In this document: positions 1-40,833 of the stretch, one piece after another
How the letters are laid out: every line of letters starts with the position of its first letter
Position numbering within the stretch: the first letter of the stretch is position 1
Source of the DNA: Candidatus Gastranaerophilales bacterium
GTDB taxonomy: Bacteria > Cyanobacteriota > Vampirovibrionia > Gastranaerophilales > Gastranaerophilaceae
Reading direction: 5' to 3'
Assembly (NCBI GenBank): GCA_944325545.1
Contig: CALVAM010000019.1
Span: 1 to 40,833 of the forward strand
Length of the DNA: 40,833 nucleotides
Notes under the pieces: generated by a model
Told to the model about the DNA's origin: nothing
What the model saw: the letters and a program-made list of their open reading frames with translations, nothing else
Databases searched by the model: none
Position numbers and translations under genes: made by a program

Positions 1-530
1 GGTGCAAAAAAATTGCACCCTACAATTAGTGAGAAGTTTATAAGTTGAGAAGAAGTTAATAAAATTTCTATTCACTATTCACTACTCACTATTCACTAAA
101 TATAAGATTTTGGTGCAAAAAATTGCACCCTACTTGCTACCCGCCCCTTGAGGGAGCGGATTTTCGGTAGGGCGACGGCTGCAAAGCAGACTAGCCCGTA
201 AGGTGGAGGAAAGCTGAGAACTTTCCGACACCCCGAATAATCCAAGACAGGGTCGAAATCTCTGATTTCGGGGTGGGGTTTTATTATTTAAAAGGTGCAA
301 AAAAATTGCACCCTACAATTAGTGAGAAGTTTATAAGTTGAGAAGGAGTTAATAATAAATTTCTATTCACTACTCACTACTCACTATTCACTAAATATAA
401 GATTTTGGTGCAAAAAATTGCACCCTACTTGCTAATTTATAAGACCCTGAAATAAATTCAGGGTGACGTATTTATAAGTTTAGGAGTTGAGAAGTTGAAA
501 AAGAGTTTATAAATTTCTATTCACTATTCA
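1..530. repeat. Intergenic repeat mosaic, left end
   Basis: No gene is visible. The stretch is built from modules that recur elsewhere in the window. They are GGTGCAA...TTGCACC hairpins (1-19, 112-129, 294-312, 407-424), four-unit heptamer arrays of ATTCACT type (70-97, 365-392, 519-546), a CCCTGAA/TTCAGGG hairpin (444-464), and the long structured element at 139-294. AT-rich spacers with the wording 'agtttataagttgagaag' join them. The order hairpin, spacer, heptamer array, spacer, hairpin occurs twice. The last heptamer array runs into the 3' end of trmFO. Confidence 0.9.
139..294 (+). repeat. 156-bp structured repeat, copy 1 (possible ncRNA)
   Basis: By eye this is identical over all 156 bases to 34153-34308. 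It contains nested complementary segments: CCGC 141-144 with GCGG 156-159; GGGC 170-173 with GCCC 194-197 enclosing CTGC/GCAG; and GGTG+GGAAAG 202-213 with CTTTCC+CACC 221-232, interrupted by facing GA/GA. CGAAATC 254-260 pairs with GATTTCG 264-270. A competing 9-bp pairing joins 229-237 with 267-275 and is followed by a G-then-T run. It is more GC-rich than its surroundings and has no convincing reading frame. It may be a mobile palindromic element or a transcribed structured RNA. I do not recognise it as a named family, and the strand is chosen from the 3' T run. Confidence 0.7.
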
Positions 531-1877
531 CTAATCACTATTCACTATATCATTCAATACTTCAATCGAACGTTTTGCTAAAAGTTCATTTTTTAATTTT
601 TTGTTTTTTCTTTCTTTTTTAGGAAGTTCAATTGGAGATAAAATTCCCCAATTAGAATTAATCGGTTGTGGTGGAAGATGTTTAATTTTATCATCTTTAA
701 TTTTTATTAAATGAGCTTCATCTGAAATATAATTAGTTAAAGCTCCTAAAATAGTTTCTTTTGGTAAAATCAACAATTCTTCACCATTTAAATATCTTGC
801 CATATTAATACCGGCTAAAAGTCCGCTTGCAATAGATTCAGTGTAACCTTCAGTTCCTGTAATTTGTCCTGCAAAGAATAAGCCTTTTCTTTTTTTAGTT
901 TCTAAAGTTGCATTTAAAACTTGAGAACTGTTAATAAAAGTATTTCTATGCATTACTCCGTATCTAACAATACTAACATTTTCAAGTCCCGGAATAGATT
1001 GCAGTAATTCTTTTTGAGCACCCCATTTTAAATTAGTTTGAAACCCGACTAGATTAAACAAGGTTTTAGCAGAATTATCTTGTCTTAATTGTACAACCGC
1101 ATAATTTTCAATCCCTGTTCTTTTATCTATTAATCCGACTGGTTTCATTGGACCAAATCTTAACGTATCTACTCCTCTTGAAGCTAAAACTTCTATTGGC
1201 AGACAAGATTCAAAAAAGTTTGAATTTTTATCAACTTCGTGTTGTTCAATTCGAGGAGCATTAATAAGAATATTATAAAATATTTCGTATTCTTCCTTGT
1301 TCATAGGGCAATTAATGTAAGAAGCCTCTCCCTTATCATATCTTGAAGCCCAAAAAGCTTTATCAAAATCAATCGAATCAACTTCTACAATCGGAGCAAT
1401 CGCATCAAAAAAATGTAAATGCTCATTTTCTGTAAACTTTTGAATATCTTCTGCGAATTTATCACTGGTAAGAGGACCAGATGCTATAATTACATTTCCT
1501 TTAGGAATTTCTGTTATTTCTTCACGAATTAGCTCAATATTTTCATTTTCTTCAATTCTTTTAGTGACAGCCTTAGAGAAATCTTCTCTTGCAATCGCAA
1601 GAGCATTTCCTGCAGGAACAGAATTCTCGAAAGCTATTTCAATAAGTTCTCCGCCTAGAAGTTTCATTTCTTCTTTTAATAAACCGCTTGCATTAGAACA
1701 ATCAGCTGCACCTAGACTGTTTGAACAAACGAATTCCGCACAATCACCTGTTGTATGAGCACCTGTAGTTTTAAAAGGCCGCATTTCATAAAGCTTAACT
1801 TTTATTCCTCTTTTTGCTAATTGTAAAGCTGCTTCTGAACCGGCAAGTCCTGCCCCTATAATTTTTACTTCTTTCAT
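531..1877 (-). CDS. trmFO: TrmFO, folate-dependent tRNA (uracil-54-C5)-methyltransferase
   Basis: This FAD enzyme forms m5U54 in the T-loop of tRNA using methylenetetrahydrofolate. The 448-residue length is normal for the family. The N-terminus carries the dinucleotide-binding GAGLAGSEAA motif followed by YEMRP. The C-terminal FAD-contact region reads FAGQITGTEGYTES and is highly typical. The start is an ATG three bases after the stop of the upstream diguanylate cyclase gene, with an AGGAAG ribosome site about 10 bases upstream inside that gene, so the two are co-transcribed. Oddity: the last codons (V-N-S-D-stop, 531-545) lie within an ATTCACT heptamer array, so repeat DNA appears to have supplied the C-terminal tail. 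Identification is firm. Confidence 0.96.
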   Translation of the reverse strand: MKEVKIIGAGLAGSEAALQLAKRGIKVKLYEMRPFKTTGAHTTGDCAEFVCSNSLGAADCSNASGLLKEEMKLLGGELIEIAFENSVPAGNALAIAREDFSKAVTKRIEENENIELIREEITEIPKGNVIIASGPLTSDKFAEDIQKFTENEHLHFFDAIAPIVEVDSIDFDKAFWASRYDKGEASYINCPMNKEEYEIFYNILINAPRIEQHEVDKNSNFFESCLPIEVLASRGVDTLRFGPMKPVGLIDKRTGIENYAVVQLRQDNSAKTLFNLVGFQTNLKWGAQKELLQSIPGLENVSIVRYGVMHRNTFINSSQVLNATLETKKRKGLFFAGQITGTEGYTESIASGLLAGINMARYLNGEELLILPKETILGALTNYISDEAHLIKIKDDKIKHLPPQPINSNWGILSPIELPKKERKNKKLKNELLAKRSIEVLNDIVNSD

Positions 1878-1880
1878 AGT

Positions 1881-3698
1881 TTAGTATCTTCCTACCTGAT
1901 TTCTGCCGTGTTCTTTTGCATAATACAAACCTTTATCCGCCCATTCAATTAAATCTTGAGGATTTTGAGCATTGTCTGGGAAAGTTGCAACCCCTAAACT
2001 TATTGTTATATTTGTTTTCTCTACAGGTGTAATATGAAAAGGAGTATCCGCAACAGCTTTACAAATTCTGTTTGCGTTGAATAAAGCATCTTCTGCAGAA
2101 GTATTTGGAAGAATTATTGTCATTTCTTCTCCACCATATCTGCAAACATAATCTGTTGCACGAGAATTATCTTTTAAAATTTTTGCAACTTGTCTTAAAA
2201 CAGCATCTCCAACTTGATGTCCGTATGTATCATTAAATTTCTTAAAGAAATCAATATCTACAATAATTAATGAAAAATTTTGATTATATCTTCTTGCAAT
2301 ATCAACTTGTTTCTTTAAAGTATCTTGAAAATATCTGTGATTATATAATTCTGTTAAACCATCCACCGTTGCTAACTTATATTGATATTCAAAATCTTTA
2401 GCTTTCATTAAATATTTTGCTAAAAATGATAAAGCAAAAGCTGCCATTATTGAAATAAATGGAATAACCACAGGTATCCATAGATTATAAAGTTCCATTA
2501 CATAATAAGAAATAAATAGATATGCAATCGCAAATAAAGATGTTGATAAGAATGCGAAAATTGTAGATGTTGAAAGCATAACAATACCTCCAACTATTAT
2601 AATTACAAACGCTGTTATTAAAATATTAGAAATAATATCAGTTTTTTTAATAAAATTGTTATCTAACATGTTATTAAAAAATGTAGCATGTACTTCAACA
2701 CCAGGGTACACTTCTTTTTGAACAGGAACACTTTTTGTATCATGAAGACTCATTGCAGTCGTTCCAATTATAATAATTTTATCTTTAAAATCAAAGTCGA
2801 CCTTATTTCCATTCTCCATTTCTTGTATTAATTTATACATAGGAACAACCGTATGCACTCCGCTTTGTCCATACCAATTTAAGATAGCGTCCCCCTCTTT
2901 AGATAAAGGAATCTTCATATCTGCGGCAATTAAATTAGAGTTCTTATCTATTTCAAAAGGTTCATTATTATTTTTACCTAAATAATCAGCCCCTGCTTTG
3001 AATGTCAAATACGGATAATATTTATCTTTATATAACATCAGAGGTGCAATATTTCTTATAATTCCATCTTCACTTCTAAATACATTAGTCATTCCTACAT
3101 TAACTTTACCTTTTAACAAACCATCCAAAATAAGACGACAATTGGAAAATTTATATTTTTTAGCAAAGTCTACTTTTGATTTATTATCAACTTTTACAGA
3201 TAACCTTTCCGGTAAATTTTCAGGAATACGCACATCAATCGCTTGATTGTCGAAATTCATAGCAGTATAGACATTGGGGTATTTATTCATAGTATCAATA
3301 AGATACTTATCTGAACTTTCAGAAGCTCTCATTGATTTTATAAACATTAAGTCAAAAATTATAGCTTGAGGCTCAGATTTTTCAAGATAATTAATAACAT
3401 CAGCATAAACATTTCTTGGGATAGGCCACTCTCCATACTTATCCCATAACGCTTCTAAACTTGCATCGTCAATTGCTAAAACAACTATATCTTTATTAGG
3501 AATAGGACGTTTATGTATAACTTGCAAAGTCTGACGATAATCAAATGTCCTGTTTTCTGCAACTTCAAAAAATGAAACTATTACATTCTTCAATGTATTA
3601 TTGTTTTGAAGTAATACAAAACCTATTAAAAAAGTTGCTAAAACAAGCAAAATATAAGTTCCATAGGTAAACCACTTTGTTTTTATTAAATTTTTCAA
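1881..3698 (-). CDS. Membrane CHASE2-GGDEF diguanylate cyclase
   Basis: A 605-residue sensor enzyme predicted to make cyclic di-GMP. An N-terminal membrane anchor (about residues 13-31) is followed by an extracytoplasmic CHASE2 sensory domain (about 40-345). A cluster of transmembrane helices (about 355-440) then leads to a C-terminal GGDEF domain. The catalytic signature is GGEEM within RYGGEEM, so a second-Glu variant expected to be active. An RxxD inhibitory site (RATD) sits five residues before it, suggesting product feedback. The start codon is TTG, preceded by a good GGGAGAG ribosome site. It is the first gene of a two-gene unit with trmFO. The ligand is unknown. Confidence 0.93.
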   Translation of the reverse strand: MKNLIKTKWFTYGTYILLVLATFLIGFVLLQNNNTLKNVIVSFFEVAENRTFDYRQTLQVIHKRPIPNKDIVVLAIDDASLEALWDKYGEWPIPRNVYADVINYLEKSEPQAIIFDLMFIKSMRASESSDKYLIDTMNKYPNVYTAMNFDNQAIDVRIPENLPERLSVKVDNKSKVDFAKKYKFSNCRLILDGLLKGKVNVGMTNVFRSEDGIIRNIAPLMLYKDKYYPYLTFKAGADYLGKNNNEPFEIDKNSNLIAADMKIPLSKEGDAILNWYGQSGVHTVVPMYKLIQEMENGNKVDFDFKDKIIIIGTTAMSLHDTKSVPVQKEVYPGVEVHATFFNNMLDNNFIKKTDIISNILITAFVIIIVGGIVMLSTSTIFAFLSTSLFAIAYLFISYYVMELYNLWIPVVIPFISIMAAFALSFLAKYLMKAKDFEYQYKLATVDGLTELYNHRYFQDTLKKQVDIARRYNQNFSLIIVDIDFFKKFNDTYGHQVGDAVLRQVAKILKDNSRATDYVCRYGGEEMTIILPNTSAEDALFNANRICKAVADTPFHITPVEKTNITISLGVATFPDNAQNPQDLIEWADKGLYYAKEHGRNQVGRY

Positions 3699-4025
3699 AA
3701 TTTCTCTCCCAAACTAATTAATTACTTACATTCTAGTATATGTAATCTTAGTTTTTTTGGCAAGAAATTTATTTATAGGTAAACCTTTTTCAATCAAACT
3801 ATTATTGAATTTCAACTGTTCAGTAGAATTCAATAAATCTAAGGGGTTAAGTAAATATTTTAATAAGCATTCTTCATGTAAATTCATAGTATTTAATGAG
3901 ACGAATAACATTGACAAATCTTTAATAATTCTTAAAAAGATAGTACAAATAAATGATTTTTAAAAAAAATATTTAAAATTTTACCCCAAAAGCCGATTAG
4001 AAAAATATAAAAAGAGGTGATATAA
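3699..4025. other. Divergent intergenic region, no firm gene
   Basis: This gap separates the minus-strand cyclase from plus-strand fliE. Two overlapping opposite-strand frames of about 63-68 codons (3726-3917 minus, 3757-3963 plus) start with TTG, have no clear ribosome site and match nothing I know; I treat neither as a gene. A TTGACA at 3911-3916, with a weak TAAAAA 16 bases later, could be a fliE promoter. The fliE ribosome site is AGAGGTGAT just before 4026. Confidence 0.5.
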
Positions 4026-4364
4026 ATGTTTAACGGTTTTTATCCAAGATACGAATTAGAAGCAAGAATTCAACATACAAAGTTAGACAGTTGGGGAGAT
4101 ATACCATCTGCTCGAATGAATAGAGTAGAAGAACCTTCAACTGCGGATTTTAAAAGTGTAATGTCGGGTTTAGTTGAAAATATGAACACAACAATGAATG
4201 CACCTGATAATTTACTAAAAGACGCTATGATGGGTTCAGAAAATGTTGATATTCACGATGTAATGGTTGCAATGTCAAAAGCAGAAATTTCTGTTAACGT
4301 AGCAACAACAGCAGTAGGAAAAGTCATCCAAGCGTATGATAAAATTATGCAAATTCAGATTTAG
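4026..4364 (+). CDS. fliE: FliE-like flagellar basal-body/export adaptor
   Basis: 112 residues. The C-terminal half carries the FliE pattern: a DVMVAMSKAEISVN helix, then a helix ending in AYDKIMQIQI, like the family ending 'YQEIMRMQI'. In flagella FliE links the MS ring to the proximal rod and sits on the export gate. The N-terminal 45 residues are not obviously conserved. An AGAGGTGAT ribosome site precedes the ATG. It heads the export cluster, with fliF 52 bases downstream. The flgB and flgC genes that often precede fliE are absent, since the upstream neighbour is an oppositely oriented cyclase. Confidence 0.85.
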   Translation: MFNGFYPRYELEARIQHTKLDSWGDIPSARMNRVEEPSTADFKSVMSGLVENMNTTMNAPDNLLKDAMMGSENVDIHDVMVAMSKAEISVNVATTAVGKVIQAYDKIMQIQI

Positions 4365-4388
4365 ACTTCTCTTATTTAAATATATGTG

Positions 4389-4394
4389 TATAAT
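4389..4394 (+). promoter_or_regulatory. Candidate -10 box for fliF
   Basis: TATAAT lies 22 bases upstream of the fliF ATG in a TGTGTATAATAATAAG context. Similar TATAATAAG strings precede lysA and the radical SAM gene. No good -35 is evident, so fliF may have its own start point or be read through from fliE. Confidence 0.4.
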
Positions 4395-4416
4395 AATAAG
4401 TATATAGGGCAGGATT

Positions 4417-6084
4417 ATGGATTTTAAAAAGTTACTTGAAAATAAAGTTCTTTTAGCCTCAATAATAGGAGGTGTCATTCTACTGCTCGTAATTTTCATA
4501 CTGGTTGGTACAATAGCAGCCTCAAATAGCTCAAAAAACGAACAAATAGATGTAAGTAATGAACCGCTAAAAGAAGATGTTGACTTACTAACAACTGATA
4601 ATATGGGAAAAGCATTAGAAATCCAAGCTTTACTTGCTAAAAACAATATTGTAGCTTCTCGAGCAGTAGACGGTACAAAATCAGTTTTAAGACTAAAAAA
4701 AGGCGATTGTACTCCCGGCATGAAAAAATGTACCACAGAACAACGTGACAGAGCCATTATGGTAATCGTTGAGAGTGGTTTATATGACCAAAATGTTGGT
4801 TTGGAAGTTTTCGATAAAGGAGATTTTACTTCAACAAAAGAAGATAAAAGAATCAGATTAGTTCGTGCTATGAATGGAGAACTTGCAAGGTTAATCAGAA
4901 GAATTGACGGAATAGAAAATGCATCAGTATTTATTTCAATTCCTGAACAAACAATGTTTTCTTCAATGCAAAAACCTGTAACAGCAACCGTACAGCTCCA
5001 AGTTGATGTAGGTCAAACCTTAAGTATGAGCACAATTAAAGCAGTTTCAAATCTACTTTTAGGAAGTGTTTCAGGCTTAAAATCAGAAAATATTTCAATA
5101 ACCGATACAAACGGACACGTATACAACAGTTTAATTGATGCACAATCAGAAATGCTTGCAAGAATACAAGAAAACGACAAGTATATGCAAGAAAAAGTTC
5201 AAGCTCAATTAAACAGATTAATCGGTCAAGGAAAATACGTAGCAACCGTAAGTACATTCTTAAAACAAGCACCGGTAGAAAAGTATACAATTGAATATGA
5301 TCCAAACAAAAAAGCCTCTGTAACAGAGCAAACATTCTCAGAAGGTTTAGGCGATCAAACACAAGATGTTAATAAAAATACAAATGCGGTAAGTGTATAT
5401 CTTCCAAACGGTTTACCTGCAGGAAGTTCTGATTCTTCTCAAAACAGAAGTTATTCAAGAACAGCAAGAGAAACTCAGTATGGAGTAACAAAAGTTCAAA
5501 CAAATGAGTATATTTCACCTGGAGTATTAGAAGAAATATCAATTGCGGTAACTTTAGAAAAAGACGCTTTACCGGTAGAATTAACATTAGAAGAATTGAA
5601 GGATTTAGTAGCACACGCAGCCAGTCCGAAAGCAAACCCTGAAAATGTAACAATCGCTTTTGCAGATTCTTTAGACCCATTTATGGCAGGGGATAAAAAT
5701 GTTAAAAACTCAATAAAAGCAGAACAAGGAAATCCTTGGTGGTTAGCTGTTGTACTTTTAGTATTCGGTTTAATTTTCGGTCAAAAAGCTTTATCACAAA
5801 AAATTAATGCCGCAAAAGCAGCACAAGAAGAAGAATTAATGCGTTTAAGAGAAATGAATGAAGTTCAAGAAAAACAAATAAAAGATTTGAGTGCTAATGC
5901 AGCGGATTTAATCCAAAAACAATCCCAACTTCAACAAGGCTTATTGGAACAACAAAATAAAACAGTTGCAATCCCGACTTCCGGAGCAGAAATCAGAGAA
6001 GCCTTAAGAGAATTAAAACATGAATTTGATGGAGTTGACGAATCTGAAGCCGGAGAAAGAATAAGAAGCTGGATTGAAAGTTAG
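4417..6084 (+). CDS. fliF: FliF, flagellar-type MS-ring protein
   Basis: 555 residues, normal FliF size. It has transmembrane helix 1 (about 11-34), the YscJ/FliF ring-building domains (about 45-230, with GKALEIQALLAKNNI and the LARLIRRIDGIENASVFIS stretch) and the FliF C-domain (about 250-430). Transmembrane helix 2 follows (about 442-460), then a cytoplasmic charged coiled coil. The last residues, SEAGERIRSWIES, resemble the FliF tail that binds the FliG N-domain; non-flagellar SctJ proteins lack this tail, so this is the flagellar branch. It forms the inner-membrane ring housing the export gate. The ATG follows an AGGATT site. Confidence 0.93.
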   Translation: MDFKKLLENKVLLASIIGGVILLLVIFILVGTIAASNSSKNEQIDVSNEPLKEDVDLLTTDNMGKALEIQALLAKNNIVASRAVDGTKSVLRLKKGDCTPGMKKCTTEQRDRAIMVIVESGLYDQNVGLEVFDKGDFTSTKEDKRIRLVRAMNGELARLIRRIDGIENASVFISIPEQTMFSSMQKPVTATVQLQVDVGQTLSMSTIKAVSNLLLGSVSGLKSENISITDTNGHVYNSLIDAQSEMLARIQENDKYMQEKVQAQLNRLIGQGKYVATVSTFLKQAPVEKYTIEYDPNKKASVTEQTFSEGLGDQTQDVNKNTNAVSVYLPNGLPAGSSDSSQNRSYSRTARETQYGVTKVQTNEYISPGVLEEISIAVTLEKDALPVELTLEELKDLVAHAASPKANPENVTIAFADSLDPFMAGDKNVKNSIKAEQGNPWWLAVVLLVFGLIFGQKALSQKINAAKAAQEEELMRLREMNEVQEKQIKDLSANAADLIQKQSQLQQGLLEQQNKTVAIPTSGAEIREALRELKHEFDGVDESEAGERIRSWIES

Positions 6085-6171
6085 TCTTTAAAATCATTAA
6101 CTTATATGATGAGCTTTGAAAATAGTTTATATATAATATATTAGGGTTTATGGTATATAAAGGAAGATATA

Positions 6172-7212
6172 ATGCCTATTGAAGGATTTGATTATAAAGG
6201 TTTTGCAGCTTCTATGAGTGAACAGGCAAAAGAGCTTGTTCCAAAAGAATTAAAAGATTTTGAAAAAGAATATATAGTAAAAACTCTTGGAAATTTTACC
6301 CTTCTAGCCGGAGAAGCCTTATATAACGATGAACAATTAAATCTTAATGCCGATCAAGCAGTTTTTATTACTCAAGTTATAGCAGAATGGTCTTTCCATA
6401 AATCCATAGACTTAATTCATTCAGGAATACTTCCGCAATATTGGGATAGTATAATGCAAAAAATAGCATTTACTATTTTTGAGATTGCTAAACAAGCAGT
6501 AATTAGAAATATTCCTCAAGATCAATTACTTCAAGCTGTAGAACATCATGTTATAAAAGTTTATAATACAAGTATTGAAGAATTACAAAAAAAGGGCATC
6601 ATAGATGAAGAGATAAAAAACAGAGCAGAGAGCCAATCGAATATTGATGCAATGGCAAAACAAGCTCAAGCAGAGCAACAAAGACTAAAACAAGAAGCAG
6701 CAGAACAAGCTGAAAGAAATTTAGAAGCAGACGAAAAACGCAGAGAAGAGGAGAAAAAGAAAAGAAAACAGGAAAAAGCTCTTGCTGAAATGCCTAAAGG
6801 TATTAGTAACAAACAAATGAAATTAATGTCTTTGGCACTTGTTTTAAAAATTCTTTCTCAAGATAAAGTTACCACTATATTAAATAAATTTGATTCAAAT
6901 GATTCATTAGCGATTTCTAATTATATGAACATGGCAGATTTAGAATCACATCTTGATGGCGATTTAGTAACCAATTGCCTCAAAGAAATGAAAGATTATC
7001 TGCCAATCAAACGAAAATTAACAAAAGAAAATATTTTAGGTGATCTGTTAAGAATATACAAAGTAACACCGAGAGAAAAGATAGAAAAAATCATAAAAAA
7101 TGAAAGACCTTTAGTAAAAAGATTTGTATCACAAGCATACGACGGAGAATATTCCGAGCTTCCGCTAAGGGTTGCAGGAATTGTTGTACAATATATCGAA
7201 GAAAGTATATAA
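6172..7212 (+). CDS. FliG-position adaptor: FliG-N-like domain, no visible torque domain
   Basis: 346 residues, in the usual fliG slot between fliF and fliH. Residues 1-145 are a helical domain I do not recognise, and 150-205 are a highly charged Gln/Glu/Lys/Arg coiled coil. Residues about 211-280 have the hydrophobic pattern of a FliG N-terminal (FliF-binding) domain: KLMSLALVLKILSQDKVTTI, then a second helical repeat. Residues 281-346 are a short helical tail. I see no EHPQ motif and no FliG C-domain charged torque helix. It may tether FliF to FliH and the export machinery without driving rotation, or it may be a very divergent FliG. It begins MPIEGF, like the protein at 14924-16459. Ribosome site AAGGAAG. 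Confidence 0.6.
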   Translation: MPIEGFDYKGFAASMSEQAKELVPKELKDFEKEYIVKTLGNFTLLAGEALYNDEQLNLNADQAVFITQVIAEWSFHKSIDLIHSGILPQYWDSIMQKIAFTIFEIAKQAVIRNIPQDQLLQAVEHHVIKVYNTSIEELQKKGIIDEEIKNRAESQSNIDAMAKQAQAEQQRLKQEAAEQAERNLEADEKRREEEKKKRKQEKALAEMPKGISNKQMKLMSLALVLKILSQDKVTTILNKFDSNDSLAISNYMNMADLESHLDGDLVTNCLKEMKDYLPIKRKLTKENILGDLLRIYKVTPREKIEKIIKNERPLVKRFVSQAYDGEYSELPLRVAGIVVQYIEESI

Positions 7213-7220
7213 TATAAAAT

Positions 7221-7988
7221 ATGATTATAAAAAAGAATAGTCAAAAAAAGCGGGAGGAAAAATTAGAAAAAAAAATTCAGGAAGTAATACCTGAATCTGT
7301 TTCTGTTGAAAATAATATTTCTCAAGAAGAGATTATAGAAACTCCTCAAGAAACTATTCCGGAAGTAAAAGAAGCTGAAATTGATTTATTTGATATAGAA
7401 AACATCGATTTTTCACAACGACAAGAACGTAGAAGAGGTTCCAGACGTCGTGGTTACAGAAGAATAGATGACAGAAACCTAGTATCAAGAGCTCAAGAAG
7501 AAGCAGAAAACATAAAAAAATCAGCTTTTGACGAAGGATATAGAAAAGGTCTGGAACAAGCTTCAGAGGATATAGAACAATTTAAAAAAGAATTTTCTGT
7601 ATTTATGAATGCTCCAAAAAACGTTTATGAATACATCGCACCTGATATTTTAGAAATCAGTGTAGAAATCGCAAAAAAAATCATTAAAAAAGAAGTAGAA
7701 AGCGATCCACAAGTAATTATAAACGTAATCGTTGATGTATTAAAAACAATTTCCAAAAATGAACCTAAAATAAATATTAGAGTAAAACCACAAGCAGTCC
7801 AATTTATAAAAGATACAATACCAAATATAACATATCAATACGGAATTGATTCCAAAATAAACATAATAGCAGATCCATCAATAGAAGAAGGCGGATGTAT
7901 TTTTCAAACAAATAACGGTATAGTTGATGCTTCAATTGATACTCAATTAGAAATAATAAGAAAAGCTTTAGAAATAGGAGTGAATTAG
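7221..7988 (+). CDS. fliH: FliH/SctL-like stator of the export ATPase
   Basis: 255 residues. The N-terminal 80 are low-complexity and acidic, then an Arg-rich patch (RRRGSRRRGYRR, about 73-84). A helix with AFDEGYRKGLEQ (about 110-120) follows, then the V-type ATPase E-subunit-like FliH domain to the end, including EGGCIFQTNNGIVDASIDTQ, the typical C-terminal FliH phrase. In the family it holds the ATPase FliI at the gate; no fliI is in this window. It starts 8 bases after the FliG-like gene, with a weak ribosome site that implies translational coupling. The Arg-rich patch before the coiled coil is unusual. Confidence 0.85.
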   Translation: MIIKKNSQKKREEKLEKKIQEVIPESVSVENNISQEEIIETPQETIPEVKEAEIDLFDIENIDFSQRQERRRGSRRRGYRRIDDRNLVSRAQEEAENIKKSAFDEGYRKGLEQASEDIEQFKKEFSVFMNAPKNVYEYIAPDILEISVEIAKKIIKKEVESDPQVIINVIVDVLKTISKNEPKINIRVKPQAVQFIKDTIPNITYQYGIDSKINIIADPSIEEGGCIFQTNNGIVDASIDTQLEIIRKALEIGVN

Positions 7989-8014
7989 TAAAATTCTCAC
8001 AATAAAGGAAATAA

Positions 8015-10105
8015 ATGGCAGCAGAAGGACAACAAAATAAACCTATAAGTGAAATATTTTTAGCATTATTCGTAATGACCTTGATTTTAATCCTCATTAT
8101 CGAGATGCCAAATTGGGTTATCAATTTTTCTATAAGCTTAAATATTACACTAGGTATTGTTCTATTAATGATATCTTTATATGTCCAAAAGCCTTTAGAA
8201 TTAGCAGCGTTCCCCTCAATTATACTGCTGGGGACAATGTTTCGTTTGGTACTTTCAATAGCTTCAACACGTCTTATTTTGGCAAAAGGGGACGCAGGAG
8301 AAGTAATCCACGCATTCGGAACATTCGTAACAGGCGGAAATATGATTGTAGGCGGTGTAATTTTCTTAATTATCACAGTCGTACAATTTATGGTAATTAC
8401 CAAGGGTGCTGAACGTATTGCCGAAGTTGCCGCACGTTTCGCATTAGATGCCATGCCAGGTAAGCAAATGACTATTGATGCCGATTTTAACGCAGGTTTA
8501 ATTTCACCTGAAGAAGCTGTTAAACGTCGTGAAGACCTTCAAAGAGAATCAAGTTTATTTGGTTCAATGGATGGTTCTATGAAATTCGTAAAAGGTGATA
8601 CTATGGCTGGTATCATCATTGTAATTATTAACATTGTCGGAGGTTTAGCCGTTGGGTGTTTAATGAATCAAATGCCAATAGCTGACGCCGTTAGTAAATA
8701 TACAGTTTTAACAATTGGTGACGGTTTAGCCTCTCAGCTTCCATCACTTTTAATGTCAATTGCAGCAGGTATCGTCATGACCCGTGCTTCTGCCGGGAAT
8801 AATTCATTAGGCGGAGATTTGACTTCACAAATTTTATCTAAACCTTATTCATTATTTTTTGCGGCACTATTCTTGGGATTAATTACAATAACTTGTCCGA
8901 TAACCGGCTTACCATTCTTACCGTTTTTAATGTTTACAATTATCCTTGCAGTTGCAGGATTTTCAGTACTCGTTAATGCAGATGTTCAATCTCAATTAGG
9001 ACAATTAGAAAGCGTTCGCCAAAATATGCAAGATTTAGTTAACCCTAATAAAATGTACGAAAGACTTGGGGTTGATGTTTTAAGTTTACAAGTCGGAGCT
9101 GGCTTACTTGTTATTGCGGATCCTGATCAAGAAGGTCAATTACTTGCTAAAATCGCAGCACTTCGTCAAAGAGTTACCGATGAATTGGGATACATTTTAC
9201 CTAATATTCGTATTATGGACTCATCTGCTTTAGAAGCTAATGAATACGTTATTTCTATCCGTAACAATGTCGTAGCTTCAGGCTTTGTATACCCTGGAAA
9301 ATACATGGTAATTGCAGATCAATGGGATTCAGTAAAAAAATCTATTCCGGAAGATGCAATTGTCGGAGTTGATCCTACTTACCAAACCCAAGCATATTGG
9401 ATTTCTCAAGATGACGCTAGATCTGCTAAAAGTGTTACTGCAGTTGATGCTACAGATGTTCTTGTTACACACCTTCAAGAATGTGTACGTAAACACGTTG
9501 ATGAAGTTATGACTAAAACTGATGTACTTAAACTTATGGAACTTGTTCGCTCTCAAGACCCAACACTTGTTAATGACCTTGTTCCGGCAATTATTTCTAC
9601 TTCTGATTTAAGAAAAATATTTGTTAACCTAATCAGAGAAAAAGTTTCTATCAAAGATATTATATTCGTATTTGAAAGACTTTGCGATTATGCAAGATTT
9701 TCTAAAGAACCTGATATTTTATCAGAACGTTTGAGAGCTGCATTAGGACGCCAAATTTGTTTATCTAATGTTGATAGAGATAGGGTTTTATACGCTCTTA
9801 CTCTTTCTCCAGAATGGGAAAAAACTCTTGATGATAGTTGTCAAAGAACAGAACTTGGAACTATGTTCCTTCTTAATCCTATGCAAGTTCAAGATTTAAT
9901 AGAATCTACTGCAATGACACTTATGAGAGCCCACCAATCTATCGGACAACAACCTGTTATTCTATGTTCTCCAAGAATAAGACTTCCTTTATATCAATTA
10001 CTCGAAAGACATATTCCTACAATTGTTGTTATTTCATACTCCGAACTTATTACCGATATTAAGGTTGAAGCTGTTGACACTATTGGCGAAAATTCTGGAT
10101 ATTAA
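8015..10105 (+). CDS. flhA: FlhA, export-gate membrane protein
   Basis: 696 residues, standard for FlhA/SctV. About eight transmembrane helices fill the first 330 residues. The FHIPEP signature region is recognisable as FPSIILLGTMFRLVLSIAST followed by RLIL. The cytoplasmic ring-forming domain (about 360-696) contains ALEANEYVISI, DPTYQTQAYWIS and VLVTHLQECVRKHVDEV. It forms the nonameric cytosolic ring that receives substrates and couples proton flow to export. Ribosome site AAAGGAA. It follows fliH directly; in many flagellar operons fliI and others would intervene. Flagellar versus non-flagellar use cannot be decided from this protein alone. Confidence 0.94.
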   Translation: MAAEGQQNKPISEIFLALFVMTLILILIIEMPNWVINFSISLNITLGIVLLMISLYVQKPLELAAFPSIILLGTMFRLVLSIASTRLILAKGDAGEVIHAFGTFVTGGNMIVGGVIFLIITVVQFMVITKGAERIAEVAARFALDAMPGKQMTIDADFNAGLISPEEAVKRREDLQRESSLFGSMDGSMKFVKGDTMAGIIIVIINIVGGLAVGCLMNQMPIADAVSKYTVLTIGDGLASQLPSLLMSIAAGIVMTRASAGNNSLGGDLTSQILSKPYSLFFAALFLGLITITCPITGLPFLPFLMFTIILAVAGFSVLVNADVQSQLGQLESVRQNMQDLVNPNKMYERLGVDVLSLQVGAGLLVIADPDQEGQLLAKIAALRQRVTDELGYILPNIRIMDSSALEANEYVISIRNNVVASGFVYPGKYMVIADQWDSVKKSIPEDAIVGVDPTYQTQAYWISQDDARSAKSVTAVDATDVLVTHLQECVRKHVDEVMTKTDVLKLMELVRSQDPTLVNDLVPAIISTSDLRKIFVNLIREKVSIKDIIFVFERLCDYARFSKEPDILSERLRAALGRQICLSNVDRDRVLYALTLSPEWEKTLDDSCQRTELGTMFLLNPMQVQDLIESTAMTLMRAHQSIGQQPVILCSPRIRLPLYQLLERHIPTIVVISYSELITDIKVEAVDTIGENSGY

Positions 10106-10298
10106 AGCTTGTTAACAAAACTTAATAATTCGATTCTTAAAAGTCAATTTTTAAATTTGTAAATACTTTATATATATACGAGATATATAAGAGAGTAGAG
10201 AAGATTAAAATCAAGCATCTTAAAGCTTTGATATAGATATTTTTGCTTTCTTAAATAGCTTTGAGTATTAGTAAAAATTTTATATAGGAGTATTTATT

Positions 10299-10541
10299 AT
10301 GGCAATTGGAGCAAGAGATTTTATTGACAAATTATTAGTTGAAAAATATGCACAAGAAAAAGTTGATAATCACGATGAAGATGCTTTGGTTTCTAAAGTT
10401 GATGCTGATGATATGTTAGAAGCAATGAATTGTTCGGCCAATAATTTCAGAACAATGCTTGCTTTGAATAATCGACTAACTATGGTCTGTTACGGAGTAG
10501 TTGCTAAATCTGCCAAATATGTACAAACTGAAGCTGCATAA
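10299..10541 (+). CDS. Small conserved-looking protein of unknown function
   Basis: 80 residues, not recognised. It is acidic in the first half (EKVDNHDEDALVSKVDADD), then a predicted helix NNFRTMLALNNRL and a C-terminal segment VCYGVVAKSAKY. There are two cysteines (near 45 and 66) and no signal peptide or membrane segment. A TAGGAG ribosome site precedes the ATG by 8 bases, which supports translation. It lies 193 bases downstream of flhA on the same strand and is closed by a strong terminator, so it may be a separate transcript. A link to the export system is suggested only by position. Confidence 0.65.
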   Translation: MAIGARDFIDKLLVEKYAQEKVDNHDEDALVSKVDADDMLEAMNCSANNFRTMLALNNRLTMVCYGVVAKSAKYVQTEAA

Positions 10542-10552
10542 GTTAAATTTAG

Positions 10553-10558
10553 TATAAT
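10553..10558 (+). promoter_or_regulatory. Candidate -10 box for lysA
   Basis: TATAAT in TTTAGTATAATAAG. A transcript would start near 10565, just before the perfect hairpin at 10568-10615, so the hairpin would form the 5' leader of lysA. No convincing -35 is seen. Confidence 0.4.
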
Positions 10559-10567
10559 AAGACTACG

Positions 10568-10618
10568 AAATCCTTTCTTGTTTTTGATAAAATACTAAAA
10601 AACAAGAAAGGATTTTTT
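10568..10618 (+). terminator. Perfect 18-bp hairpin with T run, overlapping the lysA ribosome site
   Basis: Arms 10568-10585 and 10598-10615 are exactly complementary (core CCTTTCTTG / CAAGAAAGG) around a 12-base loop and end in a run of T. It looks like an intrinsic terminator for the 80-residue gene. Its right arm also contains AAGAAAGGA, the only ribosome site for lysA, whose ATG is at 10619. Read-through RNA would therefore have the site locked in a stem. Confidence 0.8.
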
Positions 10619-11926
10619 ATGAGCATAAATCAATCAATTAAACCTTTAACATTAGAAGAAAAAGAACATTTATTTCTGGGAGGCTGTGATTTAGTTGATT
10701 TAGCAAAAAAATATGGAACTCCTTTATATGTAATTGATGAAGCTTCTATAAGAGAAATTTGTAAAAATTATAAGAGTGCTTTTAAAGATTATAAAAATAT
10801 AAAAATGATGTATGCATCAAAAGCTTTATGTACATCTGCTTTATGTAGAATTTTAGATGAAGAAGGCTTTGGTTTTGATGCAGTTTCGGCAGGAGAAATT
10901 TATACAATATATAAATCAAATGTCGATATGTCAAAAGTTTTATTCAACGGCAATAATAAATCTTCAAAGGAAATTGAACTTGCAATAGATTTGGGAGTCG
11001 GAAGATTTTCTGTTGATAATTTTTATGAAGCAAATTTATTAAACAAAATCGCTTCAGAAAAAAATAAAACTGTCAATATTTTATTAAGAATTACTCCCGG
11101 AATTGAATGTCATACACATGATTATATTCAAACAGGTCAAACAGATTCCAAATTTGGTTTTGACTTAACCCAAATAGATGAAATAATAAATTTAATTAAA
11201 AATGAATACAAAAATCTTAATTTAAAAGGGTTACACGCTCATATCGGTTCTCAAATTTTTGAACTAAAATCTTATTATGACGAAGTAGAAATTTTAATAA
11301 AAGAAATTAAAAGAATAAAAGAAATTCACAACATTGAATTAAGTGAAATGAATATTGGTGGAGGTTTGGGAGTAAAATATACAAATAATGATAACCCTCC
11401 AAGTATTGAAGAATTAGCTAAATCAATTACAGATTCCATGCAAAAGTTTGGGATTGATGTTCCAACAATATATATAGAACCCGGAAGAAGTATAATTTCA
11501 ACTTCAGGCGTTACTTTGTATACAGTTGGTAGCTCTAAACAAGTTCCTAACGGCAGAAAATACGTCGCCGTAGATGGAGGAATGGCAGACAATCCAAGAC
11601 CTAGTATGTATCAAGCTGAATATTTTGCACAAGTTGCGAATAAACCAAAATATGAAGACAAAGAAACTGTAACTATAGCCGGACGTTTTTGCGAAAGCGG
11701 AGATATTTTAATAAATAAAATCGATTTACCTAAATTAGAAGTCGGAGATGTTCTTTGCGTATACAATACAGGAGCATATAATTACTCAATGGCATCAAAT
11801 TATAATAAGGTCGAAAAACCTGCAATAGTACTTGTAAATAATTCTCTATCTGATATTATAGTAAATAGAGAGACTTTAGATGATTTAGTTTCTAAAGATG
11901 TTATTCCTGATAGGTTGAAAAAGTAA
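10619..11926 (+). CDS. lysA: Diaminopimelate decarboxylase
   Basis: 435 residues. This PLP enzyme decarboxylates meso-diaminopimelate to lysine. The alanine-racemase-type barrel has the PLP lysine in MYASKALC (Lys68) and the HAHIGSQI and EPGRSI motifs. The C-terminal beta domain has the GRFCESGDIL active-site phrase contributed across the dimer, and ends with the NYSMASNYN segment typical of the enzyme. The start ATG lies 3 bases beyond a strong hairpin that holds the ribosome site. Its stop TAA overlaps the ATG of the diadenylate cyclase by one base, so the two are translationally coupled. Confidence 0.95.
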   Translation: MSINQSIKPLTLEEKEHLFLGGCDLVDLAKKYGTPLYVIDEASIREICKNYKSAFKDYKNIKMMYASKALCTSALCRILDEEGFGFDAVSAGEIYTIYKSNVDMSKVLFNGNNKSSKEIELAIDLGVGRFSVDNFYEANLLNKIASEKNKTVNILLRITPGIECHTHDYIQTGQTDSKFGFDLTQIDEIINLIKNEYKNLNLKGLHAHIGSQIFELKSYYDEVEILIKEIKRIKEIHNIELSEMNIGGGLGVKYTNNDNPPSIEELAKSITDSMQKFGIDVPTIYIEPGRSIISTSGVTLYTVGSSKQVPNGRKYVAVDGGMADNPRPSMYQAEYFAQVANKPKYEDKETVTIAGRFCESGDILINKIDLPKLEVGDVLCVYNTGAYNYSMASNYNKVEKPAIVLVNNSLSDIIVNRETLDDLVSKDVIPDRLKK

Positions 11927-12813
11927 TGATAGAAGTGCTAATATCCTTAATCCAAAATATTTTAAGTCCTCTTCAATGGTCTTTGAACTGGATTAATGTA
12001 TTGGAAATTTCTTTTATCGTTTTAATCCTTTTTGTATTCTATCAGAAATTTATCAAAAACACTCCGGCAGAAAAACTTGTCAAAGGGATTTTCTTTTTAA
12101 TTTTTGCTTGGATTTTTAGTGAAATTTTAATCTTAATAGATTTAAAAATACTAGGAGTATTTTTAAAATCATTAGTAACATTAATTTCATTAAGTTTAAT
12201 TGTAATATTCCAACCTGAATTAAGAAAATTTTTAGGTTATTTGGGTCAACCAGGATTCATAAGACGAACATTTTTTACTGCAGGTCCTTATAGAAAAGCA
12301 TTAGAAGCTGATGTGGATGTTATAAAAGAAATCATTGAAGCAGTCAAATATTTAACCAAAACAAAAACAGGTGCTTTAATTGTATTTCAAAAAGATATGG
12401 ACGCAGGAGTTTATTCTGATGTTGGAACAACGATTGATGCTATTATTTCAACAGAATTAATTTTAACAATCTTCCACCCTAACACTCCTCTTCACGACGG
12501 AGCTATGGTTATTAAAGATACTAAAATTCATTCAGCAGGAGTTTTGCTTCCATTAACGGAAGATCCGAAGTTAAGTTGGAAATACGGAACCAGACATAGA
12601 GCAGCTATTGGTATGTCAGAAGTTTCTGATGCGGCTTGTCTTGTTGTATCAGAAGAAACTGGCGATGTTTCTGTTTGTATGGATGGGTTATTAAAAAAAT
12701 ACGAAGATTTAATGACTTTAAAAACAGATTTAGAGTCTATTTTAGGTATAAAACAAGCTGATGAAAATCAAACAAAACATAAAAATATCTTTGAAATATT
12801 AAGAGGGAAATAA
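11926..12813 (+). CDS. cdaA: CdaA-type diadenylate cyclase (c-di-AMP synthase)
   Basis: 295 residues. Three N-terminal transmembrane helices (about 27-44, 51-71, 76-96) precede a DisA_N catalytic domain. The catalytic DGA (191-193) and RHR (223-225) motifs are both intact, so activity is expected. It converts two ATP to c-di-AMP, which in other bacteria controls potassium/osmolyte balance and cell-wall homeostasis. In Firmicutes cdaA is followed by cdaR and glmM; here it overlaps lysA upstream and is followed by a YitT protein, with no CdaR visible. The coupling to lysA suggests a link with peptidoglycan/lysine supply, which is inference. Confidence 0.93.
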   Translation: MIEVLISLIQNILSPLQWSLNWINVLEISFIVLILFVFYQKFIKNTPAEKLVKGIFFLIFAWIFSEILILIDLKILGVFLKSLVTLISLSLIVIFQPELRKFLGYLGQPGFIRRTFFTAGPYRKALEADVDVIKEIIEAVKYLTKTKTGALIVFQKDMDAGVYSDVGTTIDAIISTELILTIFHPNTPLHDGAMVIKDTKIHSAGVLLPLTEDPKLSWKYGTRHRAAIGMSEVSDAACLVVSEETGDVSVCMDGLLKKYEDLMTLKTDLESILGIKQADENQTKHKNIFEILRGK

Positions 12814-12820
12814 TAATTAA

Positions 12821-13711
12821 ATGTTCTTTGGGCGTAAAAAAACAGAACCTATAAAAAAAACAAAAATTGAAATTTTTCGTGAATATCTTTTTAAATTCCT
12901 TTTTCTAACAATAGGTGCTTTTATAGTAGCCGTTGGTTTAGAAATGTTTTTACTGCCTAATAAAATTATTGATGGTGGAGTAATTGGTATTTCAATGATG
13001 CTTTCTTACATCACTAAATTAAATTTAGGTTTACTGATTTTTTGTATAAATATCCCATTTATATTAATGGCATTCAAAAATTTAGGTCAAAAATTTGTAT
13101 TCCAAACATTTTATGCAACCGCAATCTTAAGTATTGCAACAAATGTACTTCACGGTAAACAAGCAACTGAAGATTTATTATTAGCAACAGTTTTTGGTGG
13201 CATTATATTAGGCTTAGGGGTAGGTTTAATCCTAAGAAACAATGCATCTTTAGACGGAACTGAAATGCTGTCAATCAACATTTGTAAAAAATTGAAAATA
13301 ATATCTGTCGGTGAACTTTTAATGTTCATAAACCTTTTTATATATATGGGAGCAGCATTTTTATACGGTTGGGATAGAGCATTGTATTCAATTTTAACTT
13401 ATTATATTGCCTCAAAGGTTATTGATTCTGTTTTAGAAGGTTTAGATAAAGCAAAATCCGTTAGAATTTTTTCGGAACATTATCGTGAAATCGGTGATGC
13501 TATTATGAAAGAACTTGATGTCAGTGTAACTTATATGAAAACTATGGGCGGATATTCACGAAAAGAAAAAATCCAAACTTATTGTGTAGTAAATAAATTT
13601 GAAATGGTTAAACTCAAAGAACTTGTACATTCAATTGACCCAATTGCGTTTCTTGTTACTGAAGACGTCTATGAAGTAGAAGGCGTAAGAGTTAAAAAGA
13701 AAAAACACTAG
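12821..13711 (+). CDS. YitT family membrane protein (DUF161 + DUF2179)
   Basis: 296 residues. About five or six hydrophobic helices between residues 25 and 200 include GLEMFLLPNKIIDGGVIGIS, a hallmark start of the YitT/DUF161 family. A soluble C-terminal DUF2179 domain (about 215-290) contains YMKTMGGYSRKEKIQTYCVV. The biochemical function of the family is not established. It starts 7 bases after cdaA, with AGAGGG further upstream, and is probably the third gene of the lysA-cdaA unit. Identification as a family member is firm. Confidence 0.9.
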   Translation: MFFGRKKTEPIKKTKIEIFREYLFKFLFLTIGAFIVAVGLEMFLLPNKIIDGGVIGISMMLSYITKLNLGLLIFCINIPFILMAFKNLGQKFVFQTFYATAILSIATNVLHGKQATEDLLLATVFGGIILGLGVGLILRNNASLDGTEMLSINICKKLKIISVGELLMFINLFIYMGAAFLYGWDRALYSILTYYIASKVIDSVLEGLDKAKSVRIFSEHYREIGDAIMKELDVSVTYMKTMGGYSRKEKIQTYCVVNKFEMVKLKELVHSIDPIAFLVTEDVYEVEGVRVKKKKH

Positions 13712-13761
13712 ACATATATTTAAAAGTAGTATAAAATTTAAATATTAAGAGAGGAATAATA

Positions 13762-14106
13762 ATGGCAAATACAGATATGATACCTGTAGAGGTAATAATT
13801 TTAACGGATAATGATGATATTAAAGGAACTGTTTATGTTTCAGGTTCAACCCCTGCTAACAGACAATTAACACAACTTTTAAATGATCCAAATCGTAGAT
13901 TTTTAGCTGTTACTAATGTAGAGATTTATGCTAAGAATTCTAACCAACCTCCAAAAAGATATGAATTTTTAGAATTACATATGGATTCTATAAGAATGGT
14001 TCATCCTACATCTCAAGCGTTATTTAGAGAATCTTCTAAAACACAAGAGGATATTGCAAGATTTAGAGAACTTAGGGCAAAATTAAACCAAACTAAACCT
14101 TTCTAG
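13762..14106 (+). CDS. Small conserved protein, DUF6812-like, function unknown
   Basis: 114 residues, soluble. The N-terminal half looks like a small beta-sheet domain: VEVIILTDNDDIKGTVYVSG, then RRFLAVTNVEIYA. The tail is helical and charged (SKTQEDIARFRELRAKLN). I associate the first 90 residues with the DUF6812 type but cannot verify this. A strong GAGGAA ribosome site precedes the ATG. It sits between the YitT gene and a terminator at 14128-14162, so it ends the transcript. No function should be inferred. Confidence 0.75.
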   Translation: MANTDMIPVEVIILTDNDDIKGTVYVSGSTPANRQLTQLLNDPNRRFLAVTNVEIYAKNSNQPPKRYEFLELHMDSIRMVHPTSQALFRESSKTQEDIARFRELRAKLNQTKPF

Positions 14107-14127
14107 TTTGAAATTTTAAAAAGTTTA

Positions 14128-14162
14128 AAACCAGGTATTTAAGGAAAATACTTGGTTTTTTT
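14128..14162 (+). terminator. Intrinsic terminator
   Basis: AAACCAGGTATTT (14128-14140) pairs with AAATACTTGGTTT (14146-14158) with one G-T wobble and a 5-base loop, followed by a run of T. It closes the unit ending at 14106. Confidence 0.85.
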
Positions 14163-14185
14163 AATATTAAAATTTATGATAATAT

Positions 14186-14422
14186 ATGAATATGTTAAAA
14201 AAATTTATTTTATTTTTAATAAAAATATATCAAAAGATTTCGAGTTATACACCACCAAGATGTAGATTTTATCCGACTTGTTCTGAATATACTAAACAAG
14301 CAATAGAACATTATGGACTAATTAAAGGTGGAATATTAGGTTTAAAACGTATATGTAAATGTCATCCGTTAAATGAAGGCGGATACGACCCATTACCTTT
14401 GGAGGAAAATAATGGCAAATAA
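14186..14422 (+). CDS. yidD: YidD, membrane protein insertion factor
   Basis: 78 residues, a normal length. The family core is clear: the [20 protein letters not shown] segment, then [11 protein letters not shown] and [17 protein letters not shown]. An N-terminal amphipathic/hydrophobic helix would attach it to the inner face of the membrane. It assists YidC-dependent insertion. The usual rnpA/yidC neighbours are absent. There are two possible ATG starts (14186, 14192) and no Shine-Dalgarno. A TATGAT six bases upstream of the first ATG hints at a very short leader. Its 3' end overlaps the next gene by 11 bases. Confidence 0.93.
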
Positions 14423-14927
14423 AATTATCATATTTTCAGGAAAACAATATTCAGGCAAAGATACTGCAGCAAAAATTTTAATGGATGCAATGCCGAGTTT
14501 TAAACGTTGTGCAATGGGTGATATCATAAAAATTGAATATGGAAAAATTCATAACCTAACATATAATGAAATTGAAAAAAATAAAGCTCAATACCGCCAA
14601 GGATTAATTGATTTAGGTAATTGGGGACGTTCACAAAGTCCTGATTTTTGGCTTGAAAAAATAATTTCTCAAGAAGGTAATATCGTTGTAACAGATGTAA
14701 GAATAAAACATGAATATGAAGTTTTTAAAAATGCCGGAGCAATTTCAATCAGAGTAGAAGCTGATCGAGAAATTCGAGAAGCTAGAGGTGGCAAATTAGT
14801 CGGAGAAAACGACATTACTGAAGTTGATTTAGATAATATTCAGGATTGGGATTTTCTAATTTACAATAACAAGGATTATGAAACATTAAAGAAAAATGTT
14901 TTAGCAATAGTTCATAAATTAAATTAA
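14412..14927 (+). CDS. P-loop kinase resembling animal-type phosphomevalonate kinase / dNMP kinase
   Basis: 171 residues from the ATG at 14412, chosen because GGAGGAAA lies 4 bases upstream; a longer reading frame starts at 14373 but lacks a site. The P-loop is [10 protein letters not shown]. Further marks are [13 protein letters not shown], then [12 protein letters not shown] (Walker-B/lid-like) and an Arg-rich lid, REIREARGG. The order SGKxxSGKD, a WG-R helix, a DxR strand with a following E, and an R..RGG lid parallels the animal phosphomevalonate kinase fold and phage-like deoxynucleotide monophosphate kinases. The substrate is undecided. It overlaps yidD by 11 bases and shares a TTAA with the convergent gene's stop. 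Confidence 0.7.
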
Positions 14928-16459
14928 GCATTTACTACCTCCTGATTGTTAATCTGTTGTTTTGTAGCGGTTTGTTGGTTTTTATTCAAATCATTTGATT
15001 GCTTTGCCATTAAATTAGTTTTTGGATTCAAATATTTATCAGCAGTGTTTCCAATCATACTTAAACCTATTGATGATGCAAAACCAATACCAAGACTCTT
15101 TGCTCCTGATACTAACATAGCAGTAAGAGCAGTTGAAACGCCTAAACCGGCTATAGCTGGGAATGCTACTGTTATAGCTCTTGAAATTCTATCTTCTTTA
15201 GTATCAGCAGTACTTATTGCAACACCACTCATCCCAATTCCAAACAATGCCGTTAAAATATCAGTAGGAGCTCCTCCTAACATTAAATCACGTTTCTTAT
15301 CAAAATATTCTACAGTTTCGCTAAAATTAGCTTTTCTAAGTGTTTTACCGGATGTTTTTAATGTACTTTCTAGAGCTAATTTTTCTTCTTTTGAAATAAA
15401 TGGGGAAAGTATATCTATTACTTCATTGTACTTTCCTTGTTGAGTTTTTCCATCGCCTAAAATCGTATTTACCATATCTTTTCCGTTTTGTTCAAGGCGA
15501 TTTCTATCAGGCATCATAATATCTTCTGCCCAATAAGACATATTTTCTCTAAAATTTTGATAATTATGTTTTGATTTTTCTTTGAATGTACCTTCAGCTT
15601 TAAACCACTTAAAATTCTTACGATATTCTTGAAATTTTGCTCTAAAATCTTTTTCCAAGTTAGACATTAATTTTTCTTGTTCTTGTAAACGTGAATCTAC
15701 TTGGTTTTTGGAAAAATATTCACGAGCCTTTGTTATTTCTTTTAATTTGTTTTCTAATTCTAATTGTTTAGAATATGGAAGTTTTGTTTTATAACTTTGA
15801 ATTAAATTTTCTAATTCATTAAGTTTTTTAGAAGCTCCATCATACTTTGAATAAACTGTATGCTTACTTATATTATCAAACATATTTGTAATAGCATTAT
15901 GAGGTTTTTTCATTACAGTTGTAAAACCATCATCTATTTTCCTTAATGTATTACGTACAGTTTCATTTTTTACTCTATTAAAAGATTTTTTATCAGCACA
16001 CAACCATTTAAAAGCTTGATCTTTGCCAGCATTAGCAGTATTTGTAAATTGTAAAAAATCAGCTCCAAATGATAAAAAATCCGATTTCAATTGATGAAAT
16101 TGAGCTTTTAAAGATGTTCTATTTCCTTTTAAAGCTTCCGCATTAGCTTTTGAAGCATTCTTTCTCATTTTATTAATAAATTTCCCTGAAAATTTAGGAT
16201 TTAATAACGCCATTAAACCGCCAATAACAAGTACCGTGCTTCCTACTGTAACAGCTTTTCTATATTTCTTTTTCTTCTCTTCATCCCCGTCTGTTTTAAC
16301 AAATGTATCTACAGTTTTATTGATTACATTTTCAACTTTTTCCACAGGCTTTTTTATAATCAAGCTTTTATCTTTATCTTTTTCTTGATTAGCTCGAAAA
16401 CCAATATTACTTTGAAAATAATATGGATTATTATAATTGTTAAAACCTTCAATAGACAT
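14924..16459 (-). CDS. Large lineage-type membrane-associated protein, unknown function
   Basis: 511 residues from the ATG at 16459; a TTG six codons upstream is the alternative start. GAAGG lies about 11 bases before the ATG. The N-terminus MSIEGFNNYNNPYYF and then SNIGFRANQ resembles other proteins here that open with an Ile/Asn/Phe tag. One hydrophobic segment follows a Lys-rich stretch near residue 60 (VGSTVLVIGGLMALL). Residues about 90-380 are helical and charged with coiled-coil character. Two or three Gly/Ala/Ser-rich hydrophobic helices lie at about 395-470, and the tail is Gln/Asn-rich (NKNQQTATKQQINNQ). There is no enzyme motif. It could be a membrane-active, structural or secreted protein. 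Confidence 0.75.
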   Translation of the reverse strand: MSIEGFNNYNNPYYFQSNIGFRANQEKDKDKSLIIKKPVEKVENVINKTVDTFVKTDGDEEKKKKYRKAVTVGSTVLVIGGLMALLNPKFSGKFINKMRKNASKANAEALKGNRTSLKAQFHQLKSDFLSFGADFLQFTNTANAGKDQAFKWLCADKKSFNRVKNETVRNTLRKIDDGFTTVMKKPHNAITNMFDNISKHTVYSKYDGASKKLNELENLIQSYKTKLPYSKQLELENKLKEITKAREYFSKNQVDSRLQEQEKLMSNLEKDFRAKFQEYRKNFKWFKAEGTFKEKSKHNYQNFRENMSYWAEDIMMPDRNRLEQNGKDMVNTILGDGKTQQGKYNEVIDILSPFISKEEKLALESTLKTSGKTLRKANFSETVEYFDKKRDLMLGGAPTDILTALFGIGMSGVAISTADTKEDRISRAITVAFPAIAGLGVSTALTAMLVSGAKSLGIGFASSIGLSMIGNTADKYLNPKTNLMAKQSNDLNKNQQTATKQQINNQEVVNA

Positions 16460-16538
16460 GAAAATAAAAACCTTCAAAACCTGCTACATGAATATAAAGT
16501 TTAAAAACATTGAAAAATTGCGTTTTTGTAAATAAACA

Positions 16539-16697
16539 TTAACATTTATAACTTTGTTCAATCTTAGATTTTAAAAGTTTCATCTCATCTCTTGTTAAAA
16601 ACGAAGAAAATCTCATAAATTCATACATTGCATCATCATATGAATACTGTCTTCTCTCAACCTTTTGTAACCATTCTCTAACTTCCCGAGTAATCAT
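16539..16697 (-). CDS. Small 52-residue protein, unknown
   Basis: Read directly from the minus strand: ATG at 16697, stop TAA at 16539-16541. It begins MITREVREWLQKVERRQYSY and is highly charged and helical, with a second helix FLTRDEMKLLKSKIEQ. It has an excellent GGAGGA ribosome site (16703-16708) that lies inside the end of the upstream DUF1653 gene, whose stop is 2 bases before this ATG. That spacing makes it the second gene of a two-gene unit. No family is recognised. Confidence 0.7.
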   Translation of the reverse strand: MITREVREWLQKVERRQYSYDDAMYEFMRFSSFLTRDEMKLLKSKIEQSYKC

Positions 16698-16699
16698 AA

Positions 16700-16909
16700 T
16701 TATTCCTCCATTAGAGTAAATCTTAAAGTATTTTTATTATCAACAACTTCATTCCACATAGCTCTTGGACGTGTCCAAATGTCGCCTTTTTCAACATTTT
16801 GATAAACAACCATATCTTCTTCTGTTTCAGAATGTTTTGCTAAGGCAATAATTTTATATAAATTACCTTTATAATGTCGATAAATTTTTCCGACTTCAAT
16901 TTTTTGCAT
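16700..16909 (-). CDS. DUF1653 family protein
   Basis: 69 residues. GKIYRHYKGNLYKIIALAKH followed by VVYQNVEKGDIWTRP is the DUF1653 pattern, a small beta-rich domain of unknown function with conserved Tyr, His and Trp residues. ATG start with AGGAT just upstream. It is translationally coupled to the 52-residue gene downstream and divergent from dnaK. Confidence 0.88.
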   Translation of the reverse strand: MQKIEVGKIYRHYKGNLYKIIALAKHSETEEDMVVYQNVEKGDIWTRPRAMWNEVVDNKNTLRFTLMEE

Positions 16910-17000
16910 ATCCTAATTTTAATATAAAATTCTAATTTCTAAAATATTAATTTTTTGTTTATTTTTTAAAGTTTATTGAAAAATAGTGGTTTAATGATAC

Positions 17001-17077
17001 TAGTGAATAGTGACTAGTGATTAGTATTAAAAAAAAATTAAAACTTCTATTCACTAATCACTATTCACTACTCACTA
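17001..17077 (+). repeat. Inverted heptamer arrays in the dnaK leader
   Basis: Left arm 17001-17025 (AGTGAAT-type units) and right arm 17053-17077 (ATTCACT/AATCACT/ACTCACT units) are complementary at about 23 of 25 positions around a 27-base AT-rich loop. The right side alone (17049-17076) is the same four-heptamer array found in the repeat mosaics. The structure ends 26 bases before the dnaK ATG. No CIRCE element (TTAGCACTC-N9-GAGTGCTAA) is present. Confidence 0.85.
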
Positions 17078-17085
17078 AAAAATAA

Positions 17086-18945
<1,860 letters not shown>

Positions 18946-18963
18946 TTTTTTAAACAATATAGC

Positions 18964-19004
18964 AAAGAGGTCGAACTTTTTAAAAAAGTTCGACCTCTTT
19001 TTTA
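18964..19004 (+). terminator. Terminator of dnaK
   Basis: Perfect 18-bp inverted repeat, 18964-18981 with 18983-19000 (core AAAGAGGTCGAAC), followed by a T run. It lies 18 bases after the dnaK stop and ends four bases before the stop of the convergent gene. Confidence 0.92.
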
Positions 19005-19007
19005 TTC

Positions 19008-19658
19008 TTAATCTAAAGGTATTTGAACTAATCTGGAATAAAATTTATATTCATTATAATTTTTAGGTAAATTATTCCAATATCTGTAAATAATTAAACC
19101 TTGTTTATTCAAATCTTTTACTATATTGTCGGCAATTTCTATATTTTTCGCTAAATAAGGATAACAAAAAGGAATATCATTTTCTGAAATATTTATATTT
19201 AAAAGATTATTTTTTTCATAAAAATTATGATAAAAAAGGAATTTATCTTTTCTTTTAAAATCTTTTTTAAAGGGATTTTTATTTTCTCCTAACCAGAGAT
19301 ACGCTCCTTTTTCGACAGGCAAAAATTTCTTTGCAGAATTAAAACTTGCTAATCCTTTGGCATCAGAATAAAAAGAATGAGCATTATCTATTATTATATT
19401 TGGATATTCTTTTATTAATCTATTTACATTATTTTCACAAATTCCAAAATAATTAGGATAGAGAATAAAATCATTTTTGGAAAAATTTTCTATCGGTAAA
19501 AAATCACTATCTATATGATAAAAAATGGGTTTACAATTTTCTTTAAAAACAGTATGTCTTATTACATCGCACAAATAATAAGGAATATGTAATTCTTTAA
19601 TTCTAAATTCTTGTATTAAGTATTTTAAAGCATCTCTGGCAAAATCAAATTTTTTCAT
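19008..19658 (-). CDS. Short DegT/AHBA-type PLP aminotransferase-like protein
   Basis: 216 residues from the ATG at 19658 (a TTG five codons earlier is possible). The order of phrases follows the large domain of DegT/DnrJ-type aminotransferases: IPYYLCDVIRH, a strand-turn DFILYPNYFGI, the PLP-contact strand NIIIDNAHSF, then SFNSAKKFLPVEKGAYL, where the lysine after SA would be the PLP lysine. Full-length family members are about 350-400 residues, so this is a shortened form lacking much of the small domain. It could be degenerate or a distinct small clade. It is the last gene of a minus-strand run, 7 bases after the DUF4145 gene. Confidence 0.6.
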   Translation of the reverse strand: MKKFDFARDALKYLIQEFRIKELHIPYYLCDVIRHTVFKENCKPIFYHIDSDFLPIENFSKNDFILYPNYFGICENNVNRLIKEYPNIIIDNAHSFYSDAKGLASFNSAKKFLPVEKGAYLWLGENKNPFKKDFKRKDKFLFYHNFYEKNNLLNINISENDIPFCYPYLAKNIEIADNIVKDLNKQGLIIYRYWNNLPKNYNEYKFYSRLVQIPLD

Positions 19659-19665
19659 AAAAATT

Positions 19666-20331
19666 TTACACAAATATTATAATTAAAATTAATAAAACAA
19701 TGGAAACAAAAGAAAAAAATGCAACTAAATACCAAAATATAGGTTTAGAAACTGATTTTTTCTTTGTTTTCATTTGATAAAACTGTCTTTCTTGATTTTT
19801 TCTATTATTATTTTTTCTTTTTGTAGTATTTTGGGGGTTGTCATTAATTCTTTTTGCAGATTTATATTTATCCGCAAGCGATTGTTTTGATTTTTCTCCG
19901 GTAACTAAAAGGTCAATATCATATTGTAAATTAAGAATTTTAGAATTAGCATTTGAAAAATAAACACAATAACTAATCGCAGCCTCAAAAGCCCTTTGCA
20001 AGCATTCTAACGCTATTATTCCGTCTTGTTTAACCTTATTTGAATGAGCAGAAATATTTCCATTCTTTTTTAAGAAATACAAATCATCAATGAATTCTTT
20101 TTCTTGATCTTCTCCTGTAATATTATCTTTTAAAGTCGCTAACATATCATCAAAAGTTTTTTCAGTAGTTCTTTTATTTCCCAAAACATTTTTACAGATA
20201 TTCTCAGCAAATCTCCTTGTTTGCACCATACACTGCTCAAAATATTCATCCCTATATAAATATTCCGCCTCACTTATAATAGTAAACAAATTCTTATCAA
20301 TTTTTCTCAAAAATTCAAAATTAGTAGTCAT
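19666..20331 (-). CDS. DUF4145 protein with C-terminal membrane anchor
   Basis: 221 residues. Residues about 10-125 match the DUF4145 pattern: QTRRFAENICKNVL, then FLKKNGNISAHSNK, with a following helix. This domain is also found on restriction and DNA-processing enzymes, but here no enzyme is attached. A basic linker (TKRKNNNRKNQER, about 170) leads to a single hydrophobic helix at the extreme C-terminus (about 198-221), so the protein is tail-anchored with its domain in the cytoplasm. ATG start. Function unknown. Confidence 0.8.
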   Translation of the reverse strand: MTTNFEFLRKIDKNLFTIISEAEYLYRDEYFEQCMVQTRRFAENICKNVLGNKRTTEKTFDDMLATLKDNITGEDQEKEFIDDLYFLKKNGNISAHSNKVKQDGIIALECLQRAFEAAISYCVYFSNANSKILNLQYDIDLLVTGEKSKQSLADKYKSAKRINDNPQNTTKRKNNNRKNQERQFYQMKTKKKSVSKPIFWYLVAFFSFVSIVLLILIIIFV

Positions 20332-20436
20332 AAAAATCCATAAAACAAAGTAACTGTTTTATAAAACAACAAAATCAAAATATTATCAAGCATAAAAACT
20401 TATAACACTTTAACTTTTAGTAAATGTTCTTTAGCC

Positions 20437-21822
20437 TTATACCGCTCTATTGAATAAAACATCTTTAACGCAATCAAGAGCAATATCTGTAACATAATCC
20501 ATATCAGATTTATCTATTATTAAAGGCGGATTGAAATAAATTACATCTCCTAACGGACGCAAAATCACTCCTTTTTCCAACGCTTTTTTATAAATTTGAT
20601 ATCCTGTTCTTTTTTTATAATCCAATGGTTCTTTAGTATCTCTATTTTTAACAAGCTCGATTGCATTAATTAAACCGATTGAGCGAACTTCTCCGACATT
20701 TTCAAGCGGAAGAAATTTTTCTGTAATAATATTATTGAAATAGATCGCTTTTTTATTAGCTTTCTCAATAATATTTTCATCATTAAGAATTTTAAGAACT
20801 TCAATTGCTGCAGAGCAAGCAAGAGGATTGCCTGAATAAGTGTGTGAATGCATAAATGCTTTACCTTTAAGGTAATCATCATAAAAAGCATCATAGATTT
20901 CTTGAGTAGTAATAGCAATAGCCATTGGCATATAACCGCCCGTTAAACCTTTAGAAAGACACATAATATCAGGACTAACTCCTGCATGATCAAACGCAAA
21001 CATTTTACCTGTTCTACCGTACCCAGTAGCTATTTCATCCGCAATTAAATGAACATTATATTTATCACATAATTCTCTAAGTTTTTTTAGATAAAGCGGT
21101 GGATAAATCTTCATACCTGCAGAACCTTGTAAAAGTGGTTCAACAATAATCGCAGCTGTTTCATCTGCATATTTTTCAAAAGCTTCTTCGGCTTTTTTAA
21201 AGCATTCACAATTGCAAAGAGATAATTCATCTGAATTTGAATTATAATGCCCTTGGCATTGTTTTCCATAAGGGCATCTGTAACAATCAGGCCCGTCTAT
21301 TCTTATTACATCTAAAAGTAAAGGTTTATATAATTCAGAATATAAATCAACTCCCCCTACAGCTAAAGCACCTAAAGTTTCTCCATGATAAGCATCTGAT
21401 AATGCCATAAAGCGTTTTTTCTGTGGATTTCCTGTCTGATAATGATATTGAAAGCTCATTTTCAAAGACATTTCAATAGCAGAAGATCCATTATCAGCGA
21501 AATTGAATTTACAAAGTCCTTTAGGAAGTACTTTCATTAATTCTTGACAAAGAGTAATTGCAGTTTTATGAGTAAAATTAGCAAAAATAACATGCTCTAG
21601 TGTATCGACTTGTTTTTTTATTGCTTCATTAATTCTAGGATTACAATGTCCTAAAAGATTACACCACCAAGAACTTATTACATCTTTATAGCATTTACCG
21701 TTAACATCATAAAGATTAATTCCTTCCCCTCTTTCTATTACAATTGGAGGCAATGTTTCATAATCTTTCATTTGTGAACAAGGGTGCCATATATATTTTA
21801 AATCTTCTTTTTGCCAATCCAT
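20437..21822 (-). CDS. bioA: BioA, adenosylmethionine-8-amino-7-oxononanoate aminotransferase
   Basis: 461 residues. This PLP class-III aminotransferase makes 7,8-diaminopelargonate in biotin synthesis. Marks are WHPCSQMKDYE at the N-terminus, SSWWCNLLGHCNP, SDAYHGETLGALAVG, LIADEIATGYGRTG and the PLP lysine in CLSKGLTGGYMPM. An insertion with a cysteine cluster (CYRCPYGKQC, then CNCECF) is like that in many anaerobe BioA proteins. ATG with AAGGAG, 5 bases after bioD, so co-transcribed. bioB and bioF are not in the window. Confidence 0.96.
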   Translation of the reverse strand: MDWQKEDLKYIWHPCSQMKDYETLPPIVIERGEGINLYDVNGKCYKDVISSWWCNLLGHCNPRINEAIKKQVDTLEHVIFANFTHKTAITLCQELMKVLPKGLCKFNFADNGSSAIEMSLKMSFQYHYQTGNPQKKRFMALSDAYHGETLGALAVGGVDLYSELYKPLLLDVIRIDGPDCYRCPYGKQCQGHYNSNSDELSLCNCECFKKAEEAFEKYADETAAIIVEPLLQGSAGMKIYPPLYLKKLRELCDKYNVHLIADEIATGYGRTGKMFAFDHAGVSPDIMCLSKGLTGGYMPMAIAITTQEIYDAFYDDYLKGKAFMHSHTYSGNPLACSAAIEVLKILNDENIIEKANKKAIYFNNIITEKFLPLENVGEVRSIGLINAIELVKNRDTKEPLDYKKRTGYQIYKKALEKGVILRPLGDVIYFNPPLIIDKSDMDYVTDIALDCVKDVLFNRAV

Positions 21823-21827
21823 AAAAA

Positions 21828-22502
21828 TTACTCCTTGAATAATCCTTCTAAAAGCATTATATCACTCGCACCTCTGGAAACTGTAGCAACAACATTTACT
21901 CCGCATAAGGTTTCAACTTGTTCTAAATTATCCCAGTGCATAAAATTATTTGAATCATAATTATTTAAAATAATTCCTTCAACCTCTATACCGTTAGCTT
22001 TAGCATATTCAACTGTGAGAAGTGTCGAATTAATAGTTCCTAATCCTGCATCAGCAACGATTATGGTACTTAATCCCAGTTCCCATATTAAATCTTTTAA
22101 TAAATATTTTTCATCTTTTTCAATAATTAAAGGGCAAGTAATACCACCAGCTCCTTCTACAAGTAGATAATCATATTTTTTACTTATTTGAGCAAAATCA
22201 TATTTAATTTTACTTATATCAATTTTTTGGTTCATTCTTTTTGCAGCTAAATGCGGTGAAACAGCTTCTTTCCACCAATAACTTACGCATTCATCAGCTA
22301 TAGCAGGAATATCTGCCATTTGTACAACATAATTAGCATCACTATCAACTAAATGACCTGCAAGTTCTTTTACTCCGCTTAAAACAGGTTTAAAATATCC
22401 GCAATTCAGACCTTTTTCACGCATTTTTTTTACTATTAATGCTGAAATATAAGTTTTACCAATATCAGTTCCGGTTGCTGTTATAAAAATATTTTTCGAC
22501 AT
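21828..22502 (-). CDS. bioD: BioD, dethiobiotin synthetase
   Basis: 224 residues, normal size. The ATP-binding loop is FITATGTDIGKTYIS, and YFKPVLSG carries the conserved lysine and substrate contacts. VEGAGGITCPL is the second nucleotide-contact motif. It carboxylates diaminopelargonate and closes the ureido ring using ATP. First gene of the bioD-bioA pair. ATG with a GAGGAAG ribosome site. The upstream 870 bases are repeat mosaic, so its promoter must lie within or beside repeat DNA. Confidence 0.95.
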   Translation of the reverse strand: MSKNIFITATGTDIGKTYISALIVKKMREKGLNCGYFKPVLSGVKELAGHLVDSDANYVVQMADIPAIADECVSYWWKEAVSPHLAAKRMNQKIDISKIKYDFAQISKKYDYLLVEGAGGITCPLIIEKDEKYLLKDLIWELGLSTIIVADAGLGTINSTLLTVEYAKANGIEVEGIILNNYDSNNFMHWDNLEQVETLCGVNVVATVSRGASDIMLLEGLFKE

Positions 22503-22560
22503 AATGTAACTTCCTCAAAATAGCCTACAACTTCAATGCTCAAAAGTAAAGTATTAATTA

Positions 22561-22740
22561 AAAGAGGAGAAGTTTATAAGTTGATAAGTTTAGAAAGAGT
22601 TTTGTGTTTTCCCCTCCCCTTGAGGGAGGGGGATAGGGGGTGGGGTTTGAAAAGAGGAGAAGTTTATAAGTTGATAAGTTTAGAAGGAGTTTTATGTTTT
22701 CCCCTCCCCTTGAGGGAGGGGGATAGGGGGTGGGGTTTGA
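22561..22740. repeat. 90-bp tandem duplication
   Basis: Two adjacent 90-base units beginning AAAGAGGAGAAG and ending TGGGGTTTGA differ at about two positions. Each contains an 'agtttataagttgataag' spacer and a CCCCTCCCC/GGGAGGGGG hairpin. As 90 is a multiple of three, the duplication keeps an accidental frame open. Confidence 0.9.
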
Positions 22741-23289
22741 AAAGAAGAGAAGAGGATAAGTTTAGGAGTTGAGAAGAAATTAATAAATTTCTATTCACTA
22801 TTCACTACTCACTATTCACTCATTGTAAAATTTTGGTGCAAAGAATTGCACCCTACTCACTTCAATGCTCAAAAGTAAAGTATTAATTAAAAGAGGAGAA
22901 GTTTATAAGTTTATAAGTTGATAAGTTTAGAAGGAGTTTTATATTTTCCCCTCCCCTTGAGGGAGGGGGGAGGGGGTGGGGTTTGAAAAGAAGAGAAGGA
23001 TATAAGTTTAGGAGTGTATAAGAAGTTAATAAAAATTCTACTCACTATTCACTACTCACTATTCACTAAATATAAGATTGTGGTGCAAAAAATTGCACCC
23101 TACGTACTAATTTAAAATGCACTCCTCACTCTTAACGCCTCACGCTTCACTGGTGGAGCAAGCTCCATCCTACTATTCTAAATATAAGCTTTTGGTGCAA
23201 AGAATTGCACCCTACTCACTTCAACTTCAAAACATAATTGTAAAGTAAAAATTTATAAAATTTTTAATAAATTCTTAATATCAAAACTA

Positions 23290-23318
23290 TTGACCAATAA
23301 GAAAAAAAAATATATCAT
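23290..23318 (+). promoter_or_regulatory. Candidate sigma-70-type promoter of glnA
   Basis: TTGACC at 23290-23295 and TATCAT at 23313-23318 are separated by 17 bases; each matches five of six consensus positions. A transcript would start near 23325 and have a leader of about 48 bases, ending in a GGAGG ribosome site before the ATG at 23373. Confidence 0.6.
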
Positions 23319-23372
23319 TTATAACATGATTTTAAGTGTTAAAAAGACAATTATTTTAGATGGAGGTATTAC

Positions 23373-24734
23373 ATGGATTTTCAACATCAAACACTAAACG
23401 GAACAAAATACACTGATGCTGACATTAAGAGATTGATTGCAGAATATAATGTGCAATTTATCAAACTACAGTTTGTAGACATAAACGGCCAGGTAAAAAA
23501 TATGGCAATACCTTCAGAACATATTGATAGAGTATTAAATAACGATATCATGCTAGATGGTTCTTCCATTAAAGGATTTAGAAATATAGAAACTTCTGAT
23601 ATGTTTTTCTATCCCGATAAAAATACTTTCCAAATACTTCCTTGGCAAGAGAGAGATGGACGTAATTCTGCAAGATTAATTTGCGATATTCATAATGCAG
23701 ATGGCACTCCTTTTGAAGGATGTCCAAGATGTAATTTAAAAAGATTAATGGCAGAAGCACAAAAATTAGGTCTTTCAATGAATATAGGTCCTGAAGCGGA
23801 ATTTTTCTTATTTGAAAAAGATGAAGAAGACCATATTACAACAAAAACCCACGACAGAGCCGGCTATTATGATGTAGGACCTGATGATTTGGGAGAAGCT
23901 GTAAGAGCTGATATTGTAAGCACGCTGCAAGAAATGGATTTTGATATAGAAGCTTCTCATCACGAAGTTGCTGATGGTCAACATGAAGTTGACTTTAAAT
24001 ATTCTGACATATTAACAACAGCAGATAATGTTGCAACATTTAGAATCGCAGTAAAAGCAATTGCCGCTCAATACGGATTACACGCTACTTTCATGCCTAA
24101 GCCGGTTTTTGGAATAAATGGTTCAGGTATGCACTGTAATATTTCACTATTTAAAGATGGTAAAAATGCTTTTTATGATGAAAATGCTGAATATCAACTT
24201 TCTGATACAGCAAGATATTCAATAGGCGGCTTATTAAAACACATTAAAAGTATTACAGGAATATTAAATCCTACAGTAAATAGCTATAAAAGACTTGTTC
24301 CAGGATACGAAGCTCCTGTATATATGGCTTGGTCTTTGGCAAATAGAAGTGCATTATTAAGAGTTCCGGCAAAAAGAGGGATTTCTACACGTGTAGAATT
24401 AAGATCTCCTGATCCAAGTTGTAATCCTTACTTAGCATTTGCAACAATTCTTGCAGCCTGCCTTGATGGAGTCAGAAATAAAATTGAACCGCCTAAACCT
24501 GTAGATGCAAATATTTATAAATTATCTGAAAGAGAACGTAAAAAAATGAAAATCGAATCTCTTCCAGGAAGTTTAAAAGAAGCTCTTTATTACATGGATA
24601 AATCTTTAATTGCTAAAACAGCCTTAGGACCTCATATTTTAGATGAATTTATGACTGCTAAAAATATTGAATGGGATGATTTTAGAACATATGTTTCACA
24701 ATGGGAAATTGACAGATATTTAGCCAGATATTAA
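23373..24734 (+). CDS. glnA: Glutamine synthetase type I
   Basis: 453 residues, matching the shorter GSI (alpha-like) subtype. It joins ammonia to glutamate at the expense of ATP. Features are an N-terminal beta-grasp with MLDGSSIKGF, the metal/glutamate-binding GPEAEFFLFE, HHEVADGQHEVDFKY, the ATP-site NSYKRLVPGYEAPVY and the C-terminal RVELRSPDPSCNPYLAFA. The region where adenylylated enzymes carry a regulatory tyrosine insert is short, suggesting no adenylylation control. Monocistronic: its own promoter upstream, a terminator downstream and convergent pgk. Confidence 0.96.
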   Translation: MDFQHQTLNGTKYTDADIKRLIAEYNVQFIKLQFVDINGQVKNMAIPSEHIDRVLNNDIMLDGSSIKGFRNIETSDMFFYPDKNTFQILPWQERDGRNSARLICDIHNADGTPFEGCPRCNLKRLMAEAQKLGLSMNIGPEAEFFLFEKDEEDHITTKTHDRAGYYDVGPDDLGEAVRADIVSTLQEMDFDIEASHHEVADGQHEVDFKYSDILTTADNVATFRIAVKAIAAQYGLHATFMPKPVFGINGSGMHCNISLFKDGKNAFYDENAEYQLSDTARYSIGGLLKHIKSITGILNPTVNSYKRLVPGYEAPVYMAWSLANRSALLRVPAKRGISTRVELRSPDPSCNPYLAFATILAACLDGVRNKIEPPKPVDANIYKLSERERKKMKIESLPGSLKEALYYMDKSLIAKTALGPHILDEFMTAKNIEWDDFRTYVSQWEIDRYLARY

Positions 24735-24800
24735 GTCGATTGGACATAAATGCCTAACTACTCATCAACCTGTTCTAATAACATACAAATCAAATATTAA

Positions 24801-24838
24801 TAAAAAGAGAGATGCAGCTTTGTGAACTGCACCTCTCT
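24801..24838 (-). terminator. Terminator between glnA and pgk
   Basis: AGAGAGATGCAG (24806-24817) pairs with CTGCACCTCTCT (24827-24838) with one mismatch. A run of A precedes it on the plus strand, giving a T run for minus-strand transcripts, so it suits pgk best. It may also slow glnA transcripts. Confidence 0.8.
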
Positions 24839-24857
24839 ATATTTATTCAGTTGATAG

Positions 24858-26054
24858 TTATTTATCATCCAATGCTGCAACACCTGGTAATACTTTACCT
24901 TCTATGAATTCTAAAGAAGCACCGCCACCGGTTGATACGTGAGTAAAGTCTTCTGCTTTGCAGAATTTCTTAGCTGCAGAAACTGAATCACCACCACCGA
25001 TTACTGATGTAGCACCGTTTTTAGTAGCTTCGACGATTGCTTCTAAAACTGCTTTAGTACCTTCAGCAAATTTAGGATTTTCAAAAGCACCTACAGGACC
25101 GTTCATAAGAATAGTTTTTGAGTTTTTAAGAACTTCTGCAAAAGCTTTTCTTGATTCAGGACCAGCATCAACACCTTCAAATCCGTCAGGAATTTCGTTG
25201 ATTTTAACAAATTTATTAGTACCGTTTCCTGAAAAATCATCAGTTGCTAATACATCAGTTGCCATAACTAATTTAACACCTTTTTCAGCAGCTTTCTTTT
25301 CAATAGCTTTTGCAACTTCTAATTGATCATCTTCACAAATAGAGTTACCGATTTTACCGCCATTAGCTTTTACGAAAGTATAAGCCATACCGCCGCCGAT
25401 AATTAGATTATCAACTTTATCAATAAGATTTTCTAATACACCGATTTTAGAAGAAACTTTAGCACCGCCAACAACTGCTGTGAATGGTCTTTCAGGATTA
25501 TCAAGAGCTTGTGATAAACATCTGATTTCTTTTTCCATTAATAAACCTGATACGGCAGGTTTTAGAATTTTTGCTAATTTTGCTGTAGAAGTGTGATTTC
25601 TGTGAGCTGCTCCGAAAGCATCATTTACATAAAAATCACCTAATTTTGCTAATTCTTCTGCAAAAGTCATATCATCATCTTTTGCTTCTTCTGCTTTGTA
25701 GTAACGAATATTTTCTAATAAAGCAATTTGTCCGTCTTTAAGTTTTTCTACATATGGAGCTGCTTCTTCTACTGAAGGAATAAATACAATTTCTTCTCCG
25801 AATACTTTTGCCATATATTTTGCTACCGGCTCAAGAGTAAATTCAGGATTTTTTTCTCCCTTTGGTCTTCCCAAGTGAGCCATTAATATAATTTTTGCTC
25901 CTCTTTCTTTCAAATAATTTACCGTAGGAACGATCGCTTGAATACGAGTGTCATCTGTTACATTTTTGTTTTCATCTAAAGGTACGTTAATATCAACTCT
26001 GATTAGAGCTTTTTTACCCTTGATGTCGCCTAAATCTTTAATTGATTTTTTCAT
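24858..26054 (-). CDS. pgk: Phosphoglycerate kinase
   Basis: About 398 residues. This glycolytic enzyme transfers phosphate from 1,3-bisphosphoglycerate to ADP. KALIRVDINVPLDEN is the substrate-binding signature. LMAHLGRPKG, YVNDAFGAAHRNHTS, the AVVGGAKVSSKI strand and the nucleotide-site VIGGGDSVSAAKK all match. Three in-frame ATGs lie in a row (26060, 26057, 26054). AGGA sits only one base before the first but seven before the third, so I choose 26054. Monocistronic by appearance. Confidence 0.95.
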   Translation of the reverse strand: MKKSIKDLGDIKGKKALIRVDINVPLDENKNVTDDTRIQAIVPTVNYLKERGAKIILMAHLGRPKGEKNPEFTLEPVAKYMAKVFGEEIVFIPSVEEAAPYVEKLKDGQIALLENIRYYKAEEAKDDDMTFAEELAKLGDFYVNDAFGAAHRNHTSTAKLAKILKPAVSGLLMEKEIRCLSQALDNPERPFTAVVGGAKVSSKIGVLENLIDKVDNLIIGGGMAYTFVKANGGKIGNSICEDDQLEVAKAIEKKAAEKGVKLVMATDVLATDDFSGNGTNKFVKINEIPDGFEGVDAGPESRKAFAEVLKNSKTILMNGPVGAFENPKFAEGTKAVLEAIVEATKNGATSVIGGGDSVSAAKKFCKAEDFTHVSTGGGASLEFIEGKVLPGVAALDDK

Positions 26055-26269
26055 CATCATTTCCTTTCTTTATTTGATGCTCTCTTTATTGGCATGTAAA
26101 TTATAGTAAAAACAAAATTTCTATTCAATAGAATTTTAACTCTTATTCAATAAGTAAAAGATTTTGGATAAATTAAGCGATAACTCAAATTTAATTAAAA
26201 AAACTTAATAAAAACGAGATTTTTTTTGTTATTTAAGATACAATATTATAATGAATTAAGGACGGACTT

Positions 26270-27106
26270 ATGGTGGAATCATTTGAACTTACAAACTACA
26301 ATTTTTATTCAAGCAGGCTCGATATGGAGCTTATTACAAATATTGTAGATACTTTAAAAGAAATCCTTGAAGAAGATAGAAAACAAGAACAACCTTTATT
26401 TTTAAAAGTTGCGGATGATTTTATCATGAACATTGCCAGAAGAGTTGTTCAAGAAAAGAAAAAAACTTTCTTAATTGGTATAACTGGAGAAAGTGCTTCA
26501 GGAAAAACGGTTTTTGTAGATAATACGATTGATGCCGTTGTTAAAAATAAAAAAGAGGGAATTTATACCGTAATTCGTCAGGATGATTATTATAAAGATA
26601 CATCTAAAGAGTTACAAGAAGCAGGAAGTTATGATGCTTTGTTTAAAACGGGATTTAGTTTTGATACTCCTGATGTTATTGATTTAAAACTAATGAGAAG
26701 TCATTTAGAAAGTTTAAAAAAAGGTGAAACAATTACTTCTCCAAGATATGATTTTGTAACTTGTGTTTCTTCTCCTGACGGGGATATTAAAAAACCTGCA
26801 AAAGTCATATTAACAGAGGGTTTATATGTTCTTAATGAAGAAGTTCGTGATATTATGGACATAAAGGTTTATGTGTTTACTCCAATTGATGTTATAAAAG
26901 AGCGTTGGTATAAACGTGCCGTTTCTCGTGGTAAAACAGGTGAAGCTGCTGATTTACAATTCAAAAATGTAAATGAAACTGCTCAGCAATATATTCGTCC
27001 TACATACCAAATTGCAGACTGTATAATTAACGGTATGGTGGATAAGGAATACATTAAAGTGATTACAGAAAGAATAAAAGCTCGCCTAGCTGAGGTTTGT
27101 TGTTAA
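26270..27106 (+). CDS. Uridine kinase / phosphoribulokinase-like P-loop kinase
   Basis: 278 residues. A leader of about 60 residues precedes the P-loop GITGESASGKTVFVDN. RQDDYYKDTS, FDTPDVIDLKLM, SPRYDFVT, VILTEGLYVL and an Arg-rich lid ERWYKRAVSRGKTG follow the order of the uridine kinase family. Likely function is phosphorylation of uridine/cytidine to the monophosphate. The extended N-terminus is unlike compact Udk and leaves the substrate open. Ribosome site AAGGACGG; a TATAAT at 26247-26252 may be the -10 box. Its stop overlaps the next ATG by one base. Confidence 0.82.
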   Translation: MVESFELTNYNFYSSRLDMELITNIVDTLKEILEEDRKQEQPLFLKVADDFIMNIARRVVQEKKKTFLIGITGESASGKTVFVDNTIDAVVKNKKEGIYTVIRQDDYYKDTSKELQEAGSYDALFKTGFSFDTPDVIDLKLMRSHLESLKKGETITSPRYDFVTCVSSPDGDIKKPAKVILTEGLYVLNEEVRDIMDIKVYVFTPIDVIKERWYKRAVSRGKTGEAADLQFKNVNETAQQYIRPTYQIADCIINGMVDKEYIKVITERIKARLAEVCC

Positions 27107-27504
27107 TGAAAATTGATAATATTAACAACTTAAATTTTAAAGAAAAAATTTTAAATAATAAAAATAAAAAATTGGTTAGTAATATAAGAAAGCATTTTGA
27201 AGATATCGAGCAAAATGGTGTTATTATTAACAATTGCACTTGTAAGATTCCCAAAGAAAATATTTTATTAACTACTTTAGATAAAGCTTACAACATAGGT
27301 TATAGTGCGTGGGGAGATAATTTAATAATAAAAAAACTTCCGATAGAATCAGATTCTAAAGTTCGTTATTTTAAAATTTCTCCTAAGAATAATTTAGAAT
27401 ATGCTTCAAATGAATTTTCAGATTACGAAGATGTGAAAAAAGGAAGTTTGCTTGCTAAAGTTATAAATAAATATTTATCAGAAATTTTACCTAAATTTTT
27501 ATGA
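27106..27504 (+). CDS. Unknown protein with N-terminal Ile/Asn/Phe tag
   Basis: 132 residues from the ATG at 27106, which overlaps the previous stop by one base and has GAGG 10 bases upstream; TTG codons further upstream are less likely. It begins MKIDNINNLNFKEKI, resembling the starts of the proteins at 28600 and 29095. The rest is a soluble, mixed domain with KIPKENILLTTLDKAYNIGY and a helical end. There are three cysteines or fewer and no membrane segment. No family is recognised. Translationally coupled to the kinase gene upstream. Confidence 0.65.
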   Translation: MKIDNINNLNFKEKILNNKNKKLVSNIRKHFEDIEQNGVIINNCTCKIPKENILLTTLDKAYNIGYSAWGDNLIIKKLPIESDSKVRYFKISPKNNLEYASNEFSDYEDVKKGSLLAKVINKYLSEILPKFL

Positions 27505-27546
27505 TTATTCTTTATGATAATATAAATATAAATATGGAGGTTTATT

Positions 27547-27909
27547 ATGTTTGAATTAAAGGCTCAAATGTATTTTTCAGCGGCTCATCATTTACTTAAT
27601 TATGATGGCGAATGTGAAAATCAACACGGTCATAATTGGCTTGTAGAAGCTTATGTGAAAGGTGAAAGCTTAGATAAAAGTAATATTTTAGTTGATTATA
27701 AAGTTCTTAAAAAAGAAATGAAGGCTGTTTTGGATTTATTAGATCATAAAGATTTGAATGAATTACCATATTTTGAAAACGAAAGTCCTTCTAGTGAAAT
27801 GATTTCAATGTTCATTTATAACAAATTAAAAGAAAAAATTGTACAGATATCAAAGGTGTCAGTGTGGGAAACTGCAACATCTTGTGCGAGTTATTTTGAG
27901 GAAGATTAA
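27547..27909 (+). CDS. queD: QueD, 6-carboxy-5,6,7,8-tetrahydropterin synthase
   Basis: 120 residues. Zinc-binding histidines lie in FSAAHHL and in QHGHNW, with the catalytic cysteine just before (GECENQHGH). DLLDHKDLNE and the pterin-anchoring glutamate in VWETATSCASY complete the family pattern. It converts dihydroneopterin triphosphate to the queuosine precursor. GGAGG ribosome site. Its stop codon lies inside the downstream hairpin. queC, queE and queF are not adjacent. Confidence 0.94.
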   Translation: MFELKAQMYFSAAHHLLNYDGECENQHGHNWLVEAYVKGESLDKSNILVDYKVLKKEMKAVLDLLDHKDLNELPYFENESPSSEMISMFIYNKLKEKIVQISKVSVWETATSCASYFEED

Positions 27910-27927
27910 TTAAATCTTCCTTTTGTT
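27900..27927 (+). terminator. Terminator of queD
   Basis: GGAAGATT (27900-27907) pairs with AATCTTCC (27913-27920) around AATTA, followed by TTTTGTT. The left arm includes the final Glu-Asp codons and part of the stop of queD. Confidence 0.75.
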
Positions 27928-27955
27928 ATATAATAAGTCTACGTGAGGAATAAAA

Positions 27956-28585
27956 ATGTATACACTAGTCTATTCAATAAATAATGAAAAATCACCGGAA
28001 ACCGTTTATGTTAATCTTACAAATTCTTGTACAAATTCTTGTATTTTTTGTTTAAGAAATCAAAAAGATGATGTTTGTGGTGCAAATATGTGGCATGATG
28101 GTGAATATACTTTAGATGATATTATAAATCAATTTAAATCTTATAATCCTATTCCCAAAGAAGTTGTATTCTGCGGGTATGGGGAGCCGTTTTTAAGGCG
28201 TGAAATGATGAAGGAATTTTGTAAGTATTTAAGAAAGTATTATCCTGAAATAAAGATAAGAGTAAATACAAACGGACATGCAAATGCTATTTATAAAACA
28301 AATGTTGCTGAAGAATTTAAAGATTTAATAGATGCTGTGTCAGTGAGTTTAAATGCATCAAATGCTCAAGAATATTATGAAATCTGCAAACCTAAAATTC
28401 AAAATGCATATGATGAAGTAAAAAAATTCATTAAAGCTTGTGTAGCAGCAGGCATTGATGTTTCAACAAGTGTTGTAACCGGATTTGATAAAATTCATAA
28501 TATTGATGTTGATAAATGTGAGGAAATTTCTAAAGAATTAGGTGCAAAATTTAGAAATAGAGAATTTATATCAAACGGGTATTAG
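27956..28585 (+). CDS. Radical SAM protein, TatD-associated type
   Basis: 209 residues. The iron-sulfur site CTNSCIFC (CX3CX2C) lies near residue 25-32, followed by FCGYGEPFLR (the SAM-binding GGE-like motif), RVNTNGHAN and VSVSLNASNAQEY, all in radical SAM order. The short length and the VYVNLTNSCTNSCIFCLRN opening fit the family often annotated as TatD-linked radical SAM; no tatD is nearby. It is not a typical QueE despite following queD. A TATAAT at 27929-27934 may give it its own start. The substrate is unknown. Confidence 0.85.
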   Translation: MYTLVYSINNEKSPETVYVNLTNSCTNSCIFCLRNQKDDVCGANMWHDGEYTLDDIINQFKSYNPIPKEVVFCGYGEPFLRREMMKEFCKYLRKYYPEIKIRVNTNGHANAIYKTNVAEEFKDLIDAVSVSLNASNAQEYYEICKPKIQNAYDEVKKFIKACVAAGIDVSTSVVTGFDKIHNIDVDKCEEISKELGAKFRNREFISNGY

Positions 28586-28599
28586 AGATAAGGATTTAT

Positions 28600-29091
28600 A
28601 TGAAAGTTCAATCTATCAATCGAGTAAATTTTGAGGCTAAAAAACATTTTTTAAACAGTGAGCAGATGGAGAGTTTAAAGAATGTTCTTACAAGAATGAA
28701 TAACGAAACAAAAATTCATCAAAATGATACTTGGTTTACTTCTACAGTAACAAAAGAACTTTCGTGCAATGAAAATAAAACTCGTTTAATTGATGGCAGA
28801 ATGTTTTTTAAAAAAGTTTCTGATAATAAGCAAATGCAGAAGAATACGATGTTTACTATAGGGAAAACAGAACTTGTTGTTGATAATAAAAGTGGCGAAA
28901 TTCTTAATTGGAATAAACCATTTTTTACAAGTTGGAAAAAGGTAATGAAAAATATTAGTGATTCACTGAAAATTTTTGTAGAAAATTTTGACAATGCTAA
29001 TATAGTCAAAAAGAAAAAGATGACTTTAGAAGGTTTTACGTCTAAGGGGTGGGAGATAATAAATAAATTGAAGAAAAATAACAAGAGATGA
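28600..29091 (+). CDS. Tagged paralogue A, unknown function
   Basis: 163 residues. It begins MKVQSINRVNFEAKKHFL. The middle is polar; a conserved segment near residue 95-120 reads KSGEILNWNKPFFTSWKK, then NANIVKKKK and a short T-EGFTSKG stretch. The same three blocks in the same order occur in the next gene (SGKIIEHEKPFFTTWKK, NDNIVKK, LTNEGK), so the two are tandem duplicates. It is strongly basic, with no signal peptide or membrane helix. It starts 14 bases after the radical SAM gene with AAGGAT upstream. Confidence 0.7.
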   Translation: MKVQSINRVNFEAKKHFLNSEQMESLKNVLTRMNNETKIHQNDTWFTSTVTKELSCNENKTRLIDGRMFFKKVSDNKQMQKNTMFTIGKTELVVDNKSGEILNWNKPFFTSWKKVMKNISDSLKIFVENFDNANIVKKKKMTLEGFTSKGWEIINKLKKNNKR

Positions 29092-29094
29092 TTG

Positions 29095-29604
29095 ATGAAA
29101 ATAAATTCGATAAATTTTTTTAAAAAGCGAGAAAGATACATTTCCTCAACTACATTGAAAGATGCTAATTCTTTGATTGAGAAAATGCATATGGAAAAGA
29201 CTTATAAGGAAATAACACCTGATTTTTTTGAAAAAACAGAAGTTAGGGGGTTAAAAATAAAAGATGCAACGTTTAAGGATGGACAGTTTTTGGCAAGAAG
29301 AAATTCTAAAAAACAGTTAATTCCTTATGGGAAAGATAGTTCTATGTTGGAATTTGGTGAAATCAGATTAATTTTTAATAATTCATCAGGAAAAATTATT
29401 GAGCATGAAAAACCGTTTTTTACAACTTGGAAAAAAATTTTTAGACAAGCTCAGGAAATTATATCTTTAGCTTTAAGTCAGTATAATAATGATAATATTG
29501 TGAAAAAAATAGTTCATCATAGTGCCGGTTTAACAAATGAAGGTAAAATAAAAGCAGCTGATGAACTTAAAAAAGTTTTTAGTGCTTTTAAAATTTTTAA
29601 GTAA
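29095..29604 (+). CDS. Tagged paralogue B, unknown function
   Basis: 169 residues from the ATG at 29095, 3 bases after the stop of paralogue A; a TTG at 29092 is the alternative. It begins MKINSINFFKKRERYIS. It shares the SGKI...KPFFTTWKK, NDNIVKK and T-EGK blocks with its neighbour but is only distantly similar elsewhere, so the duplication is old. Basic, soluble, no recognised family. The last 44 bases overlap a longer frame upstream of maf, but maf itself starts later. Confidence 0.7.
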   Translation: MKINSINFFKKRERYISSTTLKDANSLIEKMHMEKTYKEITPDFFEKTEVRGLKIKDATFKDGQFLARRNSKKQLIPYGKDSSMLEFGEIRLIFNNSSGKIIEHEKPFFTTWKKIFRQAQEIISLALSQYNNDNIVKKIVHHSAGLTNEGKIKAADELKKVFSAFKIFK

Positions 29605-29617
29605 AAGGATAGTTAAA

Positions 29618-30187
29618 ATGGTTAAATTGATATTAGCTTCAAATTCTCCAAGAAGAAAAAAAATTTTATCTGATTTAGGGTTGGATTTTGAAGTCATACC
29701 GTCTAATTATGATGAAAAGCTTGAAGATGATAATTTTTCTTATGAAAAGATAGAGGATTTAGCGACTCAAAAATGTTTGGATGTTGTAAGAAGAGTAGAT
29801 AAAGATTCGCTAGTTCTAGCAGCAGACACAGTTGTAGTTTTACATAATAAGATTTTAGGAAAACCTAAATCAAAAGAAGATGCTTTTAATATGTTGAAGT
29901 CACTTTCCGGAGCTACTCATTCGGTTGTTACTTCGATATGTGGAATTAATACAAAATTAAATACCGCAGCATTGTTATCAACAACAAGTTATGTAAGATT
30001 TACTCAATGGTCAGATGAGATGATAAATGAATACATTGAAAAATTTAATCCTTTGGATAAAGCCGGAAGCTATGGAATACAAGAATTACCTGAAGGTTAT
30101 CTTGATAAATATGAAGGAAGTTTTGAAAATATTGTAGGACTTTGTCCAGAATCTGTTAAGGCTGTTTTAGAACAGTTAAAATATTAA
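29618..30187 (+). CDS. maf: Maf family nucleoside triphosphate pyrophosphatase
   Basis: 189 residues from the ATG at 29618, chosen because the family begins LILASNSPRRKKIL and because AAAAGGAT precedes this ATG. A longer frame runs back into the preceding gene without support. ASNSPRR, ADTVVVLHNKILGKP and the KAGSYGIQELPEGYLDK segment are the family motifs. It removes non-canonical or modified pyrimidine nucleotides and has been tied to division control. It ends one base before the stop of convergent mutL. Confidence 0.94.
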   Translation: MVKLILASNSPRRKKILSDLGLDFEVIPSNYDEKLEDDNFSYEKIEDLATQKCLDVVRRVDKDSLVLAADTVVVLHNKILGKPKSKEDAFNMLKSLSGATHSVVTSICGINTKLNTAALLSTTSYVRFTQWSDEMINEYIEKFNPLDKAGSYGIQELPEGYLDKYEGSFENIVGLCPESVKAVLEQLKY

Positions 30188-30188
30188 T

Positions 30189-31985
30189 TTATTTATTTCT
30201 TTGGAAGAATTTTGCAATATCTTTGTGTTCAATAATTTTAGAAATCGGACGTCCGTGAGGACAAGTGTATGGTTTTTCGCACTTTCTCCAATTTTTTATA
30301 ATTTCTTCCATTTGATAGCTGTTTAAATAAGTATTTGCTTTAACTGCAGCTTTACAAGAAGTTGTTATTAATATTTGTTCTTCAATGTTATCAATATCAC
30401 CTGATAAATTTTCTAAGATATCTGATAAAATTTCTTTCGGAGAAATTTTTGATAAAAGATGAGGAACTTTTCTAAAAATAACTTCGTTCTCAGAAACAAA
30501 ATCTATTTCATATCCAAATTTCGTAAGTTTTTCTTTATATTGTTCAAGTAATTCTTTGTCTGTTGGAGAAATTTCTATAACGTCAGAAATAAACAACAAT
30601 TGGCAGTCAATATTTTTACTCTTTTTTAATTTTTCATAAATATATCTTTCATCTGCAATATGTTGATCAACAATTTCTAAACCTTCTTCTTTTTCTATTA
30701 AAATATAAGTTTTTTTATACTGACCTATTATTAATTCTTCTTTTTCCAAAACAGGTTGTTCTATTATTTTTTTCTGAAAACTTTGATTATTATTATTTTG
30801 TGGTATAAAATTTTGTTCAAATTTAGGCTTGAAATCAACAATTTCTGCTTGTTTTGGAACTTCAAAGATTTTTGCAATATTTGTATTTTCTTCTACATAA
30901 ATATCTTCTAATACTTGTTTTAATTCTTTTTTTTCTTGATTTTCTTTCAGAAAATTATTTTGGTTCTCTACACTATTTTCAATCGTTCTATTTTCTTTAA
31001 TTCCTGATAAAGCCATATCAATTGCAGAATAGATAAAATTAAAAATTTGATTAGGATTTTGATATCGAACTTCTTTTTTTGTTGGATGTACATTGACATC
31101 AACGCTTTCAGGTGGCATTTCAAGATTTAGAATAATAAACGGATATCTTGTATTGCCGATTAAATTTTTGTAAACAGTATCAATTGCTTTTTGAAAAACA
31201 GGGCATTTTACGTTTCTAAAATTTACGTACATATAGTAATCTTTTTTAGTAGCCCTTGTATAGTCAGGAGTACTTACGTAACCGGAAATTTTAAACCCTG
31301 GAATTTTATCTGTTTTAAAAACTTCTTTTAGATTTTTTGCAACTTCTTCTGAAAAAATTTCTTTTACCGTCTGGATAGTATTACCTTGACCTGTAGTTTT
31401 TAAAACAATTTTATTATTATTTTTTAACTCTAAGGCAATATCAGGATGAGCTAAAGCTAAAGATTGCATTAATTCATTTATGTATGCAAGTTCTGTTTTT
31501 TCTGATTTTAAAAATTTCATTCTAGCAGGAAGATTATAAAATAAATCTTTTATTTCCATAATCGTTCCAATTGCACAACCTGTTTGAGATTTCTTGACTT
31601 CGGAATTCTCGCATTCAACTTTAAAACCATAATCAAAATCTTTTGTTCTTGTAATACAAGTGAGTTTCGAAATAGAAATAATACTAGCTAAAGCTTCTCC
31701 TCTAAATCCCATTGTTTTAATCGAATATAAGTCTTCCCCTGTTTCGATTTTACTTGTCGCGTGTTTGGAGAACGCCAGTAAAATATCATCAGGATGAATC
31801 CCTGAACCATTATCAGCAACTCTTATATTTCTGCATTCGTTAGAAATTTCGACACTAACTCTTGTAGCTCCTGCATCAATTGAATTTTCTACTAATTCTT
31901 TTACAACAGAATAAGGTCTTTCAATAACTTCACCTGCTGCAATTTGATTAATCACGTTTTTGGATAGCTGAACTATTCTTTTCAT
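30189..31985 (-). CDS. mutL: DNA mismatch repair protein MutL
   Basis: 598 residues. The GHKL ATPase domain has VVKELVENSIDAGA, DNGSGI and TMGFRGEALASI. A variable linker (about 330-400, Gln/Asn/Glu-rich) leads to the C-terminal dimerisation domain. Endonuclease motifs are present: DQHIADERYIYE (a DQHA-x2-E-x4-E variant with Ile for Ala), SCKAAVKAN and CPHGRPI. It is therefore likely the nicking type used where MutH is absent. A TATAAT (minus strand, 31993-31998) lies only 7 bases before the ATG, so the mRNA may be leaderless; no Shine-Dalgarno is seen. Confidence 0.96.
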   Translation of the reverse strand: MKRIVQLSKNVINQIAAGEVIERPYSVVKELVENSIDAGATRVSVEISNECRNIRVADNGSGIHPDDILLAFSKHATSKIETGEDLYSIKTMGFRGEALASIISISKLTCITRTKDFDYGFKVECENSEVKKSQTGCAIGTIMEIKDLFYNLPARMKFLKSEKTELAYINELMQSLALAHPDIALELKNNNKIVLKTTGQGNTIQTVKEIFSEEVAKNLKEVFKTDKIPGFKISGYVSTPDYTRATKKDYYMYVNFRNVKCPVFQKAIDTVYKNLIGNTRYPFIILNLEMPPESVDVNVHPTKKEVRYQNPNQIFNFIYSAIDMALSGIKENRTIENSVENQNNFLKENQEKKELKQVLEDIYVEENTNIAKIFEVPKQAEIVDFKPKFEQNFIPQNNNNQSFQKKIIEQPVLEKEELIIGQYKKTYILIEKEEGLEIVDQHIADERYIYEKLKKSKNIDCQLLFISDVIEISPTDKELLEQYKEKLTKFGYEIDFVSENEVIFRKVPHLLSKISPKEILSDILENLSGDIDNIEEQILITTSCKAAVKANTYLNSYQMEEIIKNWRKCEKPYTCPHGRPISKIIEHKDIAKFFQRNK

Positions 31986-31992
31986 ATCTGTT

Positions 31993-32023
31993 ATTATACC
32001 TTAAAAAATTTTTGAGTTATAAT
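31993..32023. promoter_or_regulatory. Divergent -10 boxes for mutL and the COG3581-like gene
   Basis: A minus-strand TATAAT (31993-31998) and a plus-strand TATAAT (32018-32023) flank an A/T tract. The 66-base gap serves both directions; -35 elements would overlap. Confidence 0.45.
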
Positions 32024-32051
32024 TATTGTATTAAAAATAAAGGGAGTATAA

Positions 32052-33188
32052 ATGGCAAAGAGTTCTAAAAATAAAAAAATAAAAGTAGCATTCCCTCATA
32101 TGGGAACAATATCAATAGCTTGGGCTGCAGGGCTGAGGAAAATGGGTGTTGAACCATTTATTCCGCCTTATACAAGTAAAAAAACTCTTTCATATGGAAC
32201 AAAAAATTCTCCTGAAGCTATTTGTTTACCTTATAAATTGATTTTAGGTAACTTTATAGAAGCAATAGAAGGCGGAGCTGATTATGTTGCTATGATTACT
32301 TCTCCTGGAATTTGCAGACTTGGAGAATATGGAAACAATATTTATAATACGCTAAAAGATTTAGGTTATAAAGCTAATTACATTGAACTTTCTTTATATG
32401 ATGGCATAAAAGGATTATATAATTTTTTGAGAGATATTTCAGGTAAAAATGATCCTGTTTTAATTTTAAGAGCGATTAATATTACTATGCGTAAAATATT
32501 TGCTATTGATGATTTGGATACAGCATTAGCATATTATAGAGCGAGAGAAATAAAATTTGGTGATGCTGAAAAGAATTATAAAAAAGCTTTAAGGATGATT
32601 GATAAAGCTAATTCTACACATGAATTAAAAAAAGCTTATGAAGAAGCTTTAAAAGAAATTGAAAAAACTGAAATAGATGAAAACAGAGAAGTTTTGAATG
32701 TTGATATTACAGGAGAAATCTTCTTGGTAAATGATGAATTTTCTAATCAGAATATAGAACGTGAATTGGGTAGAATGGGCGTTCAGACAAGAAGAAGTCT
32801 TACAGTTGGAAGTTTCTTAAAAGATGCTATTATTCCAAAAGCATTCAGACCGCCTGAAACACATTTACAGAGAGCAGAGAGAATGGCAAAACCATATTTA
32901 ATGCGTGATATAGGCGGAGACGCTTTAGAATGTGTATCAGATGTTGTTTTTGCAGACGAAAAAGGAAAAGACGGAATTATTCATATTTCTCCGTTTACTT
33001 GTATGCCGGAAATTATGTCACAAAATATTTTCCCTACAATGAGAAGCGAACATGAAATTCCGATTTTAACTTTAATAATGGATGAACAAACAGGAAAAGC
33101 TGGTTATATTACCAGATTAGAAGCTTTTGTAGATTTAATGCGTCGTAAAAAAAGAGCAAAACTTCATAAAAATAAAACCAGAATTTAG
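32052..33188 (+). CDS. COG3581 / DUF2229-like 2-hydroxyacyl-CoA dehydratase-related protein
   Basis: 378 residues. It opens VAFPHMGTISIAWAAGLRKM, then SPEAICLPYKLILGNFIEA, SPGICRLGEYG and, near the end, HISPFTCMPE. Conserved cysteines in these phrases are likely iron-sulfur ligands. This is the stand-alone domain that in larger proteins is fused to an acyl-CoA dehydratase activase ATPase; no activase domain is present here. Family function is not settled. Ribosome site AAGGGAG. Divergent from mutL. Confidence 0.8.
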   Translation: MAKSSKNKKIKVAFPHMGTISIAWAAGLRKMGVEPFIPPYTSKKTLSYGTKNSPEAICLPYKLILGNFIEAIEGGADYVAMITSPGICRLGEYGNNIYNTLKDLGYKANYIELSLYDGIKGLYNFLRDISGKNDPVLILRAINITMRKIFAIDDLDTALAYYRAREIKFGDAEKNYKKALRMIDKANSTHELKKAYEEALKEIEKTEIDENREVLNVDITGEIFLVNDEFSNQNIERELGRMGVQTRRSLTVGSFLKDAIIPKAFRPPETHLQRAERMAKPYLMRDIGGDALECVSDVVFADEKGKDGIIHISPFTCMPEIMSQNIFPTMRSEHEIPILTLIMDEQTGKAGYITRLEAFVDLMRRKKRAKLHKNKTRI

Positions 33189-33199
33189 TTTTTATATTT

Positions 33200-33239
33200 G
33201 ATTTACCGCGTCAAAACTAGTACACAATTGAATTTAGTA
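33200..33239. repeat. 40-bp direct repeat, left copy
   Basis: GATTTACCGCGTCAAAACTA and the following bases match 34082-34121 at about 37 of 40 positions. The pair brackets the secreted-protein and XRE genes. The left copy includes the stop and last codons of the minus-strand gene. Confidence 0.85.
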
Positions 33240-33756
33240 CATTCTTTTTTGTATCTTGGATTGTGAGTTTTAATTGGGGTTTGCTTCCTATTGGAACTAA
33301 TGTATTTACATTGATATTTTCACCTGAGTTTATTTCACCTAATGGAATTAAGTTAGTATATGTTATACTTTCAGTTTGTGTTTTCTTTTTGTTATTACTC
33401 GATACAATAGCAACAAAAGGAGTCGCAAGCAAGCCTATTACCCAGCCTGCTCCTAATGTTACAAGACCTAATGGACCTGCTATTAACCAAGTTCTCGCCA
33501 TTGCAGAAGGTTCATTATTCATTGTCGTTGCAAAAGCAATACTACCATCATTACCATTTATAATTTGAGCATTAACAATGTTGAATTTTGTGTTTGAAAC
33601 ATTTGTTATTTTATATTCATAAGCATTATAATACTTTTTTAATTGTGTCGACAGAGGTATCTGTGTTACTGTGACATCTAAATTGGAATTAACAAAAGCA
33701 ATACAAGGCATATTTAAAGAGCTAATTATTAATAGAAAACATAAAATCTTTTTCAT
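33217..33756 (-). CDS. Secreted or membrane-anchored protein, unknown
   Basis: 179 residues. N-terminal signal sequence MKKILCFLLIISSLNMPCIA, with a cleavage or lipobox-like site uncertain. Residues about 27-90 look like a beta-rich domain (VTVTQIPLSTQLKKYYNAYE). A Gly/Ala-rich hydrophobic segment (about 95-120, GPLGLVTLGAGWVIGLLATP) follows, then a Thr/Lys-rich loop and a second beta segment. ATG with GAGGAT upstream. It is divergent from the XRE regulator, and the pair lies between 40-bp direct repeats, so it may be an acquired module. No family is recognised. Confidence 0.7.
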   Translation of the reverse strand: MKKILCFLLIISSLNMPCIAFVNSNLDVTVTQIPLSTQLKKYYNAYEYKITNVSNTKFNIVNAQIINGNDGSIAFATTMNNEPSAMARTWLIAGPLGLVTLGAGWVIGLLATPFVAIVSSNNKKKTQTESITYTNLIPLGEINSGENINVNTLVPIGSKPQLKLTIQDTKKNVLNSIVY

Positions 33757-33785
33757 AATTTATCCTCAAAAAATAGTATCAATAA

Positions 33786-33813
33786 TGGTGCTTATATAGC
33801 AGTGGTGCTTATA
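33786..33813 (+). promoter_or_regulatory. Paired 11-bp direct repeats, candidate operator
   Basis: TGGTGCTTATA occurs at 33786-33796 and 33803-33813, start to start 17 bases. It lies in the 83-base gap between the divergent secreted-protein and XRE genes. A TATAGT at 33817-33822 just after could be the regulator's -10 box. Likely the regulator's own binding site. Confidence 0.5.
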
Positions 33814-33839
33814 AGGTATAGTAATTAAAATGTTATATT

Positions 33840-34058
33840 ATGTCAAGCATACAAGAAGAAACATATATAACTATTGGTAAAAATGTTAGAAAATATCGAC
33901 TTGCAAAGAATATTTCACAGGAAAAATTATCAGAGATATTAAATGCTAATAGTAAGTTTATTGGTCATGTTGAAAGGTTTGAACGTTATATAAGCTTAAA
34001 AAAGATAATTGAACTAGCAGAGTATTTCAATGTGCCAGTAAAAAGCTTTTTTGAATAG
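33840..34058 (+). CDS. XRE-family helix-turn-helix regulator
   Basis: 72 residues, essentially one Cro/C1-type HTH domain: IGKNVRKYRLAKNISQEKLS, then a recognition helix region ANSKFIGHVERFERYISLKK and IIELAEYFNVPVKSFFE. There is no effector domain. No Shine-Dalgarno precedes the ATG. A TATAGT 17 bases upstream implies a leader of about 10 bases. Probably autoregulatory and controlling the divergent secreted protein through the 11-bp repeats. Confidence 0.88.
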   Translation: MSSIQEETYITIGKNVRKYRLAKNISQEKLSEILNANSKFIGHVERFERYISLKKIIELAEYFNVPVKSFFE

Positions 34059-34081
34059 CAAGTAGGATGCGGTAAATCAAA

Positions 34082-34121
34082 GATTTACCGCATCAAAACT
34101 AATACACAATTGAATTTAATA
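34082..34121. repeat. 40-bp direct repeat, right copy
   Basis: Matches 33200-33239 at about 37 of 40 positions. Its first 13 bases also form the right arm of a perfect 13-bp hairpin with 34066-34078. Confidence 0.85.
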
Positions 34122-34152
34122 AATAGGGTGCGATTTTTGCACCCTATTTGTT

Positions 34153-34308
34153 ACCCGCCCCTTGAGGGAGCGGATTTTCGGTAGGGCGACGGCTGCAAAG
34201 CAGACTAGCCCGTAAGGTGGAGGAAAGCTGAGAACTTTCCGACACCCCGAATAATCCAAGACAGGGTCGAAATCTCTGATTTCGGGGTGGGGTTTTATTA
34301 TTTAAAAG
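34153..34308 (+). repeat. 156-bp structured repeat, copy 2 (possible ncRNA)
   Basis: I found no difference from 139-294, including all helix-forming segments and the closing GGGGTGGGG-T run. Flanks differ on the left and are again a GTGCAA-type hairpin on the right, so the element is a discrete unit inserted in the mosaic. Confidence 0.7.
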
Positions 34309-34897
34309 ATGCAAAAAATTGCACCCTACAATTAGTGAGAAGTTTATAAGTTGAGAAGGAGTTAATAATATTTGTCATTCCGAATTTATTTCGGAATCTT
34401 ACACAATTGTAGTTTTATTTTCTAATTTATAAGACCCTGAAATGAATTCAGGGTGACGTATTTATAAGTTTAGGAGTTGAGAAGTTGAAAAAGAGTTTAT
34501 AAATTTCTATTCACTATTCACTAATCACTATTCACTAGTAAGTAGGTTGGGTGAAACCCAACAAAACTTTAACCCCACCCCCTACCCCCCTCCCTCAAGG
34601 GGAGAGGGTGAAGTGGAATTGTTTAAGTAGAAAAAAAGAGAAGTTGAGAAGGAGTTAATAATAAATTTCTATTCACTACTCACTAATCACTATTCACTAA
34701 ATATAAGATTTTGGTGCAAAAAATTGCACCCTACTTGCTTACACAATTGTAGTTTTATTTTCTAATTTATAAGGCCCTGAAATGAATTCAGGGTGACATA
34801 TTTATAAGTTTAGGAATGTATAAGAAGTTAATAAAAATTCTATTCACTATTCACTATTCACTATTCACTACTCACTAAATATAAGATTTTGGTGCAA

Positions 34898-36595
34898 TTA
34901 TTTGCAATGAATATCTTCTTTATCGATTTTTCCGTCGTAATTATTATCTATACCATCACTGCAAGAGCCTATAGAATCGTTACTTTCTGCAAGCGGATTA
35001 TATTTTAACCATTTGTTCGAAATTTTATTCCAATGATACAAAAAATAATTCTTATAGAACTCAGCCGCTTCTTTATTTTTAAGAATTACTAAATTTTCAT
35101 CATTTTTATTTTGACCACTGTTAGAAAAATTCATTGAACCTATTATTAAATATTCATCATCAATTATCATTGTTTTAGAATGCATTTTACCTGCGTAATT
35201 TTCTGTTTTAACAAGAATTCCCGCATCTCTAAGTTGTTTAATTTTAGAATACTTAGCAGAAGCGTTTAAAGCATCTGTAATTATTTTAACGTCTATTCCT
35301 CTATTATTGGCATTTATTAATTCTTCGACTAATCTTTTTTCGCTTAAAACAAATATCGGTATATAAATATAATGTTTTGAGTTTCGAATAAGAGGGAAAA
35401 TTGATTTTTCATAACTCTTATCTTGGGGAGAAAAATAAATTTCTATATTTTTAGGTTTATTAATTTGCGAAATAGACTTTTTGTCATTATGAAAATTTCC
35501 TAAATACATTTGTTCAAATTCATTTTGAAAGATTTTTGCAACATCTTTAGATTTAATTACAATAATTGAATTAGAATTATATCCTGACATATCTGTATAA
35601 GAAAGATTTGCAGAACCTGTTATTACTGTTTTGTTATCAAATATATAGAATTTATTATGCATTATATAATTAAATTCTTTAGAGTTTTTATCATTAACAG
35701 AATTTGGAATTAATTTTACTAAATCAAAGGTGTTTGGATAAATATTTTGCAATTTGGAGTCAATATCATATATTAATCTGAATTTGACTCCTCTTTTGAT
35801 AGCATTTTTAATTGCATTCTCAATCTTAGGAATAGAAGAATATCCATAAATTGCCATATCAATCGAAGTTTTTGAAGAATTAATATTATCAAGAATTTCT
35901 TTACAAATTTCAGATTTACAATCTCTATCAGGTTTCAAATTTTTAGTAAAATCTGAAACTATGATTTTTATATCACCTAAATCCAGTTTATAATTTTTAA
36001 AATCAATATCAAGTATTTTTTCTGAGAATTCATTTTTATTTCTTTTTTGTTTTTTCTTAAAAACTCTGTTATAAGCAGATTTTTTGATAATTACAAAATC
36101 TCCTAATTCTAAATCTTTAGAAATAGGAAAGACTTTTTCATCTTGAATAATTACATACTTTGTTTTTCTTATGGAATTAATAAGTTTTTCAAATGCTGCA
36201 GGGTTAGTACTTTCACCATTAACAATCGCAAAAGGGGAATTTAAGAATTTTTCACGGTAACTATATTTAAAAAAGATAAGGTTATCTTCTTTAATTTTAA
36301 CTTCTCTGTTTTCAATTAAATTTTTAGCCCAATATTTTCCTAAATTTCCAATAATAAAAGCTTCTTCTTCGCTAATTTTAAATTTTTCAGCGTAAATTTT
36401 ATTCTTTTGACTAAAATAACTATCAAAATAATCTATTCCTTTTAAGAAAAATTTTTGATTATTTTCTAGGATAAACTCCACAGGAGAAATAACTTTATTA
36501 ACATAAAGAAATTCCTCTTTTGTTAACAAGAAAAATATAGAATAGCTCATCGCCAATAAAATTAAACATATTATGCTAATTTTCTTTTTCAACAT
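34898..36595 (-). CDS. Phospholipase D-like protein with two HKD motifs
   Basis: 565 residues. N-terminal signal anchor (about 6-25). Residues 40-215 are an N-terminal region with a small beta domain (ISKDLELGDFVIIKK). The two catalytic HxK(x4)D motifs are HNKFYIFDN (His313, Lys315, Asp320, with GSAN) and HSKTMIIDD (His472, Lys474, Asp479, with GSMN). Both are intact, so phosphodiesterase or transferase activity is likely, outside the cytoplasm. The C-terminus CSDGIDNNYDGKIDKEDIHC (545-564) is an Asp/Asn-rich, cysteine-closed loop like calcium-binding thrombospondin-type repeats. The gene starts inside the 3' end of the deacetylase gene, and its stop lies in a repeat hairpin. Confidence 0.88.
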   Translation of the reverse strand: MLKKKISIICLILLAMSYSIFFLLTKEEFLYVNKVISPVEFILENNQKFFLKGIDYFDSYFSQKNKIYAEKFKISEEEAFIIGNLGKYWAKNLIENREVKIKEDNLIFFKYSYREKFLNSPFAIVNGESTNPAAFEKLINSIRKTKYVIIQDEKVFPISKDLELGDFVIIKKSAYNRVFKKKQKRNKNEFSEKILDIDFKNYKLDLGDIKIIVSDFTKNLKPDRDCKSEICKEILDNINSSKTSIDMAIYGYSSIPKIENAIKNAIKRGVKFRLIYDIDSKLQNIYPNTFDLVKLIPNSVNDKNSKEFNYIMHNKFYIFDNKTVITGSANLSYTDMSGYNSNSIIVIKSKDVAKIFQNEFEQMYLGNFHNDKKSISQINKPKNIEIYFSPQDKSYEKSIFPLIRNSKHYIYIPIFVLSEKRLVEELINANNRGIDVKIITDALNASAKYSKIKQLRDAGILVKTENYAGKMHSKTMIIDDEYLIIGSMNFSNSGQNKNDENLVILKNKEAAEFYKNYFLYHWNKISNKWLKYNPLAESNDSIGSCSDGIDNNYDGKIDKEDIHCK

Positions 36596-37433
36596 AATTA
36601 GTTATTTCAAACCCTAAATTTTCAATTTTTTCTTTAAGTTTCAGATTCTTGGTAATTTGGAACTCAACAAAATGGTTATTAATAGTTCCATCTTCATATC
36701 TACAAGGATGGATAAGAGCTTCTACAGTAATATCGTCTTCTTTAATAGCCATAAGCCCATAAGAAATCGCCAGACTATTCATCATAGAGGTATATGTTAC
36801 TCCGATTAAATAATCATTTGTATTAAGCTCATATTTTTTTACTGTATGTTCATTAATAAGAGTAAAAGTATTTAAAAGCATGACTTTTATTAAATTAATC
36901 GGGTAAGCAAGAGTTAAGTGTCTATGAACATCTGGTATAATATAAGGTTTTTCAAACTGAGTTCTAATTTGTTTTATTCCATATTCTTTAGCTAAACTAC
37001 ATACAAGTTCAAAGATTCGAGGAATTGAATGCACGTGAACGTGAGAGTCAATATGAGTAACATGTGTATATTTTATTACTTCTTCTATTTGAGCCCTAAA
37101 TTCTTTTTCAACCTGTTCCATAAAAGAATTATCTTTATGATTTAAAGCTTTTAAAAGTAATTGTCCGAAAGAATTATTAAAATTTCCATTTTCATCAGTT
37201 AATTTATCAAGATTAAGACAAAGCGACTTACCTTCAATAATATTAAGATGAATCCCCACCCCTAAATCAGGACAAGCTGGAATAACATTTTTGTAAGCTT
37301 CTTCAAAAGCTTCTCCATTCGCAACTAAACTTGCACTTTTTAAAATTCCCGCCTGATAACCTTCTAAAACAGCTCTATTAAAAGCCTCACTCATTCCAAA
37401 ATCATCTGCATTAAGTATAAATTTTTTACTCAA
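36576..37433 (-). CDS. ChbG/HpnK (YdjC-like) carbohydrate deacetylase
   Basis: 285 residues. FILNADDFGMSEAFNRAV holds the metal-binding Asp pair. SASLVANGEAFEEA, LGVGIHLNIIEG and HIDSHVHVHSIPRIFEL give the other metal and catalytic His/Asp residues. The family removes acetyl groups from sugars; HpnK members act in lipid-linked sugar pathways. The start is TTG at 37433 with a strong GAGGGAG site. It is divergent from a lipid-linked glycosyltransferase gene, and a shared glycolipid role is possible inference. Confidence 0.9.
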   Translation of the reverse strand: MSKKFILNADDFGMSEAFNRAVLEGYQAGILKSASLVANGEAFEEAYKNVIPACPDLGVGIHLNIIEGKSLCLNLDKLTDENGNFNNSFGQLLLKALNHKDNSFMEQVEKEFRAQIEEVIKYTHVTHIDSHVHVHSIPRIFELVCSLAKEYGIKQIRTQFEKPYIIPDVHRHLTLAYPINLIKVMLLNTFTLINEHTVKKYELNTNDYLIGVTYTSMMNSLAISYGLMAIKEDDITVEALIHPCRYEDGTINNHFVEFQITKNLKLKEKIENLGFEITNYVEKEN

Positions 37434-37501
37434 AATTTACTCCCTCAATTAGTATTCACTATTCTAATTATTTATTGTATTATAATTTCAAGAGGATTAC
37501 A

Positions 37502-38464
37502 ATGAGCGAAAACAAAACGAAACTTGCAATAATTATACCGTGTTACAATGAAGAATTAGTTGTTAAAGCAACAGTTGAACGTCTTTTAGAAGTATTAGAC
37601 GGAATTATTTCTAAAGGAAAAATTTCAAATGAGAGTTATATTTATCTTATAGATGATGGTTCTAAGGATAAGACTTGGGAAATTATAGAAGAATTACATA
37701 CAAAATATGGTTATAGAGTTAAGGGAACAAAATTTATAAGAAATTACGGCAATCAAAAAGCTCTTATTGCAGGGCTATTGGGAGTTAAAGAAATCGGTTG
37801 CGATTGTGTTGTATCAATTGATGCAGATTTACAACAGGATGAAAATACTATAGAGATTTTTGTTGATGAATTTCATAAAGGAGCAGAAATTGTTTCAGGA
37901 ATAAGGAATGATAGAAAAACGGATTCGTTCTTTAAAAAATATACAGCACTTTGTTTTTACAAATTGATGAATCTTTTGGGGGTAAAAATTCCTCCAAATC
38001 ATTCTGATTTTAGATTAGTGAGTAAAAAAGCCCTTGATATTTTAGAAAAGTATTCAGAAGAAGGACTCTTCTTGAGAGGATTTTTCCACGAATTGGGCTT
38101 AAAAACAGCTTATGTACATTTTGACGTTAAACCGAGAGCTGTAGGCAGTACAAAGTATAATTTCTTTTCTTTAACAAGCTTGGCACTAAACGGAATAACA
38201 GCTTTTAGCATCGTACCTTTAAGAATTATTGCGGCAATCGGAGTTTTAACTGTTTTAGGAAGCTTTTTATTAGCCTTAGAAGTCTTGTTTGAAAAATATA
38301 TTTTGCATTCAGCACCGAGCGGCTGGGCAACTTTGGTAATTTTATTAGCTTTCTTTGGCGGACTTCAGATTTTTTGTCTGGGAATTATTGGAGAATATAT
38401 GGGACAAATTTTTAATGAAGTTAAAAGCAGACCTAGATATATCAAAGAAAAAGAAATTGTTTAG
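37502..38464 (+). CDS. Family 2 glycosyltransferase, DPM1/GtrB type
   Basis: 320 residues from the ATG at 37502, with AAGAGG upstream; a frame starting nine codons earlier lacks support. GT-A fold: LAIIIPCYNEEL, YLIDDGSKDKTWE, SIDADLQQDENT (the DxD-like metal site) and HSDFRLVSKKALDIL. Two C-terminal transmembrane helices (about 230-260 and 270-300) put it in the polyprenyl-phosphate glycosyltransferase group. It probably transfers a sugar to undecaprenyl phosphate. It sits divergent to the deacetylase. Confidence 0.93.
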   Translation: MSENKTKLAIIIPCYNEELVVKATVERLLEVLDGIISKGKISNESYIYLIDDGSKDKTWEIIEELHTKYGYRVKGTKFIRNYGNQKALIAGLLGVKEIGCDCVVSIDADLQQDENTIEIFVDEFHKGAEIVSGIRNDRKTDSFFKKYTALCFYKLMNLLGVKIPPNHSDFRLVSKKALDILEKYSEEGLFLRGFFHELGLKTAYVHFDVKPRAVGSTKYNFFSLTSLALNGITAFSIVPLRIIAAIGVLTVLGSFLLALEVLFEKYILHSAPSGWATLVILLAFFGGLQIFCLGIIGEYMGQIFNEVKSRPRYIKEKEIV

Positions 38465-38531
38465 TGGTTTTGTTATTAAAATAATTTTTGCTAATTAAAT
38501 TTTGCTTGTTTTTAAGTAAAAAAGTTCGTGC

Positions 38532-38537
38532 TAAAAT
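38532..38537 (+). promoter_or_regulatory. Candidate -10 box for yraN
   Basis: TAAAAT ends six bases before the ATG at 38544, and no Shine-Dalgarno exists, so the transcript may be leaderless. Confidence 0.35.
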
Positions 38538-38543
38538 GCATTT

Positions 38544-38888
38544 ATGTCTAATATTTCAATTGGTAGAAAAGGTGAAGAAATTGCTCAAGAATATTTAAAA
38601 AAAATAGGATATAAAATTCTTGAAACAAATAAAAGATTTTCTAAATTTTGTGAAATAGATATAATTGCGTTAGATAAGGATATATTGGTTTTTGTTGAGG
38701 TTAAGACAAGAAGCTCTAACGCTGCCGGTATCCCTTTGGAAGCTATTACAAAATTAAAATATCAACATATAAAACAGGGTCTTTTTTCTTATATACAAGA
38801 AAATTCTCAATATAAAAAGTATAGAATTGATGCAATTTCAATTATTCTTAATCCTAAAACAGAAATTAAGCACTTAAAAAACATTTAA
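38544..38888 (+). CDS. yraN: YraN family (UPF0102) nuclease-fold protein
   Basis: 114 residues. IGRKGEEIAQEYLKKIGYKI, then CEIDIIALDKDILVFVEVKT, form the restriction-endonuclease-like core (E, D, ExK residues all present). RIDAISIIL closes the domain. Often found near rnhB or other DNA genes; here it precedes gatB by 43 bases on the same strand. Function unproven. Confidence 0.92.
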   Translation: MSNISIGRKGEEIAQEYLKKIGYKILETNKRFSKFCEIDIIALDKDILVFVEVKTRSSNAAGIPLEAITKLKYQHIKQGLFSYIQENSQYKKYRIDAISIILNPKTEIKHLKNI

Positions 38889-38931
38889 AAATGTTTATGT
38901 TAAAATAATCTTATTAAGTGAGGGAAAAATT

Positions 38932-40380
38932 ATGTCAGATTTAAGAGATAAATATGAAGTTGTTATTGGTTTAGAAGTACACGCACAACTAAAGACGAAA
39001 TCAAAAATTTTTGCACCGGATTCAACAGAATTTGGGCATGAACAAAATTCACAGATTAGTGCAATTACTTTAGGAATGCCTGGAGTTTTGCCGGTATTGA
39101 ATAAAGAATGTGTGAATATGGGTATTTTATTGGGACTTGCTTTGAATTGTAAAATACCTAACAGATGTAAGTTTGATAGAAAACAATACTTTTATCCGGA
39201 TCTTCCAAAAGGATATCAAATTTCTCAGTATGATGAACCGATTTGTGTTGACGGATATATCGATGTTAAAGGTAAAAGAATCGGTATTACAAGAGCACAT
39301 TTAGAAGAAGATGCAGGCAAATTAGTTCATATAGGTGCTGCGGGTATTAATGGTGCAACAGGTTCTTTAGTTGACTTGAACAGAGCCGGAACTCCATTAT
39401 TGGAAATTGTTTCTGAGCCTGATATGAGATCAAGCGAAGAAGCTAGAAATTATATGGAAGAACTTAGGAATATAGTCAGATATCTTGGCGTTTGTGACGG
39501 AAACTTAGAAGAAGGCTCTATGAGATGTGATGCTAATATTTCAATTATGCCAAAAGGTTCTAAAGAGTTCGGAACAAGAGCTGAAATTAAGAACGTAAAC
39601 AGTTTTTCAGCATTACAACGAGCTATTGAATACGAAATAGATAGACAAATTGAAATCGTTGAAGAAGGCGGCGAAGTTGTTCAAGAAACAAGACTTTGGG
39701 ATGATAATTTGCGAGAAACTCGTTCTATGAGAGGAAAAGAAGATGCTCATGATTATAGATATTTCCCTGAACCGGATTTAATGCCGTTAGAAATCTCAAG
39801 AGAATGGGTGGAAGAGATTAGAGCAAAGATGCCAGAACTTCCTGAAGCTAAGCGACAAAGATATATAAGTATAGGATTAAGCGAATATGATGCTTCTGTT
39901 ATTGTTGAGCAAATGCCTTTAGCTCTGTTCTTTGATAAGGTTTTAGAGTTGGGTGCTAATCCAAAGATTGCGGTTAATTTTATAATGGGTGAAATAGCAG
40001 CTTATCTAAAAGAAAATAAAGTAGAAATTAATGAAACAAAATTAACTCCTGAAAATCTAGCTGAATTAATTTCATTAATCGAAAAGGGTACAATTTCTAA
40101 CAATATAGGTAAGCAAATTCTTGTAGAAGATATGATTACAAATGGAGAAAAAGCTTCTGATGTCGTTGAGAAAAAAGGTTTGAGCCAAATTTCTGATGAA
40201 GGTGCTATAAAAGCTATTGTACAAAAAATTATTGAAGCTAATCAACCTCAAGTTGAAGCATATAGGAATGGTAAAACTAATTTGTTAGGTTTCTTTGTTG
40301 GTCAAGTGATGAAGGAAACTAAGGGTCGAGCTAATCCTAAAACAGTTAATGAATTAGTAAAAGGATTTTTAGAAGGTTAG
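38932..40380 (+). CDS. gatB: Aspartyl/glutamyl-tRNA amidotransferase subunit B
   Basis: 482 residues. VIGLEVHAQLKTKSKIF at the start, FDRKQYFYPDLPKGYQISQY, GSMRCDANISI and the DYRYFPEPDL stretch are GatB hallmarks. The helical tail domain (about 335-482) is complete with the GQVMKETKGRANP signature. In the GatCAB complex it phosphorylates Glu- or Asp-mischarged tRNA so that it can be amidated. gatA and gatC are not here. AGGG ribosome site; a GC-rich terminator follows. Confidence 0.97.
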   Translation: MSDLRDKYEVVIGLEVHAQLKTKSKIFAPDSTEFGHEQNSQISAITLGMPGVLPVLNKECVNMGILLGLALNCKIPNRCKFDRKQYFYPDLPKGYQISQYDEPICVDGYIDVKGKRIGITRAHLEEDAGKLVHIGAAGINGATGSLVDLNRAGTPLLEIVSEPDMRSSEEARNYMEELRNIVRYLGVCDGNLEEGSMRCDANISIMPKGSKEFGTRAEIKNVNSFSALQRAIEYEIDRQIEIVEEGGEVVQETRLWDDNLRETRSMRGKEDAHDYRYFPEPDLMPLEISREWVEEIRAKMPELPEAKRQRYISIGLSEYDASVIVEQMPLALFFDKVLELGANPKIAVNFIMGEIAAYLKENKVEINETKLTPENLAELISLIEKGTISNNIGKQILVEDMITNGEKASDVVEKKGLSQISDEGAIKAIVQKIIEANQPQVEAYRNGKTNLLGFFVGQVMKETKGRANPKTVNELVKGFLEG

Positions 40381-40388
40381 ATTTAAAA

Positions 40389-40417
40389 GGCGGAGCTTAG
40401 CTCCGTCTTTCTTTTTA
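40389..40417 (+). terminator. Terminator of gatB
   Basis: GGCGGAGC (40389-40396) pairs with GCTCCGTC (40400-40407) with one G-T pair and a TTA loop, followed by TTTCTTTTT. Confidence 0.92.
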
Positions 40418-40833
40418 TAAAAACATTGTGCCCTTTTATGGTATTGGTTTTTATATTCTATTCAAAGTGTAAAAGTTTATAAGTTGAGAAGGAGTTAATA
40501 ATATTTGTCATTCCGAATTTATTTCGGAATCTTACACAATTGTAGTTTTATTTTCTAATTTATAAGACCCTGAAATGAATTCAGGGTGACGTATTTATAA
40601 GTTTAGGAATGTATAAGAAGTTAATAAAAATTCTACTCACTATTCACTACTCACTATTCACTAAATATAAGATTTTGGTGCAAAAAATTGCACCCTACAA
40701 ACTAATTTATAAGACCCTGAAATGAATTCAGGATGACGTATTTATAAGTTTAGGAGTGTATAAGAAGTTAATAAAAATTCTACTCACTATTCACTACTCA
40801 CTATTCACTAAATATAAGATTTTGGTGCAAAAA
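40418..40833. repeat. Intergenic repeat mosaic, right end
   Basis: No gene. It holds an ATTCCGAA hairpin (40510-40530), ACCCTGAA hairpin (40567-40587), heptamers (40635-40662), GGTGCAA hairpin (40677-40694), CCCTGAA hairpin (about 40714-40733) and heptamers (40782-40809). A truncated GGTGCAA hairpin lies at the very end. A unit of about 150 bases (hairpin, spacer, heptamers) appears twice. The sequence stops within the same module with which the window begins. Confidence 0.9.

Follow-up and report, generated by a model that had tools for sequence, protein, structure and literature searches.

The stretch of DNA analysed here (40,833 nucleotides, hereafter the window) comes from a Gastranaerophilales bacterium. 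As an earlier note on this DNA had proposed, and as open reading frames and Pfam matches bear out, it carries five contiguous genes: fliE, fliF, a gene for a protein in the FliG slot (hereafter X), a fliH-like gene and flhA. The genes and their features, numbered 2 for the second of two systems in the genome, are as follows:

4026 to 4364, + strand: fliE2, FliE-type adaptor of the second system (PF02049, E = 1e-17; TIGR00205, 56.7 bits, cut-off 30; same position in relatives)
4417 to 6084, + strand: fliF2, MS-ring protein with YscJ_FliF and FliF C-terminal domains (PF01514, 2e-32; YscJ_FliF_C PF08345, 5e-13)
6034 to 6081, + strand: C-terminal helix of FliF2, putative docking site for X (..EAGERIRSWIES), with a conserved (K/R)(S/N)WIE-type tail (about 20 relatives)
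6172 to 7212, + strand: X, FliG-slot protein of 346 aa (open reading frame; 114 of 117 family genomes; model pLDDT 86)
6172 to 6633, + strand: N-domain of X, helical bundle, residues 1-154 (AlphaFold2 model)
6643 to 6777, + strand: long helix/coiled coil of X, residues 158-202 (AlphaFold2 model)
6808 to 7005, + strand: lobe 1 of X, FliG_N-like, residues 213-278 (VIA structure comparison, hhalign)
7006 to 7209, + strand: lobe 2 of X, probably FliG_M-like, residues 279-346 (hhalign and the invariant ER at 311-312; a weak assignment)
7221 to 7988, + strand: fliH2, FliH/SctL stator (PF02108, 2e-24)
8015 to 10105, + strand: flhA2, export gate (PF00771, FHIPEP/FlhA, 1e-216)

Gene contexts in the genomes were read in stretches around matches. 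The order fliE-fliF-X-fliH-flhA recurs in relatives from many genera, with a few of the fetched stretches lacking a fliE call beside fliF, and this recurrence excludes chance as the source of the cluster. FliF2 scores 110.9 bits with TIGR00206, under the cut-off of 129.75, and is separate from the canonical FliF, which is encoded on contig C6. Its FliG-binding-like tail, pointed out in the earlier note, indeed has that form (..DESEAGERIRSWIES), with conservation across about 20 relatives; to judge from the sequence, X may bind at this putative docking helix. FlhA2 is 37% identical to FlhA1 of the same genome and is a lineage apart from it.

X had been described as a novel N-domain followed by a long coiled coil and a FliG-like C-terminal part, and the AlphaFold2 model, structure comparison and profile comparison all agree with this architecture. 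A Pfam search with X (6172-7212) alone gave no significant match, the best Pfam FliG_N value among 34 X members was E = 0.027, the X profile, searched against PDB sequences, returned a single, unrelated match (E = 0.42), and Foldseek gave no E-value below 0.001 for the full model or for the C-domain separately. When the C-terminal part was compared by structure, the best 12 matches were all FliG, with modest Z scores of approximately 5-6; for lobe 1, VIA gave Z 6.3 with 5wuj_B (rmsd 4.6, 68 aa, 21% identity) and Z 6.1 with 5tdy_B (rmsd 3.8, 63 aa). In hhalign comparisons, the lobe 1 profile matched FliG_N with P = 6.5e-4 (controls, P of at least 0.02), and the lobe 2 profile matched FliG_M with P = 2.4e-3 in an alignment that covers the ENPQ site. 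E311 and R312 are invariant in the 34 X sequences, and ER(P) stands at the position of FliG's EHPQ/ENPQ; the EHPQ motif of FliG_M was not found in X, FliG_C (PF01706) gave no match, and X stops after lobe 2. The absence of EHPQ and of a C-terminal torque domain had thus been recognised correctly. The earlier note had also held that X is only FliG-N-like; the prediction for 6172-7212 agrees as to the FliG_N-like lobe, but "only" is probably too narrow, as the C-terminal part would consist of this lobe and a second one collinear with FliG_M. These results support the view that X takes FliG's place without the torque domain.

The highest VIA rows for the N-domain were 6tgz (Z 10.6), V-ATPase subunit A and a designed filament (Z 9.7). 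These are unrelated helical proteins, so the matches were taken as generic helical likeness, and no known fold is assigned to the domain. In relatives, the N-domain module also occurs with membrane helices or fused to FlhA_C, and this natural fusion ties X to the export gate. One FHIPEP protein (L062), considered as an FlhA1, was dropped when it was recognised as such a fusion.

Elsewhere in the window genome there is a full canonical flagellum, with FliG, FliM, FliN, nine flagellin-domain genes and the other FliF and FlhA; the gene counts are three for FHIPEP, two each for FliF, FliP, FlhB and the T3SS ATPase, and one for FliG. The window holds one section of a second system, paralogous to this flagellum; the remaining genes (FlgF-G-B-C, SpoA-FliO-P-Q-R, FlhB and FliI) are spread over four further contigs. 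Rod, hook and motor genes are missing from the window, as had been noted, and are present elsewhere in the genome; MotA belongs to one family with ExbB/TolQ. The expectation of export genes without motor genes is untrue of this genome as a whole, because the canonical FliG, FliM/FliN and flagellins are present. A second, canonical fliG or a full flagellar set had been named as evidence against an apparatus that derives from a flagellum but has neither motor nor filament; such a set exists here, and the core idea nonetheless survives, holding for the cluster's own system and failing for the genome.

Of the 117 genomes in the family, 114 carry X (almost every genome of 41 genera) and 47 carry FliG. 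FliG_C had no match in 70 genomes, nearly all of which carry X. The T3SS ATPase is present in two copies in 45 of the 47 genomes with FliG and in exactly one in 66 of the 70 without it. Flagellin_N was matched in none of the 13 FliG-less genomes tested, as against all five of the family genomes tested that have FliG. Rod genes were found in all 13, and SpoA genes are likewise kept, with one gene (approximately 390-430 aa) in place of separate FliM and FliN; two SpoA domains were detected in several members. Thus, in approximately 60% of the family the second system stands alone, and there the export genes do occur in the absence of FliG; FliM/FliN and flagellin are missing too in the genomes tested for them. 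It is not devoid of rod genes, as FlgB/C/F/G are encoded away from the cluster, and some relatives also have FliK-, FliJ- and FlgE-like genes. The latter form a FliJ-FliK-FlgE-like cluster in four FliG-less genomes and were seen only in such genomes; their place in the window genome was not found. The order SpoA2-FliO-P-Q-R2 is conserved in genomes with and without FliG, and a small periplasmic protein carrying an N domain of the secretin type (PF13629) sits between FliQ2 and FliR2. In an order-level relative, a single operon reads FlgF-FlgG-FlgB-FlgC-SLT-FliE-FliF-X-FliH-FlhA-FliI, and another relative has the same order up to FlhA; this operon is ancestral. The SLT transglycosylase is also found in some relatives.

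By sequence, the second system has an MS ring of its own (FliF2), FliE2, FliH2, an ATPase (FliI2), a complete export gate (FlhA2, FlhB2 and FliO/P/Q/R2), one ring protein of the SpoA type and the rod proteins FlgF/G/B/C2. Taken together, the genes of the window probably specify the inner base not of a motility flagellum but of a second type III export machine, that is, a flagellum-derived, rod-bearing, motorless secretion apparatus. X would act in it as a FliG/SctK-like platform adaptor without the torque domain, docking onto the FliF2 tail via the FliG_N-like lobe and joining FliF2 to the SpoA2 ring via the FliG_M-like lobe, while its long helix would bring the N-domain close to the ATPase and to the cytoplasmic ring of FlhA. 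Rod and hook-like subunits would be exported in an order timed by FliK/FlhB, the cell wall would be opened by the SLT enzyme where present, and the product would be a short, non-rotating conduit from which proteins are secreted at the cell surface. Secretion is the most likely role suggested by the genes; no substrate, tip or outer-membrane pore was identified among those read. In genomes with FliG, crosstalk with the real flagellum may occur.

The second system could instead build a short appendage of rod and hook, fixed in place and used to adhere or to anchor the envelope, with export serving its own assembly only. Among exported substrates, only the rod proteins, the FlgE-like protein and a FliK-like ruler can be recognised, and flagellar hook-basal bodies are built by the same route. 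However, a conserved full ATPase, gate and platform are at least as expected under a lasting secretion role, and the FlgE-like protein has no recognised adhesin domain; we consider this explanation unlikely. The hook-basal body of Buchnera is an ordinary flagellum, reduced, of one symbiont. Buchnera forms such bodies without a filament and retains flagellar base and export genes (PMC8109811), a combination also seen in the second system, which differs in having an adaptor of its own, X, and in being a separate paralogous set that coexists with a complete flagellum.

It is very unlikely that the system is a classical injectisome (non-flagellar T3SS) merely resembling a flagellum. The motor is absent, the single SpoA ring protein recalls SctQ, also in the two SpoA domains of several members, the PF13629 protein adjoins FliQ2 and FliR2, and the proposed adaptor between the MS ring and the SpoA ring occupies the SctK position. 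Yet the flagellar hallmarks FliE, FlgB, FlgC, FlgF/G, FliO and the FliF C-domain are all present, and no secretin, needle or translocon genes were recognised adjoining the loci read. With the cut-offs of curated flagellar and Sct models as membership thresholds, FlgB (66 bits, cut-off 59), FlgC (102.3, cut-off 102.1) and FliE (56.7, cut-off 30) are above the flagellar values, and FlhA (697 versus 772, TIGR01398), FlhB (335 versus 349), FliI (566 versus 630), FliP (214.5 versus 217.5) and FliF (111 versus 130) are under them. The same proteins also remain under the Sct cut-offs (SctV 586 versus 692, SctU 311 versus 358, SctN 544 versus 605, SctR 190 versus 209), and the flagellar models outscore the Sct models for FlhA, FlhB, FliP, FliR, FliI and FliF. 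Injectisomes have been defined by the absence of FlgB, FlgC and FliE (PMC3459982), all of which the second system possesses; it lies outside the flagellum and the injectisome as commonly defined. One of the closest known systems is the 'Myxo' T3SS of Myxococcales (Abby and Rocha 2012, PMC3459982), likewise motorless, vertically inherited, once mistaken for a relic and, as far as the loci read show, secretin-less; unlike that system, which lacks FlgB/C/D/E/K and FliE/G, the second system retains FlgB/C/F/G, FliE and a FliG-like adaptor.

In Gastranaerophilales, flagellar gene sets have been reported as incomplete and read as reduction or loss under way (Di Rienzi 2013, PMC3787301; Soo 2014, PMC4040986), and the literature searched contained no description of a type III system for this order or for Vampirovibrionia. 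That the second set is a degenerating relic of an ordinary flagellum is nevertheless highly improbable, as it is a separate paralogous system alongside a complete flagellum in genomes with FliG and is present in nearly all genomes of the 41 genera. Judged from dN/dS of approximately 0.01-0.15, its genes are under strong purifying selection, FliG-less genera included.

With the bacterial flagellum, the second system has in common FliE, FliF with its C-domain, FliH, FliI, FlhA, FlhB, FliO/P/Q/R, FlgB/C/F/G, a FliG-like protein between FliF and FliH and, in some relatives, FliJ-, FliK- and FlgE-like genes. It differs in lacking the FliG_C torque domain, in the unrelated N-domain of X and, where it stands alone, in lacking the FliM and FliN pair and flagellin. 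Its export gate also appears to be a deep lineage of its own: in a concatenated FlhA/FlhB/FliP/FliR tree with few references, a sister relation to the flagellum of the same genomes was rejected (AU p 0.011), and in an FlhA-only tree, from which the L062 fusion was taken out, a sister relation to FlhA1 was not (AU p 0.094). Least probable of all is that the second set supplies auxiliary, paralogous subunits to one motility flagellum, although the two sets could exchange subunits where they coexist; this is contradicted by the persistence of the second set in the FliG-less genomes.

Gastranaerophilales have, beside or replacing a normal flagellum, a conserved second export machine with flagellar base, rod and hook parts and without motor-torque or filament genes. 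Whether this motorless export machine is a third class of type III machine, rod-bearing, with its own FliG-derived adaptor, inherited through Gastranaerophilales and diverged in other Vampirovibrionia, is a proposal that we hold to be evenly balanced. If true, it would offer a living example of the step from flagellum to injectisome, in which motor and filament have been lost but rod and ruler kept, or it would be a second exaptation that arose independently. The origin of protein-injecting machines from the rotary flagellum has long been a question, and in the intermediate that is known, from Myxococcales, rod and FliE are already lost; as the second system keeps both (and, in some genomes, a FliK-like ruler) without torque or filament, these steps become open to study in living relatives. 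Published Gastranaerophilales genomes can be reread in this light: what passed for 'incomplete flagella' in non-motile gut members has the look of a second machine that is intact and under selection. Common bacteria of the animal and human gut would then possess a surface or secretion system that is conserved and open to testing.

The cluster genes in the window belong to a second, probably motorless flagellum-like set (gene suffix 2), which is paralogous to the canonical flagellum of the same genome, a draft of 1.82 Mb that is 99.6% complete. The components lie as follows (C numbers are contigs of this genome).

Window, 4026-10105, all five ORFs in the same direction: fliE, fliF, X (the FliG-slot protein, 346 aa, 6172-7212), fliH, flhA
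C6: canonical FliF-FliG-FliH-FliI
C24: canonical FliP/Q/R-FlhB-FlhA
C12: canonical FliM and FliN
C5: second-set two-SpoA protein, FliO, FliP, FliQ and FliR
C5, stretch L012:9216-9620: small secreted/periplasmic protein between fliQ2 and fliR2
C9: second-set FlhB
C14: second-set FliI
C1: second-set FlgF, FlgG, FlgB and FlgC

Pfam confirmed four of the five cluster genes, the search with the window ORF of X giving no significant family, and the remaining scanned part of the window carries mainly housekeeping genes. A putative CHASE2-GGDEF-like protein, recognized by eye, is encoded at 1881-3698, divergently from the cluster. The earlier note had named a second, canonical fliG or a full flagellar regulon as contrary to its reading, and the genome taken whole does carry a canonical flagellum elsewhere (FliF-FliG-FliH-FliI, FliM, FliN and nine flagellin-domain matches); even so, the cluster is part of a second set. 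Rod genes are indeed absent from the window, but not from the genome. On C15, L006:7246-8727 encodes a soluble protein paralogous to the cytoplasmic domain of FlhA (FHIPEP positions 321-655); its N-terminal part is unrelated and it has no transmembrane half. An OmpH-like gene is nearby.

The separateness of the two sets is apparent across the family, for which 117 genomes from 41 genera were sampled; the genomes compared are MAG drafts. X was found in 114 of the 117 and FliG_C in just 47. The T3SS ATPase occurs in two copies in 45 of the 47 FliG-positive genomes and in exactly one in 66 of the 70 FliG-negative genomes, and FlhB shows this trend too, though not in every genome. In the 13 FliG-negative genomes tested, flagellin was never found, rod genes were always kept, and each genome had only one SpoA gene. 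Export genes without motor and filament genes, which the earlier note had named as support for its idea, are the pattern of FliG-negative genomes but not of the window genome taken whole. The order fliE-fliF-X-fliH-flhA recurs in relatives, often followed by fliI, and SpoA-fliO-P-Q-R recurs in FliG-positive and FliG-negative genomes alike. The second set is a system separate from the canonical flagellum. Two nearly complete family genomes (G063 and G409) gave no X match.

A search of the genome collection with X gave 422 matching places; among the 80 listed, most of the closest are named Candidatus Gastranaerophilales and come from animal gut or rumen samples. Within the phylum, the X profile matched 176 of 386 genomes, including nearly the whole family and all three order-level genomes sampled. 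A few class-level genomes matched weakly or in diverged form, and none of the listed cyanobacterial genomes of photosynthetic size did. Three Gastranaerophilales X loci (L108, L121 and L128) come from public records titled 'uncultured Acinetobacter sp.', which look mislabelled.

The confident AlphaFold2 model of X comprises a helical N-domain (1-154), a long helix (158-202) and a helical C-part (213-346). When the C-part was modelled alone, its twelve best structure matches were all FliG chains, among them the FliF-FliG complexes 5wuj_B (Z 6.3, rmsd 4.6 over 68) and 5tdy_B (Z 6.1, rmsd 3.8 over 63), with the first unrelated structure at Z 4.7. These Z values are modest taken alone, but sequence comparison agrees: the C-part profile scored 34.7 against FliG (P 1.7e-4), and none of ten other families from these loci scored above 18.9 (P 0.067 or worse). 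Its first lobe prefers FliG_N and its second FliG_M; several X proteins also gave weak lobe 1 matches to FliG_M, FliG_N or MgtE_N. The domain plan proposed earlier is supported, as are the FliG-binding form of the FliF2 tail and the lack of an EHPQ motif, an invariant ER(P) of X standing opposite the FliG ENPQ site. FliG_C is missing, as anticipated, but the preference of lobe 2 for FliG_M points to a probable second lobe besides the single FliG-N-like domain of the earlier note.

The N-domain of X is a mobile module, found in relatives also joined with membrane helices. In one genome that also has X (G098), a 694-aa fusion protein (L062:7893-9977, on contig C20 of G098) joins it by way of membrane helices to the cytoplasmic domain of FlhA, a link between X and the export gate. 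Stand-alone paralogs of about 230-330 aa were seen at L045:5621-6607, L063:9860-10585, L068, L072 and L076, several with membrane helices predicted by eye.

In an order-level relative (L171), one operon reads flgF-flgG-flgB-flgC-SLT transglycosylase-fliE-fliF-X-fliH-flhA-fliI; another (L172) has this order minus fliI. L171:5843-6406 (G376) holds a tandem X duplicate, mostly N-domain, between fliF2 and X. Four FliG-negative genomes (G006, G010, G013 and G022) share a cluster encoding a FliJ-like protein (TIGR02473, 40 bits, below the cut-off of 50), a FliK-like protein (Flg_hook, 6.6e-6) and a 278-aa FlgE/F/G-like protein (TIGR03506, 122.8 bits, above cut-off); in the window genome, none of these three genes was located. 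FliQ2 (L012:8680-9201; relatives L208-L217) has 157-206 aa versus 89 in E. coli and carries a conserved C-terminal extension. The protein between fliQ2 and fliR2 matched PF13629, a secretin-type N domain, in four of six members (best 2.3e-5), a lead to outer-membrane exit. An ORF6N-domain gene lies between fliP2 and fliQ2 (L012:8190-8708), absent there in the relatives read. A sigma-70 region-4 protein adjoining flhB2 in six genomes (L064:9594-10292 and relatives) is a candidate regulator of the second system.

Classification used curated NCBIfam flagellar and Sct models with their cut-offs. The gate, ATPase and FliF proteins of the second system fell under both, the flagellar model being nearer, and FliE, FlgB and FlgC exceeded the flagellar cut-offs. 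Abby and Rocha (PMC3459982) take FlgB, FlgC and FliE as marks of flagella and a secretin as the mark of injectisomes; no secretin was seen for the second system at the loci read. It has FlgB, FlgC and FliE in common with flagella, yet FliG_C is missing from it and, in genomes where it stands alone, so is flagellin. FlgB/C and FliE are absent from the Myxococcales intermediate (PMC3459982), which makes the second system a different combination. In a tree of FlhA, FlhB, FliP and FliR, it forms a deep branch of its own, a placement that is provisional because the references are few, while the canonical Gastranaerophilales flagellum groups with other flagella (99% support). A forced sister relation of the order's two systems was rejected on this tree (AU p 0.011) but not on FlhA only (p 0.094).

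Di Rienzi et al. built flagellar trees from genes common to four Melainabacteria and attributed the incompleteness of the MEL.A1 set to genome reduction (PMC3787301). From incomplete flagellar gene sets, Soo et al. (PMC4040986) likewise concluded that reduction or loss is in progress. The ACD20 contig of Di Rienzi et al. lists flgG, flgG, flgC, fliF, fliH, flhA and fliI (PMC3787301), a likeness to the second system in gene order. Among the papers searched, we found no description of a separate type III system in Gastranaerophilales. The rod genes and fliF2, X, fliH2 and flhA2 evolve with dN/dS values between roughly 0.01 and 0.15, in FliG-negative genera too; the second system is not a decaying relic.

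X would, we infer, be a platform adaptor, seated by lobe 1 on the FliF2 tail and by lobe 2 on SpoA2, with its N-domain close to the FlhA ring and ATPase. FlgB/C/F/G-like and FlgE-like subunits would be exported, with a FliK-like protein and FlhB2 setting the timing, and these rod and FlgE-like subunits would form a short fixed conduit through a wall opened, where present, by the SLT enzyme. Continued secretion would be the most likely use of the conduit, and the main rival reading is an appendage whose role is purely structural or adhesive.
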